A DNA stretch of 64,000 nucleotides from Dyella terrae (GTDB taxonomy: Bacteria; Pseudomonadota; Gammaproteobacteria; Xanthomonadales; Rhodanobacteraceae). The translations under genes and the position numbers were made by a program. Shown piece by piece: positions 1 to 64,000 of this stretch (position 1 is its first letter; the number at the start of each line of letters is the position of its first letter). The notes beneath the pieces are model-generated. The model was not told where the DNA came from. It saw nothing but the letters and a program-made list of their open reading frames with translations, and ran no database searches. The stretch is taken from contig NZ_SIZZ01000001.1 in assembly GCF_004322705.1 (NCBI RefSeq), positions 1,612,001-1,676,000 on the forward strand, read 5' to 3'.

Positions 1-383
1 CTCAGTGACGCGAAACGAACGCGCGACACGCACACCTCGCTTTCCGCGCGCGTGCCCTGAACTGCCCAGACCACCGAGATGGTCTCGTGCGTGCGCCCGG
101 AAAGTCGCTTGAGCATCGCGGTGGCATCGGCCGCATCGGCCGGCTTGCCGAATACTTCGTCGTCGAGCACCACCTCGGTATCCGCACTCAGCACGATGGC
201 GTCGGCAGGCAACCCCGCCATGCCCGCCCGCGCCTTGTCACGCGCGACGCGACTGACGTAGTGCACCGGCGATTCGTCCGGTGACCGCACTTCCGGCACA
301 TCCACGTTGACCGCCTCGAAGGCGATGCCGATCTGCTCCAGCAACTGGCGACGACGCGGCGACTGCGAGGCGAGATAGAGCAT
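1..383 (-). CDS. maf: Maf-family nucleotide pyrophosphatase, C-terminus cut by window edge
   Basis: Nucleoside triphosphate pyrophosphatase of the Maf/YhdE (dTTP/UTP) type, a house-cleaning enzyme that hydrolyses non-canonical or excess nucleotides. The frame opens at 383 with MLYLASQSPRRRQLL, the Maf signature (S-x-S-P-R-R), and shows DKARAG near residue 50, SADTEVVLDDEVFGKP near 68-83 and LSGRTHE near 96-102. All are diagnostic, and the spacing fits YhdE better than YceF. About 127 residues are visible and the frame runs off the left edge without a stop, so the last third is missing. It lies on the same strand as rlmH and rsfS, its usual neighbours in xanthomonads, although two other genes now separate them. 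The subfamily substrate is inferred from similarity. Confidence 0.93.
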   Translation of the reverse strand, partial: MLYLASQSPRRRQLLEQIGIAFEAVNVDVPEVRSPDESPVHYVSRVARDKARAGMAGLPADAIVLSADTEVVLDDEVFGKPADAADATAMLKRLSGRTHETISVVWAVQGTRAESEVCVSRVRFASL

Positions 384-418
384 GCGGGATCCTTGTCAGA
401 ACGGTCGGAGGTTTTCCA

Positions 419-1930
419 TTACGGACGCATGTCGCCCTTCTCGACGAAGCGCTCATGCCACGACAGCGCTTCGGCCAGCAGGTGCGGCGTGTGCTTGCCC
501 TTGCTGTCGCGGAAGGCGCGATCGAAATAATCCTGCAACAGCGGGCGATAGTCCGGGTGGGCACAGTGGCGGATGATCGCATGCGCACGCTGACGCGGCG
601 ACAGGCCCCGCAGGTCGGCGAGTCCTTGCTCGGTCACCAGGATGGAAACGTCATGCTCGGTGTGATCGACATGACTGACCATCGGCACAATGCACGACAC
701 CGCGCCATGCTTGGCGGTGCTTGGCGTCAGGAAGCACGACATGAAGCCGTTGCGGGCGAAGTCACCCGAACCGCCAATGCCGTTGATGATGCTGGTGCCC
801 GCGACATGCGTGGAATTGACGTTGCCGTAGATGTCCGCTTCCACCATGCCGTTCATGGCGATGCAACCCAGGCGGCGCACCAGTTCCGGATGATTGGATA
901 TCTCCTGCGTACGCAGGATGATGCGCGAACGGAAGAACTCCAGGTCGGCAAGGAACTGGTCGATGCCCTTCGGACTGAGCGAGAACGAGGTGGCGGAAGC
1001 GACTTTCAACACGCCCTGCGCCAGCAAGTCGAGCATGCCGTCCTGGATCACTTCGGTGAAGGCGGTCAGCCCCCTGAAGCCCGCCTCGCGCAAGCCTGCA
1101 AGCACCGCGTTGGCGATGTTGCCCACGCCCGACTGCAGCGGCAGCAACTCCGGCGGAATGCGACCGCGCGCGATCTCGTGGCGGAAGAATTCGATCAGGT
1201 GGCCCGCGATCTGACGCGAGGTTTCATCTACCGGCGCGAATGCGCTGTTGCGATCCGGCGCATGCGTTTCAACGACCGCAATGACCTTTTCCGGATCGCA
1301 GCGAAGGTAAGGTTCGCCAATGCGATCGTCCGGGTTCACCAGCGGAATCGGCTTACGGTGCGGCGGCAACGCCGTGCCGTAGTAAATGTCGTGCATGCCG
1401 TCCAGCTCGGACGGCTGCCAGTGATTGACCTCGATGATCACTTTGTCGGCGAGGTCCAGCCAGGTTTTGTTGTTGCCGACCGACGACGATGGCACCAGGC
1501 GACCGTCAGGCAGGATCGCCGTCGCCTCGATGATCGCCAGGTCCAGCTTGCCGAACAGGCCAAACCACGCGTACTGCGCGACATGGCTCAGATGGATGTC
1601 GATGTAATCCATTTCACCGCGATTGATGCGGCCACGCAGCTCCGGATCGGACTGATACGGCAGACGCAGATCGATCCCATCCGCGCGGGCCAGTGCGCCA
1701 TCGAGCTCCGGCGCGGTCGATGCGCCCGTCAGCACACGGACGCGAAACGCTTCACCATGCTGGTGCGACGCCGTCATGCGCGCGGCCAGAGCCTGCGGGA
1801 CAGCCTTGGGATAGCCCGCCCCGGTGAAGCCGCTCATGCCGATGGTCATGCCCGGATCGATCAACTCCGCGGCCTGTTCCGCCGACATCACCTTGGCGCC
1901 CAGACCGGCGTGGTGAATGCGCTGCTCCAT
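419..1930 (-). CDS. Acetyl-CoA hydrolase/succinate CoA-transferase family protein
   Basis: A 503-residue member of the acetyl-CoA hydrolase/transferase family (AarC, ScpC, Ach1). These enzymes usually move CoA between succinyl-CoA and acetate through a glutamyl-CoA thioester. The N-terminal half has the MSGFTGAGYPKAVP segment (about 32-45). The C-terminal half has SGVGNIANAV (267-276) and FTEVIQDGML (291-300), whose Glu293 aligns with the catalytic glutamate of AarC. The length is normal for the family. It is cytoplasmic and may detoxify acetate or bypass succinyl-CoA synthetase in the TCA cycle. The start at 1930 gives the expected N-terminus. It sits between maf and the GNAT gene, a lineage-specific insertion into that neighbourhood. 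The preferred acceptor (acetate or propionate) cannot be read from sequence. Confidence 0.93.
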   Translation of the reverse strand: MEQRIHHAGLGAKVMSAEQAAELIDPGMTIGMSGFTGAGYPKAVPQALAARMTASHQHGEAFRVRVLTGASTAPELDGALARADGIDLRLPYQSDPELRGRINRGEMDYIDIHLSHVAQYAWFGLFGKLDLAIIEATAILPDGRLVPSSSVGNNKTWLDLADKVIIEVNHWQPSELDGMHDIYYGTALPPHRKPIPLVNPDDRIGEPYLRCDPEKVIAVVETHAPDRNSAFAPVDETSRQIAGHLIEFFRHEIARGRIPPELLPLQSGVGNIANAVLAGLREAGFRGLTAFTEVIQDGMLDLLAQGVLKVASATSFSLSPKGIDQFLADLEFFRSRIILRTQEISNHPELVRRLGCIAMNGMVEADIYGNVNSTHVAGTSIINGIGGSGDFARNGFMSCFLTPSTAKHGAVSCIVPMVSHVDHTEHDVSILVTEQGLADLRGLSPRQRAHAIIRHCAHPDYRPLLQDYFDRAFRDSKGKHTPHLLAEALSWHERFVEKGDMRP

Positions 1931-2022
1931 CGTTCTACCTCAAGCCAGAAAATCCGGTGATGGTACGCCCGCAGGCGTTACGACGGGCTTCACAGCGGCC
2001 ACGACCATGGTGGTGTTGACGG

Positions 2023-2469
2023 TTAGAGGGTGAGGCTGTACTCGCGAAACTCGAGATCCAGCACCCAGCCCTTGGACTCATAGAGCCGCTGCGCGGTGAG
2101 GTTGTCATGCGCCGTCGACAGCGACAGGCCGACCACGCCCATCGCACGACCATGAGCCTCGGCCGCATCCAGCAGCGCGCCTGCGACACCATGTCGCCGC
2201 GCCTCAGGCGCCACGTACAGGTCGTTGAGCAGATAAGTGCGCGCCGTGCGTACCGACGAAAACACCGGATAGAGCTGGGTGAATCCGACGGGTGCCTCGC
2301 CGTGGAACGCCAGCAGGATCACCGATTCATGATGCTGGAACCGTTGCGCCAGGAACTGTCGCGCACGATCGATATCCCCCGGCTGCTTGTAAAACTGGCG
2401 ATAGGCGTCGAACAACGGGGCCACGAGGTCAAGGTCGTGGATGGTGGCTTGGCGGACGGTGATGGGCAT
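2023..2469 (-). CDS. GNAT family N-acetyltransferase
   Basis: A 148-residue GCN5-related N-acetyltransferase. The start at 2469 (MPITVRQATIHDL) is preferred because GNAT domains begin with this beta-strand. The 21 residues upstream in the same frame are Arg/Pro-rich and not family-like. The acetyl-CoA binding motif A is visible as LYVAPEARRHGVAGALLDAA (about residues 87-106), with the R-x-x-G-x-A core. The C-terminal half has the Y-x-x-x-G-W element (LYESKGW). The substrate is unknown. The gene lies 92 bases from the CoA-transferase start on the same strand and could be co-transcribed with it. Upstream lies a long repeat-rich gap. Confidence 0.85.
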   Translation of the reverse strand: MPITVRQATIHDLDLVAPLFDAYRQFYKQPGDIDRARQFLAQRFQHHESVILLAFHGEAPVGFTQLYPVFSSVRTARTYLLNDLYVAPEARRHGVAGALLDAAEAHGRAMGVVGLSLSTAHDNLTAQRLYESKGWVLDLEFREYSLTL

Positions 2470-2657
2470 GGGCGGGAGCCGGTGGGGGATCGAGCCGAGC
2501 ATAGCCGCTCCCCTGACCCGCGGAACCCTCATAAATCGTCATGTCGGGCAGGTGTATGGACTGGAGACATGGCAGACAGCTGTGCCAGAACATGGTTTAC
2601 ACCTCGGCCGAGGCGAGGAGGCCTGGTTGGGTGCCCCCTATGCGTCACGGCTACCGG

Positions 2658-2677
2658 ATGCCCGCTTTCGCGGGCAT
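2658..2677. repeat. REP-like hairpin
   Basis: Inverted repeat ATGCCCGC (2658-2665) and GCGGGCAT (2670-2677) with loop TTTC, followed by GACGACGTGAGAG. It belongs to a family of near-identical hairpins in the window (see 3071 and 50023). Confidence 0.8.
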
Positions 2678-2724
2678 GACGACGTGAGAGTGTGGGGCGA
2701 TAACCGTGTGTGGTCGCCACTGGG

Positions 2725-2742
2725 TGCCTGCCATCGCAGGCA
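2725..2742. repeat. REP-like hairpin, variant
   Basis: TGCCTGC and GCAGGCA arms around a CATC loop, followed by TGACGGC. It lies about 65 bases after the hairpin at 2658, the same pairing and spacing seen at 50023 and 50090. Confidence 0.7.
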
Positions 2743-3070
2743 TGACGGCATGCTTGGGATATGCCGTGAATACGTGCGTGGTCGCCCGTGGACGACGGCG
2801 CGGGGATGTGCGCGAGCGCCATTAGCGGTGGGGCGGATAGCAAGCAGTCGGACGTTAGTTGGCCTCACCGGTGATCACTTGAGCCTGCCTGTCCCGTGAG
2901 ACACGTATCTAACGCAAGCGCACCCCCGCTCTCAGGCCATTTTCTTTGGGTTACTTTTATTTTGGGCCAGCAAAAGAAAAGTGACTCGGCCGACGGCAGT
3001 CGGTCGAAACGCCCCCGCGGCGCAAGCGGCAAGGTCGCGGTATCGCACAGATGAGCGTGATCGCCCCTGG

Positions 3071-3090
3071 ATGCCGGCTTTCGCCGGCAT
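3071..3090. repeat. REP-like hairpin
   Basis: ATGCCGGC-TTTC-GCCGGCAT followed by GACGACGTGAGAG. A decayed partner hairpin (TGCCGGCCTGCGCCAGCA) lies about 50 bases downstream. Confidence 0.8.
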
Positions 3091-3236
3091 GACGACGTGA
3101 GAGGGTGAGGCGACAACCGTGTGTGGTCGCCACTGGGTGCCGGCCTGCGCCAGCATGACGAAGACAGGGAGGGGAAATAGCAACCTCTCAGGACAACAGC
3201 GTGATCTGTCGAAGCGGCCTGGAGAACCTCAGCAAC

Positions 3237-3707
3237 TCACGCCCGGTGATACGGATGCCCTGATAGCAACGTCGTCGCCCGGTACAGCTGCTCTGCCAGC
3301 ACCAGCCGCACCAGCATATGTGGCAGCGTCAACGGCCCCAGCGACCATGTCTGGTCCGCGCGCGCCAGCACCTCCGGCGCATGGCCATCCGGCCCGCCGA
3401 TCAGGAACGCGAGGTCGCGCCCGGACATGCGCCAGCGCTCCAGCTGTTGTGCCAGCTCCTCACTCGACCAGGTCTTGCCCCGACCGTCCAGCGCGACCAC
3501 ATGGATATCGCGCGGCAAGGCCGCAAGGATCGCGGCGCCTTCATCGAGGATCGCCCGCGCATCGTCGCGGCCTTTCCCACGCACGCCCGGCTTGAGCTCG
3601 ATGAGCTCCAGCGGCAGGTCATGGGAAAGGCGTTTGCGATACTCGGCGAAACCCTCCGCCACCCAGGCGGGCATGCGTTCACCAACGGCGATCAGGCGTG
3701 CGCGCAT
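3237..3707 (-). CDS. rlmH: 23S rRNA (pseudouridine1915-N3)-methyltransferase RlmH
   Basis: SPOUT-class methyltransferase that methylates pseudouridine 1915 in helix 69 of 23S rRNA, acting on assembled 70S ribosomes. The protein has 156 residues, the usual length (E. coli 155). The knotted SAM-binding site is visible as FLIGGPDGH (101-109). The C-terminal signature LGPLTLPHMLVRLVLAEQLYRA, followed by G-H-P-Y-H, is essentially diagnostic. It lies 74 bases downstream of rsfS on the same strand, the standard order, and is probably co-transcribed with it. The stop is at 3237, right beside the repeat-rich gap. Confidence 0.97.
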   Translation of the reverse strand: MRARLIAVGERMPAWVAEGFAEYRKRLSHDLPLELIELKPGVRGKGRDDARAILDEGAAILAALPRDIHVVALDGRGKTWSSEELAQQLERWRMSGRDLAFLIGGPDGHAPEVLARADQTWSLGPLTLPHMLVRLVLAEQLYRATTLLSGHPYHRA

Positions 3708-3781
3708 GGGGAGGGATTTGGCGGCGAGTAAGGGAGATCAGGCGCCGGTGGCGGCACCTTGGGACACAGCGTCACGCAGGC

Positions 3782-4171
3782 TCAGCCCGCGTTGACGGCT
3801 TCGTTGTCGGCTTCGCGGTCGCCCACGGTCCACAGCCGCTCCAGGCCGTAGAACTCGCGGATGCGCGGGAGCATGACGTGAACGATCACATCGCCCAGGT
3901 CCACCAGGACCCACTCGGCTTCCTGCTCGCCTTCCACGCCGATCGGCATCACGCCCGCCTTCTTGGCGAACTTGACGACTTCATCAGCGATGGATTTCAC
4001 ATGGCGGGCGGAAGTGCCCGAGGCGACGACCAGGAGGTCGGCGATGGAGGTCTTGCCGCGGACGTCGATTTCGCGAATGTCCTTGGCTTTGAGGTCCTCC
4101 AGCGCGTTGATGACGTGCTTGCGGAGGGATTCGGTGTTAACCGACTTGTTACGTTGGGAGGTCTGACTCAA
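3782..4171 (-). CDS. rsfS: Ribosomal silencing factor RsfS
   Basis: A 129-residue RsfS/Iojap protein. It binds ribosomal protein uL14 and blocks subunit joining, lowering translation when nutrients are short. Family features are the central segment DLLVVASGTSARHVKSIAD (about 46-64) and the GVEGEQEAEWVLVDLGDVIVHVM region (about 79-101), the uL14-binding face. The length is typical. In most gammaproteobacteria nadD lies directly upstream. Here nadD is about 5.8 kb away, separated by the nitronate monooxygenase and stress-module genes. Confidence 0.96.
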   Translation of the reverse strand: MSQTSQRNKSVNTESLRKHVINALEDLKAKDIREIDVRGKTSIADLLVVASGTSARHVKSIADEVVKFAKKAGVMPIGVEGEQEAEWVLVDLGDVIVHVMLPRIREFYGLERLWTVGDREADNEAVNAG

Positions 4172-4300
4172 GTGCGTGTGCCTCGATGCGGGATCGATAC
4201 GCGGGATGGCGCGGGCGCAGTATAACGCCCCAGCCGGGGCACCTGTTCAAGTGCTGCCCGCCGACCCATCTGCAAGCACGCCCGGTGAATCCTGCGTCAA

Positions 4301-5359
4301 CTACGCACGACGCGCTTCGTCCAGCTCCCGCGCCAGGTCGGCCATCAGCCGCGCCACGCTCACCGCACGCGCCATGCCCACACCCTGCCCGCTCCATTCG
4401 TTGGTGAGATCGGCCCGCCCGGCGGCGACGGCGGCCTTGCGCAGTGGCGAGGTGAGCGCGTTGAGAATGGGATACGGCGGCAGGCGATCGGCCACCGGCT
4501 CCAGCGCTTTCACCCAGGTGTTGTTCAGCCCGCGCGCTGCCCGGCCCGAGATGCTGTGGATGGTGACGACCTCTTGCTCGCGGGACACGGTCAGGTCGCG
4601 TTTCCAGCCCGGCGCGGCCGCGCTTTCCTCGCAGGCGAGAAACGCGGTACCCATCTGGCACGCGACGGCACCCAGACCGAGCGCCGCGTGGATCTGCCTG
4701 CCGTTCATGATGCCGCCAGCGGCAATCACCGGGATCGTCACCGCGCGCATGACCTGCGGAATCAGCGCCATCAGTCCGATCATCGAACCAGCATCGCCAT
4801 GCAGGAAACCGCCGCGATGACCACCCGCTTCCGAGCCCTGCAGCCCGATGGCATCCGCGCCCAGCGCCTCCCATGCCATCGCCTCGTCGGCATTCGTCGC
4901 GGTACCCACCACGAGGATGTCGCGCTGTCTGAGTTCGCGCATTTGCTCCGGCGAGATCAGGCCAAAGGCAAAACTGGCGACGCGCGGGCGCGCCTCGCAC
5001 AACGCCGCGAACTGATCGCGGAATGACGGCGCCCAGCGCGCCGGATACTCGCAGCGCACATCCAGGCCTTCGCCCTCCATCAGGTGATCGAGCTGTCGAC
5101 ATGCGAAGTCAACGGCGGCCTGATCGACCTCGAACGCTTCCGGCAACACGAAGAGATTGATGGCGAAGGGCTTCGACGTCGCATCGCGCACCTGCCTCAC
5201 GCGATCGAGCAGGGCCTGCGCCTGGAGATAACCGGCGCCGATGGAACCGAGGCCACCCGCGTCACCCACTTGCGCGACCATCGCCGCGGTATCCGACCCG
5301 GCCATCGGTGCCTGGATGATGGGCAAGCTCATGCCCAACCGACTCAGAAAATCATGCAT
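4301..5359 (-). CDS. Nitronate monooxygenase (2-nitropropane dioxygenase family)
   Basis: FMN-dependent TIM-barrel oxygenase of the class I nitronate monooxygenase family, which oxidises alkyl nitronates such as propionate 3-nitronate. The frame opens at 5389, but the family N-terminus (MHDFLSRLGMSLPIIQAPMAG) begins at 5359, which I use. Neither site has a strong Shine-Dalgarno, so the start is uncertain by ten codons. The catalytic region GSEAGGHRG, with its conserved His (residue 181 from this start), is intact. The flavin-phosphate loop appears as VIAAGGIMNGRQIHAALGLGA, followed by GTAFLACEES. It is a single transcription unit, 129 bases upstream of rsfS. The true substrate is not predictable, as many homologues are annotated by similarity alone. 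Confidence 0.9.
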   Translation of the reverse strand: MHDFLSRLGMSLPIIQAPMAGSDTAAMVAQVGDAGGLGSIGAGYLQAQALLDRVRQVRDATSKPFAINLFVLPEAFEVDQAAVDFACRQLDHLMEGEGLDVRCEYPARWAPSFRDQFAALCEARPRVASFAFGLISPEQMRELRQRDILVVGTATNADEAMAWEALGADAIGLQGSEAGGHRGGFLHGDAGSMIGLMALIPQVMRAVTIPVIAAGGIMNGRQIHAALGLGAVACQMGTAFLACEESAAAPGWKRDLTVSREQEVVTIHSISGRAARGLNNTWVKALEPVADRLPPYPILNALTSPLRKAAVAAGRADLTNEWSGQGVGMARAVSVARLMADLARELDEARRA

Positions 5360-5410
5360 GGGCTGCGTCACTCTTGAAGGACTGCCCATGATAGTCCCGC
5401 GTCATCACAC

Positions 5411-5447
5411 CGCACAAAAAAGCAGCCCTCCACGAAGGAGGGCTGCC
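5411..5447 (-). terminator. Intrinsic terminator of the MXKDX-repeat gene
   Basis: On the minus strand a CAGCCCTCC/GGAGGGCTG stem with a 5-base loop is followed by CTTTTTTG. It lies just after the stop of the MXKDX-repeat gene and upstream of the nitronate monooxygenase start, which separates the two transcripts. Confidence 0.85.
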
Positions 5448-5468
5448 CTGACGATACGCGAACGGTGC

Positions 5469-5777
5469 TCAGGTACCACTGGCCGGCGGCGTCGCTGCCG
5501 GCTCGGTGCTCTTGGACTTGTTGTGCTTGTGATGCTTGCCACTCTTGGCCTTGTCGGCGTCCGACTTGGTCGCATCGGACTTCATGTCATCCGATTTCAT
5601 GGCGTCGGACTTCATCGAGTCGGACTTCATGGCATCCGATTTCATGGCGTCCTGTGACTTCATCGAATCCTGGGACTTCATCGCGTCTTTGCTGGCGTCC
5701 TGCGCCATCGCATGCATGCCGAAGCCGAGCGACAGGGCCACAGCGGCGGCCAACACGGTGTAACGGGAAGCTTTCAT
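5469..5777 (-). CDS. Secreted methionine-rich pentapeptide MXKDX-repeat protein
   Basis: A 102-residue exported peptide. The start at 5777 is fixed by a good ribosome site (AGGAGA, 7 bases upstream) and by a signal peptide with likely cleavage after AMA (residue 25). The mature part has about eight tandem five- to six-residue units of the form DAMKS/QDSMKS, with Met at 33, 39, 45, 50, 55, 60 and 65. A Lys/His-rich stretch (KHHKHNK) and a Pro/Ala tail follow. This is the small 'pentapeptide MXKDX repeat' family. Related Met-rich periplasmic peptides (MrpX in Azospira) act as sacrificial hypochlorite scavengers under SigF control. A SigF-type promoter lies at 5954-5979. The scavenger role is inferred. 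Metal binding through Met/His is the main alternative. Confidence 0.85.
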   Translation of the reverse strand: MKASRYTVLAAAVALSLGFGMHAMAQDASKDAMKSQDSMKSQDAMKSDAMKSDSMKSDAMKSDDMKSDATKSDADKAKSGKHHKHNKSKSTEPAATPPASGT

Positions 5778-5953
5778 GGATTTCTCCTGACGTGGGTGAG
5801 ATACGCGTGCGAGCAAGCACATCCATTCGACCTGCGCGGCACGATCCTCTCCGCACGGGTCATACGCCTCTACCGACTTCTCGACCGGGTTGCCTGACAC
5901 ACCGATAGAGCAGGCTCATGCGCCGCCGGCTAGCGAAGCGTATACCCATGACC

Positions 5954-5979
5954 TTCGCGTTCATGCGACGTCAGGTTAC
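5954..5979 (-). promoter_or_regulatory. SigF/ECF16-type promoter of the MXKDX gene
   Basis: Read on the minus strand: GTAACC (5979-5974), 16 bases, CGAA (5957-5954). Motif and spacing are identical to the two sites at 7479-7504 and 7519-7544 around the sigma gene. The motif also matches the SigF consensus I recall from Caulobacter. Transcription would start near 5947 and run into the MXKDX-repeat gene. Confidence 0.8.
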
Positions 5980-6111
5980 GTCCGTTCAGCGGAAAAACCC
6001 GCATCGTGCCAACTTGCGCCGGGAGTTGCTGCAATGCGCGTCCGCGACGATGCGCACGCCAGTGCACGTCTCCGCGATATCGAGACAAAAAGCTTGCGCG
6101 CCGCAGCACGG

Positions 6112-6130
6112 TTTCACGTCGAACGTGAAA
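6112..6130. repeat. Perfect palindrome after nrsF
   Basis: TTTCACGT (6112-6119), loop CGA, ACGTGAAA (6123-6130). It lies just past the nrsF stop on the minus strand. It may be an mRNA end-stabilising hairpin or weak terminator, since no T-run follows. Confidence 0.5.
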
Positions 6131-6131
6131 G

Positions 6132-6791
6132 TCAGGAACGCAAATTCTGACGAGGCTGCAGGAGGCGGCCACCCATGGCAGCGTTGACAGCTATCACGAT
6201 GAATACTGCCAAGGCATGCAATGCGAGGTCGGTGCCGGTGGAAATGAAGCTATGGCAGATCTCAAGCAGAACCGCCGACGCACCCGCGCTCGCAAGGCCG
6301 ATCAGCACGGCGGTGCGCACGGGCGACAACGGACAGGCGCGACGCAGCAACACGATCATCAGCACCGACAACGGAATGGAAAATCCGATGATCAGGAACA
6401 GGCAATCGACGGCCGTGTGTGCGTGCGCGTCGCCGGACAGCAGGACGCGCAGGCAGCCGACGCCGCTGGCACCGATCCACAGCAGGGCCGGCGGCACGGG
6501 CAGCCATATCCATGCGCGAGAACGTCCAGGCACACCCAGCGAGAACGCCGCCCATGCCGCGCTGATCGCCGTCAGCAAGGCGCCGATGGCGGCAATGGCA
6601 AGATCCGGCGTGTGCTCCCAGCGGCGCATCATGGGCTCGGCACCGAATCGCCACAGCAGCAATGACGCCATGACGGCAACGAGCAACATCCAGCCCAGCG
6701 TGCGTCGCCATGGCGACAGCAAGCGACGCACCGGCGTCAGCTGTTCGCCCAGCGCTTGAATCAGTGCCTCGTGACGCGACGTGTCGGACAT
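6132..6791 (-). CDS. nrsF: NrsF-family (DUF1109) membrane anti-sigma factor
   Basis: A polytopic inner-membrane protein of about 219 residues in the DUF1109/NrsF family, the cognate anti-sigma factors of ECF16 (SigF-type) sigma factors. Six hydrophobic helices are visible, beginning with GWMLLVAVMASLLLWRF (about 33-49) and ending near residue 205. The cytoplasmic N-terminus (about 30 residues) would hold the sigma-binding part. Its ATG at 6791 shares a base with the sigma stop codon (TGATG), and a GTG at 6794 is possible, so the two are translationally coupled. In Caulobacter, conserved NrsF cysteines are implicated in sensing metal stress. Here Cys residues lie in the C-terminal half (GVGCLRV, VDCLF, RRACP, LEICHS). 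Confidence 0.88.
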   Translation of the reverse strand: MSDTSRHEALIQALGEQLTPVRRLLSPWRRTLGWMLLVAVMASLLLWRFGAEPMMRRWEHTPDLAIAAIGALLTAISAAWAAFSLGVPGRSRAWIWLPVPPALLWIGASGVGCLRVLLSGDAHAHTAVDCLFLIIGFSIPLSVLMIVLLRRACPLSPVRTAVLIGLASAGASAVLLEICHSFISTGTDLALHALAVFIVIAVNAAMGGRLLQPRQNLRS

Positions 6792-7447
6792 CACGCGTCT
6801 CCCTCGATGCGCTGGCGCAGGGCCTTCAAGGCACGATGCAGGTTCACCTTGAGGGCACCGGCCGTGCGCCCGGTGGCCTGCGCGGCCTCGGCGAGCGATT
6901 GCTCCTTCAAGGCCAGATGCTCCACCGCTTCGCGCTGTCCTGGCGGCAAGCCGGCAATGGCCTCATGCAGGCGCGCGTCGTCCTGCGCGCGCTGCGTGTC
7001 GCGCGTGGCGTCGTCGCCGTCGGGATGGTTTTCATAAGCCAGTTCGTCATTCACTTCTCGTCGATCGCGACGACCCTGTCCGCGCAGGCCGTCGATCGCC
7101 CGCCGCGACGCGATCGCGTTCAACCAGGCGTCGAAGGAGCGGGACGGGTCGAAGGTCTGGCGCACGCGATGGATGGTAAGCAGCGTCTCCTGCACGACAT
7201 CATCGATGCTGTCCGTCGGCACGCCCTGCCGCCGCGCCGCCGCGCGAATCAACGGCACGGCTTCGGCAAGCACTTGCTCGTAGGCACGCCGGTCGCCTGT
7301 CTGCGCAGCCGCCATCCAGGCCGCGCGGCGCAGGTCACCGGGATCAAGCTGTCGGGAGGCATCGTCGGACAAGGGGAAACGCGCAAGCGTGCCATGGGCG
7401 GTGCCGACATATAGACCCATGCTGCCGCTGGCGGTCAAGCCACTCAT
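6791..7447 (-). CDS. sigF: ECF RNA polymerase sigma factor, ECF16/SigF type
   Basis: A 218-residue extracytoplasmic-function sigma factor. Region 2 spans roughly residues 45-115 (DVVQETLLTIHRVRQTFDPS, then FDAWLNAIASRRAIDGLR). Region 4 spans roughly 155-212 (LPPGQREAVEHLALKEQSLAE, then a helix-turn-helix ending in GALKVNLHRALKALR). The start at 7447 has AAGGA upstream and lies about 25 bases after the predicted promoter start. A second Met at residue 10 is possible. The same frame extends upstream under dipZ only because that strand lacks stops. The downstream nrsF and the presence of its own GTAACC-N16-CGAA promoter support the ECF16 assignment and autoregulation. The symbol is used by analogy. 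Confidence 0.9.
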   Translation of the reverse strand: MSGLTASGSMGLYVGTAHGTLARFPLSDDASRQLDPGDLRRAAWMAAAQTGDRRAYEQVLAEAVPLIRAAARRQGVPTDSIDDVVQETLLTIHRVRQTFDPSRSFDAWLNAIASRRAIDGLRGQGRRDRREVNDELAYENHPDGDDATRDTQRAQDDARLHEAIAGLPPGQREAVEHLALKEQSLAEAAQATGRTAGALKVNLHRALKALRQRIEGDA

Positions 7448-7478
7448 GCCTTCGTTTCCTTCGATGTCTTCCCCATCC

Positions 7479-7504
7479 TTCGCCCGAGGCGGCCCGCAGG
7501 TTAC
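7479..7504 (-). promoter_or_regulatory. SigF/ECF16-type promoter of sigF-nrsF
   Basis: On the minus strand: GTAACC (7504-7499), 16 bases, CGAA (7482-7479). The predicted start is near 7472, about 25 nt before the sigF ATG. This would make the sigma factor autoregulated. It is back to back with the site at 7519-7544. Confidence 0.85.
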
Positions 7505-7518
7505 CTGCACGCGGGGTA

Positions 7519-7544
7519 GTAACCTCGCAGCCATGCCCGCCGAA
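7519..7544 (+). promoter_or_regulatory. SigF/ECF16-type promoter of dipZ-msrB
   Basis: GTAACC (7519-7524), 16 bases, CGAA (7541-7544), on the plus strand. The predicted start is about 23 nt before the dipZ ATG at 7574. Sequence and spacing are identical to the divergent sigF promoter. Confidence 0.85.
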
Positions 7545-7573
7545 TAACCCGATAGTCCACCCGGAAACGCGCC

Positions 7574-9295
7574 ATGTTCCTGCTGATCCTTGCCTACTTC
7601 GGCGGCTTCATCACCATCCTCAGCCCCTGCATCCTGCCGGTGCTGCCCTTTGTGTTCTCGCGCGCCGACCGCCCGTTTGCGCGCAACGGCCTGCCCATGC
7701 TGATCGGCATGGCGCTCACCTTCGCCCTGGTCGCCACGCTGGCGGCCGTAGGCGGGGGCTGGGCCATCCGTGCCAACCAGTACGGCCGGGTAGTGGCTCT
7801 CGTGGTGCTTGCCTTGCTTGGCCTCACGCTGGTCTCCGAACGCCTGGCCGACTGGCTGACCCGTCCCTTCGTCGCCCTCGGCAACAAGCTCGTGCAGCGC
7901 GAAGACGCCAACCGCGATTCCATCTGGTCGGCGGCGGGCCTGGGCGTCGCTACGGGCCTGCTGTGGGCACCGTGTGCCGGGCCCATCCTCGGGCTGCTGC
8001 TCACCGCCGCGGCGCTCAATGGCGCCAGCGTGACCACTACGCTGTTGCTTCTCACCTACGCCCTCGGTGCGGCCACATCGCTGGCACTGGCCCTGGTCAT
8101 CGGAGGCAAGGTGTTCTCGGCCATGAAGCGCTCGCTCGGCGCCGGCGAATGGATCCGCCGCACGCTGGGCGTCCTGGTGCTGGTCGGCGTGGGTGCGATT
8201 GCGCTGGGATTCGATACCGGCTGGCTGACGCGCGTTTCGCTGGCCAGCACGGGTGGTTTCGAGCAACGGCTGGTGAACATGGTTCGCCCGGCACCCAAGC
8301 CGCAACCCGCAGTGCAGCCCGGGAAAGCGCTGGGCGTGGAAGGCACCATGCCTTCCCTCGATGGCGCCACCGCGTGGCTCAACAGTGCACCGCTCAGCAC
8401 CATGTCACTTCGCGGCAAGGTCGTGCTGGTCGACTTCTGGACTTACTCCTGCATCAACTGCATCCGCTCCCTGCCCTATGTCCGCGCCTGGGCCGACAAG
8501 TACAAGGACCACGGCCTGGTTGTCATCGGCGTGCATGCGCCTGAGTTCGCCTTTGAGAAGGACCTGGGCAATGTCACCAAGGCTGTGAAAGACCTTGGCG
8601 TCACGTATCCGGTAGCGCTCGACAACGACTTTGCCATCTGGCGCGGCTTCAACAACGAGTACTGGCCCGCGCATTACTTCATCGATCCGAAAGGCCAGAT
8701 TCGCCACCATCATTTTGGCGAGGGCGAGTACCAGCAAAGCGAAGACGTCATCCGTCAATTGCTGACTGAAGCGGGCCAGACCAACCTCCCTGGCGGCTAT
8801 GTCGACCCGCAGGCAAAGGGCGCGGAAGCCGCCGGCTCAGGCGACTACAACCGCTCGCCGGAAACCTATGTCGGCTACCAGCGCGCGCAGAATTTCATGG
8901 GTGGACCGTTTGCACGCGACGACAGCTGGAGCTACCACGCGCCGTCGCAACTCAACGCGCACCAGTGGTCGCTCGACGGTCAATGGACCGTCCATGACGA
9001 AAGTGCCCAGCTGGATCGCGCCGGCGGCCGCATCGTCTATCGTTTCCGTGGCCGTGACCTGCATCTGGTGCTCGGCCCGGGTGCTGACGGCAAGCCGGTT
9101 CGATTCCGCGTGCGAATCGATGGCAAGGCACCGGGCAACGACCACGGCATGGATATCGATGCGGGCGGCAATGGCACCGTAACGTCACAGCGCCTCTACC
9201 AGCTGGTGCGCCAGGCCAACGGTACCGGCGAGCGCACGTTCGAGATCGAATTCCTCGATCCGGGCGTCCGCGCCTACGCCTTCACCTTCGGTTGA
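7574..9295 (+). CDS. dipZ: DipZ-type thiol-disulfide protein (CcdA membrane domain + TlpA thioredoxin domain + C-terminal beta domain)
   Basis: A 573-residue fusion that carries reducing power from cytoplasmic thioredoxin to the periplasm. The N-terminal CcdA/DsbD-beta domain (about 1-235) has six helices and the paired membrane cysteines in SPCILPV and WAPCAGP. A TlpA-like thioredoxin domain follows (about 265-400), with active site CINC (293-296) in an FWTYSC context. The C-terminal domain (about 430-573) matches the carbohydrate-binding-like domain of mycobacterial DipZ. msrB begins 19 bases downstream, so the two form one operon under the SigF-type promoter. DipZ is therefore the likely electron donor for the periplasmic MsrB. 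That partnership is inferred from context. Confidence 0.9.
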   Translation: MFLLILAYFGGFITILSPCILPVLPFVFSRADRPFARNGLPMLIGMALTFALVATLAAVGGGWAIRANQYGRVVALVVLALLGLTLVSERLADWLTRPFVALGNKLVQREDANRDSIWSAAGLGVATGLLWAPCAGPILGLLLTAAALNGASVTTTLLLLTYALGAATSLALALVIGGKVFSAMKRSLGAGEWIRRTLGVLVLVGVGAIALGFDTGWLTRVSLASTGGFEQRLVNMVRPAPKPQPAVQPGKALGVEGTMPSLDGATAWLNSAPLSTMSLRGKVVLVDFWTYSCINCIRSLPYVRAWADKYKDHGLVVIGVHAPEFAFEKDLGNVTKAVKDLGVTYPVALDNDFAIWRGFNNEYWPAHYFIDPKGQIRHHHFGEGEYQQSEDVIRQLLTEAGQTNLPGGYVDPQAKGAEAAGSGDYNRSPETYVGYQRAQNFMGGPFARDDSWSYHAPSQLNAHQWSLDGQWTVHDESAQLDRAGGRIVYRFRGRDLHLVLGPGADGKPVRFRVRIDGKAPGNDHGMDIDAGGNGTVTSQRLYQLVRQANGTGERTFEIEFLDPGVRAYAFTFG

Positions 9296-9314
9296 TCGAA
9301 TCGGAGCAGCGAAC

Positions 9315-9950
9315 ATGACAACGCGAAACCTGGAAACGCTCAGGCAAGCCCAGCGGCGCGACTTTCTGCGCATGCTGGCGATCGGTGGGAGTGCGGCGGC
9401 GCTCGGTGGCGCGTGGCTATGGCGTAGCGGAAAACCGCCCGTCGAGGCCGCCATCGCAGCACCCGTCGCAGGTGCGGCCGACGCGCCGGATCTGTTGCTC
9501 GAATGCTTCGCCGATGTCGACGGCCGGCGCCTGGGCCCGTGCCACGTGAAGAAACTCGTGCTCACGGACACGCAGTGGCGTCAGCGCCTTTCCGAAGAAG
9601 CCTTCGATGTCATGCGACGCGAAGGGACCGAGCGCGCTTTCAGCGGCGCGTACGAACACATGCACATCGGCAAGGGCCTGTTTCGCTGCATGGGTTGCGA
9701 CACCGCCTTGTTCGATGCGGCGACAAAGTTCGATTCGGGCACGGGATGGCCGAGCTTCTGGCAGCCAATCGCCAAAGCCAACGTGATCGAGAAAACCGAC
9801 CGGAGCTTCGGCATGGAACGCATCGCCGTCACCTGCGCCGGTTGCGACAGCCACCTGGGACACGTATTCGACGACGGCCCCAAGCCGACGGGCCTGCGCT
9901 ACTGCATGAATTCGGTCGCGCTGCGTTTCGTACCGCGCTCAGCGGGCTGA
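9315..9950 (+). CDS. msrB: Tat-exported peptide-methionine (R)-S-oxide reductase MsrB
   Basis: A 211-residue MsrB that reduces Met-R-sulfoxide in proteins. The N-terminus carries a twin-arginine signal (QRRDFLRMLAIGG, Arg14-Arg15, then a hydrophobic stretch), so it acts in the periplasm. The MsrB domain occupies about 80-207, with zinc-binding pairs CMGC (125-128) and CAGC (174-177), FDSGTGWPSF (139-148) and the catalytic Cys197 in RYCMNS. A ribosome site (GGAG) precedes 9315. Extra cysteines at 64 and 76 lie before the domain and could serve in thiol transfer with DipZ. The last 12 bases overlap the convergent nadD 3' end. Exported thiol-based MsrB enzymes in Gram-negatives are less common than MsrPQ. 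Confidence 0.94.
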   Translation: MTTRNLETLRQAQRRDFLRMLAIGGSAAALGGAWLWRSGKPPVEAAIAAPVAGAADAPDLLLECFADVDGRRLGPCHVKKLVLTDTQWRQRLSEEAFDVMRREGTERAFSGAYEHMHIGKGLFRCMGCDTALFDAATKFDSGTGWPSFWQPIAKANVIEKTDRSFGMERIAVTCAGCDSHLGHVFDDGPKPTGLRYCMNSVALRFVPRSAG

Positions 9951-10577
9951 GCGATAGGGTTGCAGCAGGCTGGCATCGGCGAAGACGCCACACGGCAGCA
10001 GATAGCGTGGATCGCGCCCTTCGGCCAGCAGCTCGCGGATGCGCGTGGCGGATATTTCGAGCGGCGTGACCGACAGCTCGGCCATGTGTCCGGATGACGA
10101 CTCGCGCAGCAAGCGCACGTCGGCCACGCCGCGTTGCGCCACTTCGGCATGCAACTCATCCGGCACGACGACATCGGCGCCCGGTCGACTCAACACGCCG
10201 ATATGCGCGAGCTTGAACAACTCGCGCCAGCGGTGCCACGTTGGCAGTCCGGCAAATGCATCCGCGCCGACGAGCAAGACCAAGGGACGCTCGCCGATCT
10301 CCGCGCGCAGTTCGCGCAAGGTGTCGACCGTGTACGACGGACCTTGCCGCTCAAGTTCACGCGTATCCAGCGCCAGCCGCGCCTGCCCCTGCAACGCGGC
10401 CTTCAACAAGGCCACGCGCTGATCGGCTGACGCCAGTGGCGCCGGACGATGCGGCGGCACGTGAGCAGGCATCAGGCGCACTTCGGCATCGAGCAACTCG
10501 GCGGCTTCCCAGGCGACGCTCAGGTGACCCAGGTGCACCGGATCGAACGTGCCACCAAACAAGGCCAGGGGTTTCAT
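9939..10577 (-). CDS. nadD: Nicotinate-nucleotide adenylyltransferase NadD
   Basis: Makes deamido-NAD from nicotinate mononucleotide and ATP in NAD synthesis. The protein has 212 residues. The start at 10577 gives MKPLALFGGTFDPVHLGH, with the GGTFDPVHxGH nucleotide-binding motif (9-19), and it overlaps the holA stop (ATGA), which decides the start. The C-terminal ISATRIREL motif (equivalent of ISSTxIR) is present, and LLVGADAFAGLPTWHRW is typical. It belongs to the leuS-lptE-holA-nadD unit. The usual next gene, rsfS, has been displaced. Confidence 0.97.
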   Translation of the reverse strand: MKPLALFGGTFDPVHLGHLSVAWEAAELLDAEVRLMPAHVPPHRPAPLASADQRVALLKAALQGQARLALDTRELERQGPSYTVDTLRELRAEIGERPLVLLVGADAFAGLPTWHRWRELFKLAHIGVLSRPGADVVVPDELHAEVAQRGVADVRLLRESSSGHMAELSVTPLEISATRIRELLAEGRDPRYLLPCGVFADASLLQPYRSAR

Positions 10578-11589
10578 GCGAGTGCGTGGGCAGCCCGGGG
10601 TTCGGCAATCGCAGCGATCAGGCGCTCGGCCTCGAGCCACGGCTCGCCAGCTTCACGACCCTTGGCGATGCGATCGATGCGCGCGGCTCGTGCGAGACAC
10701 TGCAGCCAGTGTTCGCGCGGTGCCCGGCGAAGCGCCTTGCGGAACAGCTGCTCGCGCGCTGGCCACAGGCGTTCCGCGCGGGCCTGCGCCGCGAAGTCGC
10801 GTGCGTTGGCAAGGCGCAGCGCCAGCTGGAGCTGATTGACCAGCCAGCCCATCAGCGCAATGAGTTCATCACCTTCCGCGCGCAGGCCGGCAAGGATATG
10901 CAGCGCACGCCCACCGTCACCGGCAAACGCGGCATCGGTAAGCTTGAAAGCGTCGTAGCGCGCGCTGTCGGCGACGAGATGTTCCATCTCGCCCGCTTCG
11001 ATGCGCGTGTTCTGGTTGCCGCGAAGAACGACCAGCTTGTCGATCTCCTGCGCCGCGGCCAGCAGGTTGCCTTCCACGCGCTCGGCCAGCAGCGCGACCG
11101 CATCCTGCGAGGCCTGGAGGCCACGCGACGTCAGGCGCGCACCGACCCACGCCAGCCACTCGTGCGGCTTGGGCGCATGGAACACCACCATGGCGCCCGC
11201 GCTGTCGAGGTTCTTCGTCCAGGCGCCTTCGTGCTTGTTGCTCCAGTCGGTCGCCGTGATCAGCAAGGTCACATCGGGCGGCGGATTGGCGCAAAACTCA
11301 TTGATGGCCTTCGCGCCTTCGACACCGGGGCGTCCGGTCGGCAAGCGCAGGTCGAGCAAGCGTCGCGTGGCGAACAGGGACATGCCCGCCGCCGAACGCG
11401 CCAGCTCATCCCAGTCGAAGTGGTTGCCCACGTCGAGGACGTCGCGCTCGGTATAGCCAAGCCGCCGCGCCTGCGCGCGCAAAGCGTCAGCCGCCTCCAG
11501 CACCAGCAACTCTTCGCCTGCCAGCAGATACACCGGCTGCAGGCTGTCGCCCGCGAGCGACTTTTGCCATTGCGGAGGCGTCAGCGGCA

Positions 11590-11590
<1 letters not shown>
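10574..11590 (-). CDS. holA: DNA polymerase III subunit delta
   Basis: Clamp-loader delta subunit, which opens the beta sliding clamp. The protein has 338 residues (E. coli 343). The N-terminal domain begins MPLTPPQWQKSLAGDSLQPVYLLAGEELLVLEAADALR, the typical AAA+-like fold with the L-x-G-E-E-x-L-x-x-x-A motif. The C-terminal collar domain includes LIALMGWLVNQLQLAL. The start shares one base with the lptE stop (TGATG), and the end overlaps the nadD ATG, so all three are translationally coupled. Confidence 0.95.
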
Positions 11591-14939
<3,349 letters not shown>

Positions 14940-14992
14940 TCAAACCGGCGTCCACCGGCGGCTGTGGGTGAACGATGCAGACTAGCAGAACC

Positions 14993-15019
14993 GGGCCTTT
15001 TCTTGGGTCGAAAAGGCCC
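14993..15019. terminator. Strong hairpin between leuS and the pqi operon
   Basis: Ten-base arms GGGCCTTTTC and GAAAAGGCCC with a 7-base loop. It lies just after the pqiC stop on the minus strand. It lacks a classical trailing T-run, so termination is likely but not certain. Confidence 0.6.
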
Positions 15020-15027
15020 CGGTCCGG

Positions 15028-15657
15028 TTAACTGGCGGGACAGGACGCGGACTGGCCCGCAGCCAGGGGCACGGCCGCCGTGGCGATCTGCGTCGCCAGC
15101 TCGGCCAGGGCACGCTGATGCCCCTGGACCACGGATTCATACGTGGTGCCGACGTTCTGCTGGATCCGGCTGGTGCAGGCAATCACGCCGTCACCCTTGA
15201 GCATGCGCACGCTCCAGGCCGCGTCGATCATGGCGTAGCTGCCCGGCACCGAGTCGAAACGCCGCAGGTCCACCTTGATCCGCGCGACCGGCTTGCCCGT
15301 CGACGCCAGGCCCGTCACGTCCTGGCTGTGCAGCTGGGCGGCCAGGTCGGCCGACAAGGCGTTACGCACCTCGTCGCCCAGCGGCGCGATCCAGCGCTCG
15401 CCATCGAGCACCGCCACGCCCTGCCCGCCTTGGCGCACGACCAGCGACGGCTGGTCGGCCTGGGCCGGCACGCCGACCGGCAGCAGCTCGAACTGGAACG
15501 ACGCGGGCGTGGCGGGTATGGCCGCACCGGTGGCCGTGGCCACTTCGCCGCCCACCGGCGGGACCAGCGTGTAGTAGCGCACCGGTGCCGAACCGCCGCA
15601 GGCACACAGCCCGATCACGGTACCCAGGGCCAGGATACGGATTCCCTTGTGGATCAT
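15028..15657 (-). CDS. pqiC: PqiC-like ABC transport auxiliary lipoprotein
   Basis: A 209-residue lipoprotein of the ABC-transport auxiliary (DUF330/PqiC) family. The signal peptide ends with the lipobox LCAC, followed by GGSAPVRYYTLVPP, the family hallmark (R-Y-Y-T-L). In E. coli, PqiC is the outer-membrane partner that docks the PqiB needle for lipid transfer between membranes. The ATG at 15657 overlaps the pqiB stop (ATGA), showing coupling. It is the last gene of the operon and is followed by a hairpin. Confidence 0.9.
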   Translation of the reverse strand: MIHKGIRILALGTVIGLCACGGSAPVRYYTLVPPVGGEVATATGAAIPATPASFQFELLPVGVPAQADQPSLVVRQGGQGVAVLDGERWIAPLGDEVRNALSADLAAQLHSQDVTGLASTGKPVARIKVDLRRFDSVPGSYAMIDAAWSVRMLKGDGVIACTSRIQQNVGTTYESVVQGHQRALAELATQIATAAVPLAAGQSASCPAS

Positions 15658-17336
15658 GGCTTGCTCCCTTGGTTCTTGGCGGCGGGCGGCTGGCTGGCGG
15701 CAGGCGCCTCCAGCGGCACCGGATCGGCCTTGCGACCGCGCAGCAGCGCATCCGGGTGGCTGCCCAGGTAATCGGTCAACACGCGCAGCGAACGGGCGGC
15801 GCGCTGCATTTCCTGCAGGCTGCCGCCGAGGTTCTGCTGCAGCGGCGAATCCGGCGACAGCGCCGTGTTCGCATTGCCCAGCGTCTCCTGCGCACCCTTG
15901 AGCGTGGTCTTCACCTCCGGCAGCACGTCGCCGTTGACCTTCTTCAGGGTCGTATGCAGTTCCGCCAGGGTCTGGTCGAGGTTGCGGCCGATGCTGTCGA
16001 ACGGGATCTTCTGGATCTTGTCGACAATTTCGGCCATCTGTTCCTGCAACTTGTCGAAGCTGCCCGGCACCGTCGGGATTTCCAGCGGCTTGGCCGTCGG
16101 GTCGTACGCCACCTTCGGCGCCTTGGGCAGGAAGTCCAGCGCGATATAGAGCTGGCCGGTGAGCAGGTTGCCCGACCGCGCCTGTGCGCGCAGGCCGTGC
16201 TCGACCAGCTTGCCCATCATCTGCGACAGCTCGGCGTCATCACCGCGCGCTTTGGCCAGCGCGACCAGCTTGTCATGCGCCTTGCCCAGTCGCTGCGGAT
16301 AAACCACAGCGCCCACGACCACCGGGAACGTCTGTTTCTTCTCGTCAAAGTCGAGGTTCACCGACACCACGCGGCCGAACGGAATACCCAGGAACTCCAC
16401 CGGTGCATCGACCTTCAGCCCGCGCAGCGACTGATCGAAGCGCATGCGGATGTACTTCGGCTCGCCATCCGGCGGCGCCATCGCCGTGGCCTGGTCGCCG
16501 AACAGGCGGAACTCGGCATTTTCCCTGGCCGGCGTCTCGTCATGCGGCCCCATGGGCGACTGGAACGCAACGCCACCGGCCAGCACGGTGGCCAGCGACT
16601 GGGTATTGAGCTTCACGCCATCGGCACCCACCGACACGTCCACGCCACTGGCATTCCAGAAGCGCGTGGCGTTGGAAACGAACTGGTCATTCGGGCCGTC
16701 GACGAAGATCTGCAGGGACACGCCCTTGCCGTCCTTGTCCAACTGATAGGTCACCACACGACCCACCTGGATTCGGCGGTAGTACACCGGCGAGCCGATA
16801 TCGAGCGAGCCCAGGTCGTCGGTGTGCAGCATGAAGCTCTTGCCGGGCGCGCCGTGCGTCACGGCGGGCGGGTTTTCCAGGCCGGTGAAGTCGCTGCGGC
16901 TTTCCTTCGACTCGCCCACATCGGCGCCGATGAAAGCGCCCGACAGCAAGGTATCGATGCCGGACACGCCACCCAGGCCAATGCGCGGACGCACCACCCA
17001 GAAGCGCGTATCGGCCGTCGCGAACCCTTCGGCACTCTTCTCCAGCGACACCTTGGCCACCACGTGGCTGCGGTCTTCGCTCAGGCGCACGGCGTTGACG
17101 CGGCCGATCACCACGTTCTTGTACTTCACCGGCGTCTTGCCCGGATCCAGGCCTTCAGCGCTCTGGAAGCTGATGGAGATGGTGGGGCCGGCCTGCATCC
17201 AGGCGTGGATCACCAACGACAGGCCCACGAGGGCCGCCACGATCGGCACCAGCCACACCAGCGACGCGTTGACGCGCGGCTTGTGGACTACCGGCTCCGG
17301 TAGATCGCTGTTCCCTGGCTTCACTTCATCGGTCAT
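15654..17336 (-). CDS. pqiB: PqiB-like MCE-domain intermembrane transport protein
   Basis: A protein of about 560 residues that forms a periplasm-spanning MCE channel for lipids. One N-terminal membrane anchor (VWLVPIVAALVGLSLVIHAW) is followed by three MCE repeats, the first starting with GPTISISFQSAEGL and KTPVKYKNVVIGRV, and later copies including GSPVYYRRIQVGRV and DAPVEFLGIPFGRV. A C-terminal helical needle region contains KLQEQMAEIVDKIQK. I use the ATG at 17336, which has AGGGA five bases upstream. An ATG at 17351 is possible. The start lies within the last codons of pqiA, so the genes overlap. Three MCE domains match PqiB rather than the seven of LetB. Confidence 0.92.
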   Translation of the reverse strand: MTDEVKPGNSDLPEPVVHKPRVNASLVWLVPIVAALVGLSLVIHAWMQAGPTISISFQSAEGLDPGKTPVKYKNVVIGRVNAVRLSEDRSHVVAKVSLEKSAEGFATADTRFWVVRPRIGLGGVSGIDTLLSGAFIGADVGESKESRSDFTGLENPPAVTHGAPGKSFMLHTDDLGSLDIGSPVYYRRIQVGRVVTYQLDKDGKGVSLQIFVDGPNDQFVSNATRFWNASGVDVSVGADGVKLNTQSLATVLAGGVAFQSPMGPHDETPARENAEFRLFGDQATAMAPPDGEPKYIRMRFDQSLRGLKVDAPVEFLGIPFGRVVSVNLDFDEKKQTFPVVVGAVVYPQRLGKAHDKLVALAKARGDDAELSQMMGKLVEHGLRAQARSGNLLTGQLYIALDFLPKAPKVAYDPTAKPLEIPTVPGSFDKLQEQMAEIVDKIQKIPFDSIGRNLDQTLAELHTTLKKVNGDVLPEVKTTLKGAQETLGNANTALSPDSPLQQNLGGSLQEMQRAARSLRVLTDYLGSHPDALLRGRKADPVPLEAPAASQPPAAKNQGSKP

Positions 17337-17955
17337 CGGATTCCCTGCCATCCCAGATCAACCGGGGGTCAAAACTCATGGAGGCGAACATGGTCAGCAC
17401 CACGGTCAGCCCGAAGAAAATCACGCCCGGCAACGGCTCCACCCGGCTGAGCAGGCCGAACTGCACCAGCGCGGTGAGCAGGGCCACGACGAAAACATCC
17501 AGCATCGACCAGTAACCGATCAACTCCACCAGACGATACAGCTTGGACCGCTGCTGCCGTGCCCAGGTGCTGCTGCGGTGCGAACTCCACAACAACGTCA
17601 CCAGCGCGAAAAACTTGAGCATCGGCACCATGATGCTCGCAGTGAACACGATGATCGCCAGGTCCGGGGATCCCTTGACCCAAAGCTCGACCACGCCACT
17701 GAGAATCGTGTTGTCGTCCACGTCGCCCAAGCTCACGGTGCGCATGATCGGCAGCACGTTGGCCGGGATGTAAAGCACAAAAGCGGCAATCAGCAGGGCC
17801 CAGGTGCGCGAGTAGCTCGCCGCCTTACGGTAGTGCAGCGCACTGTGACAGCGAGGGCAATGCGCGCCATCCACGCCGATGTCCTTGCACACCAGCCCGC
17901 AGACATGGCATCCGATCACCCCCAGTTCACTGGCGCGCGGCAAGACGTCGCTCAT
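17326..17955 (-). CDS. PqiA-domain membrane protein, second half
   Basis: A 209-residue inner-membrane protein with one PqiA domain: an N-terminal zinc-ribbon-like CHVCGLVC...CPRCHSAL, then four helices (WALLIAAFVLYIPANVLPIM onward). The ATG at 17955 overlaps the stop of the preceding PqiA gene. E. coli PqiA is a single protein of about 417 residues with two such domains. Here the two halves are separate, coupled genes. It probably feeds lipid to PqiB. Confidence 0.88.
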   Translation of the reverse strand: MSDVLPRASELGVIGCHVCGLVCKDIGVDGAHCPRCHSALHYRKAASYSRTWALLIAAFVLYIPANVLPIMRTVSLGDVDDNTILSGVVELWVKGSPDLAIIVFTASIMVPMLKFFALVTLLWSSHRSSTWARQQRSKLYRLVELIGYWSMLDVFVVALLTALVQFGLLSRVEPLPGVIFFGLTVVLTMFASMSFDPRLIWDGRESDDR

Positions 17956-18593
17956 GCGGACTGCTCCTCGGTGGCATCCCACAGGCGTCGCGTGTCAATG
18001 CCGGCAAAAATCGTGATCAGGAGCGTCAGCGCCCCGTAGGCAAAGATGCCCGGGTCGGGGATCACGTCGAAATAGGTATGCGCCTTGACGATCGCCACCA
18101 GCGCGCCGAGCACGAACACCTCGCTCATCGTCCAGGGCCCGACGCGGTAAAGTGTCACCATCGCCCACCGGAACCCGGGCGCCCGCTTGCCGTTGCGCGC
18201 AAAGAAAAGCACCCAGCCCAGCAACATCATCTTGCACATCGGAAAGAAGAACAGCGTCGCGGCCGTGAGCACGGCAACGACCTGCGCATCTTGGTGCCAC
18301 ATCATCACGATCATGCCCCACAGCGTGGTACTGATCAGCTGGCCATTGAACCCGAGGGTGACGATGGGCCAGATATTGGCCTGGATGAAGACGACCATGG
18401 CGGTAACCACCAGCGCAAACATCGCGCCCGGACCCAGCCGATGGTAGCGATCGAGTACCGCCGCACAGCGCACGCAGCGCGCAACCTCACCGCAACCGAG
18501 CTCGCGGCGGCGATAGACCGTATCGCAGTGCTCACAGATCAGCAGTGGCGGGGACGTTTCCATGCGGGTCGTGCCTGGTTCCTGGCTCGTCAT
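17952..18593 (-). CDS. PqiA-domain membrane protein, first half
   Basis: A protein of about 213 residues, and the first gene of the pqi operon. It has cysteine pairs CEHC and CVRC near residues 20-45, then four helices including FALVVTAMVVFIQANIWPIV with the P-I-V motif seen in PqiA. The start is uncertain: ATG at 18593 or, ten codons in, at 18563, neither with a strong ribosome site. The much longer open frame upstream runs antisense to cnoX and is rejected. The stop overlaps the next PqiA gene by four bases. Confidence 0.85.
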   Translation of the reverse strand: MTSQEPGTTRMETSPPLLICEHCDTVYRRRELGCGEVARCVRCAAVLDRYHRLGPGAMFALVVTAMVVFIQANIWPIVTLGFNGQLISTTLWGMIVMMWHQDAQVVAVLTAATLFFFPMCKMMLLGWVLFFARNGKRAPGFRWAMVTLYRVGPWTMSEVFVLGALVAIVKAHTYFDVIPDPGIFAYGALTLLITIFAGIDTRRLWDATEEQSA

Positions 18594-18762
18594 CCGGCGG
18601 ATTCTCGCAAATCTTCCGCGGCGGCGCTGAACCGACCCACACCGTCCCTGGCCCGGGCCGACGTGCACCCGCGTATTTCGGACAACCCCGAGGCGGGTGG
18701 CGCCCCTTGATATGCTTGCCGATGCCCTGATCTGAAACCGATTCGCTTCCCCGGAGTTACCC

Positions 18763-19626
18763 GTGACCGCAGCCACCACCGACCATGTCTTCGACGTCAA
18801 CGAAAGCAACTTCGAAGCCGAGGTGCTGCAAGCCTCGCTGACCACCCCGATCCTGGTCGACTTCTGGGCCGAATGGTGCGGCCCCTGCAAAACCCTGGGT
18901 CCCATGCTGGAAAAGCTGGCCGCCGAATTCAACGGCGCCTTCCGCATGGCCAAGATCGATGTCGACAAGAACCAGCAACTGGCCGCCATGTTCGGCATCC
19001 GCAGCATCCCGACCGTGGTGCTGGTAAAGGACGGCCAGATCGCCGACGGTTTTGCCGGCGCCCTGCCCGAGGGCCAGCTACGCGAATTCCTACTTCGCCA
19101 TGTGCAGCCGGGTGAAGGTGGTGCGGCAGTCGAAGAAGCCCCGGTTGTGGTGGAGACGCCCGAGGAGGCGATCAACCGCATCCAGCAGCAGATCGCCGCC
19201 GAACCGGACCAGCCCGAACTCAAGCTGGACCTTGCCCTGGCCCTGATGCAGGCCGGCCAGGCCGATGCAGCCGAAGCCGAGCTCACCAGCCTGCCAGCCA
19301 ATCTCGCCACCGATGCCCGCGCGATTCGCCTGCGCAGCCAGCTCGACCTGGCCCGCGCGCTGGTGGGCGCGCCCTCACTGGGCGATCTCCAGCAGCGCAT
19401 CCAGGCCGACGGCGCCGATTGGGAAGCACGCGACCTGCTGGGTGTGCGCCTCCTCCTCGAAGGCGACGCCCCGGCCGGCCTCGACCAGTTCCTGGCCATC
19501 CTGGAGCGCGCCCGCGACTGGAACGACGGCGCCGCCCGCAAACGGCTGCTGGCAGCCTTCAATACCCTGGACGACGCGGACATGGTCGGTCGCTACCGCC
19601 GTCGGATGGCCTCGCTGCTGTTCTGA
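18763..19626 (+). CDS. cnoX: CnoX/YbbN-type thioredoxin with TPR domain
   Basis: A 287-residue co-chaperone. The thioredoxin domain (about 8-112) has active site WCGPC (38-42). A TPR-like helical half follows (about 128-287). In E. coli, CnoX/YbbN has lost the first active-site cysteine and acts as a chlorine-activated holdase that hands substrates to GroEL. The Caulobacter homologue keeps CGPC and is redox active, as this one should be. It starts with GTG at 18763 after CCGGAG. It is divergent from the pqi operon, monocistronic, and ends at a good terminator. A role in hypochlorite stress would match the module at 5.5-10 kb, but no SigF-type promoter is visible here. Confidence 0.93.
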   Translation: MTAATTDHVFDVNESNFEAEVLQASLTTPILVDFWAEWCGPCKTLGPMLEKLAAEFNGAFRMAKIDVDKNQQLAAMFGIRSIPTVVLVKDGQIADGFAGALPEGQLREFLLRHVQPGEGGAAVEEAPVVVETPEEAINRIQQQIAAEPDQPELKLDLALALMQAGQADAAEAELTSLPANLATDARAIRLRSQLDLARALVGAPSLGDLQQRIQADGADWEARDLLGVRLLLEGDAPAGLDQFLAILERARDWNDGAARKRLLAAFNTLDDADMVGRYRRRMASLLF

Positions 19627-19648
19627 AGCTCGCGACGCGTTTCAAACG

Positions 19649-19674
19649 AAAGGCCCCTGCCCGGGGCCTTTTTC
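19649..19674 (+). terminator. Intrinsic terminator after cnoX
   Basis: AGGCCCC and GGGGCCT arms followed by TTTTTC, 25 bases after the cnoX stop. Confidence 0.9.
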
Positions 19675-19751
19675 GTAACCGGCCTTATCCATACGCTAAC
19701 GTATGTTTCCGCTATGATGACCCGTCCACCCCTCCACCGCCCCCATTCCCC

Positions 19752-20225
19752 ATGAGCCCCACCACCTTCCGCCGCCTGATGAACCTGTGGCCGCCGTTCC
19801 TGTTCAACAGCATCCGCGTCACGGACATGTCGGACGACTGGAGCGACTGCAAGGTGGTGCTTCGCCTTCGTCCATGGAACCGCAATTACGTTCGCAGTCA
19901 GTTCGGCGGCAACCTCTTCGCGATGACCGATCCGTTCTGGATGCTGCTGGTGATGCACCAGCTGGGCAAGGATTACTACGTTTGGGACAAGGCCGGCGCC
20001 ATCGAATTCGTAGCGCCGGGCAAGGAGGACGTTTACGCGCACTTCAAGCTGGAACCGGCGGTGATCGATGAGTTGCGTGCGGCCGCCGCGAACGGCGAGA
20101 AGGTACTGCGCTGGTTCGACACCGACATCACCACGGCCAGCGGCCAGGTGGTTGCCAAAGTACGCAAGCAGATCTATGTGCGGCTCAAGCCGAAGGCCCG
20201 CGAAGCTGCCGCATCGGCGGCCTGA
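19752..20225 (+). CDS. DUF4442 (hotdog-fold, thioesterase-like) protein
   Basis: A 157-residue protein of the DUF4442 family, whose fold resembles PaaI/YiiD-type thioesterases. The start MSPTTFRRLMNLWPPFLF is typical. The central helix region RSQFGGNLFAMTDPFWMLLV (about 54-73) holds the family's N/D-bearing helix. No catalytic role is proven for this family. The start at 19752 is chosen on homology. The frame is open upstream through the terminator and cnoX but not coding there. It is convergent with the next gene, with only two bases between stops. Confidence 0.85.
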   Translation: MSPTTFRRLMNLWPPFLFNSIRVTDMSDDWSDCKVVLRLRPWNRNYVRSQFGGNLFAMTDPFWMLLVMHQLGKDYYVWDKAGAIEFVAPGKEDVYAHFKLEPAVIDELRAAAANGEKVLRWFDTDITTASGQVVAKVRKQIYVRLKPKAREAAASAA

Positions 20226-20227
20226 AT

Positions 20228-20902
20228 CTACGGCTGCTGGAAGCGCTTCACTTCGTCCAGCATGGCCTCGGCCTGCATGACGCTGCGACCGACGAAGTTC
20301 TTTTCCAGCCACCGACGCTTGCCGGCAAATCGCAGCACGCCGTAGGTGCCCCAGGTCAAGGCCAGACTGATGCCGGCGGCCATCGCCATGATGCCCACCA
20401 ACTGCGGGGCCATGACCAGCACGTCCGGACCCATGCCATCCGACTCGACGCCCCACTGGAACCACATCAGCAGGAGCGGGATCCAGATAACCGCACCGAG
20501 CGTCGAAAAGACCGGCGCCTCGACCTTGACCCGCCAGCGTCGCACACTGGCCAGCCGCTGCTGGATTTCGAGGACGGGTGCTGAGTAATCGATGCCGTGC
20601 AGCAACGAGATCAGGCGACCGGTAAACGCCATGACCAGGATACCGAAGGCCTGCACGGACACCCCGCAGATGACCCAATGCAAGGTATCGCGGTGGCTCG
20701 TCCAGAACGCCACGCCCAGCAACAGGAAGGCGATGCCCAGCACCATCTGCGCTGCCATGCCCCACACCAGCGGGCGCAATCCCCGTCGCATCCGGTCGAA
20801 CTTGCCGTCGCGATAGATCTGCCAGTTCAATGCCTGCTGGTCGGCCAGGCGGCGATCGAGCGCCTGCCAGGCCTGCTTCATGTCATCCAGTTCCATCGTC
20901 AT
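20228..20902 (-). CDS. Membrane protein coupled to an ECF sigma factor, possible anti-sigma
   Basis: A 224-residue protein that I do not recognise by name. The N-terminus (about 1-45) is charged and helical (MELDDMKQAWQALDRRLADQQ). Two pairs of membrane helices follow (GMAAQMVLGIAFLLLGVAFW with a second at about 75-95, then FSTLGAVIWIPLLLMWFQW with another at about 165-188), and it ends in a cytoplasmic tail. It has no zinc-binding anti-sigma HxxxCxxC motif. Its ATG overlaps the stop of the sigma gene upstream (ATGA), and such a gene pair usually means an anti-sigma or regulator. The function is inferred from position only. Confidence 0.7.
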   Translation of the reverse strand: MTMELDDMKQAWQALDRRLADQQALNWQIYRDGKFDRMRRGLRPLVWGMAAQMVLGIAFLLLGVAFWTSHRDTLHWVICGVSVQAFGILVMAFTGRLISLLHGIDYSAPVLEIQQRLASVRRWRVKVEAPVFSTLGAVIWIPLLLMWFQWGVESDGMGPDVLVMAPQLVGIMAMAAGISLALTWGTYGVLRFAGKRRWLEKNFVGRSVMQAEAMLDEVKRFQQP

Positions 20903-21414
20903 GCCTCCGTCGCCGCCATCTGGCTGCGCAGCTTTTGTTTGATGCGACCGATCTTGGTCGCGACATTGGTTTCGCTGATGCCGAGCACGTCCGCCATCTC
21001 CGCATAACTGCGGTCTTCGAGGTAAAGCAGGATCAGCGCGCGATTGAGCGGATCGAGTTCTTCGATGAAGGCGTAGAGCGCCACAAGCCGCTCATCCTGT
21101 TCCGGTGCAGCATCGCCACCGATGGTTTCCAGGTGATGCACGTCCAGCGGCTCGAAACGTGAATCGTCACGTGAGGCCACCCTCCGCACCTGCGAAATGG
21201 CCACATTCAGGGCAATGCGATACAGCCACGTCGAAAACTTCGCCCGCGCCGGATCGAAGGCCGGGAAGGCGCGCCACAACTGCACGCAGATTTCCTGCTC
21301 CAGGTCGCGCCGATCCTCGCTGCCGCGGGCATAGACACTGGCGACCTTGGCGATCAGGCGTCGATGCTCGCGTAGCAGTGGTTCGAAATGCTGCTGGTGG
21401 TTCCGTTCGATCAT
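20899..21414 (-). CDS. ECF RNA polymerase sigma factor
   Basis: A sigma-70 family factor of about 171 residues. Region 2 has DRRDLEQEICVQLWRAFPAFDPARAKFSTWLYRIALNVAIS, and region 4 has ELDPLNRALILLYLEDRSYAEMADVLGISETNVATKIGRIKQKL, a clear helix-turn-helix. I use the ATG at 21414 (MIERNHQQHFEPLL). Earlier in-frame starts add a stretch without domain similarity. It is translationally coupled to a four-helix membrane protein that may be its regulator. Its promoter specificity and regulon are unknown, and it is clearly different from the SigF-type factor at 6791. Confidence 0.88.
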   Translation of the reverse strand: MIERNHQQHFEPLLREHRRLIAKVASVYARGSEDRRDLEQEICVQLWRAFPAFDPARAKFSTWLYRIALNVAISQVRRVASRDDSRFEPLDVHHLETIGGDAAPEQDERLVALYAFIEELDPLNRALILLYLEDRSYAEMADVLGISETNVATKIGRIKQKLRSQMAATEA

Positions 21415-21558
21415 GGTCGTGGCATTCCCCTTCCTTCTACCCATGATTCGCCAGGCCGTTGGAAAAATCACACCCGCCGGCGAAAGGGCCGAACGTCACG
21501 GCCAGACGGCCAGCCGGTGCGCCTACAATGGCCGCTTCCCCTGCTGGACGACTGCCCC

Positions 21559-22233
21559 ATGAAGCGCCTGCGCATCAAACGCTATCTCATCACCGGCCTG
21601 CTGACCTTTATTCCCTTGTGGGTAACCTGGGTGGTCTTCAAGTTCGTGCTGGGCATGCTCGCGGGCATCGGCGCGCCCCTGGTGGGCGCGGTCGTGGGCG
21701 CGGCCACGCAAGTGTCTCCAGGCCTGGGCAGCACGCTCAACCGCGCCTGGATCCTGTTCGTGCTGGCGCTGGTGCTTACCCTGGTTACGCTCTATTTCCT
21801 GGGCTGGCTGGCCAATCGCGTCATCGGCCAGCGCCTGTTGCATGCTTTCGACAGCCTGCTCGCGCGCATTCCACTGGTACAGACGATCTACGGCGGCACC
21901 AAGAAGCTGATGGCTGTCCTGCAGCAGAAGCCTTCGGGACTGCAGCGCGTCGTGCTGATCGATTTCCCGCGCAAGGGCATGAAAGTGGTCGGCTTCGTCA
22001 CGCGCGTCATGATCGAGGAAGGCACGGGCCGTGAAATGGCGGCCGTCTATATCCCGACGACGCCCAATCCCACCGGCGGCTATCTCGAAGTCGTGCCCGT
22101 CGACGAACTCACACCCACCGACTGGACCATGGACCAGGCGATGGCCTTCATCATTTCCGGTGGCGCCGTGGCCCCCGATACCCTGCCCGCGCCGGTCAAC
22201 GCATCGCGCGACGACAACAAGGAAACCGCATGA
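21559..22233 (+). CDS. DUF502 family membrane protein
   Basis: A 224-residue DUF502 protein. Two membrane helices (YLITGLLTFIPLWVTWVVFK and AWILFVLALVLTLVTLYFLGWL) precede a cytoplasmic region with the family motif IPLVQTIYGGTKKLMAVLQ and VVLIDFPRKGMKVVGFVT. The biochemical role is unknown, though plant homologues (COV) affect membrane trafficking and patterning. The stop overlaps the ATG of the peptidase gene downstream (ATGA), so the two are made together. Confidence 0.9.
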   Translation: MKRLRIKRYLITGLLTFIPLWVTWVVFKFVLGMLAGIGAPLVGAVVGAATQVSPGLGSTLNRAWILFVLALVLTLVTLYFLGWLANRVIGQRLLHAFDSLLARIPLVQTIYGGTKKLMAVLQQKPSGLQRVVLIDFPRKGMKVVGFVTRVMIEEGTGREMAAVYIPTTPNPTGGYLEVVPVDELTPTDWTMDQAMAFIISGGAVAPDTLPAPVNASRDDNKETA

Positions 22234-24017
22234 TCGCTCGCCATTTGCTGTTCACCGCCCTGCTGGGCGCCATGGCCATGTCCGCGCATGCGGGGGAATG
22301 GACCACGCCCGCCGAAGCAGCAAAGTTCAAGACCACGCCCAGCTACGCCGATACCGTCGCCTATCTGCAAAAGCTCGCCGCCGCCGCACCCGGCAAGATC
22401 AAGGTCGAGACCTACGGTACGTCGCCGGAGGGTCGCCCCATGACCGTGGTGATCGCCAGCGCGCAAGGACTGTTTACGCCTGAAGCGGCACGCCAGGCCG
22501 GCAAGCCGATCGTGCTGGTGCAGGCGGGCATCCATCCCGGCGAGATCGAAGGCAAGGACGCCGGGCTGATGCTGCTGCGCGACTGGGCCATCACTGGCAA
22601 GCTGCCGCACATGCTCGACAACGTCGTGCTGGTGTTCATCCCGGTCTTCAGCGTCGACGGGCATGAGAATTCGAGCCCCTATCACCGCATCAATCAGAAC
22701 GGCCCGGACAGCATGGGCTTCCGCGGCCAGTCGCAGTACCTCAATCTCAACCGCGACTACGTCAAGGCCGATGCACCGGAAATGCACAGCTGGCTCAAGC
22801 TGTGGCAGCGCTGGGTGCCGGACCTTTTCATGGACATCCATACGACGGATGGCTCGGATTACCAGTACGACCTCACCTGGTATACCGAAGACGCGCACAA
22901 ACTCGATCCGGGCGTGGCCAAGTGGCAGCAGTCGCTGCTGAAAGATCGCGTGCTGCCCGCATTCGACAAGCGTGGCCACATGCAGTCGGAATATCTGGAA
23001 CTCAAAGACGGTCGTGATCCAACCAAGGGCATTGAGAACTTCGGCTCCGGCCCGCGTTTCTCCACCGGCTACGTCGCGCTGCAGAATCGCCCGGCCCTGC
23101 TGGTCGAAACGCACATGCTGAAGTCGTACGCCGTGCGCGTGCGCGCGACGTATGACATCGTCGACCTGATGCTCGAGAACGCCGGTGCCGAAGCGGCCGA
23201 ATTGCTGTCGACCAATCGTGCGGCCGATGCGGCTGTCGTAGCACGCGCGAACCAGGCAAGCACCAGCGTGCCAGTGACGTTCAAGCAAGATCCGGCGTCG
23301 ACGCCGTACGTCTTCAAGAGTTTCGAATACACCGTCACGCCCAGCGATATCTCCGGTATGGGCTGGATCAAGTACGACCCGCGCAAGCCCAGGTCGTACA
23401 CGATTCCGAACTGGAATGGCCTGCTGCCGGACGTCGCGGTGACACCGCCGGTCGCCTATGCGATCCCCGTGCAATGGACCGACGTGATCGACAAGCTCGA
23501 CGCGCACGGCATCCAGTACATGCGCCTGTCGCACCCGGTGAAGGTCAAGGCCGGCGCCTATCAGCTCGATAACCCGAAGTGGGCCGACAAGCCCTTCGAA
23601 AGCCACCTGATGCTGCGCAGCTTCAACCAGCAGGAAGTGACGCGCGACGTGGAGCTGCCGGCCGGCTCGGTGATCGTGCCGATGAACCAGCGCGAAGCCA
23701 ATGTCGCCATCAATCTGCTCGAACCGCAGGCCCCGGACTCGCTGCTGCGCTGGGGTTTCCTCAACGCGATCTTCGAACCGAAGGAATACGGCGAGTCGCG
23801 CGTGGTGGAAAAACTCGCACGCGACATGATCGCGAAGAACCCGGCACTGAAGGCGGAGTTCGACAAGAAGGTGGCCGAAGACAAGAAGTTCGCCGACAGC
23901 CCGAATGCGCGTCTGCAGTTCTTCTTCGAACGCTCGCCGTGGTACAGCGCACAGAACGTGGGTGCGTATCCCGTGTTGAAACTGGATGCGGCCTCGCTCC
24001 AGGACGTGTCGAAGTAA
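22230..24017 (+). CDS. Secreted M14 family zinc carboxypeptidase
   Basis: A 595-residue secreted metallopeptidase of clan M14. The signal peptide is cleaved near AMSAHA-GEW (about 20). The zinc site is visible as HPGE (His102, Glu105) and His204 in LFMDIHTTDG. The catalytic Glu293 lies in ALLVETHMLK. A long C-terminal extension (about 330-595) is found in the subfamily common in xanthomonads and probably forms a beta-rich domain. It likely trims periplasmic or external peptides. It is translationally coupled to the DUF502 gene. Confidence 0.92.
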   Translation: MIARHLLFTALLGAMAMSAHAGEWTTPAEAAKFKTTPSYADTVAYLQKLAAAAPGKIKVETYGTSPEGRPMTVVIASAQGLFTPEAARQAGKPIVLVQAGIHPGEIEGKDAGLMLLRDWAITGKLPHMLDNVVLVFIPVFSVDGHENSSPYHRINQNGPDSMGFRGQSQYLNLNRDYVKADAPEMHSWLKLWQRWVPDLFMDIHTTDGSDYQYDLTWYTEDAHKLDPGVAKWQQSLLKDRVLPAFDKRGHMQSEYLELKDGRDPTKGIENFGSGPRFSTGYVALQNRPALLVETHMLKSYAVRVRATYDIVDLMLENAGAEAAELLSTNRAADAAVVARANQASTSVPVTFKQDPASTPYVFKSFEYTVTPSDISGMGWIKYDPRKPRSYTIPNWNGLLPDVAVTPPVAYAIPVQWTDVIDKLDAHGIQYMRLSHPVKVKAGAYQLDNPKWADKPFESHLMLRSFNQQEVTRDVELPAGSVIVPMNQREANVAINLLEPQAPDSLLRWGFLNAIFEPKEYGESRVVEKLARDMIAKNPALKAEFDKKVAEDKKFADSPNARLQFFFERSPWYSAQNVGAYPVLKLDAASLQDVSK

Positions 24018-24055
24018 GCGTCGCTGATCCTTCTCCCCGGCCATGGGGAGAGGGA

Positions 24056-24745
24056 TCAGGCCATAAGCTTCGCCACCACCGGGGCCAGCAATACATTCAA
24101 GATCCCCGAGAGCACCATCGCCAGGCTCGACACCGCGCCCTCTTCCGCGCCGATGCCATAGGCCTTCGCCGTACCCGCGCCATGCGCGCCGACGCCAAAC
24201 AAGGCACCGCGCGCGAGCGCCGAACGTAACGGCAGATACTTCAGCAGTAACTCGCCCAAAGCGATGCCGGCCACGCCAGTGATCACCACAAACAAAGCCG
24301 TCAGTTCCGGTACGCCACCGATATCGGACGACACCACCATCGCCAGTGGCGTCGTGATCGAGCGCGGCACCAGGCTGCGCCGTACCTCATCGTCGAGACC
24401 GAGCGCCGATGCCAATGCCCATGCGCTGCCCATCGCCACCGTGCTGCCACCGACGACACCCAACGCCAGTGCCAGCCAGTGCTCGCGAATCACATGGCGA
24501 TAGCGCCAGATCGGCAAGGCAAACGCCACCGTAGCGGGACCGAGCATCAGCACCAGCCAGTGCGTGTCGCGGATGTAGGCCGGATAGTTCATCCCGAAAA
24601 TCACGCCCAGCAAGGCCAGCCACACCGGCACCGTCAACAGGGGTGATGTCCACCAGCGAGGATGACGCCGATAGACGGGCTTGAGTGCGTAGTAGCCGGC
24701 CAGGGTGGCGACCAGCCAGGCGAGTGACACGAATTCAGCGCGCAC
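24056..24745 (-). CDS. lrgB: LrgB/CidB family holin-like membrane protein
   Basis: A 229-residue polytopic protein of the LrgB family, partner of LrgA. Typical segments are PSTITTPLAMVVS-like SLVPRSITTPLAMVVSSDIGG and the C-terminal LFGVGAHGAGTAKAYGIG, which is strongly conserved. CidAB/LrgAB systems influence murein hydrolase release, lysis and export of small metabolites such as pyruvate or acetate. Its start overlaps the end of the lrgA gene by 11 bases. A divergent LysR gene probably regulates the pair. Confidence 0.93.
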   Translation of the reverse strand: MRAEFVSLAWLVATLAGYYALKPVYRRHPRWWTSPLLTVPVWLALLGVIFGMNYPAYIRDTHWLVLMLGPATVAFALPIWRYRHVIREHWLALALGVVGGSTVAMGSAWALASALGLDDEVRRSLVPRSITTPLAMVVSSDIGGVPELTALFVVITGVAGIALGELLLKYLPLRSALARGALFGVGAHGAGTAKAYGIGAEEGAVSSLAMVLSGILNVLLAPVVAKLMA

Positions 24746-25145
24746 GATGCTGCTTCCAGCGGAAGGCCAGATCGACCAGCCCCGCCGTCGTCGCCATCAC
24801 CATCACGGTTCCCAGCACGATGGCCACCACGATGCGCAAACCTTCACTGCGCAAGAGCGGCAGGTGTTCCCAGACGGCCATGACGGCGGGAATGAAGAAC
24901 AGCAGCATGTCGGCGAGCAACCAGTCCGCGCCACGACGCAAGCTTGTTTCGGGGACGACACGCATGGCCAACAGCGCAAGGACCAGTGCCAGGGCACCGA
25001 CGCTGCCCGGTATGGGCAGATGAAGCGCGCGCACCACCGTGTCACAGGCGAACCAGACCATGGCCAGCAGGGCAACCTGGACGATCAAGGCCACCATCGG
25101 GCGACGCCGGGATAACAGGCGCATACGGGCATGCAGGGAAGTCAT
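24735..25145 (-). CDS. lrgA: LrgA/CidA family holin-like protein
   Basis: A 136-residue membrane protein with four helices. Family signatures are LPIPGSVGALALVLALL (about 45-61) and ADWLLADMLLFFIPAVMAVWEH (about 73-94). It is holin-like and expected to assemble with the LrgB partner encoded directly downstream (11-base overlap). The start at 25145 faces the divergent LysR gene across 76 bases that hold a palindromic candidate operator. Confidence 0.92.
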   Translation of the reverse strand: MTSLHARMRLLSRRRPMVALIVQVALLAMVWFACDTVVRALHLPIPGSVGALALVLALLAMRVVPETSLRRGADWLLADMLLFFIPAVMAVWEHLPLLRSEGLRIVVAIVLGTVMVMATTAGLVDLAFRWKQHRAR

Positions 25146-25173
25146 GGATGCAGGCTAGTCCCGCGGGAACTAT

Positions 25174-25206
25174 GATGGAAATGAATTGTTTTCATCCATT
25201 TCATTC
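25174..25206. promoter_or_regulatory. Candidate LysR operator between lrgA and its regulator
   Basis: AT-rich imperfect inverted repeat (GATGGAAATGAA, then TTTTCATCCATTTC) in an otherwise GC-rich 76-base divergent spacer. LysR regulators bind such sites next to their own genes. The assignment rests on position and symmetry only. Confidence 0.5.
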
Positions 25207-25221
25207 CCAACTGGAATAGCC

Positions 25222-26106
25222 ATGGACTTGCGATCGCTCCGCTATTTCCTCGAGGTAGTCCGGCATGGGGGCTTCGCTCGCGCCAGCGCGCACGCCCACG
25301 CCAGTCAGCCCACGCTGAGCAAGGCGGTCGCCCAGCTTGAGGATGATCTGGGCGCCCAGCTGATGGAACGTGATCGGCAGGGCGTACGGCTGACCGCAGC
25401 CGGCGAAGTCGTGCAGCGCCATGCCGTGATCATGCTGGCAGAGGCCGCGCGCTTGCGCGACGAACTGGATGCGCTCAAGGGCCTTCGTCGTGGCGAGTTG
25501 CGACTGGGCCTGCCACCGCTCGGCAGCAGCGTGCTTTTCGCACCCCTGCTCGCACGTTATCGCCAGTTACACCCACAGATTGATATCCGTCTGATGGAGC
25601 ACGGCAGCCGGCGGCTGGAGCAAGCCGTGCTGGCCGGCGAGCTGGATGTCGCCGCCACACTGGAGCCCGTAGGCAATGGACTGGATTTCCAGTCCGTGCG
25701 CGACGAACCGATGGTCGCACTCCTGCCCGCGACCCATCCCCGAGCAACCGCCCGGCGATTCCGCCTGGAGTGGCTGGCCGAGCTGCCGCTGATCTTTTAC
25801 GAGGAAGGATTCGCCCTCAATCGCTTGATCCGCGATGTACTCGCCCGAAAGAACATCGTGCCCCACGAGGCCGTACGCAGCGCGCAGCTGGACTTCATCC
25901 TGGCACTGGTGTCGGCCGGCAGCGGCGTCGCGCTCGTGCCGCAACTCACGCTCGCGCAACGCACGCTGGAGGGCATCGCCGCCATTCCTTTAGCAGGCAA
26001 GGACTTGCGCTGGAAGATGGTGCTGGCATGGTCGCGCGGCCGCGTACCCTCCCCGGCCGCCCGCGCCTGGCTGGACCTGGTTGCGCAAACCCACCCTGAC
26101 CTTTGA
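25222..26106 (+). CDS. LysR-family transcriptional regulator
   Basis: A 294-residue LysR regulator. The N-terminal winged helix-turn-helix spans about 1-60 (MDLRSLRYFLEVVRHGGFARAS, then ASQPTLSKAVAQLEDDLG) and the effector-binding domain about 90-290. The start at 25222 matches the family N-terminus. The frame is open 12 codons earlier but that part is not LysR-like. It is divergent from lrgAB, the arrangement of CidR-type regulators, so it probably controls lrgAB in response to a small acid. The effector is unknown. Confidence 0.9.
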   Translation: MDLRSLRYFLEVVRHGGFARASAHAHASQPTLSKAVAQLEDDLGAQLMERDRQGVRLTAAGEVVQRHAVIMLAEAARLRDELDALKGLRRGELRLGLPPLGSSVLFAPLLARYRQLHPQIDIRLMEHGSRRLEQAVLAGELDVAATLEPVGNGLDFQSVRDEPMVALLPATHPRATARRFRLEWLAELPLIFYEEGFALNRLIRDVLARKNIVPHEAVRSAQLDFILALVSAGSGVALVPQLTLAQRTLEGIAAIPLAGKDLRWKMVLAWSRGRVPSPAARAWLDLVAQTHPDL

Positions 26107-26120
26107 CACTGTTTGCACGC

Positions 26121-26149
26121 ATGACCTTTGACCTACGTTCAAAAGTCAT
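26121..26149. repeat. Inverted repeat upstream of the M13 peptidase
   Basis: ATGACCTTTGA (26121-26131) and TCAAAAGTCAT (26139-26149), 10 of 11 positions paired, loop of 7. It lies between the LysR stop and the M13 peptidase start and could be a terminator stem or a repressor site. Confidence 0.5.
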
Positions 26150-26240
26150 GACTGTGATCTGTGTCCCACCGGCCTGCCGGCGACACCCGTCATGCAGCAA
26201 TGACCCGCCCACACAGGGCGCCATACCAACGAGGGAACCC

Positions 26241-28355
26241 ATGTCCAAGCCGTACCTGAAGCCGCTCGCCATTGCGGTGAGCCTGGCCCTGACGCTGACC
26301 GCCTGCGGGAAGCAGGAATCGAACGAACAGGCCGCTGCGCCGGCCCCGGCCAGCACCGCTCCGGCCGCTGCTGCCGCCCCCGCCAAGAAGAGCCCGTTCG
26401 ACGTCAGTGAGCTGGACGCCAGCATCAATGCCTGTACGGACTTCAACGGCTTCGTCAACAGCAAGTGGGTTGCCGCCAACCCGATTCCGGAAGATCGCAC
26501 CCGCTGGGGCGCCTTCGACCAGCTGGCCGAGAACAGCCTGAACACCCAGCACGACATCGTCGACGCTGCCGCCAAGGGCGCCGCCCAGGCCCAGGCCGGT
26601 TCGATCGAGCAGAAGATCGGCCAGTTCTACGCTTCGGGCATGAACGAAGACGCCATCGAAAAGGCCGGCTTCGATCCGATCAAGCCGAAGCTCGACGCGA
26701 TCGCCGCGCTGAAGAACGGCGCCGACGTGGCCGCCTACATCACCAAGAGCTACGCCGAAGGCGACGGCCAGGTGTTCCAGTTCGGTTCGGGCGCTGACTT
26801 CAAGCACGCCGAAATCCAGATCGGTTACGCCAACGAATCCGGCCTGGGCCTGCCCACCAAGGATTACTACTCCAGCGACAAGTACAAGGACATCCGCGAC
26901 GCCTACGTGGCGCACATCGCCGCTGCCCTGCAGCTGACGGGCGTGTCCGAAGCCGACGCCAAGAAGCAGGCCGACGACGTCCTGAAGTTCGAAACGCAGC
27001 TGGCCGCCGCATCGCTGTCGCCGGTCGAAGGTCGCGATCCGAAGAACCAGTACCACTTCGTGTCCGTCAAGGAAGCCGACAAGGTCACGCCGCACTTCAA
27101 CTGGGAGAAGTTCTTTGCCGCCCAGGGCGTGACCATCGACAAGGGCTTCTCGCTGTCGCAGCCGAAGTTCTTCGCCGAGTTCGACAAGCAGCTGGCCAAG
27201 GCTCCGATCGAGCAGTGGCAGGCCTACCTGCGCTACCACACCATCAGCGACGCTTCGAACTACCTGAGCAAGAACTTCCAGGACAACAAGTTCGACTTCT
27301 ACGGCAAGACCCTCGCCGGCCAGCCGATGCAGAAGCCGCGCTGGAAGCGTGTGCTGGGCGCCGTCAACGGCGGCATGGGCGAAGCGCTCGGCCAGCTGTA
27401 CGTGGCCAAGGTGTTCAAGCCCGAAGCCAAGGAACGCGCGCAGGAACTGGTCGACAACGTGCGCAACGCCCTCAAGGCGCGCATCGAGAAGCTCGACTGG
27501 ATGAGCGACGTCACCAAGGAAAAGGCTGTCGCCAAGTGGAACACCTTCCTGCCGAAGATCGGCTACCCGGAAAAGTGGCGTGACTGGTCCGGCCTGAACG
27601 TCGGCGACAGCTTCTACGCCAACGCCGAAGCCGCGTCGAAGTTCAACTATGACTACGACATCGCCAAGATCGGCAAGCCGACCGACCGCAAGGAATGGGG
27701 CATGACCCCGCAGACGGTCAACGCTTATTACAACCCGACCGACAACACCATCAACTTCCCGGCCGCCATCCTGCAGCCGCCGTTCTTCGACGCCGATGCC
27801 GACGACGCCATCAACTATGGCGGTATCGGTGCCGTGATCGGCCACGAAGCCAGCCATGGCTTCGATGACGAAGGCAGCCAGTTCGATGGCGCCGGCAACA
27901 ACGAGAACTGGTGGACCAAGGACGATCGCACCAAGTTCGACGCCCGCACCGCCAAGCTCGTCGCTCAGTTCAACGAGTACGCGCCGATCCAGGACAAGCC
28001 GGACCTGCACGTCAACGGCCAGCTGACCCTGGGCGAGAACATCGCCGACCTGGGCGGCCTGAACGTGGCCTACGACGCGCTGCAGACCGCGCTGTCGAAG
28101 AACCCGGGCTCGAACGAAACCAAGACCGAAGGCTATACGCCGGACCAGCGCTTCTTCCTCAACTGGGCGCGCGTGTGGCGCGGCAGCGTGCGCGAGAAGC
28201 AGGCCATCCTGTACCTCAACACCGATCCGCACGCACCCGCTTCGCTGCGCGCCATCGGTGCGCCGTCGAACATGGAAGCCTTTGCTGCTGCGTTCCAGTG
28301 CAAGCCGGGCGACGCCATGGTTCGCGAAGGCGAGAAGCAGGTGAAGATCTGGTAA
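26241..28355 (+). CDS. M13 family metallopeptidase, lipoprotein (neprilysin-like)
   Basis: A 704-residue M13 zinc peptidase. The signal peptide ends in the lipobox LTAC-G (about residues 19-23), so it is membrane anchored. The zinc site is HEASH (535-539) in VIGHEASHGFDDEG, and the third ligand is Glu599 in GENIADLGG. The C-terminal NPAxY-like region is RAIGAPSNMEAFAAAFQCKPGDAMV. A low-complexity Ala/Pro linker (about 32-50) follows the anchor. It probably degrades periplasmic or exported peptides. It is monocistronic, with its own terminator. Confidence 0.95.
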   Translation: MSKPYLKPLAIAVSLALTLTACGKQESNEQAAAPAPASTAPAAAAAPAKKSPFDVSELDASINACTDFNGFVNSKWVAANPIPEDRTRWGAFDQLAENSLNTQHDIVDAAAKGAAQAQAGSIEQKIGQFYASGMNEDAIEKAGFDPIKPKLDAIAALKNGADVAAYITKSYAEGDGQVFQFGSGADFKHAEIQIGYANESGLGLPTKDYYSSDKYKDIRDAYVAHIAAALQLTGVSEADAKKQADDVLKFETQLAAASLSPVEGRDPKNQYHFVSVKEADKVTPHFNWEKFFAAQGVTIDKGFSLSQPKFFAEFDKQLAKAPIEQWQAYLRYHTISDASNYLSKNFQDNKFDFYGKTLAGQPMQKPRWKRVLGAVNGGMGEALGQLYVAKVFKPEAKERAQELVDNVRNALKARIEKLDWMSDVTKEKAVAKWNTFLPKIGYPEKWRDWSGLNVGDSFYANAEAASKFNYDYDIAKIGKPTDRKEWGMTPQTVNAYYNPTDNTINFPAAILQPPFFDADADDAINYGGIGAVIGHEASHGFDDEGSQFDGAGNNENWWTKDDRTKFDARTAKLVAQFNEYAPIQDKPDLHVNGQLTLGENIADLGGLNVAYDALQTALSKNPGSNETKTEGYTPDQRFFLNWARVWRGSVREKQAILYLNTDPHAPASLRAIGAPSNMEAFAAAFQCKPGDAMVREGEKQVKIW

Positions 28356-28384
28356 GACAGCACGTCTGGTGCTGATGAAGTCCA

Positions 28385-28416
28385 GAACGCCCCGCGAAAG
28401 CGGGGCGTTCTTTTTG
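28385..28416 (+). terminator. Intrinsic terminator after the M13 peptidase
   Basis: GAACGCCCCGC and GCGGGGCGTTC arms with a GAAA-type loop, followed by TTTTT. Confidence 0.95.
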
Positions 28417-28576
28417 AGGGCCCGGCCTGCTTACCACTTCCGACCGATGCCCCCTTCCCCGCGAACGTGTTGAACTTGCGAAGGCGGCGGGGATGGCCGG
28501 GGGGCCATTCGTCAGCGAGGAGCTTCAGCCTGGCTGTGCAGGCACCGCGACGCCTTGTTCTGGTGGAGGCCTGGAC

Positions 28577-31500
28577 ATGACGGGGAACGGACGCGAGTCA
28601 GCAGCGCAGACCCAAGCGGCACTGCTGGCCAAAGAACGCGTACTGCGCGATGCACGGCGAGACAAAGCGAACGTCGACAGGGATCTTCCCGCCGTGGGCC
28701 TTGCGCTCTCGGGTGGAGGCATTCGCAGCGCAACGTTCTGCATCGGCCTCATGCGCGCACTGGCCAAGAATGGCGTGTTCAAACGCGTCGACTACCTCTC
28801 CACGGTGTCCGGCGGCGGCTATGCCGGCTCCAGTGTCGGTCGTCTGTACGACAGCACCAGCGCCACGCCTGAAGCCGTCGAAGCCGGTGTAGCCAACGAT
28901 CAGTCGCTCTGGCTCTGGTGGCTGCGCAACAACGGCCGCTACCTCACTCCCGCAGGCGCCGCGGACCTGATCGTCGCCACCGCAGGACAACTGCGCAGTT
29001 TCCTGGTGACGCAGTTCGAAGTGCTGGTCATGAGCATGGCGCTTTCGTGCCTGATCACCCTGCTCCACCTTGGACTGGGCAGCGCCCTGATCAAGGGACA
29101 TCAGCTTGGTTTGCCCGGCAGCCCGTGGTGGTGGCTGATGGTGGTGCCGGCGGTTATCGCGCTCACCGCGGCGTACGCTTACTGGTTCCTCGGCAAGCAG
29201 CGCGGCGCAGGATTCGCGACCGCGTTACTGGCGCTCGGCGTGGGCGCTTACGCCTGGCACGTTTCTTCGTCGGCACAGGATGCCTTCAGCCAGGCCGTTG
29301 AGCTGGGCAAGACGCTGGATAACGAAGGCTCCGTGATGTTCATGGCCTGGCTCTCCGGCGTTCTCGGGCTGGGTTTCCTGCTGTCACCGCTTGGCTGGCT
29401 GATTGCCAAAGGCATGTCGCGAACCATCGGCGACGAGCGCTCGCGCGTCATGCTTACGCACACGCTGGCGCGGTGCCTTACCGTATTCCTCGCACTGGCG
29501 GCATTTGGCGCCCTGGACGCCGTCAGCTGGTACTTCAGCTTCCTGTTCACCAGTGTCCTCAACGGCCATATCAGTTCGCCCCTGGGCATTGGCATCGGCA
29601 CCGTCTCGTTGCTGGTGGCCGGCGCGCGCGTGGTGCTTCCCTTGCTGCAGTCCAGGAGCAGCTGGGTCAAGCAACTGCCCGTGGCGCAAATAGCCAACAT
29701 CGCCGGCATGGTGGTGGTCGTGCTCATCATGCTGATGTGGCTGACCCTGCTCCAGATGTTCGTCTTCTCCACGACCGATACGTTCCCCGGATCGCCGCTT
29801 CCCAATGCCTGGGGGCGGTGGGGTGGCGTCGCGGGTACCACGGTCCTGTTCCTGCTCTTCAACGGGTTCATCCTGAACCAGCTCAATCGCTCGTCGCTCC
29901 ACCCGTTCTATCGATCGCGCCTGGCACGAACCTTCGTCTCGGTCGGCAACGACGAATCGCGCGTGGCGTCGCGCACTACCACCTCATGGCGCTTCCCGGG
30001 CTCGATCACCGACACACGCTCGCGCGAGAGCACGGCGGGCGTGAAGCAAGTGTCCGACCTGATCGACGGCGACGACACGTTGCTGGCCAACTACAAACCG
30101 CACGAATCCGGTGGCCCCATCCACCTGATCAATTGCTGCATCAACCAGACCGAAGATGATCGCACCGGCAACTACAACGCCGACCGCAAGGGCGTGAACC
30201 TGACGATCAGTGCCCTGGGCGCCGAGACGGGCACGCGCTTGCCCGCCGACATCACCAACCCTCACTGGCAGCAGTCAACGCTGGCCGAATGGGTGGCTAT
30301 CTCCGGTGCCGCCGTGGGGTCGGGCATGGGATCGCTGACCAAGCCCGGCATGGCAGCCATGATCTTTCTCAGCGGCTTGCGCCTGGGTTATTGGCAACAC
30401 GGATTGCTCAGTCGCTGGGGCAACATGGCACTGCCCTTTCAGAAATACCTCGCCATGTTCGACGAGATGTTTGCGCGCTTTCCAGGCCTGCAGGCATCGC
30501 GCTGGTACATCTCCGACGGCGGGCATTTCGACAACACGGGCGTGTACGCGCTACTCAAGCGCAAGCTTCCGTTGATCGTGCTGGCCGATTGCGGCGCCGA
30601 TCCCGACTACATCTTTGCCGACGTCGAAAACCTCATTCGCAAGGCCCGCATCGATCACGACGCCACGATTGAGTTCATCACGCCGTCCAGCATCCGGCAC
30701 CTTACCGGCACCTGGGCGCCATACCTGGGCACGCCCGATACGATCCAGCCCGGTAGCGGCAATGATTACCTGCTGCTCGCTCGCATCACCTACGACGACG
30801 CCACCACGGGTTGCCTGTTGATCGTCAAGCCGCGATGCAAGAAGCGCCTGCCGCTCGACGTTGCCGGTTACGCCGATCGCAACCCGACGTTTCCACAGCA
30901 AAGCACGGCCAATCAGTTCTTCAGCGAAGAGCAGTGGGAGAGCTACCAGCACCTCGGATCGACCCTTGGCAGCGTGATCGACGAGACGTTGCTGGCAAGC
31001 CTTCCGCAGTGGGTGGCGCAGGGCCGCGTGGCAGGTGCCAACTCGCAGGCGCTGTCGCCCGACAAGCCCAAACTCACGCGTGCACAGCGCATCGCGACCA
31101 CCGTAGGCACGTCGCTGGGTATCGGCGCCATTCTCACCGGACTTCTCGCCGCGTGGCAGGTTTGGGACGGACGCAGCCAGGGCAACACGCAGGAGATGAC
31201 GAGTTTTGGCGGTGAAGCGCGTGCACTGATGAGCGACCTCAACTCGGACTCCCGCAAGGCCAAGGGCTACGACCGCGAACTCGACGCACGCGTCAACCTG
31301 CTCACCAACATGGCCAACAACATGTCGGTCAGCGATGAGCAACGACGCGTACTCAGCGATATCGCTGCCATGTTGCAGGATCTTTGCCCCAGCAAGGACG
31401 AAGATCTGAAAGATTCATGCAGCGCAAACCTCGCAAGCCTGCAGGGCGCCGGTGCCACCGACATGCATTTTGAGCAGTCGCATGCGGATTACCGCGCGTT

Positions 31501-32380
31501 CGCGCTCAAGTCACCGCCAAAGATGCCGGCGACCGCCGTCACCCAGAGCCAGGACGCCGAGGAAGCCAGAAAGCTTGCGGCCCAGGACAAGCAGGCGCAG
31601 CAGTCGCTGGCCGCCGCCAAAGCCGTGGAGCAGGCGGCCAGGGAGAAGCTCGCCATGGTCGAACGCCATGCCGAAGTCCTCAGGCAAAGCCAGGCCGAGG
31701 CGCGCGCGCCGGCGTCGGTCGGGTACGTCGAAGCCGCAGGTTCGGCGCCGCCACCTCCGTCACCGCCGCCACCCCCGGTTGCCGCCGCTCCCGCGCCCGC
31801 GCCCGTTACCGCGGCCGCACCGGCTACCCCGTCAGCGCCTGACGTCGATACGGAGGCGGCCAGACGCGCCGTGGAGCAAGCCACGCGGGCCGTCGACATC
31901 GCCAGCAAGAAGGCGCAGGCCACCAGCGAGCTGGCGGAGACAGCGTCACAGAAGGCACACCGGACCGGGATCACGGCAGATGCGCGCGATGCCTTCAATG
32001 CGGCGATCACCGCGTGCAGCGGCTCCTCTCGCACCTACATCCTCTACACCCAGATCTATGACGAAGCACAGCGCGCCGATGCCGGTGCATTGATCCAGAA
32101 TGTCAGCGCCATCGGCATCAGCACGCCGGGCATCGAGAACGTGACGGAAACCGCCAAGCGCAACGGCCGCACGGCGCCGGGGCGCTGGACGCAGGCGACC
32201 TTGCTCTACCGCGCAGGCAGCGCCGACTGCGCCAACAGGCTGGTCGACTATCTTGGCAAAGCCTACGACGGACTCGGCCCCTTCAAGGCTTATCCGATGC
32301 CCGCAAGAATGGGCGGCGCTGCGAACGTCATGGAGTTGTGGTTGCCGGCGAAGTCCACGAATCCCTCCCCCGCCAACTAG
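28577..32380 (+). CDS. Very large patatin-like phospholipase with inserted membrane domain
   Basis: About 1267 residues. The ATG at 28577 has GGAGG eight bases upstream, and an earlier in-frame ATG at 28493 is weaker. The patatin oxyanion loop GGGIRS lies at about 46-51 and the nucleophile Ser78 in TVSGGGYAGSS. About eight hydrophobic helices (roughly residues 150-460) then intervene. The catalytic Asp follows at about 647 in ISDGGHFDNTG, with PLIVLADCGADPDY just after. A further helix lies near 850, then Ala/Glu/Lys-rich coiled coil (about 985-1060), a Pro-rich linker (about 1056-1085) and an unrecognised C-terminal domain. A Ser-Asp dyad suggests a membrane-embedded lipase. The substrate and partners are unknown. 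No neighbours share its strand closely. Confidence 0.85.
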   Translation: MTGNGRESAAQTQAALLAKERVLRDARRDKANVDRDLPAVGLALSGGGIRSATFCIGLMRALAKNGVFKRVDYLSTVSGGGYAGSSVGRLYDSTSATPEAVEAGVANDQSLWLWWLRNNGRYLTPAGAADLIVATAGQLRSFLVTQFEVLVMSMALSCLITLLHLGLGSALIKGHQLGLPGSPWWWLMVVPAVIALTAAYAYWFLGKQRGAGFATALLALGVGAYAWHVSSSAQDAFSQAVELGKTLDNEGSVMFMAWLSGVLGLGFLLSPLGWLIAKGMSRTIGDERSRVMLTHTLARCLTVFLALAAFGALDAVSWYFSFLFTSVLNGHISSPLGIGIGTVSLLVAGARVVLPLLQSRSSWVKQLPVAQIANIAGMVVVVLIMLMWLTLLQMFVFSTTDTFPGSPLPNAWGRWGGVAGTTVLFLLFNGFILNQLNRSSLHPFYRSRLARTFVSVGNDESRVASRTTTSWRFPGSITDTRSRESTAGVKQVSDLIDGDDTLLANYKPHESGGPIHLINCCINQTEDDRTGNYNADRKGVNLTISALGAETGTRLPADITNPHWQQSTLAEWVAISGAAVGSGMGSLTKPGMAAMIFLSGLRLGYWQHGLLSRWGNMALPFQKYLAMFDEMFARFPGLQASRWYISDGGHFDNTGVYALLKRKLPLIVLADCGADPDYIFADVENLIRKARIDHDATIEFITPSSIRHLTGTWAPYLGTPDTIQPGSGNDYLLLARITYDDATTGCLLIVKPRCKKRLPLDVAGYADRNPTFPQQSTANQFFSEEQWESYQHLGSTLGSVIDETLLASLPQWVAQGRVAGANSQALSPDKPKLTRAQRIATTVGTSLGIGAILTGLLAAWQVWDGRSQGNTQEMTSFGGEARALMSDLNSDSRKAKGYDRELDARVNLLTNMANNMSVSDEQRRVLSDIAAMLQDLCPSKDEDLKDSCSANLASLQGAGATDMHFEQSHADYRAFALKSPPKMPATAVTQSQDAEEARKLAAQDKQAQQSLAAAKAVEQAAREKLAMVERHAEVLRQSQAEARAPASVGYVEAAGSAPPPPSPPPPPVAAAPAPAPVTAAAPATPSAPDVDTEAARRAVEQATRAVDIASKKAQATSELAETASQKAHRTGITADARDAFNAAITACSGSSRTYILYTQIYDEAQRADAGALIQNVSAIGISTPGIENVTETAKRNGRTAPGRWTQATLLYRAGSADCANRLVDYLGKAYDGLGPFKAYPMPARMGGAANVMELWLPAKSTNPSPAN

Positions 32381-32392
32381 CGGGGGATCCGC

Positions 32393-33313
32393 TCACGCAG
32401 CGCGGCGCGCCTCGTAGGCCTTGAGGTGTGCGAAGGCCAACCGGAGCATCGTCAGGTCACCGGCATCCTTGCCGCGCGCAATCATGTCGCCGACGACGTG
32501 ATCGGCTTCCACCGGGCTGCCCTGCTCCAGGTCGCGCATCATCGATGCGCTCAGCGAAGAACCCTGCTCGGTCAGTACACCCTTCGCACGCTCCATCACC
32601 ACTTCACTCGGTGCGTGGCCGTTGGCCGAGGCCACCGCATACGCGTTATCCAGCATGCCCAGCGTTGCGTCCAGGCCACCGGGCGCGGCCATGATGTTGC
32701 CGACCGGCGCACGCATCAGGCAGGTGATCGCCGCGAGTGACGCCAGGAAAACCCACTTGTCCCACATGTCCTGCACGATGTTGGCGCTATGGCGAAGATC
32801 GAAGGTCGCGTCGGAAAGCGCGTCCGCGATGCGCTCGGACCGTTGCGTCCGACTGCCGTCACGCTCGCCGAAGGTGATGCTGTGGTTGGTGTTGAGATGG
32901 CGCACGATGCCCTGCGCGTCGACGGTCGCCGCGATGATGCACTGGCCGCCCAGTACGCGCTCGGCGCCGAAGCGGGCATCCAGCAGGTCCAGGTGACGCA
33001 TGCCGTTGAGCACGGGAAGGATGACGGTCTGCGGACCCACGGCCGGCGCGATGTCTTCCATCACCTGCGGCAGGTGGTAGGCCTTGCAGCTCAGCAGGAT
33101 CAGGTCGTACGGCCCGTCGATCTGGCTGGCCTGCACGAGCGGCGGTGAGGGAAAGCTCGCATCGCCCGCCGGACTCCTGATCTGCAGGCCATGTTCGGCG
33201 ATCTGCCTCGCGCGCCCCGGGCGCACCAGGAACGTGACGTCGCGACCCGCCTCCAGCAGACGCCCGCCGAAGTAACCGCCGGTGGCACCTGCACCCACGA
33301 CAAGTATGCGCAT
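32393..33313 (-). CDS. Ketopantoate reductase (PanE/ApbA) family protein
   Basis: A 306-residue NADPH-dependent 2-dehydropantoate 2-reductase family enzyme, which makes pantoate for coenzyme A synthesis in bona fide members. The Rossmann motif GAGATGGYFGGRL (7-19) starts the protein, and the C-terminal dimer/catalytic domain has SLSASMMRDLEQGSPVEADHVVGDM (the conserved S-S-M-x-x-D-x-x-x-G-x-x-x-E signature). The invariant catalytic Lys appears in DKWVFLASLAAIT. The paralogue number in this genome is unknown, so I leave the symbol blank. It is convergent with the patatin gene, 12 bases away. Confidence 0.9.
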   Translation of the reverse strand: MRILVVGAGATGGYFGGRLLEAGRDVTFLVRPGRARQIAEHGLQIRSPAGDASFPSPPLVQASQIDGPYDLILLSCKAYHLPQVMEDIAPAVGPQTVILPVLNGMRHLDLLDARFGAERVLGGQCIIAATVDAQGIVRHLNTNHSITFGERDGSRTQRSERIADALSDATFDLRHSANIVQDMWDKWVFLASLAAITCLMRAPVGNIMAAPGGLDATLGMLDNAYAVASANGHAPSEVVMERAKGVLTEQGSSLSASMMRDLEQGSPVEADHVVGDMIARGKDAGDLTMLRLAFAHLKAYEARRAA

Positions 33314-33670
33314 TCGACTCTCCTCGATCTCTTGAACACTCGACGGCAGGGCCGCCCGACCAGCCCCCGATCATGGCACCGACCGCAACCTCGGGCCACC
33401 GCACGGACCCAAGGTCGGGCCCGCCTTCACCAGGAAACGGCCCTGCGACGCCATCGGCGCCCTCCTTCGCAAATTCCTGGTCACACTTTTATTGCGAATC
33501 ATTATCAATTGCTTTACCGTATGCGCCGTTCAGAAAGGCCTTACGCCCAGCCAGGCAACCGCCCGCAGCGGTTACCACCCACCGGGGCGCAAGGCGGGGA
33601 CCCTCCCCTACACCCCTATGCGCGACGCCCCGGTGGCGCGCCCGCTATCCCTCTGCCCCAAGGAAGATCC
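33314..33670. other. Intergenic region upstream of the TonB siderophore receptor
   Basis: About 357 bases between the divergent PanE-like gene and the receptor. It contains the Fur box at 33491-33509. No supported gene. The receptor frame is open across the region but lacks family similarity before 33671. Confidence 0.6.
33491..33509. promoter_or_regulatory. Fur box
   Basis: ATTGCGAATCATTATCAAT resembles the 19-bp Fur consensus (GATAATGATAATCATTATC), with the right half TCATTATCAAT nearly intact. It lies about 160 bases upstream of the siderophore receptor, in an AT-rich patch. Confidence 0.8.
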
Positions 33671-35968
33671 ATGTCCGCACGACCAGCCTTCATTACTTCG
33701 CAGGCTTCTTCTCCCAAGCGTTTGCTGGCTTCGGCCCTGGGCCTGGCGCTGCTCCCCGTCGCCGCCCACGCGACGAATGACGTCGCCACCGACAAGCCGC
33801 AGGAAGACCAGGTCAAGAAGCTCGAAGGCGTGAAGGTCGAGGCGACCACCATCACCTCGACGTCGCCCAAGTTCACCGCCCCGCTCCTGGATACCCCGCG
33901 CGCGGTCACGGTGATCCCGCAGTCGGTGATCCAGCAGACCGGTTCGACCTCGCTGGTCGAAGCCCTGCGCACGGTGCCGGGCATCACCTTCGGCGCTGGC
34001 GAAGGCGGCAATCCCAATGGCGACCGCCCCTTCATCCGCGGCTTCGATTCGCAGAGCTCGCTCTTTATCGACGGCGTGCGCAGCTCCGGTTCGCAGTCGC
34101 GCGAAGTGTTCGACATTGACCAGATCGAAGTGACCAAGGGCCCGAGTTCGGCCTACACGGGTCGCGGCTCGGTCGGCGGCAGCGTGAATCTCGTGACCAA
34201 GATGCCGAAGGCGCAGAACTTCGTTGCCGGCAGCGTGGGCGTGGGTACGGATGACTACCGTCGCGGCACGGTGGACTGGAACCAGTCGGTGAACGACAGC
34301 GTCGCTTTCCGCATCAATGCCATGGCGCACGAGAACGATATCCCCGGCCGCAACGGCCCGGACTTCAGCCGCTGGGGTTTCGCCCCGTCGGTGACGTTCG
34401 GCATGAACTCGGCCACCAGCGTCACGCTCAGCTACTACCACATGCAGAGCGACGACGAGCCCGATAGCGGCATCCCGTACAACAACCCGTTCGCTGCCAC
34501 GAGCCCGTATGCCTACCTCAACGGCAACGGCGAGCCCATCAAGGTGCCGCGCGACACGTACTACGGCTGGAAGGCACGCGACTTCCAGAAGCAGAAGAAC
34601 GACATCGGCACGATCCGCATCCAGCACGACTTCGGCAGCGGCTGGCTGCTGCGCAACAGCACCGTCTACGCCCGCAGCACCAACGATTACATCTGGACGC
34701 AGCCGGACGACAGCCAGGGCAACTTCCTGCTCAACGGCGGTGTCTGGCGCCGTAACAACAATCGCATCAGCGCGACCACGGCGATCACCAACCAGACCGA
34801 CCTGACGGGCGAATTCCAGACCGGCTCGGTCAAGCACACCTTCGCCACGGGCGTGGAAATCAGCAACGAAAAGACCAATCGCACCAGCTACCTGGTCGAC
34901 CCGGCCACCAGCGCGACGGACACGCACAACACCGGCTCGATCACGAACGGCGCCTGCAGCAGCAAGTACGGCATTGGCGCACCGTCGGGCTACTGGTGCA
35001 CCAGCGTGATCAACCCGAACCCGAACGATCCGTTCTACGGCCAGATCATCGGCGGCCAGAATCCGAACCACATCTCCACCGATACGCGTTCGGTCTGGGC
35101 ATTCGACACGGCCGAGCTGAGCGAACAGTGGCTGGTGAACCTGGGCGTGCGTTACGACAACTTCAGCACGCGCTCCACCGCCACCACCACGACCACCGGT
35201 GCCGTGGCCAAGGTCAGCAACGACTCCAGCTTCTGGAATTACCAGGCGGGCGTCGTCTACAAGCCTTCGAAGAACGGCAGCATCTACCTGTCGTACGGCA
35301 CGTCGTCCAACCCGCCGGGCGTGGATGCCGGTGACGGTGCCGACGGCATCTCGGTGAGCAACGAAGACCTCAAGCCCGAGACCAGCAAGAACCTCGAGCT
35401 GGGTACGAAGTGGGATGTGCTGAACAACCGGGTCTCGCTGACTGCTGCCATCTTCCGCGTGGAGAAAAACAATGCCCGCGTCGCTACCACCGGCGTTCGC
35501 GGCGGCCCGATGGCCAACGTCGGCAAGCAGCGCGTCGACGGCATCGAGCTGGGCATCAGCGGCAACATCACCGAACAGTGGCAGGTCTTCGCCGGCTACA
35601 CCTACCTCGACAGCGAGCTGGTGAAGGTGTCGGTCGCGTCGCCGGGCGATAAGGGCAACCAGTTCCCGAACACCCCGAAGAACAGCGCCACGCTGTGGAC
35701 GACCTATGCGATCACGCCAGCCTTCACCATCGGCGGTGGCGCGTATTACATGGACAAGACCTTCGGCAATACCGCCAACACCAAGTGGGTGCCCGGCTAC
35801 ACGCGCTTCGACGCCATGGCTTCGTACGCGATCAACCGTCACTTCAACCTGCAGTTGAACGTGCAGAACCTCACCAACAAGTACTACTTTGACAAGGCCT
35901 ACGCGTCCCATTACGCCACCGTGGCACCGGGTCGCTCGGCCATCCTGAGCGCGAACTTCAAGTTCTGA
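33671..35968 (+). CDS. piuA: TonB-dependent siderophore receptor, Fiu/PiuA type
   Basis: A 765-residue outer-membrane receptor for ferric catecholate siderophores. The start at 33671 has AAGGAAG upstream and gives a signal peptide cleaved near AHA-TND (about 35). The TonB box region and plug follow (LEGVKVEATTI, LLDTPRAVTVIPQSVIQQTG, then GFDSQSSLFIDGVRSSGSQSRE, GPSSAYTGRGSVGGSVNLVTK). The C-terminus ends with the beta-strand GRSAILSANFKF, with terminal Phe as required for barrel assembly. A Fur box lies upstream, and piuC and a Sel1 gene follow, as in Pseudomonas piuA-piuC-PA4516. The exact siderophore is not predictable. Confidence 0.92.
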   Translation: MSARPAFITSQASSPKRLLASALGLALLPVAAHATNDVATDKPQEDQVKKLEGVKVEATTITSTSPKFTAPLLDTPRAVTVIPQSVIQQTGSTSLVEALRTVPGITFGAGEGGNPNGDRPFIRGFDSQSSLFIDGVRSSGSQSREVFDIDQIEVTKGPSSAYTGRGSVGGSVNLVTKMPKAQNFVAGSVGVGTDDYRRGTVDWNQSVNDSVAFRINAMAHENDIPGRNGPDFSRWGFAPSVTFGMNSATSVTLSYYHMQSDDEPDSGIPYNNPFAATSPYAYLNGNGEPIKVPRDTYYGWKARDFQKQKNDIGTIRIQHDFGSGWLLRNSTVYARSTNDYIWTQPDDSQGNFLLNGGVWRRNNNRISATTAITNQTDLTGEFQTGSVKHTFATGVEISNEKTNRTSYLVDPATSATDTHNTGSITNGACSSKYGIGAPSGYWCTSVINPNPNDPFYGQIIGGQNPNHISTDTRSVWAFDTAELSEQWLVNLGVRYDNFSTRSTATTTTTGAVAKVSNDSSFWNYQAGVVYKPSKNGSIYLSYGTSSNPPGVDAGDGADGISVSNEDLKPETSKNLELGTKWDVLNNRVSLTAAIFRVEKNNARVATTGVRGGPMANVGKQRVDGIELGISGNITEQWQVFAGYTYLDSELVKVSVASPGDKGNQFPNTPKNSATLWTTYAITPAFTIGGGAYYMDKTFGNTANTKWVPGYTRFDAMASYAINRHFNLQLNVQNLTNKYYFDKAYASHYATVAPGRSAILSANFKF

Positions 35969-35995
35969 TCGCTACAGGATATGCAGTATGCCGGC

Positions 35996-36013
35996 GCCGC
36001 CCTTCCGGGCGGC
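35996..36013. repeat. Hairpin between piuA and piuC
   Basis: GCCGCCC-TTCC-GGGCGGC, without a T-run, in the 78-base gap between receptor and piuC. It may trim read-through or protect the receptor mRNA 3' end. Confidence 0.5.
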
Positions 36014-36046
36014 GTTCGGCCATCTGAAGAACCCAGGAGTTTCGCG

Positions 36047-36736
36047 ATGCTGTTGCATATTTCCGACGTATTGAGTGCCGAACAGGTGCAGGCGTTTCGC
36101 CAGAAACTCGATGGTGCCGAGTGGGCCGACGGTCGCGTCACGGCGGGCTATCAGTCGGCCCAGGCCAAGGACAATGCGCAGCTCGATGAAAGTCATCCGG
36201 TCGCCAAAGAACTGGGGGCGCTCGTCACCGACGCGGTACTGCGCCACCCCACCTTCTTTGCCGGCGCCCTGCCCCGACACATCTATCCGCCCTTGTTCAA
36301 TCGCTATAGCGGCGGACAGCAGTTCGGCTTTCATGTCGATAACGCCATTCGCTACGACCGCAGCCAACAGCCGGCGATGCCGATTCGCACGGACCTCTCG
36401 TGCACGCTGTTCCTGGCAGGTCCCGACGAATACGACGGCGGCGAACTGATCATCGAAGACAGCTTCGGCACCCATGCCGTCAAACTGCCGGCCGGCGACC
36501 TTATCCTGTATCCGGCCAGCAGCCTGCACAAAGTGGAACCCGTGACGCGTGGCGCGCGCGTGGCCTCGTTCTTCTGGATTCAAAGCCTGGTACGCGACGA
36601 GGGCCAGCGCCGCATCCTGTTCGATCTGGACGTCGCCATCCAGGGCCTCACGCAGACCGCTTCCACCGATCCCGACGCGCTCCTTCAACTGACAGGCGTG
36701 TACCACAACCTGTTGCGCCAATGGGGCGAAAGTTGA
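36047..36736 (+). CDS. piuC: PiuC-type Fe(II)/2-oxoglutarate-dependent PKHD hydroxylase
   Basis: A 229-residue iron- and 2-oxoglutarate-dependent dioxygenase of the PKHD/YbiX/PiuC family. The metal triad is His96 and Asp98 (FGFHVDNAI) with His161 (SSLHKVEPV), and Arg169 is the likely 2-oxoglutarate ligand. The start at 36047 follows CAGGAG. Genes of this family sit next to Fiu/PiuA receptors and respond to iron starvation. They may modify siderophore-related compounds, but the substrate is unknown. It is in an operon with the receptor and the overlapping Sel1 gene. Confidence 0.94.
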   Translation: MLLHISDVLSAEQVQAFRQKLDGAEWADGRVTAGYQSAQAKDNAQLDESHPVAKELGALVTDAVLRHPTFFAGALPRHIYPPLFNRYSGGQQFGFHVDNAIRYDRSQQPAMPIRTDLSCTLFLAGPDEYDGGELIIEDSFGTHAVKLPAGDLILYPASSLHKVEPVTRGARVASFFWIQSLVRDEGQRRILFDLDVAIQGLTQTASTDPDALLQLTGVYHNLLRQWGES

Positions 36737-37473
36737 GCGAACCGACACCCGCCGAACTCGATACCGTCGAGATCAATCGACTGCTGGCGACGGATCCGGC
36801 GTCGGCAGCGCGCCTGCTCGAGGCTGCCGCGCGGCGTGATCGAGCCGACGCGCAGGCGTGGCTGGGCCAGATGTATCTGGACGGCCAGGGTCTGCAAAAG
36901 GATGCACAGGAAGCTGTTTACTGGTTCCAGCGCGCGGCGCATGCCGACGTGCCCATGGCGATGAACATGCTCGGGCGCTGCTACGAAAACGGATGGGGCA
37001 CCACGCAGGACTTCGCACTGGCACTGGTGTGGTATCGACGGGCAGCCGCGCAGGATCTGGACTGGGCGATCTACAACCTGGCCCAGATGCATGCCAACGG
37101 ACGAGCCGTCGACAAGGATCGCGCCGAAGCCTTCCGACTCTTCACGCAAGCCGCATCGATGGGGCATGCACGCGCGAAGCATTTCCTGGGCCAGTTCTAC
37201 GAGCATGGCTGGGAAGTCGACGCCGATCCCGAACACGCGTTCCGCCTGTACCGCGAGTCGGCCGAGGGCGGCGATTATCGGGGCATGTGCAGCTGGGCAT
37301 CCGTCCTGGCCGGCGCCGGTCGCGTCGAAGATGCCGCCGACCTGATTCGCCGCGCCGTACCGCTCGCACCCACTCACTACCTCGCGCCACTCGCTGCGCA
37401 ACTTGATCAAGCCGCCTCGGCACCGCTGCGCGACACCGCCCGCTGGGTGCGTGAAGTCCTCGCGCAACGCTGA
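36721..37473 (+). CDS. Sel1-repeat protein of the piuA-piuC operon
   Basis: About 250 residues made of Sel1-like (TPR-related) repeats: ADAQAWLGQMYLDGQGLQKD, VPMAMNMLGRCYENGWGTTQD, LDWAIYNLAQMHANGRAVDKD, HARAKHFLGQFYEHGWEVDAD. It starts at ATG 36721 inside the end of piuC (16-base overlap). A TTG at 36733 that overlaps the piuC stop is an alternative. The same gene order occurs at the Pseudomonas piuA locus (PA4514-PA4516). It has no signal peptide, so it is probably a cytoplasmic scaffold. Its function is unknown. Confidence 0.85.
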   Translation: MGRKLSEPTPAELDTVEINRLLATDPASAARLLEAAARRDRADAQAWLGQMYLDGQGLQKDAQEAVYWFQRAAHADVPMAMNMLGRCYENGWGTTQDFALALVWYRRAAAQDLDWAIYNLAQMHANGRAVDKDRAEAFRLFTQAASMGHARAKHFLGQFYEHGWEVDADPEHAFRLYRESAEGGDYRGMCSWASVLAGAGRVEDAADLIRRAVPLAPTHYLAPLAAQLDQAASAPLRDTARWVREVLAQR

Positions 37474-37692
37474 ATTGCCAAGCCGTTCACGCTCTCTTCG
37501 CAATGGTTTGCGGACGTAAGAATTTGCCCTGACAAGCGGCAAAAAACGCCCGATGAGCGGCGCGCGCCGCACGCCAACTCGCTCCTAAGCTAAGCGCCAA
37601 TTGATCGACACCGTTGCGCGTACGAAGGCTTTCATGACGCTGACGACGCGCCCGATCCATGCAGGGGCGACAGGGGCATGTTGGGGAAAACC

Positions 37693-38205
37693 ATGCGCAT
37701 GCAATCGCTGCAGCGAGGCGTCTCGCTGATCGAAGTGATGGTTGCCGTCATCGTCTTCAGCGTGGGCGTGCTCGGCATCGCCATGCTTCAGGCGAAAGGC
37801 TCGCAGTTCACCAAGCAATCGGGTGCGCGTACCGTCGCCATTCTGCAGGCACGCTCGCTGGCCGACGCCATGCGTGCGAATCCCGCCGGTGTGTGGGGTG
37901 TGGCGAGCCAGGACCTTATTTCTGGCAAGAACGGCGATCTGTCGGGAAGCTATTACTTGTATGACGGAACGACGGCACCCGATCCGACCACGTGCAATGG
38001 CGTCGCATCGTGCGTCGCGGCCAAGAGTGACCTCCTGAACTGGCTCGCCCAGCTCAACGCGGGCGCCATCAATGCCGGCTCCAACTCCTCGGTAGCGCAG
38101 GATTCGAACACCGGCACGCTGACGGTGAAGTCGAGCTGGAGCGACCTCACGCCCGGCTCGACGTCCACCAGCACCGAAAGCTATCAGTTCGACTTCCAGC
38201 CGTGA
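37693..38205 (+). CDS. pilV: Type IV pilus minor pilin PilV
   Basis: A 170-residue pseudopilin, first gene of the cluster. The prepilin leader ends at Gly before VSLIEVMVAVIVFSVGVLG (MRMQSLQRG/VSLIEVMVA), with the conserved Glu+5. I use the ATG at 37693 (GGGGAAA upstream). An ATG at 37678 adds five residues. Minor pilins PilV, PilW and PilX prime pilus assembly together with PilY1. The 220 bases upstream contain no obvious sigma-54 site. Confidence 0.9.
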   Translation: MRMQSLQRGVSLIEVMVAVIVFSVGVLGIAMLQAKGSQFTKQSGARTVAILQARSLADAMRANPAGVWGVASQDLISGKNGDLSGSYYLYDGTTAPDPTTCNGVASCVAAKSDLLNWLAQLNAGAINAGSNSSVAQDSNTGTLTVKSSWSDLTPGSTSTSTESYQFDFQP

Positions 38206-39311
38206 GGACACGCACCGTGCAACGTCGAAGCGGACTCTCGCAACGCGGCTTCTCCCTGGTGGAACTGGCCGTTGCCGTGCTTTTGGGCGCCATCGTGGTC
38301 GGCGGCCTCATCAATCTTTTCATCTCCAACCGCAAGGCCTACCAGGTTCAGTCAGGCAACAACTTCCTGCAGGAAAACCTGCGCATCGCCACCGACCGCA
38401 TCGGCTGGTCGGTGCGTATGGCCGACTTCTGGGGCGGCAATCGATTCAACACCGTGACGACCAACAGCGGCACCACCGTCACCGCCAAGGGCAACTGCAA
38501 CGGCGCCTGGGCCACCCTGGTCGATGCCACGCAAACCGGTGGCGGCGGTGTGTATGGCTATGACGGTGGCACCGCGTTTCCGATCGATGCTCCATGCATC
38601 GACGGCGACGCCAATTACGTCAAAGGCTCCGACGTGCTGGTGCTGCGCTACGCCGATTCCACTGAGTTGTCACCCGGTCCCGCCGATGCAACGACGCCTG
38701 CCGAGGCAAGCACCATCAAGAACAACGCCAAGGAAACGTTCCTGCTGTCGACGCCGGGGGTCGCGGGCCAGCTGTTTGCCGGCACGGTCCCGACCACCAG
38801 CACCGCGAAGCTCCAGCGTTATGCCTATCCCTACCAGGTCGAGGTGTACTACCTGCGCCCGTGCTCGGTCATCGCCTCGGGCACAACCTGCAAGGCCACC
38901 GATGACAATGGCTTGCCCTTGCCGACACTGATGCGCATGCATCTCAACGCCGATGGCACGTTCGCGTCGGACGCCATCGTCACCGGTATCGAGCAGATCA
39001 AGTTCGAGTACGGCGTGCAGGACACGGGTGCGACCGCACCCACCTATAAGGCCGCGTCGTCCGTCGCGGCGACGGAATGGCCGAATGTCACGTCCGTGCG
39101 CATTTCAATGGTGGCGGTCAATCCGACGCGAAACCTGGGCATCCCTAACGTGGGCACGTTCACGGCTGCCAGCTGCGTCTACAAGATCAACAACGGCAGC
39201 ACGGACGTATCCAAGTGCACCAACTTCACGCCTTACGGCGACAAGCCGTGGCAATTCACGCGCGCCCGCCTGCAACAGGTCGCCCAGGTGCGCAATCGAG
39301 TGAGAGGCTGA
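38202..39311 (+). CDS. pilW: Type IV pilus minor pilin PilW
   Basis: A 369-residue minor pilin. The leader SQRG precedes FSLVELAVAVLLGAIVVGGLINLFIS with Glu+5. The GTG start at 38202 overlaps the pilV stop (GTGA). A second GTG at 38217 is possible. The long C-terminal globular domain is typical of PilW in xanthomonads and contains a Cys pair (YLRPCSVIASGTTCKAT). It is translationally coupled to pilV. Confidence 0.92.
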   Translation: MRTRTVQRRSGLSQRGFSLVELAVAVLLGAIVVGGLINLFISNRKAYQVQSGNNFLQENLRIATDRIGWSVRMADFWGGNRFNTVTTNSGTTVTAKGNCNGAWATLVDATQTGGGGVYGYDGGTAFPIDAPCIDGDANYVKGSDVLVLRYADSTELSPGPADATTPAEASTIKNNAKETFLLSTPGVAGQLFAGTVPTTSTAKLQRYAYPYQVEVYYLRPCSVIASGTTCKATDDNGLPLPTLMRMHLNADGTFASDAIVTGIEQIKFEYGVQDTGATAPTYKAASSVAATEWPNVTSVRISMVAVNPTRNLGIPNVGTFTAASCVYKINNGSTDVSKCTNFTPYGDKPWQFTRARLQQVAQVRNRVRG

Positions 39312-39316
39312 CGTCC

Positions 39317-40045
39317 ATGAACCATCTCACCTACGCCACGCTGCGCATGCGCCACCGTCAACGCGGCGTCGCATTGCTGGTCGGCCTGATCTTCCTGGTC
39401 ATGCTGACACTGGTGTCCATCGTCGTCATGCGCGGCACGATGCTCGAGATGCATCTATCCACCGCGACGGCACGCCATGAGCAGGCCTTCGAGGCATCGG
39501 AAACCACGCGTGCGATTCCCGAAGTGGTCATCAACGATCACGTGTTCAATCGCGGCTGGCCCAAGGCGTGGGGCGGCGACGTGCCGGACGGCATGTTCGA
39601 CCTCAACACGTCCTTCGCCAATCGCACGGCATGGGTTGACCTGCTCAAACCCAACAGCACCGCAAAGACGGGCCTCCAGGACTACTGCGGCGGCACGTCG
39701 CTGGCGATCTTCTATCTCCCGCAGTCGTGCTCCAGCCATGACACGACGTACAACTACGCGCCAAGCAAGTGGGACAGCACGGTCGTGATGAGCGTGTGCG
39801 AAGGCACTACCACTCAAAGCTGCTCAAGCAGCCAGCAAGTCAACAGCAAGATCGCCATCGTGCGCGACGGCGTGATGCCCAATGCCGGATCGGGCGGTGC
39901 CCAGGCCCAGGGCTACTCCAGCCCCGGCATTGGCACGGCGACCGGCGGTGCCTCACTGCTGCTGCAGATCCGCAGCCAGGCCACCGTGCCGGGCAACGGC
40001 CAGGCGGCCACGATCGCCCAATACAAGCAAGTCATTACCCACTAA
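39317..40045 (+). CDS. pilX: Type IV pilus assembly protein PilX
   Basis: A 242-residue PilX. The N-terminal PilX domain has QRGVALLVGLIFLVMLTLVSIVVMRGTMLEMHL, which lacks the classical Glu+5 as in other PilX proteins, followed by A-x-x-x-x-E-x-A-F-E-A-S-E (HEQAFEASE). The start at 39317 is six bases after the pilW stop. It works with PilV, PilW and PilY1 at the pilus tip. Confidence 0.92.
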   Translation: MNHLTYATLRMRHRQRGVALLVGLIFLVMLTLVSIVVMRGTMLEMHLSTATARHEQAFEASETTRAIPEVVINDHVFNRGWPKAWGGDVPDGMFDLNTSFANRTAWVDLLKPNSTAKTGLQDYCGGTSLAIFYLPQSCSSHDTTYNYAPSKWDSTVVMSVCEGTTTQSCSSSQQVNSKIAIVRDGVMPNAGSGGAQAQGYSSPGIGTATGGASLLLQIRSQATVPGNGQAATIAQYKQVITH

Positions 40046-40055
40046 GGCCTCTTCC

Positions 40056-43000
40056 ATGTTGAAGCCGACCCAACTTCTCCGCCTCCTGTCGCTGGGCCTG
40101 CCACTGGGCATCATCAGCGCGATCGCCATTTATCTGGCTACCGCCGCGACTGGCACGCCGCCGACCACGCCGACACAGATATCGGACACGGCGACGATGT
40201 CGATGTCCAACTACGAAGCCTATCCGTCGGGCATCAACGCATTGGCTGCGCCAAATGTCGCGCCACTGATCATGCTGGTGATGTCCCGCGACGAGCAGCT
40301 TTTCAACAAGGCTTATCCCGACTACACCGACCTGGATGGTGACGGCATCGTCGATACCACCTATACGGATTCGTTCGCTTACAACGGCTATTTCGACCCG
40401 AACATCTGTTACGCCTATGCGAGCGGCCAGTTCGCTGCGTCCGAGTCGGTGACGACCGGCACGCACAAGTGCGACAGCACGAAGAAGCACTGGAGCGGCA
40501 ACTTCCTTAACTGGATCGCGATGAGTCGCCTGGACATTCTCCGCTGGACGTTCTACGGCGGCACGCGCAGCACCGATACCGCGACCAAGACGGTGCTTGA
40601 GCGCGCCGAAATCACCGACGACCTGCACGCCTGGGCGAAGGTTTATTCGGGGACCGATATTGCCTCGCTGGGTCCGTTCACCGCCACGACGACCTTCTGT
40701 AACGTCTCGACCGGTACGACCGGCAAGTGGACCGTACCCACAACCACCACGTCGGGCGTACAGAGCACGCCCGTCATTCGCGCCGCCTCAGGCACGTGGT
40801 ACGACTGGTCGGCCACGGAAAGCCTGCAGTGCCAGGGCTCGGGCAGTGCGACGGATGGCATCCATCCCAGCGGCACCATCACCAACTACACGGCCCGCGT
40901 GCAGGTGTGCCAGAACGCTACTGGCAAGCCGAATGAGAGCTTTTGCGTGCAGACCGGCACGGCGCTCAAGCCCGAAGGCCTCCTGCAGAAGTACAGCAAG
41001 AAGGACAGCAACGTTAAGCGCTTCGGCCTGGTGACCGGTTCGGACATCAACGCACGCGGCTACGGCCAGCTGCGTCGCAATGTCGGACAGCTGGCCAACA
41101 ATTCGACGACGGGCGCCTGCAACGCCGGGACGGGCGCGGGTGACATCGACGAGTTCAGCAATGTCGATGGCACGTTTTGCTACAAGACCCTGAGCGGCAC
41201 GCCGACCGAGGGCATCGTTTTCACGCTCGACCGGCTGGAGATCACGGGCTGGACGGGTAGCAACTACGGTACGGGCACGACGGGTTGCGCACTCAATGCC
41301 ACGACGCCATGGGGTGCGCGTGCCTACGTCATCCAGGCCACGCCCACCGAGTGCCCGGACTTCGGCAATCCGCTGGCAGCCATGTATGCCGTCGCGCTGA
41401 ACTATATCCAGGGTGTCGCCGCACCCAGCCAGGATTCGGCCACGGCGGACAGCCTTCCCGACCCGGCCTGGGTCGACCCGTACGGCACGCCAACGGGCAG
41501 CAGCACGCAGCGCAACCTCGCCTGCGCAAGTTGCGCCATCGTCATGGTGTCCAGCGGCCTGAACACGTTCGACGGCACCACGGCCTGGGTGCCCAGCGTG
41601 ACCAACGATGATGCCACCGCCAATACCAATGCCATCGGCACGTCGGAAAACCTGTCCGGCAAGTACATCCTGTCGACCTACTACAACAGCCCACCACCCA
41701 CGACGGCGCCGTTCAACGGTGACCTGACCGTCGCCAATGCGCAGAGCAGTGATATCGCCATTTGCCAGCCGGCGACGTTCCCCAGCAACCTTTCGAGTGT
41801 CGTTGGCATTTGCAATGGCGAGCCGGGCGAAGAAGGCGGCTACCTCCTGAGCGGCCTGTCGTACGGTGCATGGAAGAAGCCCATCCGCACGGACGGTCAC
41901 GTCGTCAGCAACTTCCAGGTGAAGACCTACGGCGTATCGCTGTCGGAGAACCTGCCGTCATTCGACGTGCCGGTCTCCACCAGCACCCTGTCCATCATTC
42001 CCAGTTGCCGCGCCGACCCCGCCAATCAAAAGGTCTTCAGCAGTTGCTACGTCGGTGCCGTCAGCCTGGTTCCCCCCGCCGACATCGCGGGCAAGAACCA
42101 GTACGGCATGATCGCCACGTCGACCTATCCGAACGTTGGCAGCTTCTACTTCACCTGGGAAGACTCGCAGTACGGTTCCGACCATGACCAGGATGCCAAG
42201 CACATCGTGTCCTACTGCGTGGGTGCGAGTTGCAACATGCCGTCCACGAAGGTGACGGGCGGCGTGAAGATCTGCGATCCCGAGATTTTCAACGGCTCCG
42301 TCTCGACCGGACGTGACACGACCGTAACGAGCCCCGCCTGCACCTCCGCCGGCAAGCTGAACTTCACGCCGACCGACAGCGATATCGTCGTTCGCAGCGA
42401 AGTCACGGGCTTCAGTTCGTCGGGCATGTACGTTGGCTTCCGCATCAGCGGATCCACGGCTGATGGCCTGACGGAGATGTACATCAACAGCGGCAACAAT
42501 GCGGTGTTCAACTGCAGCCTGCTGGGCAACGTCAGTGACTGCAAGAACGCGCCACAGGTGCAGCACTTCACGCTGGGAACGGACAAGCCAGCCGGCAACC
42601 TGCAGGCACCACTTTGGTACGCCGCCAAGTACAGCGGCTATACCGGCACGGCGCCAACGTTGCTGCCCGGGCAGGATCCGCCCAACTACTTTTTTGCACG
42701 TAACGCGGGCCTGCTGAAGGCGCAGCTGGATACGGTGTTCCAGAGCATCACCTCGTCGGCCGCGAACGACTTCGGCAATGCCACCACGCCCTCCTCGAGC
42801 AACGACATCAAGGGCAATGGCCTGTCGTACCAGGTGAACTACTACATGCAGCGCAATGGCGTCGTGTGGAACGGCGAGCTGCAGGCCTTGTGGGTTGACA
42901 GCGACGGTTACGAACGCGAAGGCACCGTGGACAGCAGCGGCCACCAGGTCCTGAACGCAACCAATGCGCCTTACGTCGTCGCGGGGCCGGACAACTCGGC

Positions 43001-45524
43001 GGGCGCGCTCCCGGGTGCCCGCACCAATTACATCTGTACAGTGCAGCCTGTGGCTCCCGCGGGCGGCACCTTCGATCCGACCAGCACCGCCGCCTGTGCC
43101 GCCGTATCGGCGACCAATCCGCTGGTGCCCGCATGGGATGCGGCGACGCTGCTCAATGCGCAGTACAACGCATCGACGTCGACGGGCCAGGCCGCCATCG
43201 CCCGCATTGGCACGCAACGCACGTACAGCGCGGACGCGAGCGATTCGAGCAACACGGGCGAACGCTATATCTTCACCTACCTCACTGCGGCGCCGAATGG
43301 CAGTACTGCCAACGGCACGATCGTCAACGGAACGCAGACCGACTTCGTGTGGAACGCTGCCTCGTGCGATTCGTCAGGCAAGTACACGCTGAGCGCGACG
43401 TCGGGCTTCTGCGGCGCGTACGACTCGGTCAACAAGGTACGCAACGGCAACTACGGCTTGCTCAACGAACAGAATGCCACCCTGGCCAAGCAGCTCCTGC
43501 TGTGGGTGCGCGGCAACGAGGATCCGACGTACCGCAATCGCACCAGCACAGCCATTGCTTCTCCCGGCACCTACCGCCTGGGCGACATCGTCGATTCGTC
43601 ACCGGCCATCGTGAGCACGCCGGCCGAGTCGTATGACCTGCTCTACAGCGACTTCACCTATTCCGCGTTCCGCGGCAACTATCGCAATCGCCGCCAGATG
43701 ATCTATGTCGGCGCAAACGACGGCATGCTGCATGCGTTCAACGGCGGCTTCTACATCCCGGGCCAGGCGGCCAGCGGCACCACGCCTGCCGTCAATCCGA
43801 CGCTGTATCGCCAGCTGCCAAGCGGTTACACCACTGGCAGCCCGTCGTCGACGACAGGCAACAACTGGGCGCTTGGGCAGGAAGCCTGGGCGTTCATTCC
43901 GGACAATCTCTTGCCCCATCTGCGCTGGCTGGCGGACAAGGGCTACAAGCACATGTTCTACGTGGACGGCTCACCCGTCATTTCCGACGTGAAGATCTTC
44001 AGCAAGACCGACAGCACGACCTGCCTTGCCGGCACGCCCGCGAAAGCCGACATCGACACCAAGGGCCACGTTTGCGGCTGGGGCACGGTGATGGTGGTGC
44101 CGTTCCGCCTCGGCGGTGGCCCGATCAGCTTCGACATCTATGGCGATGGCAAGGCCGCGAGCACCCAGGTCTCGAATTCGGCCTACATCATTCTCGATGT
44201 CACCGACCCCGAGCAGGCCCCGACCGTGTTGGGCGAGATCACCACGGGCACGTTCACCTCCCCGGCACCGGCGTTTGCCGTGCACAAGGAGAGCGATGGC
44301 AAGCTGCATTTCCTGCTGAGCATTGGATCGGGCTCGGCCGACGATGGCGGCGCCAATGGCACCAAGCCCGTGTCGGCACCGGCCGGCGGCTACATGCAGG
44401 CCTGGGTGTACGACCTGGCCACCATCTATGCCAACAGCGCCACGCCCGCGGCCAGCTTCACCAGCACACTGGCCAACAGTTTCGCCGGCGACATGGTGTC
44501 CGCTGACTTCGACCTGGACGACAGCGCCGAGTCGATCTACTTCGGTGCCGTGACGAATCCACCGGCCCCTGGCAGCACCCCGGCCAAGCCGCAGGTCTAT
44601 GGCGGCGGCCTGTGGAAGATCGATCTACGCGACATGTCCGCCACCGTGCCCGACGTCAGTGACCCGGCGAAGTGGACGATCAAGGAAGTCATCAATACCG
44701 GTACGCCGATCACCATCCGTCCCACGGTGGCGCTGGACCAGGTGCAGCGACCGATGGTGTTCTTCGGCAGCGGCCGCTCCTACACCACGGATGACGACAG
44801 CGGCACCACCGCGCAGGGCACGCAGCAGCATTACATCTATGGCGTCGTCGACAACAACTTGCTGACGAGTTTTCCCGCGGCTTGTCAAAGTGAAGCCACG
44901 ACAGCTCAGCTGTACGACGAGACCAATGCCTCCGTTAGTACCGATGGCACGGTTTCGGGTCTCACCGGCGTTACCACGTTCACCGGTCTGGAGAGCGCGT
45001 TGCTGGCCACCTCCACGACGTCGGGCGTCACCTGTTACACGTACTCCGGCTGGTCGTTCAAGCTTGCCGGTGGCAACACGGATCTCACGGTGCAGCAGCC
45101 GTCGGAGCGCGTCGTCAACAGCCAGACCCTGCTGGGCGGCATCCTGACGACACCGACGTATATCCCCGCCAACAAGGCGGCCAAGGATGCTGCGCATACG
45201 ACCGACTGCAATCCGGTGCCGGTGCCTGGCACGAGTTATCTGTACGGCGTCAACTACATCACCGGCACGGCCGATCCCACCATGGCCGAGTACTTCGGCA
45301 CGGCGACGGGCACGGGCGGCACGGCCTATGTGCTGAAGAGCATTTCGCTCGGCAGCGGTCGCGCGTCGGCACCCGTGCTGCACGTCGGCACGGCGGCCGG
45401 CGGAGGCGAAAGCGTCAAGGCCTGCTTCAACGTCGGTGGCGTCACCGTGTGCAAGGACATTTCCGCGATCAAGGCCGTCAGCAGCGGCGAGATCTCCTGG
45501 CGCGAACCCACCACCAACCTGTGA
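40056..45524 (+). CDS. pilY1: Type IV pilus tip adhesin PilY1
   Basis: A 1822-residue PilY1, much longer than the Pseudomonas protein (about 1161). An N-terminal signal/hydrophobic segment (LLSLGLPLGIISAIAIYLAT) is followed by a variable domain that opens with the conserved LIMLVMSRDEQLFNKAYPDYTDLDGDGIVDT. The DLDGDG loop resembles a calcium-binding EF-hand-like site. The C-terminal part (about 1180-1680) is the PilY beta-propeller, with LYSDFTYSAFRGNYRNRRQMIYVGANDGMLHAFNGG and the acidic loop DFDLDDSAE, likely the calcium site that governs twitching and adhesion. It lies ten bases after pilX and is part of the pil operon. Confidence 0.95.
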   Translation: MLKPTQLLRLLSLGLPLGIISAIAIYLATAATGTPPTTPTQISDTATMSMSNYEAYPSGINALAAPNVAPLIMLVMSRDEQLFNKAYPDYTDLDGDGIVDTTYTDSFAYNGYFDPNICYAYASGQFAASESVTTGTHKCDSTKKHWSGNFLNWIAMSRLDILRWTFYGGTRSTDTATKTVLERAEITDDLHAWAKVYSGTDIASLGPFTATTTFCNVSTGTTGKWTVPTTTTSGVQSTPVIRAASGTWYDWSATESLQCQGSGSATDGIHPSGTITNYTARVQVCQNATGKPNESFCVQTGTALKPEGLLQKYSKKDSNVKRFGLVTGSDINARGYGQLRRNVGQLANNSTTGACNAGTGAGDIDEFSNVDGTFCYKTLSGTPTEGIVFTLDRLEITGWTGSNYGTGTTGCALNATTPWGARAYVIQATPTECPDFGNPLAAMYAVALNYIQGVAAPSQDSATADSLPDPAWVDPYGTPTGSSTQRNLACASCAIVMVSSGLNTFDGTTAWVPSVTNDDATANTNAIGTSENLSGKYILSTYYNSPPPTTAPFNGDLTVANAQSSDIAICQPATFPSNLSSVVGICNGEPGEEGGYLLSGLSYGAWKKPIRTDGHVVSNFQVKTYGVSLSENLPSFDVPVSTSTLSIIPSCRADPANQKVFSSCYVGAVSLVPPADIAGKNQYGMIATSTYPNVGSFYFTWEDSQYGSDHDQDAKHIVSYCVGASCNMPSTKVTGGVKICDPEIFNGSVSTGRDTTVTSPACTSAGKLNFTPTDSDIVVRSEVTGFSSSGMYVGFRISGSTADGLTEMYINSGNNAVFNCSLLGNVSDCKNAPQVQHFTLGTDKPAGNLQAPLWYAAKYSGYTGTAPTLLPGQDPPNYFFARNAGLLKAQLDTVFQSITSSAANDFGNATTPSSSNDIKGNGLSYQVNYYMQRNGVVWNGELQALWVDSDGYEREGTVDSSGHQVLNATNAPYVVAGPDNSAGALPGARTNYICTVQPVAPAGGTFDPTSTAACAAVSATNPLVPAWDAATLLNAQYNASTSTGQAAIARIGTQRTYSADASDSSNTGERYIFTYLTAAPNGSTANGTIVNGTQTDFVWNAASCDSSGKYTLSATSGFCGAYDSVNKVRNGNYGLLNEQNATLAKQLLLWVRGNEDPTYRNRTSTAIASPGTYRLGDIVDSSPAIVSTPAESYDLLYSDFTYSAFRGNYRNRRQMIYVGANDGMLHAFNGGFYIPGQAASGTTPAVNPTLYRQLPSGYTTGSPSSTTGNNWALGQEAWAFIPDNLLPHLRWLADKGYKHMFYVDGSPVISDVKIFSKTDSTTCLAGTPAKADIDTKGHVCGWGTVMVVPFRLGGGPISFDIYGDGKAASTQVSNSAYIILDVTDPEQAPTVLGEITTGTFTSPAPAFAVHKESDGKLHFLLSIGSGSADDGGANGTKPVSAPAGGYMQAWVYDLATIYANSATPAASFTSTLANSFAGDMVSADFDLDDSAESIYFGAVTNPPAPGSTPAKPQVYGGGLWKIDLRDMSATVPDVSDPAKWTIKEVINTGTPITIRPTVALDQVQRPMVFFGSGRSYTTDDDSGTTAQGTQQHYIYGVVDNNLLTSFPAACQSEATTAQLYDETNASVSTDGTVSGLTGVTTFTGLESALLATSTTSGVTCYTYSGWSFKLAGGNTDLTVQQPSERVVNSQTLLGGILTTPTYIPANKAAKDAAHTTDCNPVPVPGTSYLYGVNYITGTADPTMAEYFGTATGTGGTAYVLKSISLGSGRASAPVLHVGTAAGGGESVKACFNVGGVTVCKDISAIKAVSSGEISWREPTTNL

Positions 45525-45532
45525 GCGAACTC

Positions 45533-45937
45533 ATGCAGCGCACTCGCGGCTTCACCCTGATCGAGCTGATGGTGGTGGTGATGATCATCGCCATCCTGGC
45601 AGCCATCGCCCTGCCCTCGTATCGCAAGTACGTCCTGCGCACGCATCGCACTGATGCGACGCGGGCACTGACCGACCTGGCATCGCGTGAAGAGAATTAC
45701 TTCTACTCGAACAACACCTACGCCAGCACGCTGCCAGCGCTCAATGGCAGCTCCGCCATGGCAGGCCCGTTGTTCACGATAAGCGTCGCCTCGGCAAGTT
45801 CCACGGCGTACACGCTGACGGCCAGGGCCCAGGGCACGCAAACCCAGGACACCTGCCAGTCGTTCAGCCTGACTCGCGCCGGCGCGCAGACGTCCAATGG
45901 CGGCAGCACCGATGCCAACAACTGCTGGAGCAAGTGA
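45533..45937 (+). CDS. pilE: PilE-type type IV pilin
   Basis: A 134-residue pilin-like protein. The short leader MQRTRG precedes FTLIELMVVVMIIAILAAIALPSYRKYVLR, with Glu+5. The C-terminal disulfide pair is CQSF...NNCWSK. The start at 45533 is nine bases after pilY1. A GTG at 45521 overlapping the pilY1 stop is an alternative and would lengthen the leader. It matches the PilE position at the end of pilVWXY1E clusters. Confidence 0.93.
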   Translation: MQRTRGFTLIELMVVVMIIAILAAIALPSYRKYVLRTHRTDATRALTDLASREENYFYSNNTYASTLPALNGSSAMAGPLFTISVASASSTAYTLTARAQGTQTQDTCQSFSLTRAGAQTSNGGSTDANNCWSK

Positions 45938-45938
45938 T

Positions 45939-46367
45939 ATGCGATCGTCGATGCGCATGATCATGGCAACGGGCCTGGCCTTGTCGGCCGGGCTGGCCTT
46001 TGCCCAGACGCTGTACAAGTGGGTTGATGCCAATGGCGTGGTCCATTACAGCGAGCAGCCACCGGCCAAGGGCAAGTCGAGCAAGTTCGATGTCCATGCC
46101 GGCACCTCGGTGCCTGTCGCTGACGTCAAACCGGCCGCAGCGTCATCGAGTGGATTTGCCGCCGATGACAAGGCCTATCGGTCGGCCGCGTGCGACTCCG
46201 CGCGCCGCGACCTGGCGGTGCTTGGCGGCAAGGGGATGATTGTCAGCGGCGGCACGCTCAGCCAGCCGGCCGAGGTCGAACAGGCAACCAAGCTGACACC
46301 CGCGCAGCGCGACGCCGCACGTGCCGCGGCCAGCAAGCGCGTCCACGACTTCTGCGGACAAGGATGA
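45939..46367 (+). CDS. DUF4124 domain secreted protein
   Basis: A 142-residue protein with a signal peptide (MRMIMATGLALSAGLAFA-QT) and the DUF4124 motif TLYKWVDANGVVHYSEQPP directly after it. The rest is Ala/Ser-rich with a Cys pair (AACDSARRD and HDFCGQG). The function is unknown. It starts one base after the pilE stop and lies five bases before the GspH-type pilin gene, so it belongs to the pilus transcript. Such a gene inside a minor pilin cluster hints at a role in pilus assembly or cell-wall binding, which is not shown by sequence. Confidence 0.85.
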   Translation: MRSSMRMIMATGLALSAGLAFAQTLYKWVDANGVVHYSEQPPAKGKSSKFDVHAGTSVPVADVKPAAASSSGFAADDKAYRSAACDSARRDLAVLGGKGMIVSGGTLSQPAEVEQATKLTPAQRDAARAAASKRVHDFCGQG

Positions 46368-46371
46368 GGCC

Positions 46372-46953
46372 ATGTCCAGCACGCGCCAACGCGGTTTTTC
46401 ACTGCTGGAACTGATGGTCACGGTCGGCGTGCTGGCCATCCTGGCCGGCTTTGCCTACCCGAGCCTGCGGGATTTCATGCGGCGCAACCGCGCCATCGCC
46501 GAATCCAATTCGATCATGGCGGACCTGCAGTACGCCCGTGGACAGGCAGCCGCCACGCGCAGCTACGTCTCCGTGTGCCCCCGCGCCAACACCACCGACA
46601 ACACCTGCGATACCTCCGGCACCTATGACAAGGGCTGGGTCGTCTACAGCGCATCGACGGCCGGCGTGGCCTATGCGGCCACCGTGGCGGGCGCCACTGA
46701 CGCGCTGCAGCGCCAGGCTCCGGACATGTCCACCAGTACCTCCATGCGTGCTTCCACAGCGGGCGTCCTCACCTTCAATTCACGCGGTGAATTGCTCAGC
46801 GGCGCCGACGTGACCTTCATCACCTGTGCCAAACAGGCCAGCTCCGACGCGCTCGGCATCAACACCTCGCGCATCCCCGGCATCCTGCTGAATGTGTCCA
46901 CGTCGGGCAGGATCAGCTCCGGCCAGCTCGCCGCCGGGGCGGCCTGCCAGTAG
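46372..46953 (+). CDS. fimT: GspH/FimT family pseudopilin
   Basis: A 193-residue pseudopilin. The leader MSSTRQRG precedes FSLLELMVTVGVLAILAGFAYPSLRDFMRRNR with Glu+5, and then comes the GspH domain (SIMADLQYARGQAAATRSYVSVCPR). In Pseudomonas the FimU/FimT gene leads the cluster. Here it is last. It starts four bases after the DUF4124 stop. A terminator follows at 46987. FimU and FimT cannot be told apart with certainty. Confidence 0.9.
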   Translation: MSSTRQRGFSLLELMVTVGVLAILAGFAYPSLRDFMRRNRAIAESNSIMADLQYARGQAAATRSYVSVCPRANTTDNTCDTSGTYDKGWVVYSASTAGVAYAATVAGATDALQRQAPDMSTSTSMRASTAGVLTFNSRGELLSGADVTFITCAKQASSDALGINTSRIPGILLNVSTSGRISSGQLAAGAACQ

Positions 46954-46986
46954 CCCGGGACGAAAAACTAGGCATCCAAAGCCAGT

Positions 46987-47010
46987 GGGCGGATAATCTC
47001 CGCCCCTTTT
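46987..47010 (+). terminator. Intrinsic terminator of the pil cluster
   Basis: GGGCGGA and TCCGCCC arms with a TAATC loop, followed by CTTTT, 33 bases after the last pilin gene and just before rapA. Confidence 0.85.
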
Positions 47011-47029
47011 GTGGCTTTGCGAAACTGCG

Positions 47030-49870
47030 ATGTTCGTTCCCGGTCAACGTTGGATCTCCACTGCCGAACCCGAACTGGGCCTCGGCACCGTGCTGCGCGT
47101 GGAAGGACGCGGCGTGCAGGTGCTGTTCGCCAAGGCCGGCGTGCTGCGTCCCTACGCTGTGGATTCCGCCCCGCTGGTCCGCGCGGAATTTCGCGCCGGG
47201 CAACGCGTGGCCGGCAAGGGCGTCGCCTTCCTGGTCGAGCGCGTCGAGATCAAGGATGACCTCTTGATCTACCGGGGCGAAGGCCGTGAGCTTCATGAAG
47301 GCCAGCTCGACGACGAGCAGAGCGTCAGCCAGGCCGACGACCGCCTGATCGGTGGCCGCACCGACCCGGTCGCCCACTTCGACCTGCGCGTGGAGGGCCT
47401 CAAGCGCCGCGCCGAAGCCCGCCGCTCCGCCGCATGGGGCCTCGGTGCCGCTCGCATCGGCCTGGTGCCGCACCAGCTGCGCGTGGCCGGCATTGCCGCC
47501 GCCCGCCGGCCACCCCGCGTGCTGCTCGCCGATGAAGTCGGCCTGGGCAAAACCATCGAAGCGGGCATGATCATGGCGCGCCAGATTGCTACCGGTCGCG
47601 CGCAGCGCGTGCTGGTGCTGGTGCCCGACACCCTGGTGTATCAGTGGTTCGTCGAGCTGCTCCGTCGCTTCAACCTCAGCTTCGCCATCTATGACGAAGA
47701 ACGCTGCGAGGCGCTGGAAGTTTCCGCCAATGGTGGCAACACCTTCGAGGACGAACAGCTCGTCATCGCGGATTTCACCTTCCTCGAGCAGAACCCCAAG
47801 CGCGCCGCCGAGCTGGTAGAGGCGCCGTGGGACCTCATGGTCGTGGACGAAGCCCACCACCTGGCCTGGACGCCGGAGGCGGCCAGTCCGCGCTATTCCC
47901 TCGTGGAACAGCTCGCTTCCGTGACGCCGGGCGTCGTGCTGCTGACCGCAACGCCGGAACAGCTGGGCCGCAGCGGCCACTTTGCCCGCCTGCGCCTGCT
48001 TGACCCGCAGCGCTACCACAACCTGGATACCTATCTCGCCGAATCGGACAGCTTCCAGCAGCTTTCGCGCATCACGGACCGCCTCCTGGACGGCGAAACG
48101 CTCGAAGCGGACCAACTCGCCGCCTTGCGCGATGCGTTTGCCGGCGACGGCGCCCTGGTGGCGCGCCTGGATAACACGACCAAGCCTGAGAATGCGCGCG
48201 AGCTGATTGCCGCGCTCATCGATCGCCACGGCACCGGACGCGCCATGTTCCGCAATCGCCGCGCCGGCATTGGCGGTTTTCCCAAGCGCGTACCGGTGTG
48301 GCACGTACTGGACGCCGACACGCTGGATGACAACAGTCGCCAGGCCTTGCTGGCCGAATTCCACGCCGATATCCAGCAGCCGTCGCCGTCGCTGGAGATC
48401 GACTACGCCAACGACCCGCGCCTCGAGGCCCTGGTCAAGCTGCTCGATGACCATCCGCAGGATAAATTCCTGCTGATCTGCCGCAGCCAGGCCAAGGTGC
48501 TCGCGCTCGAAGAAGCACTGCGCACCCGCAGTGGCGTCGGCGTAGCCCGTTTCCACGAAGGCCTTGGCATCGTGCAGCGTGATCGCAACGCCGCTTACTT
48601 CGCACAGCCGGACGGCGCACGCCTGTTGCTGTGCTCGGAAATCGGCTCGGAAGGACGCAACTTCCAGTTCGCGCATCGCCTGGTGCTGTGGGATCTCCCG
48701 CTGGATCCGGACCTGCTCGAACAGCGCATCGGCCGACTGGACCGCATTGGTCAGAAGCACGACATCAGCATCCATATCCTCGCCATGGCCGACAGCGCGC
48801 AGCACGTGCTCGCACGCTGGTATGACGAAGGCATCGACGCCTTCCGCCTCAGCCCCGCCGACGGCCGCGAACTGCTGCGCCGCTATGGCGAGCCGCTTGC
48901 ACGCCTCGCCGATGAGCACGCACGCGGCGACGACAACCGCGACCAGGAGCTCGACGTCCTGCTGGCCGAAACGCGCGCCAGCCACGAGGAAATGGCCGCG
49001 CTCATTCGCGAGGGTCGCGACCACCTGCTCGAACTCGCCGCCAGTCGCGACCTCCACGCCGACGACCTGCAGCAGGCGTTTGCGCGCGAAGAAGTCGATC
49101 CGGGTCGCGATGCCTTCGTGCAGCGCCTGCTTGAGCAATACGGCATCCACGCCGAAGAACTCGGCGGCAAGGTCATCCTGCTTGATCCGCAGTACCTTTC
49201 CACCGATGCGCTGCCCGGCTTCGCCGAAGGCCCGGTATCGGTGACGTTTGCGCGCGACGTGGCGTTGGCACGGGAAGAACTGCCCCTGCTGCGCCTTGAT
49301 CACCCCATGGTGCAGGCCGCCATGGACCTGGCGCTGTCGGGTGAGCACGGCAACGCCGCGTTCATGGTGGACGATGCGCTTCCGCCTCGCACCGCGTTGC
49401 TGCAGGCGGTCTTCCTGCTCGAGTGCGTCGCCGATCGCAAACTCGATGCCGAGCGATTCCTGCCGACGCTGCCGATCACCGTCACGATCGATACGCGCCT
49501 GGCAGAACGTGAAGACTTCCAGCCCAGCGACGGGTCATTGCGCAAGGCGGCGGATCGCAACATCGAAGTGGCGCGCTACCGCAAGTTCCTCGCCAAACTG
49601 GTGCCGCCGATGCTCGAGAAAGCGGAATCCGCCGCCGGTGAGCGTGCCAAAGGACATATCGTTGCCGCCACCGAAGAAGCCACCCAGATACTGGACGCCG
49701 AGCTTGCACGTCTGATCGCGCTGAAGATGGTGAATCCGGCCATCAGCGAAAATGAAATCGCCACCGTGGCGGATGAGCGCACGCAGTTGCTCACGGCCCT
49801 GCCGCAATCGCGTTTGCGACTGGATGCGGTGCGCTTCGTGGTGAGTGCGGATTTCCTGGCGCTGAGGTGA
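47030..49870 (+). CDS. rapA: RNA polymerase-associated ATPase RapA
   Basis: A 946-residue Swi2/Snf2-family ATPase that recycles stalled or post-termination RNA polymerase. The N-terminal Tudor-like domains span about 1-110. Walker A is DEVGLGKT (168-175) and the DEAH box is at 273-276. Motif VI is LEQRIGRLDRIGQ. The C-terminal RapA domain includes AREELPLLRLDHPMVQAAMDLAL. The start at 47030 gives MFVPGQRWISTAEPELGLGTV, the usual N-terminus. Length is as in E. coli (968). Confidence 0.97.
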   Translation: MFVPGQRWISTAEPELGLGTVLRVEGRGVQVLFAKAGVLRPYAVDSAPLVRAEFRAGQRVAGKGVAFLVERVEIKDDLLIYRGEGRELHEGQLDDEQSVSQADDRLIGGRTDPVAHFDLRVEGLKRRAEARRSAAWGLGAARIGLVPHQLRVAGIAAARRPPRVLLADEVGLGKTIEAGMIMARQIATGRAQRVLVLVPDTLVYQWFVELLRRFNLSFAIYDEERCEALEVSANGGNTFEDEQLVIADFTFLEQNPKRAAELVEAPWDLMVVDEAHHLAWTPEAASPRYSLVEQLASVTPGVVLLTATPEQLGRSGHFARLRLLDPQRYHNLDTYLAESDSFQQLSRITDRLLDGETLEADQLAALRDAFAGDGALVARLDNTTKPENARELIAALIDRHGTGRAMFRNRRAGIGGFPKRVPVWHVLDADTLDDNSRQALLAEFHADIQQPSPSLEIDYANDPRLEALVKLLDDHPQDKFLLICRSQAKVLALEEALRTRSGVGVARFHEGLGIVQRDRNAAYFAQPDGARLLLCSEIGSEGRNFQFAHRLVLWDLPLDPDLLEQRIGRLDRIGQKHDISIHILAMADSAQHVLARWYDEGIDAFRLSPADGRELLRRYGEPLARLADEHARGDDNRDQELDVLLAETRASHEEMAALIREGRDHLLELAASRDLHADDLQQAFAREEVDPGRDAFVQRLLEQYGIHAEELGGKVILLDPQYLSTDALPGFAEGPVSVTFARDVALAREELPLLRLDHPMVQAAMDLALSGEHGNAAFMVDDALPPRTALLQAVFLLECVADRKLDAERFLPTLPITVTIDTRLAEREDFQPSDGSLRKAADRNIEVARYRKFLAKLVPPMLEKAESAAGERAKGHIVAATEEATQILDAELARLIALKMVNPAISENEIATVADERTQLLTALPQSRLRLDAVRFVVSADFLALR

Positions 49871-49913
49871 CGGGCAAAACGCGTCCCCTGAACCGGCCTT
49901 CATTCCGGCTTGC

Positions 49914-49968
49914 GTGTACAGACTGAAGACCTGGCTGACAGGTGTGCCGGGCATGGTTTACACCGCTA
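49914..49968 (+). repeat. 55-base element, direct copy
   Basis: Begins GTGTACAGACTGAAGACC and ends GCATGGTTTACAC. It matches 2552-2606 in the same orientation and 50606-50660 in the opposite one. It might be the end of a decayed transposable element. Confidence 0.65.
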
Positions 49969-50022
49969 CCGCAGGGAGGAGACCTGGTTGGGTAGCGCAC
50001 CGACCAGCCTCGCGGCCCCTGG

Positions 50023-50042
50023 ATGCCGGCTTTCGCCGGCAT
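50023..50042. repeat. REP-like hairpin
   Basis: ATGCCGGC-TTTC-GCCGGCAT followed by GACGACGTGAGAG, identical in its core to 3071-3090. Confidence 0.8.
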
Positions 50043-50445
50043 GACGACGTGAGAGGGTGGGGCGACAACCGTGTGAGGTCGTCACTGGGTGCCTGCCTGC
50101 GCAGGCATGACGGTGTTTTTTGGATGTTCGGTGCAAACCGTGCGTGGTCACCCCTGGATTATTCGCTGCGCCCCCCCTTCCGGGCCGACCGCCGATCGTT
50201 CTGCGCCCCGCTTTCAGCGGTGGGGCGGATAGCCAACGGTCGGACGTTAGTTGGCCTCACCGGTGATCACTTGAGCCTGCGCGTCCCGTGAGACACGTCT
50301 CTAACGTGAGCGCGCACCCCGCTCTCAGGCCATTTTCTTTGGGTTACTTTTATTTTGGGCCTCGGCCGGCGGCAGCCAGGTCGAAACGCCCGCTGCGTAA
50401 GCGGCCCGGTCGCGGTAACACACAGATGAACGTGGCCGCCCCTGG

Positions 50446-50465
50446 ATGCCGGCTTTCGCCGGCAT
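50446..50465. repeat. REP-like hairpin
   Basis: ATGCCGGC-TTTC-GCCGGCAT followed by GACGACGTGAGAG. It is preceded by GCCCCTGG, as at 3071 and 50023. Confidence 0.8.
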
Positions 50466-50605
50466 GACGACGTGAGAGTGAGAGGCGACATCCGTGCGTG
50501 GTCGCCACGTGGCCATCCCGTTCCGGGACGTCAAGGATGGGCGTGTACGACCTGTACTCCCACCCTCACTGGATCGACGTCGCGGACTTACGTGATCCGG
50601 CGTAA

Positions 50606-50660
50606 ACGTGTCCACCATGTCCCGGCACGCCGGTTACCCAAGTCTCCGGTCTACACACAA
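50606..50660 (-). repeat. 55-base element, inverted copy
   Basis: On the minus strand it reads TGTGTAGACCGGAGACTTGG and ends GGACATGGTGGACAC, aligning with 49914-49968 over nearly its whole length with some substitutions. The pair frames 747 bases. Confidence 0.6.
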
Positions 50661-50684
50661 TCGCCGGAATGACGGCGATTTCAA

Positions 50685-52034
50685 TCAGGCAGGGACAACC
50701 TGCCCAGCCCGCCCCACCCCAAACACCTTCCACGCCACACTAAGCACCACCACCCACGTTGCACCCACATAAAGCGCCACGCGCGTATCCGGGCTGTACC
50801 CCAGCATCACCACGACAAATGCCAGGAACGCCAGGCAGACCACACTGCTGAGCGGCCAGAGGCGCAACGGAAACGCCGTGGCGCCATGCCGGCGGCGGAA
50901 GCTGAAGTGCGCGATCAACACCATCGCCCACGTCCACACCGTATTGAACGCCAGCACCGACATCATCATCGCGAAGATGCGCTCCGGCAGCAGGTAGTTG
51001 AGGATCACGCCCACGATCAGGCAGGCCAGCGTCACAAGGACCGCGCGCACCGGCACGCCGTGCTCCCCGACCTTGCCGAACACGGCCGGTGCCTGCCCCT
51101 TGCTGGCAAGGCTTTGCAACATGCGACTGCCGCTGAACGTCGTGCTGTTGAACCCTGAAAGCGCTGCCGTGATCACGACGAAGTTGATGACGCCTGCCGC
51201 TTCACGGATACCCAGGCGCGAGAACGTCGTAACAAAGGGACTCCCCTGCGTGCCGAGCTGGTTCCACGGATAGATCGCCATGATCACGAACAGGGCGCCA
51301 ACGTAGAAAATCAGGATGCGCCAGAGCACCGAGTTCACCGCACGCGGAATCGTGCGCTCCGGCTGCGTGGCTTCGCGCGCGGCCATGCCGATGGTTTCGA
51401 TGCCGCCGAAGGCAAAGACCACCACGGGTAATGACAGCACCATGCCAGTGATGCCGTTCGGGAACCACCCACCGTGCGACCACAGGTTGCTCAGTCCCAG
51501 CGGTTGCCCCGCATTACCCCAACCCATCCAGATCATGCCGGCGCCGCCAAGAATCATCAGCACCACGGTCACCACCTTGATCATGGTGAACCAGAATTCC
51601 ATCTCGCCGTAGACCTTCACCTCCATGAGGTTGAGCCCACCGATCATCACCACGCTGCCGAACACCCAGATCCATTGCGGCAACTCCGGGAACCATTGGC
51701 GCATGTAGATGCCCACGGCCGTGCTTTCGGCCATGCCTACGCCCACCATGAGCAACCAGTAATTCCAGCCGGTGAGATAACCGGCGAAATGCCCGAGGTA
51801 CTTGTGGGCGTAGGTGCTGAAGGAACCAGCCACCGGTTCGTGCACGGCCATCTCGCCCAGCGCGCGCATGATGATGAAGATCATCACGCCGCCGAACATG
51901 TAGGCGAAGAGCACGGAGGGACCGGCGAGGTTGATGGCGCTGGCCGAACCGAGGAACAGGCCGGCGCCGATCGCCATGCCCAACGCCATGAACGTGATAT
52001 GGCGGGGCTGGAGCTTGCGATGAAGATCAGTCAT
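50685..52034 (-). CDS. APC-superfamily amino acid permease
   Basis: A 449-residue inner-membrane transporter of the amino acid permease (AAT) family, close to ProY/HutT/AnsP types. Twelve helices are apparent. TM1 carries the substrate-binding GAGLFLGSASAINLAGPSVL (about 23-42), and FAFGGIETIGMAAREATQPERTIPRAVNSVLWRI is the conserved TM6-loop region. The substrate amino acid is not predictable. It is monocistronic, or pairs with the rhomboid gene 32 bases upstream on the same strand. Its 3' end abuts the repeat region. Confidence 0.92.
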   Translation of the reverse strand: MTDLHRKLQPRHITFMALGMAIGAGLFLGSASAINLAGPSVLFAYMFGGVMIFIIMRALGEMAVHEPVAGSFSTYAHKYLGHFAGYLTGWNYWLLMVGVGMAESTAVGIYMRQWFPELPQWIWVFGSVVMIGGLNLMEVKVYGEMEFWFTMIKVVTVVLMILGGAGMIWMGWGNAGQPLGLSNLWSHGGWFPNGITGMVLSLPVVVFAFGGIETIGMAAREATQPERTIPRAVNSVLWRILIFYVGALFVIMAIYPWNQLGTQGSPFVTTFSRLGIREAAGVINFVVITAALSGFNSTTFSGSRMLQSLASKGQAPAVFGKVGEHGVPVRAVLVTLACLIVGVILNYLLPERIFAMMMSVLAFNTVWTWAMVLIAHFSFRRRHGATAFPLRLWPLSSVVCLAFLAFVVVMLGYSPDTRVALYVGATWVVVLSVAWKVFGVGRAGQVVPA

Positions 52035-52065
52035 GGAAAGAAAGCAGAAGGCGTGGAAAGAGGTG

Positions 52066-52680
52066 TCAGCGCAAGAGCTGGCGCGACGGTTTGATGGGGA
52101 ACTTGCCGCGCCAGTACTGGATCAGCAGGAAGCCGCCGAGCATGCCACCGAGGTGCGCGAAATGCGCGACGCCGGGAGCCCAGCCGGTGACACCGGAGAA
52201 CAGTTCGATCAGGCCGTAACCGGTGACGAACAGCCACGCCGGGATGGGAATCGGAACAGGAAACAGGATGAGGCGCTCGCGCGGGTACATCATGCCAAAG
52301 GCGAGCAGCAGGCCGAAGACCGCGCCAGACGCACCGAGCGTAGGCGTCTGGAAATCCTGCTCGATATAGCGCAACACCAGAAGCTGGAGCACCGAGGCCA
52401 CGATGGCGCAGGTGAAATAGTAGATGGTGAAGTTCCGCGCCCCGAACAGCCGCTCGATCTGCCCACCGAACATGTACAGCGCGAACATATTGAAGAAGAT
52501 GTGCGGCAGGCCGCTGTGCATGAACGCGCTGGTGACAATCTGCCAGGGTTCGAAGGCGCCACTGCCAAGCGGCCACAGTGCAAACGGCGCCAGCATGGCT
52601 GGCTTCCACATCTGCAAGAGGTAGACGATCACATTGGCAATCAATAGGTTGCGCGTGACCGGAGCAAGATTTGTCGGCAT
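52066..52680 (-). CDS. Rhomboid family intramembrane serine protease
   Basis: A 204-residue six-helix rhomboid. The catalytic Ser118 is in GASGAVFG and His176 in AHLGGMLGG. The conserved HxxxN is HIFFNMF (60-66), and the E-R loop-1 motif appears as QIERLFG. It cleaves membrane proteins within the bilayer. The substrates are unknown. The start at 52680 is the family N-terminus. No extra domains are present. Confidence 0.93.
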   Translation of the reverse strand: MPTNLAPVTRNLLIANVIVYLLQMWKPAMLAPFALWPLGSGAFEPWQIVTSAFMHSGLPHIFFNMFALYMFGGQIERLFGARNFTIYYFTCAIVASVLQLLVLRYIEQDFQTPTLGASGAVFGLLLAFGMMYPRERLILFPVPIPIPAWLFVTGYGLIELFSGVTGWAPGVAHFAHLGGMLGGFLLIQYWRGKFPIKPSRQLLR

Positions 52681-52867
52681 AGGGCAGTCCAGCGGGGAAG
52701 GCCAAGCCTACCCCGTGTAAGTGATCGACGCATCCCGGCCGGGATGCACGCCCCGCCCAACCTGCGACAATCCGCCACATCGAGCCGGGAAGTCGCCTGA
52801 AGGCCGGCACGACGGGGATTTAGGGGGCATGGCTACCGCCAGCCGCAACGTCGATGCCACCCGAGGG

Positions 52868-52896
52868 TTGACACCGCGTTGACGCAATGCACAAAT
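52868..52896 (+). promoter_or_regulatory. Candidate sigma-70 promoter for the leader-receptor transcript
   Basis: A perfect -35 TTGACA (52868-52873), 17 bases, then a weak -10 ACAAAT (52891-52896). Predicted transcription starts near 52904, about 50 nt before the first leader peptide. Confidence 0.45.
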
Positions 52897-52955
52897 AGAC
52901 GTCCATTTGCACGCCAGCGCGTGCAGCGCATCTTCCACAGGACTCGACGTTTCCC

Positions 52956-53030
52956 GTGACCATCCAGGGTTTCCAGGCCAACGCACGCACCGCGCATCGC
53001 TTCCACGCGATGTGTTGTTGCTGTTGTTGA
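52956..53030 (+). CDS. Polycysteine leader peptide 1 (ends CCCCC)
   Basis: A 24-residue reading frame from GTG at 52956, ending HAMCCCCC and then TGA. The five Cys codons (TGT TGT TGC TGT TGT) stand immediately before the stop. An ATG at 53010 would give just MCCCCC. AGGA lies 13 bases upstream of the GTG, a long spacing. Five consecutive Cys codons are very unlikely by chance and fit a translational attenuator that stalls when Cys-tRNA is scarce. Sensing of cysteine by such leaders is established for polycysteine uORFs in mycobacteria. The role here is inferred. Confidence 0.6.
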   Translation: MTIQGFQANARTAHRFHAMCCCCC

Positions 53031-53103
53031 TCATCGCCTGACGAAACCCCTGGGGCGCCCGCCCCGCACTCAGCCGCCTCAGCGGCCCGCTGCCGGATCA
53101 CGT

Positions 53104-53193
53104 ATGTCGCTTCGCCTGTCTTCCTTCGCACGCCACACCGCCATGACCGTTCGTAACGGCTCGTGTTGTTGTCGCCTGTGTTGTCGCGGCTGA
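53104..53193 (+). CDS. Cysteine-rich leader peptide 2 (ends CCCRLCCRG)
   Basis: A 29-residue reading frame from ATG at 53104: Arg/Ser-rich start (MSLRLSSFARHTAM), then NGSCCCRLCCRG and TGA. Five Cys codons fall in the last ten. It lies 73 bases after leader 1 and 119 bases before the receptor ATG, on the same strand. The ribosome site is weak (CGGA). The repeat of the same feature in a different frame and sequence strengthens the case that both are functional cysteine sensors for the downstream receptor. Confidence 0.65.
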   Translation: MSLRLSSFARHTAMTVRNGSCCCRLCCRG

Positions 53194-53312
53194 CCCAGCC
53201 CACGTCTTTCGCCGTTCCCCACGGCCATTCCCGGCAGCTCCCCCGCTGCATCACTCACGCTCCGACCTGACCCCGCTCCGGGGCAACGAGCGCACCCATA
53301 ACAAGGCAATCC

Positions 53313-56060
53313 ATGTTCAAGCCAAGCCTGCTCCCGCTGGCCATCGCTGCGTCGTTGGCCGCTTCCCCGTTGTTTGCGCAGGACAATACCGATAGCACCC
53401 CCAAACAGCTCGAAGCCGTCACCGTTACCGGCTCGCGCATTCCACGCGTTGATCTTGAAGGTCCTTCGCCCGTCGTGACGCTCAGCGCGCAGGACATCCA
53501 GGCGCGAGGTTTCCGCAGCGTCTACGATGCCCTCAATTCGCTCACCCAAAACACGGGCATGACGCAGGGCGAAGACTTCGGCAACACGTTCACGCCTGCC
53601 GCTAACACCATCAACCTGCGCGGCCTGGGCCCAAACCACACGCTCGTGCTCGTCAACGGGCGACGCGTGGCCGACTATCCCGTCGCCTATGACGGCTCGG
53701 TCAACTTCGTCAATCTGTCGAACATTCCTGCCGTGATGATCGAGCGAATTGAAGTGCTCTCGGGCGGCGCGTCGTCCGTGTACGGATCCGATGCCATTGC
53801 CGGCGTCGTCAACATCATCCTCAAGAAGAAAGCCGAAGGCGTGGACGTGTCGTTGCGTGCCGGAAGCACGCAAGGGGGCGGCGGAAGCAACCAGCGCCTG
53901 CAGATCGGCGGCGGGCACAGCTGGGGCAAGCTCGATGCGGTATTCGGAGTCGAAGTGACCCATCGCGAACCCATTTGGGGTACGGATCGTCGCTTCATGG
54001 ATTCGCTTTCGCGCGATCCCAGCCTCAACGGCCAACCCACCCTTCCCATAGCCGTCTTCTATCGACGCAACATGCAGACCGGCCAGTACATCGACCCGGG
54101 CGCTGGCACGTGCGAAAACCTCAGCTCGCTCTATGGCGGCACGGTTCGCCGCGCCTACAACCCGCGCCTTGGCTACTACTGCGGCAGCGATCGCGCGCCA
54201 CCGACGTTCTGGACGGTGCAGACCAGGCAGCGCAACGTCAATGCCTACACCGGCCTGCATTACGCGCTGAACGACACGACCGAACTGTTCGGCGATTTCA
54301 TGCTCGGTGTCGACAAGATCGACAACACCACGCGTGCACCGAGCTGGACGTCGCTCGCCGCCAACAACAGCTACTTCATCAACAGCGCCACGGGCACGCC
54401 GGAGCGTTGGTATCGACGTTTCTCGCCTGAAGAAATTGGCGGTCGCACGCAGGCGGGCACGCACTTCTTCGAGCGCGCGTGGAACGCCACGCTGGGCGTG
54501 CGCGGCAGTGTCGGCGATGGCTGGAACTACGAAGCGGCATACAACCGTTCTGAGTACGACAACACCACCACCCGCCGCGCTTTCCTTGCCGGGCTGGATG
54601 ACTATTTCCTCGGCCCGCAAACGGGTACGCAGGGCGGCATCCCGGTGTACTCGCCCAACGCAGCCAGCCTGTATGACCCACTGACGCCTTCGTCGTGGCA
54701 GCAGTTGACTGACACGTACTCGAGCAAAAACAGCGCCTGGGTGCAGACCTTCAGCCTGAGCGTGAACCAGGGCGACCTGTTCAACCTGCCGGGTGGATCG
54801 GCCGGTTTCGCCGGCGTCGTCGAAGCGGGTAGCCAGGGCTATCGCAACACGCCGGATGCCCGCCTCGCGCAAGGCGTGTTCTGGAACAACAACGGCAGCC
54901 TTCCCTCCAGCGGCACGCGTGACCGATACGCCATCGGCGCCGAGCTGAGCCTTCCCCTGCAGGACAGGCTCATCGCCACGCTCGCGGCGCGTTACGACGA
55001 CTATCGCTACGCCGGTCGCAGCGACCACAAGGCCACGTGGAGCGCGGGCCTCGAGTACCGTCCGTTCGATTCGCTGCTTCTGCGCGGCAATTACGCCACC
55101 AGTTTCCGCGCGCCGGACATGAACTACATCTTTGCCAGCGCGACCCATGGCTACATTCCCGGCCTGACCGATGACTACCGGTGCCGCGTTGCCGGCCAGC
55201 CATTCGGCAGCTGCGATTTCGCCAACGAGAGCATCAACTACACCAGCTACGGCAGCAACAAGCTGAAAGCCGAGAACGGCCGCTCGTACAGCTATGGCCT
55301 GGTGTGGTCGCCAAGCCAGCAGCTCGATGTGTCGGTCGACTATTACAACGTGCGCATCGACAACGAGGTGACCAACCTCAGCGCCGATGGCGTGCTTCGC
55401 GATGAAGCCGATTGCCGCCTGGGCCAGACGCAAACCGGCCTCCCCGTCGACATCACGTCGGCCCAGTGCCAGGCCACGCTGGCGCGCGTGCAACGCAATG
55501 CACCGGACGCGGTGGATCCCCTGACGGCGACGCGCATCTTCGTCAATCCGATCAACGCGGCAAGCGAGCGCACCAGCGGCATCGACGCCAGTGGCAACTA
55601 TCGCTGGACGACGATGGACGCGGGTAACTTCGCCGTCCGTGCGAACTACACGCTTGTCCTGACCCACACTTATCAGCAGTTTCCCGGCGGCGTCGTTCTG
55701 GACCTTCGCAATGGCGCGGGCGAAAGCGATTCGGGCAGCACCTTCGAATGGCGCAGCAAATTCAACGCGAGCGTGACCTGGCAATACAAGGCGTTCACGA
55801 CCACGTTGTATGGCATTCGCTACGGCAGCCTCATGAACGCCGACCAGAGCGGTCGCATTGGCCCGTACTTCCGCTACAACGCCAGCGTGGCGTGGCAGAT
55901 GAACGACCGCACGAGCATCGCGCTTACCGTGAACAACCTGCTGAACAAAGCGCCGCCAGCGGACAAGACCGGTAGCGGATGGCCGTTCTACCCGGTTGGA
56001 AATTACGATCCGTACGGTCGCCAATGGTGGATCGAAGCGAGTTATCACTTCGGAAAGTAA
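53313..56060 (+). CDS. TonB-dependent receptor
   Basis: A 915-residue outer-membrane receptor. The signal peptide ends ASPLFA-QD (about 22). The N-terminal TonB-box/plug entry is QLEAVTVTGSRIPRVDLEG, followed by plug motifs INLRGLGPNHTLVLVNGRRVADYP and VLSGGASSVYGSDAIAGVVNIIL. The barrel ends with WWIEASYHFGK. The -VTVTGSRI- type is common in the large receptor sets of xanthomonads, which import peptides, sugars or nucleotides rather than siderophores. Tandem polycysteine leaders upstream suggest control by cysteine supply, so a sulfur-containing peptide or thiol is a reasonable but unproven substrate. The M28-like lipoprotein gene follows 162 bases downstream. Confidence 0.92.
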   Translation: MFKPSLLPLAIAASLAASPLFAQDNTDSTPKQLEAVTVTGSRIPRVDLEGPSPVVTLSAQDIQARGFRSVYDALNSLTQNTGMTQGEDFGNTFTPAANTINLRGLGPNHTLVLVNGRRVADYPVAYDGSVNFVNLSNIPAVMIERIEVLSGGASSVYGSDAIAGVVNIILKKKAEGVDVSLRAGSTQGGGGSNQRLQIGGGHSWGKLDAVFGVEVTHREPIWGTDRRFMDSLSRDPSLNGQPTLPIAVFYRRNMQTGQYIDPGAGTCENLSSLYGGTVRRAYNPRLGYYCGSDRAPPTFWTVQTRQRNVNAYTGLHYALNDTTELFGDFMLGVDKIDNTTRAPSWTSLAANNSYFINSATGTPERWYRRFSPEEIGGRTQAGTHFFERAWNATLGVRGSVGDGWNYEAAYNRSEYDNTTTRRAFLAGLDDYFLGPQTGTQGGIPVYSPNAASLYDPLTPSSWQQLTDTYSSKNSAWVQTFSLSVNQGDLFNLPGGSAGFAGVVEAGSQGYRNTPDARLAQGVFWNNNGSLPSSGTRDRYAIGAELSLPLQDRLIATLAARYDDYRYAGRSDHKATWSAGLEYRPFDSLLLRGNYATSFRAPDMNYIFASATHGYIPGLTDDYRCRVAGQPFGSCDFANESINYTSYGSNKLKAENGRSYSYGLVWSPSQQLDVSVDYYNVRIDNEVTNLSADGVLRDEADCRLGQTQTGLPVDITSAQCQATLARVQRNAPDAVDPLTATRIFVNPINAASERTSGIDASGNYRWTTMDAGNFAVRANYTLVLTHTYQQFPGGVVLDLRNGAGESDSGSTFEWRSKFNASVTWQYKAFTTTLYGIRYGSLMNADQSGRIGPYFRYNASVAWQMNDRTSIALTVNNLLNKAPPADKTGSGWPFYPVGNYDPYGRQWWIEASYHFGK

Positions 56061-56222
56061 GGGCATTGTCAGCCAACGTGCATAGATTTATATGCGCGTT
56101 GGCTGGCTTCGCCGCCCTGATCGACATCAAGAATCCGAGCGATTTTTTCGCAGAATCTTGCGCGTTTTCAGCGACTTCCAGCAACGCTACAGTGTACCCA
56201 TGGTTGTTGACTGGAACAGGGA

Positions 56223-57878
56223 ATGCGTCGGCTGATCGCTTCGCTGGCGATGCTCGGAATGTTGACCGCATGTCAGCATCATCCATCGAGCGTCGCCGAC
56301 AACTCGGAACTCGGGCCCGGCGCCACGACGTTTTCGCCAGGCATCATGGTGAACGATCTGGCCGCGCATGTGCGCGTGCTTTCATCCGAGCCTTATCGCC
56401 ATCGCACGCCCGGCAGCGCCAGCGAACAACGCACGATTGAATACCTGGTGCAGCAGTTTGAGCGCATCGGCGTGGCGCCGGGCAACGGCGACCGCTGGGT
56501 GCAGGATGTCCCGTTCATTGCGAGTACCGTCGACAAGCCGGATCAAGTCACGCTCGATGTCGCCGGTGCGGTGGGCACGCTCTCGCTCGCGTTCGGCAAG
56601 GACATGGTGGTCAACTCCCCTGCCGGCCATGCGCACTCGGAACTGGACGCAGCCTCGCTGGTTTTCGTCGGCTACGGCATCGTCGCGCCTGAGCAGCACT
56701 GGGACGACTATGCCGGCGTCGACGTTCACGGCAAGACGGTCGTTATCCTCGCCAACGACCCGGGTTGGGACAGTAATGACGCCCAGTTGTTTGGCGGCCG
56801 CATTCCCACGACGTATGGCCGCTGGAGCTACAAAGTCGAACAGGCCGCCCTGCATGGTGCGGCGGCGGCCCTGGTCATCCACGATCCGCAGGCGGCTGGC
56901 GTCGGCTGGAACGGGCTGGTGACGCACTGGTCCGGCACGCGTTATTCCGACCCGGGTACCTCCTCGCATCGCACTGCCATTGCCGGCTGGCTGAATGCCG
57001 ATGCGGCGCGCTCGCTGTTCGCCTATGCAGGCATCGACTTCATCAAGGCCACGCAGGCGGCGCATGAGCGCGGCTTCAAGGCCATGAACATTCCGGCTCA
57101 GCTTTCCACGCGCTTTGACAGCACCATCCAGCATGGCGTGTCGCACAACGTGATCGCCAAAGTCGTCGGCAGCAAGAAGCCCGATGAAGCGATCATCTTT
57201 TCGACGCATACGGAAGATGCCGCGTCCAACCCGCACCTGCGTGGGCCGACCGATAGCGCCGCCGGTCTCGGCGGCCTGCTGGAAATGGCCGAAGCTTTCG
57301 CTCACAAGGCACCGAAGGCGCATCGCACCGTGTACTTCATCGCCTTCACCATGGAAGGCTCGGGGCTGCTCGGCTCGCAGTACTACGTCAAGCACCCGGT
57401 GATCTCGCTCGACCACACCATCGCTGACATCAACATGGACGCCCTGCCGACGCTTGGGCCCAGCCGCGATGCCGCCGTCATCGGTTTCGGCAAATCCGAT
57501 CTCGACGATTACTTTGCCGATGCACTGCGCGCGCAGCATCGCCGCCTGACGCCGGCTGACATGGAAGTGCAAGGCGTGTTCTATCGCTCCGACCAGCTGA
57601 GTTTCGCCAGCCATGGCGTGCCCGTGCTTTACGCGCGCTCCGGTCTCGATCTGGTCCAGGGCGGGACGGCCGCCGGGCACAAGCGCTTCGGCGACTATCT
57701 GCGCATGCTCGATGGCGACGCGCCCAACGACGAAGCGCACTGGAATCTCCAGGGCGAAGTCGAGGATCTGCGTGCGCTGTTCATGGTGGGTGGGCGCCTT
57801 TCCATGGAAACGACCTACCCCAAATGGAAAGCCGGCGCGGATTTCGCCCGGCGCCCGACATCACAGGCGACGCAATAA
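56223..57878 (+). CDS. M28-family peptidase-like lipoprotein with degenerate metal site
   Basis: A 551-residue lipoprotein (lipobox LTAC-Q, about 14-18) with a PA-domain insertion (about 100-240) and an M28 peptidase fold. Related peptidases have HxD, a D in xDNAxG, an adjacent Glu-Glu pair in AEEQGLLGS and a YHxPxD His. Here they read His329-Thr-Glu, Asp344 in TDSAAG, and MEGSGLLGS, where Gly379 replaces the second (zinc-ligand) Glu. I find no YHxPxD, only DGDAPNDEAHW. Two zinc ligands therefore seem lost, and the protein may be a non-catalytic binder or have altered chemistry. It lies downstream of the TonB receptor and may handle the imported substrate. Confidence 0.82.
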   Translation: MRRLIASLAMLGMLTACQHHPSSVADNSELGPGATTFSPGIMVNDLAAHVRVLSSEPYRHRTPGSASEQRTIEYLVQQFERIGVAPGNGDRWVQDVPFIASTVDKPDQVTLDVAGAVGTLSLAFGKDMVVNSPAGHAHSELDAASLVFVGYGIVAPEQHWDDYAGVDVHGKTVVILANDPGWDSNDAQLFGGRIPTTYGRWSYKVEQAALHGAAAALVIHDPQAAGVGWNGLVTHWSGTRYSDPGTSSHRTAIAGWLNADAARSLFAYAGIDFIKATQAAHERGFKAMNIPAQLSTRFDSTIQHGVSHNVIAKVVGSKKPDEAIIFSTHTEDAASNPHLRGPTDSAAGLGGLLEMAEAFAHKAPKAHRTVYFIAFTMEGSGLLGSQYYVKHPVISLDHTIADINMDALPTLGPSRDAAVIGFGKSDLDDYFADALRAQHRRLTPADMEVQGVFYRSDQLSFASHGVPVLYARSGLDLVQGGTAAGHKRFGDYLRMLDGDAPNDEAHWNLQGEVEDLRALFMVGGRLSMETTYPKWKAGADFARRPTSQATQ

Positions 57879-57970
57879 CGACGGATCACCTCGCTTCTTG
57901 AGCAAATCATCACGCGCGGAGAATTCTGCGTGTGGCAGGCTGCTTGCCACACCTGCCAGTGATCGCCCGC

Positions 57971-58615
57971 ATGCCTGACACCACACCCCACCACGTGCTT
58001 CTTGCCGGAAGCACCGGCCTGACCGGTGGCTTCGTGCTGCAGGCATTGAAAGCCGATGCGTCGGTCCAGCGCATCGTCGCGCCTACACGCCACCCCTTGC
58101 CCATGGCGGCGCGACTTGAAAATCCCGTTGGCCCGCTGCAGCGCCTGCTCCCGGGCCTGACGCCGCCCATGGATATCGCCATCTGCTGCCTCGGCACGAC
58201 GATCAAGCACGCCGGGTCGCGCGAAGCCTTCCGCATGACGGATTTCGATCTTCCCGTGGCCATCGGCATGCGCGCGCGACGCCTGGGTGCGCGGCACTAC
58301 GTTGTCATCAGTTCGCTCGGGGCCGATGCCACGGCGCGAACGTTCTACACCCGCGTAAAGGGTGAGATGGAACTTGCGTTGCGCAAGCAGGACTGGCCGC
58401 AACTGACCATCGTCCGCCCGTCGCTGATCGTCGGCCAGCGCCAGGAATTTCGTCTGGGCGAGCGACTGGCAACGCCGTTGTCCTTGCTGCTGCCCGGACG
58501 GTGGCGCGGCATCCGGGTGGAATCCCTTGCCCGCGCGATCTGGCGCCTGGCCTGCACGCCCGGCGAAGGCGTGCGCGTGGTGGAATCCGAAGAACTGAGG
58601 CGGATCGGCGCTTAG
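57971..58615 (+). CDS. NAD(P)-binding Rossmann oxidoreductase (atypical SDR, TIP30/NmrA-like)
   Basis: A 214-residue single-domain protein. The dinucleotide motif [14 protein letters not shown] (about 11-24) is TIP30/NmrA-like, and [12 protein letters not shown] supplies the Y-x-x-x-K pair of short-chain dehydrogenases. The start at 57971 puts the Rossmann strand at the N-terminus. A GTG at 57932 is less likely. The stop overlaps the convergent mntP stop by four bases. The substrate is unknown. Confidence 0.87.
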
Positions 58616-59187
58616 GCAGCGCCGTGCAGGTGTTCGTAAAGAATCGTCGCGCCCACCAGGATCAAAACGACACCGCCAGCCGTTTCCGCCCTTTTGCCGA
58701 TGACCGTGCCCAGCACGTGGCCGGCCATGATGCCGATGGTCACCATCGTGAACGTGCACAGCCCGATCACCGCGGCGACGACGAGGATGTTCACGTCGAC
58801 AAAGGCGAGGCCCACGCCCACCGCCATGGCGTCGATGCTCGTGGCCAGACCGGTGAGCGCCAGCGCCAGCAGACCGTTGCGACGTGCCTGCGCTTCTTCG
58901 TGCTCCTCCTCCGCGCCCCAGATCGATTTCCAGATCATGTGCAGGCCGAGCGCAGCGAGCAGGCCGAATGCGATCCAGTGATCCCATGCCTGGATGAAGC
59001 GCGCGGCGGCAGCGCCAAGCAACCAACCGACAATGGGCGTGATGGCCTCGACCACACCAAAGATGAGCCCGATGCGCAGGGCTTCGGTCAGGCGCGGGCG
59101 CAGCATGCCGGCACCTTTGCCGAGTGCAGCGGCAAAGGCATCCGTGGACATGGCCATGCCGAGCAGGAGGATTGCCAAGGGATTCAT
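58612..59187 (-). CDS. mntP: Manganese efflux pump MntP
   Basis: A 191-residue six-helix Mn(II) exporter. Two halves each carry the acidic metal motif: [12 protein letters not shown] (about 14-25) and [17 protein letters not shown] (about 110-126). The start at 59187 gives [18 protein letters not shown]. It lies 13 bases downstream of ynfA on the same strand. mntP genes elsewhere often have a yybP-ykoY manganese riboswitch. I cannot find one in the short gap or upstream of ynfA. Confidence 0.94.
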
Positions 59188-59200
59188 GGAGGGTCCGGAG

Positions 59201-59533
59201 TCAGGGAGATGGTTGAAGCAGGATGATGGCCATGCCCGCGAAGGCAACGCAGGCGCCAGCGACGTCCCACGTCGTGAGGCGCACGCCGTCGACCACTCTC
59301 AGCCACGCCAGCGCAACGGCGATGTAGATGCCGCCATAGGCCGCGTACGTGCGTCCCGCCGCAGCGGGATGCAGTGTGAGAAGCCAGGCAAACGCGGCCA
59401 GGGACAACGCCGCCGGCACGAAGAGCCACGCGCTGCGCCCGCCCCGCAGCACCAGCCACGGCAGATAGCAGCCGACGATTTCTGCCAGCGCAGTGAGGAC
59501 GAACAAGGCCACTTGCTTGAAGAAGTCGGGCAT
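59201..59533 (-). CDS. ynfA: YnfA/UPF0060 family small membrane protein
   Basis: A 110-residue four-helix protein of the UPF0060/YnfA family, related to small multidrug resistance transporters. Typical segments are [16 protein letters not shown] (about 15-30) and [23 protein letters not shown] (about 62-84). The start at 59533 matches the family, while the upstream in-frame stretch is not conserved. It precedes mntP by 13 bases, a likely operon. Confidence 0.92.
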
Positions 59534-59637
59534 CGGGGACCGCGAAGCGAGAGCGAACGGCCCATTCTGCCAGACTCGAAGCAGGCACTTTCCGCGGGGG
59601 AAGCACCCGCCAGGGTACCCACGCGGGCCAGGAGCGG

Positions 59638-59666
59638 GCGACATGCCTGCCAGGCAGGCATGTCGC
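59638..59666. repeat. Perfect 12-bp palindrome
   Basis: GCGACATGCCTG (59638-59649), loop CCAGG, CAGGCATGTCGC (59655-59666), between ynfA and the DUF899 gene. No T-run follows. It could be a terminator-like or REP-type hairpin. Confidence 0.6.
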
Positions 59667-59681
59667 TCCCTGGGATCGGCG

Positions 59682-60386
59682 TCAGTAGTTCAGCTTCGGA
59701 TACCAGTCCTTACCACGTCCTTCAGGCGTCATATCGAGCACGGTCCAAAGCGGCATGAGGTCCGGCGCGCCACGCGGATCCTGGCCCGGGTCCGCCGTGA
59801 CACCCCCCATCTCACCGCTCCAGAAATGCCGGATGACGCCATCGCGGCGCGTGAATACCGACAGCGCCGGCTCATCGCCGCCATTGGCATCGATAGCGTG
59901 GTAATCGCGGCTGTAATCACCGCTCAGGTCGCTGTACAGCCGGAGGTCTTTCCAGCCGCGCTCCCTGGCGAACGCCGCCAGCCGCTCATAGGGCGAACGC
60001 GCGACGACCGCCAGCGAAATGCGCTGGTCCATGTCCAGCGCCTCGCCGTTCCACGCACTGAGCAACGAGGTGCACATGGGACACGGGCGTTCGCGCTGCG
60101 GACCGAACATGTAGTTGTAGATCACCAGCGTCGACTTATCGCGAAACAGCCCGGCGAGATCGAGCTGACCTTCGGCGCCTTCGAAGCGATAGTTCGCCGT
60201 TACCTCGCCACCGGGCGGCAAGGCGCGACGCATCGCCGCCACACGCTCGATGTGCCGACGAAGTTCGATTTCCTCGGCGAGCAGCGCATCGCGTGCGTGG
60301 CGGTAGTCCGGCGATTCGTTGGGCATGGTCAGGCCATTGCGACGGGCGAGCTCCGCGGCGGGGACCAGGGGCGTGGCTTGCGTCAT
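59682..60386 (-). CDS. DUF899 family thioredoxin-like protein
   Basis: A 234-residue member of DUF899, which has a thioredoxin-like fold. The family motif [24 protein letters not shown] contains a CPMC pair (about residues 101-104), and YSRDYHAID and [16 protein letters not shown] are typical. The enzymatic role is unknown, with thiol-disulfide or peroxide chemistry suggested by fold. The start at 60386 has GGGAGA upstream. The GST gene lies 27 bases upstream on the same strand, so the two probably form an operon. Confidence 0.9.
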
Positions 60387-60413
60387 GGGACATCTCCCAG
60401 TGGGGGTAAAAGA

Positions 60414-61073
60414 TCAGTCCCGGTCGGGCGCGCCGAGCGGGAAATAGGAGCGGTAACGCCGCGCTTCGTCGACCGCACGCGCAAACGAGGGTCTCTCCAG
60501 CAATCGCGTGCGATAGGCGAGAACATGGCGGAATTTGGGATCGATGCGATGCGTCCAGTCCGCGTAGAACAGGAACGGTGCGGCGGCGCAGTCGGCCATG
60601 CTGAATTGCTCGTGCGCAGCCCAGGTGCGTTCGGCCATCCATGCGTCCAGCCATGCATAGGACGTATCCAGCATCTCGCGCGACTTCGCCACGCCGTAGG
60701 GATCGCGATGCTCTTCGGGGCGAATCGCATCGAACACGATCATCTGCTGCGGCGTGGATACGTAGTTGTCGAAAAAGCGATCCATGCTGCGCACTTCCAG
60801 CGCTGCTTTGGGATCGGCCGGGAGCAGGCTGACGGGGCCCGGGTGATAAAGGCCCAGGTGTTCGATGATCGTGCTCGCCTCGACCACCACCCGGTCACCA
60901 TCGACCAGCAACGGGAAACGCTTGATCGGCCACATCCTGGCGAACTCGGCCAGATGGTGGGGAGAGTGGCTTTCGAGTTCACACCACTCGAATGGCGTGT
61001 CGTTCTCATAGAGGGCGACCAGCGCCTTCTGGCTGTAGGACGAGAACGGGTGGGCATAGAGCTTGAGCGACAT
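60414..61073 (-). CDS. Glutathione S-transferase family protein
   Basis: A 219-residue GST. The thioredoxin-like N-domain (MSLKLYAHPFSSYSQKALVALYEN) carries Ser residues in the active-site position. KRFPLLVDGDRVVVEASTIIEHL holds the cis-Pro and the E-S/A glutathione contacts. The all-helical C-domain follows from about residue 90. The start at 61073 has an AAGGAGA ribosome site. It is divergent from the azurin gene, with the FNR-like site at 61154-61167 between them. Confidence 0.92.
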   Translation of the reverse strand: MSLKLYAHPFSSYSQKALVALYENDTPFEWCELESHSPHHLAEFARMWPIKRFPLLVDGDRVVVEASTIIEHLGLYHPGPVSLLPADPKAALEVRSMDRFFDNYVSTPQQMIVFDAIRPEEHRDPYGVAKSREMLDTSYAWLDAWMAERTWAAHEQFSMADCAAAPFLFYADWTHRIDPKFRHVLAYRTRLLERPSFARAVDEARRYRSYFPLGAPDRD

Positions 61074-61153
61074 GTGATCTCCTTGAGTAAGCCTTCCACC
61101 TGTCGACGAATGGGCTCGCGCCGAATCGACAACACCTTTCGCCTCATCCACGA

Positions 61154-61167
61154 CTGATCCAGATCAG
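61154..61167. promoter_or_regulatory. FNR/Anr-like box upstream of azurin
   Basis: CTGATCCAGATCAG, a perfect TGAT-N4-ATCA dyad, 64 bases before the azurin ATG and 81 before the divergent GST start. The core TGATCCAGATCA is identical to the site upstream of hemN. Confidence 0.65.
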
Positions 61168-61230
61168 GGCACCTGCGCCCCGGACTCGCCAAGCTCCGAC
61201 GCTTTTGCCGGAACGGAGCCGACGAATCCC

Positions 61231-61683
61231 ATGCCACTTCCATGGCTTGCTGCCAGGCTACTGGTCGCTTCCACGCTAGCCGCCCCGGGCGGCAACGTGT
61301 GTGAATTCAGGATCGAAGCAGACGACGCGCTGCGATTCAGCCCGAATCGGGTGGAGGTGCCCGGGGTTTGCCCGGACGTCACGGTGACGGTTCACCATGC
61401 CGGCCGGCCCGACCAGGCCGTCACCAGTCACAACTGGGTCCTGACGCGTGAACAGGACCGCGCCGCCGTCATCGCGGACGGGCTCAGGGCCGGCATGGAC
61501 AGGAACTACGTGGCGCGGGGTGATCACCGGATCTTGGGCGCCACGGCACTGGTCAAGGCCGGCCAGCGTGGGGCCGTGACCTTTTCGACGCTGTCGCTTC
61601 GCGCAGGCGAACCCTATGTGTACTTCTGCTCGTACCCGGGCCATGGCGAGCACCAGACGGGCCGGCTGGTGGTGAACCCCTGA
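61231..61683 (+). CDS. azu: Azurin-like blue copper protein with Gln in place of the axial Met
   Basis: A 150-residue periplasmic cupredoxin. The signal peptide covers about 1-20. The disulfide pair is Cys24-Cys47, as in azurin Cys3-Cys26. Copper ligands are His67 (SHNWVL), Cys133 and His138 (YFCSYPGHGEHQTG). In azurins the last motif is CSFPGHxxxM. Here Gln142 stands where Met121 should be, and Ser66 replaces the ligand-forming Gly45. Gln is the axial ligand of stellacyanin and lowers reduction potential in engineered azurins. It probably transfers electrons in respiration or denitrification. An FNR-like box lies upstream. It is convergent with hemN, with one base between stops. Confidence 0.88.
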   Translation: MPLPWLAARLLVASTLAAPGGNVCEFRIEADDALRFSPNRVEVPGVCPDVTVTVHHAGRPDQAVTSHNWVLTREQDRAAVIADGLRAGMDRNYVARGDHRILGATALVKAGQRGAVTFSTLSLRAGEPYVYFCSYPGHGEHQTGRLVVNP

Positions 61684-61684
61684 C

Positions 61685-63085
61685 CTAGATAGCGCGCGAG
61701 AAGCGGCGCGGCTCGGCGGCCGCGTGGAGATAGGCGTCGAAGCACATGGCGATATTGCGCAGGAGCAAACGGCCGCGCGGGGTCACCCGGACCATGCTTT
61801 CGTCGCACTCGACCAGGCCATCCTTGACCAGCGGCGCCAGGCGGCGCAGCTCAGCGTCGAAGTACACGGGAAAATCGAGCCCGTGGCGAACGCCGAATGC
61901 CCCCATGTCGACACTCCCCAGGCACATCAGTTCGCCGATCAGTTCGCGACGCATGAGGTCGTCCTGACTCAGTCGCAGGCCTTTGGCGACCGGCAGCCGC
62001 CCGGCATCGATGGCTGCAAAGTATGCGCCCAGGTCGCGTTCGTTCTGGCTATAGGTGTCCCCTACCCGGCCGATCGCGCTGACGCCCAGGCCCACGATGT
62101 CGCAATCGCCATGCGTGGAATAACCCTGGAAGTTGCGCTGCAGCGTGCCGGCACGCTGGGCGCGCACCAGCTCATCATCGGCGCGGGCAAAGTGATCCAT
62201 GCCGACGTAGACGTAACCGGCCTCGCTCAGGCGACGCAGGGCCAGTCCGAACAGTTCCAGGCGCGTGCTGGCATCGGGCAGCTCGGCGGCATCGATCTGG
62301 GACTGCGCCTTGAACAGGTCCGGCAGGTGCGCATAGCCGTAGACGGCAATTCGGTGAGGTGCCAGCGCGATCACTTCACCCAGGGTCCGCCCGAAGCCGG
62401 CCAGGGTCTGGCGTGGCAGTCCGTAGATCAGGTCCACGCTGCACGAGGTGAATCCAGAAGCGCGGGCGGCGTCGAGCACCTCGCGCGTCTGGGCGACGCT
62501 CTGGATGCGATTCACGGCCACCTGCACGTCCGGGTCGAAGTCCTGGATGCCCACCGAGACGCGATTGAAGCCGAGCTCACCCAATCCACGCACGTAATCG
62601 CCGCCGCAGTAGCGTGGATCCAGTTCGATCCCGTATTCGCGTTCCTGGCCGGAAAGTAAACTGAAGCGCTCAGCCAGCCGGCCCACCAACGCCGCCATCC
62701 GCGGCAAGTCGAGGAAGTTGGGCGTGCCTCCGCCGAAATGCAGCTGACGCACCGCCCGGTCCCGGTCGAACAGCGAGCCCGTAAGGTCGATCTCGCGGAA
62801 CAGCCGCTCCAGGTAGCGATCCGCCTTGGTGATGTCACGCGTGATCAGCCGGTTGCAGCCGCAGTAGAAGCACGGGCTCATGCAATACGGCACGTGCACA
62901 TACAAGGAGAGCTGTCGCGGCAGCGGCTCGCGATTCGACACCGCGGCCGCTTCGCGCAGTGCCGCTTCGCCGAAGTCAGGCCGGAACTGCGGCGCCGTCG
63001 GATAGCTCGTGTAACGCGGGCCGGGGACGTCGTAGCGCTGGATGAGCGACGGCTCGTACGCAGGAAGGTCGGTGGCTGGGCACAT
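61685..63085 (-). CDS. hemN: Oxygen-independent coproporphyrinogen III dehydrogenase HemN
   Basis: A 466-residue radical-SAM enzyme converting coproporphyrinogen III to protoporphyrinogen IX without oxygen. It starts MCPATDLPAYEPSLIQRYDVPGPRYTSYPTAPQF, the HemN N-terminus. The iron-sulfur motif is CxxxCxxC at Cys68, Cys72 and Cys75, with the extra Cys77 typical of HemN. HFGGGTPNFL is the SAM-binding GGGTP motif. The start at 63085 is well supported. Open frame upstream to 63418 overlaps the NlpC gene's 3' end and is not coding. An FNR-like box lies 35 bases upstream, fitting anaerobic induction. Confidence 0.96.
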   Translation of the reverse strand: MCPATDLPAYEPSLIQRYDVPGPRYTSYPTAPQFRPDFGEAALREAAAVSNREPLPRQLSLYVHVPYCMSPCFYCGCNRLITRDITKADRYLERLFREIDLTGSLFDRDRAVRQLHFGGGTPNFLDLPRMAALVGRLAERFSLLSGQEREYGIELDPRYCGGDYVRGLGELGFNRVSVGIQDFDPDVQVAVNRIQSVAQTREVLDAARASGFTSCSVDLIYGLPRQTLAGFGRTLGEVIALAPHRIAVYGYAHLPDLFKAQSQIDAAELPDASTRLELFGLALRRLSEAGYVYVGMDHFARADDELVRAQRAGTLQRNFQGYSTHGDCDIVGLGVSAIGRVGDTYSQNERDLGAYFAAIDAGRLPVAKGLRLSQDDLMRRELIGELMCLGSVDMGAFGVRHGLDFPVYFDAELRRLAPLVKDGLVECDESMVRVTPRGRLLLRNIAMCFDAYLHAAAEPRRFSRAI

Positions 63086-63119
63086 GGACGCAGTCTGGGA
63101 TCGCGCGCTGGGCACGCGA

Positions 63120-63133
63120 CTGATCCAGATCAA
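63120..63133. promoter_or_regulatory. FNR/Anr-like box upstream of hemN
   Basis: CTGATCCAGATCAA, one mismatch from TTGAT-N4-ATCAA, 35 bases before the hemN ATG. The core is identical to the azurin site at 61154. Confidence 0.75.
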
Positions 63134-63168
63134 GCCTCGGGCGCTTACCGCCGTGGCAAGAGGTCGCA

Positions 63169-63195
63169 CAAAAAAGGCCGCCCTATGGGGCGGCC
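63169..63195 (-). terminator. Intrinsic terminator of the NlpC/P60 gene
   Basis: On the minus strand a GGCCGCCC/GGGCGGCC stem with a short loop is followed by TTTTTT, 24 bases after the stop. Confidence 0.9.
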
Positions 63196-63218
63196 CTGGA
63201 CTGCGGAAACCGGTGGAA

Positions 63219-63875
63219 TCAGCCGTTCTGAGCCATCGCTTCCGGACGCTTGGCGCCGGCGAAGCGCTTGGCCCAATAGGATTCCTCGAGGCTGTCCACG
63301 CGCACGGTCTTGCCGCGCGACGGCGAATGGATGAACTGGCCGTTGGCGATATAGATGCCGACGTGCGAGATACGGCCCTGGCCACGGCGACCGGCGGTCC
63401 GGAAGAACACCAGGTCACCCGGCTTCATCTCGGAGCGGTTGACCTTCAGGCCGGCGAGGAACTGGGAAGCCGAATTGGCCGGGAGTTCCATGCCGACAGC
63501 ATGGGCGAAAACGTAGCGAACGAAGCCGCTGCAGTCGAAACCGGTGGAGGGATCGCGACCGCCACGAACGTAACGGATATCGCGCAGCTTCATGGCGAGG
63601 CCAATCAGGGTCTTGCGCAGGTCGCTGGCGTTCGCCATCCCGGCATCACCGATATCGGCCGACGACGCACTGTCAGCGATGGCAGGAGCAGCGGGGAGGA
63701 CGGACTGACTGAGAACCGGGGCCGGAGCGAAGATCGACAGCTGGTTCTGGAGCGACGGAGTAACGGTGGCGACTGCCGGTGCAATCTGGGTCTGACTCGG
63801 GCTGGCGAAAAGCGGAGCGGACGCAAGGAGCGCAGCTACCAGCACTGAGTTTACGGTCAATCGCTTGATTGGCAT
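63219..63875 (-). CDS. Secreted NlpC/P60 (C40) cell-wall peptidase
   Basis: A 218-residue exported cysteine peptidase likely to cut peptidoglycan peptide cross-bridges. The signal peptide is cleaved near SAPLFA-SP (about 24). A low-complexity linker (about 26-78) precedes the NlpC/P60 domain with Cys115 in FDCSGFVR, His171 in ISHVGIYI and His183 in FIHSPS, the complete catalytic triad. The start at 63875 gives MPIKRLTVNSVLVAALL. The 125 bases upstream to the window end hold no recognisable gene. Confidence 0.94.
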   Translation of the reverse strand: MPIKRLTVNSVLVAALLASAPLFASPSQTQIAPAVATVTPSLQNQLSIFAPAPVLSQSVLPAAPAIADSASSADIGDAGMANASDLRKTLIGLAMKLRDIRYVRGGRDPSTGFDCSGFVRYVFAHAVGMELPANSASQFLAGLKVNRSEMKPGDLVFFRTAGRRGQGRISHVGIYIANGQFIHSPSRGKTVRVDSLEESYWAKRFAGAKRPEAMAQNG

Positions 63876-64000
63876 GCGGGAGAAATCCCTTTGCTGTTCA
63901 TGTGATTAGCCGCCTGCACTGCCGACGACCGTGATGAAGGAGTGAACTTAGCAAAGGGATATAGGCCGTATGTTCGATCCCTGTTAACTGAACTCCATCG

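Follow-up and report, generated by a model that had tools for sequence, protein, structure and literature searches.

The window, i.e. the whole stretch of 64,000 nucleotides that was analysed, comes from a Dyella terrae genome of 4.22 Mb (G000), and the best named matches of its receptor protein are from Dyella. On the plus strand lie, in this order, a promoter-like site, a 5′ stem-loop, leader 1, leader 2, a C-rich spacer and the gene of a TonB-dependent receptor (Table 1). On the other side a rhomboid-like gene on the minus strand points away. A long antisense ORF (53079–56066) overlaps the receptor gene, and we put it down to the high GC content.

Table 1. Features of the receptor locus, with positions counted from the first letter of the window.
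Feature	Position	Strand	Basis or remark
Promoter-like site: TTGACA, 17-base spacer, ACAAAT	52868–52896	+	sequence reading
Single met-box-like octamer AGACGTCC at presumed transcript start	52897–52904	+	box score
5′ stem-loop TGCACGC-loop-GCGTGCA	52908–52925	+	RNAfold
Leader ORF 1, VTIQGFQANARTAHRFHAMCCCCC-stop, GTG start, AGGA at 52939–52942	52956–53030	+	reading, alignment
Predicted RNA hairpin around leader ORF 1, with the Cys codons in its 3′ arm	52962–53055	+	z-score −4.7
Leader ORF 2, MSLRLSSFARHTAMTVRNGSCCCRLCCRG-stop, ATG start	53104–53193	+	reading, alignment
C-rich, G-poor spacer (119 bases, 48% C, 20% G), candidate Rho-loading region	53194–53312	+	
Hairpin GCCGT-TCCCC-ACGGC	53211–53225	+	
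Hairpin GCAGC-TCCCCC-GCTGC	53234–53249	+	
TonB-dependent receptor	53313–56060	+	N-terminal part resembles receptor 1, remainder receptor 2
M28-family peptidase, lipoprotein-like start	56223–57878	+	by reading

A preliminary description of this DNA had pointed to two short poly-Cys frames, 73 bases apart and on the receptor's strand, with a perfect TTGACA upstream. On re-reading the sequence we find both frames as well as the hexamer (52868–52873), but the frames are longer than first given because starts at GTG 52956 and ATG 53104 are possible. Leader ORF 2 begins 73 bases past the stop of leader ORF 1, and the Cys runs of both leaders lie close to the stop codon. TTGACA is found no more than 240 bases 5′ of the Cys codons in all 21 genomes that carry leader 1 (hereafter carriers). 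A sigma-70 scan of the window did not match the promoter-like site, because its −10 element is poor. About 50 bases separate the transcript start, presumed from promoter reading only, from the GTG of leader 1, which AGGA precedes. This GTG start is common to all 17 Dyella-type leaders compared, ten of which came from a search pattern that itself contained GTG. Among the nine relatives that were folded, some also have a predicted 5′ stem-loop.

Runs of Cys codons of this kind are not expected by chance, as had been supposed at the outset. The pattern ATG-(TGY)5 occurs a single time in the genome. Short ORFs with at least five Cys among their last ten residues, two of which make up the finding, are absent from both strands of the 284 remaining 445-base tiles of the window, and among 2000 dinucleotide shuffles of the stretch one gave one such ORF and none gave two. 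The shorter pattern ATG-(TGY)4 is frequent in relatives, with matches in 78/194 genomes, as might be expected if both frames were a chance output of GC-rich DNA containing UGU repeats. The matches examined overlap long frames on either strand, with only those of the Dyella type being leader-like, which makes the pattern a poor leader detector. A few short Cys-tailed frames also occur among these matches (e.g. L092 and L101). The genome-wide pattern count, the tiles and shuffles, and conservation at the same place across 21 genomes rule chance out for practical purposes, and we give it next to no credence.

Conservation was assessed in 233 genomes of the family. An exact pattern matched 11 of them, of which ten have real leaders and one (G032) was rejected after its locus was read. 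A covariance model built from the ten true leaders and run on all 233 genomes (cut-off E < 1e-4) detected leader 1 in 21 genomes, i.e. 11 new ones and the ten in the model. Fourteen rows with E values of 0.001–0.01, from 12 further genomes and two carriers, were left uncounted, and in three weak rows that were inspected the homologous receptor is absent behind the match. Aligning the Cys runs across the receptor upstream regions, a check that the preliminary description had proposed, thus finds them conserved. Leader 1 ends in CCGC in nine genomes, in CCCCC and CCCC in three each, in CCCR in two, and in CCCCCCC, CCRCRR, RCCC and CCRC in one each; the ending MCCGC in 9/21 carriers, with three Cys codons, counts against an explanation by Cys sensing. 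Eighteen codons, counted from the GTG, come ahead of the M of the Cys run in the 17 genomes compared. Leader 1 of G143 is longer and has an ATG start, and three carriers of the neighbouring genus g11 have a shorter frame, which reads M(T)HRP[ML]AMCCC[CR] when begun at the closest ATG. Leader 2 is recognisable in 17/21 carriers (weakly in G020), frequently with the ending ...CCCRCRMCRIG, and no second leader was seen in the three g11 carriers or in G143. The doubling noted for the window is frequent among carriers but not universal.

A core pattern searched across the order matched 19 of 398 genomes, 14 of which are known carriers; the five in another family are attributed to chance. Three of these five matches lie in an open frame that resembles anthranilate synthase, and the other two lie in or near other coding-like sequence; no receptor with a Cys leader was seen behind any of the five. 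Among the receptor 2 homologues retrieved from other genera, none had a leader of the Dyella type within the 4-kb flank by the ORF criteria applied, which counts against the sensing model.

We then compared substitutions in the leaders across 17 genomes. The three majority-Cys columns of leader 1 have pS 0.538 and pN 0.015 (pN/pS 0.03), whereas the ratio is 1.0 outside the Cys columns and 0.68 at other conserved columns; the columns were selected as majority Cys, so pN is biased low, and each Cys codon has few synonymous sites. Conserved non-Cys columns under the same majority rule show no low ratio in leader 1. In leader 2, pN/pS is 0.17 at Cys columns and 0.95 elsewhere. Changes at majority-Cys columns are nearly all swaps between TGT and TGC. 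Codon usage is also distinctive: the window leaders have nine TGT and one TGC, against 2 TGT and 24 TGC in nine window genes, and TGT accounts for 47/75 Cys codons in leader 1 and 57/83 in leader 2 compared with 2/26 in those genes. These patterns indicate that selection maintains the Cys codons of the leaders.

Folding adds a second possible constraint. Leader 1 with its flanks folds far better than dinucleotide shuffles in 7/10 genomes (z ≤ −3.1), the other three having z-scores of −1.55, −0.30 and +0.17. Because the Cys codons sit in the predicted hairpin, part of their conservation in leader 1 may reflect RNA structure. A stronger reading is that the locus encodes a structured RNA element (a riboswitch or a protein-binding leader RNA) and that the poly-Cys frames follow from UGU-rich hairpin strands and are not sensors. 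Besides the folding energies, this would account for C-loop hairpins in the spacer whose stems differ yet pair in 14–15 of the 21 carriers, and for the consensus fold of 19 pairs, four of which have two-sided changes; the covariation term of that fold is small (just −0.38 kcal/mol), and three of the ten folds are not clearly above shuffles. Rfam covariance models gave no match in the window stretch up to E 5 and a single weak one in a relative (Xoo5, E 0.17, at the receptor start), which was dismissed. Two further observations are hard to reconcile with such an element: (i) the Cys columns change almost only synonymously, unlike other conserved columns; and (ii) the receptor-3 leaders of genus g11, described below, differ in sequence but keep a comparable run of Cys in which amino-acid changes are few. 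We therefore regard a structured RNA element as unlikely.

The spacer between leader 2 and the receptor is C-rich in all carriers measured. Its C/G ratio is 1.5–2.8 in these 19/21 (G143 was left out and G009 yielded no receptor start), the value for G193 being that of a shortened spacer whose receptor start was picked too far upstream. Behind 14 receptor-3 leaders the ratio is 1.3–2.0, compared with 0.9–1.3 over the 115 bases upstream of six receptor-3 genes that lack a leader. A CCCC-loop hairpin of at least five pairs is found in 14/21 carriers, and CAGCTCCCC[CT]GCTG in 15/21. No U-tract terminator, as in classical trp/his-type attenuators, was found in the window spacer between leader 2 and the receptor; a terminator scan did list the hairpin of leader 1, which has a UGUUGC tail, as terminator-like, and a T-rich heptamer occurs in 7/19 measured spacers.

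The missing terminator, together with the highly structured spacer, would also suit leaders that act on translation (by re-initiation or by exposing the ribosome-binding site) and not on transcription termination, with cysteine still being the signal. However, the receptor starts 119 bases past the stop of leader 2 with its own AAGG, no hairpin was seen to cover that AAGG site in all folds, and the spacer's C bias is more in keeping with Rho. Control at the level of translation is thus a possibility to be kept in mind, but a rather improbable one.

The tandem C-loop hairpins of the window (53211–53249; CCCC and UCCCCC) look like the C-rich loops that Xanthomonas sX13 presents according to passages of PMC3771888. 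By analogy, and speculatively, a short terminated leader RNA with C-rich loops might, like sX13, target G-rich ribosome-binding sites in trans.

A receptor of family TBDR1 or TBDR2 lies behind the leader in all 21 carriers: receptor 1 followed by receptor 2 in three genomes, receptor 1 in fourteen, and receptor 2 in four, one of them the window. For 12 of those fourteen (all but G123 and G196), the stretches read beyond receptor 1 showed no receptor 2. The leader therefore occurs with either receptor. G009 has a remnant of the receptor-1 start between the leader and receptor 2. In the window receptor, residues 1–40 match receptor 1 at 30/39 positions and receptor 2 at 17/38, whereas residues 41–160 match receptor 2 at 108/120 positions and receptor 1 at 55/119. 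By these matches, the window receptor joins the signal-peptide portion of one receptor to the body of the adjacent one in a natural fusion (53313–53480). Solved relatives matched by the receptors include siderophore, B12, heme and colicin I receptors, with the best stretches mainly in the plug. An M28 peptidase homologue is also found 3′ of the receptor(s) in several carriers. A protein with a sulfite/nitrite reductase domain is encoded in 19/21 carriers, and none was detected in G192 and G203. The carriers are therefore not evident cysteine auxotrophs, and the leaders do not track the loss of sulfate reduction.

We also analysed the regulatory context of these receptors. MetJ (PF01340) is encoded in 22/22 tested genomes of the family, including the window genome (G000:C1:2090606-2090869), and in neither of two genomes of another family in the order. 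This differs from passages of PMC4239095, in which MetJ is assigned to other gammaproteobacterial groups and SamR to the Xanthomonadales genomes analysed there. In the MetJ regulon as described in parts of PMC4239095 and PMC3228920, tandem boxes of the AGACGTCT type precede methionine and sulfur genes, and the genomes studied here share both such boxes before sulfur genes and an encoded MetJ. The sequence RGACGTCYATACRTCY (at most one mismatch) has 10, 11, 21 and 7 matches in four genomes and 1, 0, 1 and 1 in the reversed control, one palindromic site in each of the first two genomes being counted on both strands. Met-box sites lie between a cysB-like gene and cysG, before metX, before the cysteine synthase A gene (cysK) and before several receptor-like genes, two of which were named by reading only; other matches fall inside genes or beside further genes. 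Loci of this regulon include L210, L212, L213, L215, L219, L228 and L229. Taken together, these sites support a predicted sulfur regulon with met-boxes, receptor-like genes among its members, in this MetJ-encoding family.

The leader operon itself is more variable in this respect. With a matrix trained on 14 sites of other loci, box scores at its promoter are at least 15 in 14/21 carriers, 7.3–7.4 in three (including the window) and lower in four; the assessment uses scores alone, as the background windows for p-values contained the site itself. The best score in the window is 7.3 and falls in a shifted register, and of the tandem only the first box is recognisable here, the second having decayed. 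This weak score makes MetJ control of the window operon uncertain. In G192 and G202, a box-like sequence is visible by eye downstream of the scored stretch.

The met-box sites also led to a receptor of an unrelated family (receptor 3) in genus g11, which is preceded by the leader MSLQHAPALHASIALASGASCCCRR. A poly-Cys leader lies before all 15 of its closest g11 orthologues (L241–L255; 82–100% identity), the first of which is from the query's own genome. The leader bodies have diverged, e.g. the TTG-initiated IPQQLTNTHSMAIAPSIAACCCCRTA and the GTG-initiated TTTPLRHHNTPFPPTHPVVAACCCRRTPCCRG. In the 14 leaders tested, pN/pS is 0.08 at the Cys columns and 1.2 at other columns, with pS exceeding 1 at the Cys columns because Cys codons have few synonymous sites. 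TGT makes up 39/53 of the Cys codons. The leader of L254 has two Cys clusters, CCCRRTPCCRG, and closely resembles window leader 2. Upstream of 13/15 orthologues, a count without a formal background, a 16-base site matches AGACGTCTAGACGTCT at 12 or more positions, and in the other two at 11; the nine most distant receptor-3 loci reach only 8–11 positions.

No leader was accepted at the 15 more distant receptor-3 loci scanned. Six genomes with such loci (G000, G062, G068, G081, G123 and G203) have a met-box of 13–15 matches without a leader. The window genome itself has a receptor-3 homologue with a near-perfect tandem met-box and no Cys leader (L238; G000:C2:769200-772300). An upstream frame ending in ACCRCPG-stop within the first 110 bases of L266 is a possible but uncertain leader, and at L258, a locus with no leader, a Cys ORF that overlaps the start of the receptor is regarded as spurious.

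Several known systems resemble these leaders. Poly-cysteine short ORFs of mycobacteria control cysteine-pathway operons. The title of Canestrari et al. 2020, as cited in PMC13236596 and PMC9094748, calls them leaderless and cysteine-responsive attenuators. The shared feature is a very short upstream ORF with a Cys run. Dyella leader 1, by contrast, has a 5′ leader according to the promoter reading and AGGA before its GTG start, and leaders of the Dyella type precede outer-membrane receptors in Gammaproteobacteria, are often paired and stand in a met-box context. The candidate leader peptides of actinobacterial cys operons presented in parts of PMC1262725 have runs of Cys codons near the stop and no conserved terminator hairpin, and Rho was suggested for them. 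The leaders studied here share these properties, but the actinobacterial ones precede the cys operon or cbs and not receptors, and belong to another phylum. What attenuators have in common, namely a brief ORF ahead of the gene in which codons of a single amino acid are repeated, is present in the window as predicted ORFs.

The closest arrangement is that of CruR (DUF2946) in Bordetella, a Cys-containing upstream ORF that precedes the TonB-dependent receptor gene bfrG; according to passages of PMC9426467, it senses copper through CXXC, arrests on RAPP and acts by Rho-dependent termination, which was shown there, across a long spacer with a C-rich region. The window shares the upstream ORF before a TonB-dependent receptor and the long C-rich spacer. 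It is thus conceivable that the Cys-rich nascent peptides bind a metal, e.g. copper, and that the receptor imports a metal complex. The leaders studied here are shorter than CruR, however (11–56 residues), and on reading them neither a RAPP motif nor an evident signal peptide is found. Their Cys form a run of varying length and no fixed CXXC, neither of the window leaders matches an NCBIfam model, and the genomic company of the leaders is sulfur genes with met-boxes. We consider metal sensing very doubtful.

We infer that the leader ORFs most probably sense charged Cys-tRNA and, under cysteine shortage, let RNA polymerase proceed into the receptor gene, likely through Rho. Cys sensing and the link to sulfur draw good support from the sequences, whereas translation of the leaders, ribosome stalling, Rho, MetJ action and the ligand are proposals. 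Sensing of Cys-tRNA with Rho is favoured because of the absent U-tract, the C-rich spacers, the CruR precedent and the actinobacterial cys leaders. According to this model, (i) the mRNA would begin near 52900 and bear the two short leader ORFs with TGT-rich Cys runs; (ii) when charged Cys-tRNA is ample, ribosomes would complete both leaders and depart, and Rho would load on the C-rich spacer and halt transcription ahead of the receptor; and (iii) when cysteine is scarce, a ribosome would stall at the Cys codons and either shield the spacer or block Rho from reaching RNA polymerase, so that the receptor could be made. Placing two leaders one after the other might make the response steeper, or each might come into play at its own degree of starvation. 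The initial proposal that poly-Cys leaders control a sulfur-related receptor thus gains from the conservation in 21/233 genomes, the selection on Cys codons, the receptor-3 leaders and the met-box regulon, but it had overlooked the predicted leader-1 hairpin.

In most relatives, MetJ with SAM would probably add further control at the promoter. A broader view is that a family-wide regulon of outer-membrane receptors is doubly gated, by SAM via MetJ at the promoter and by Cys-tRNA charging via one or two leaders in series through Rho, and that different receptor families acquired the poly-Cys leader on at least two occasions. We offer this view tentatively, as falling somewhat short of an even chance.

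Its M28 peptidase neighbour and the sulfur regulon make a peptide or small molecule that contains sulfur a plausible ligand of the receptor. Most likely, then, import of a sulfur-containing nutrient is the receptor's role; this nutrient may be a peptide that the adjoining M28 peptidase processes.

Among the matches listed in open-licence PMC texts, no cysteine leader peptide before a TonB-dependent receptor was found, and a precedent in print is possible. As predicted from these genomes, the class of poly-Cys leaders is extended to doubled, sulfur-linked leaders of outer-membrane receptors of two families in Gammaproteobacteria. Xanthomonadales-type bacteria have numerous uptake receptors without an assigned ligand. 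If our reading is true, a built-in Cys-codon sensor would mark receptors serving sulfur nutrition, which would make ligand discovery directly testable, and amino-acid attenuation would reach from biosynthesis operons to outer-membrane import, in doubled form and combined with MetJ.
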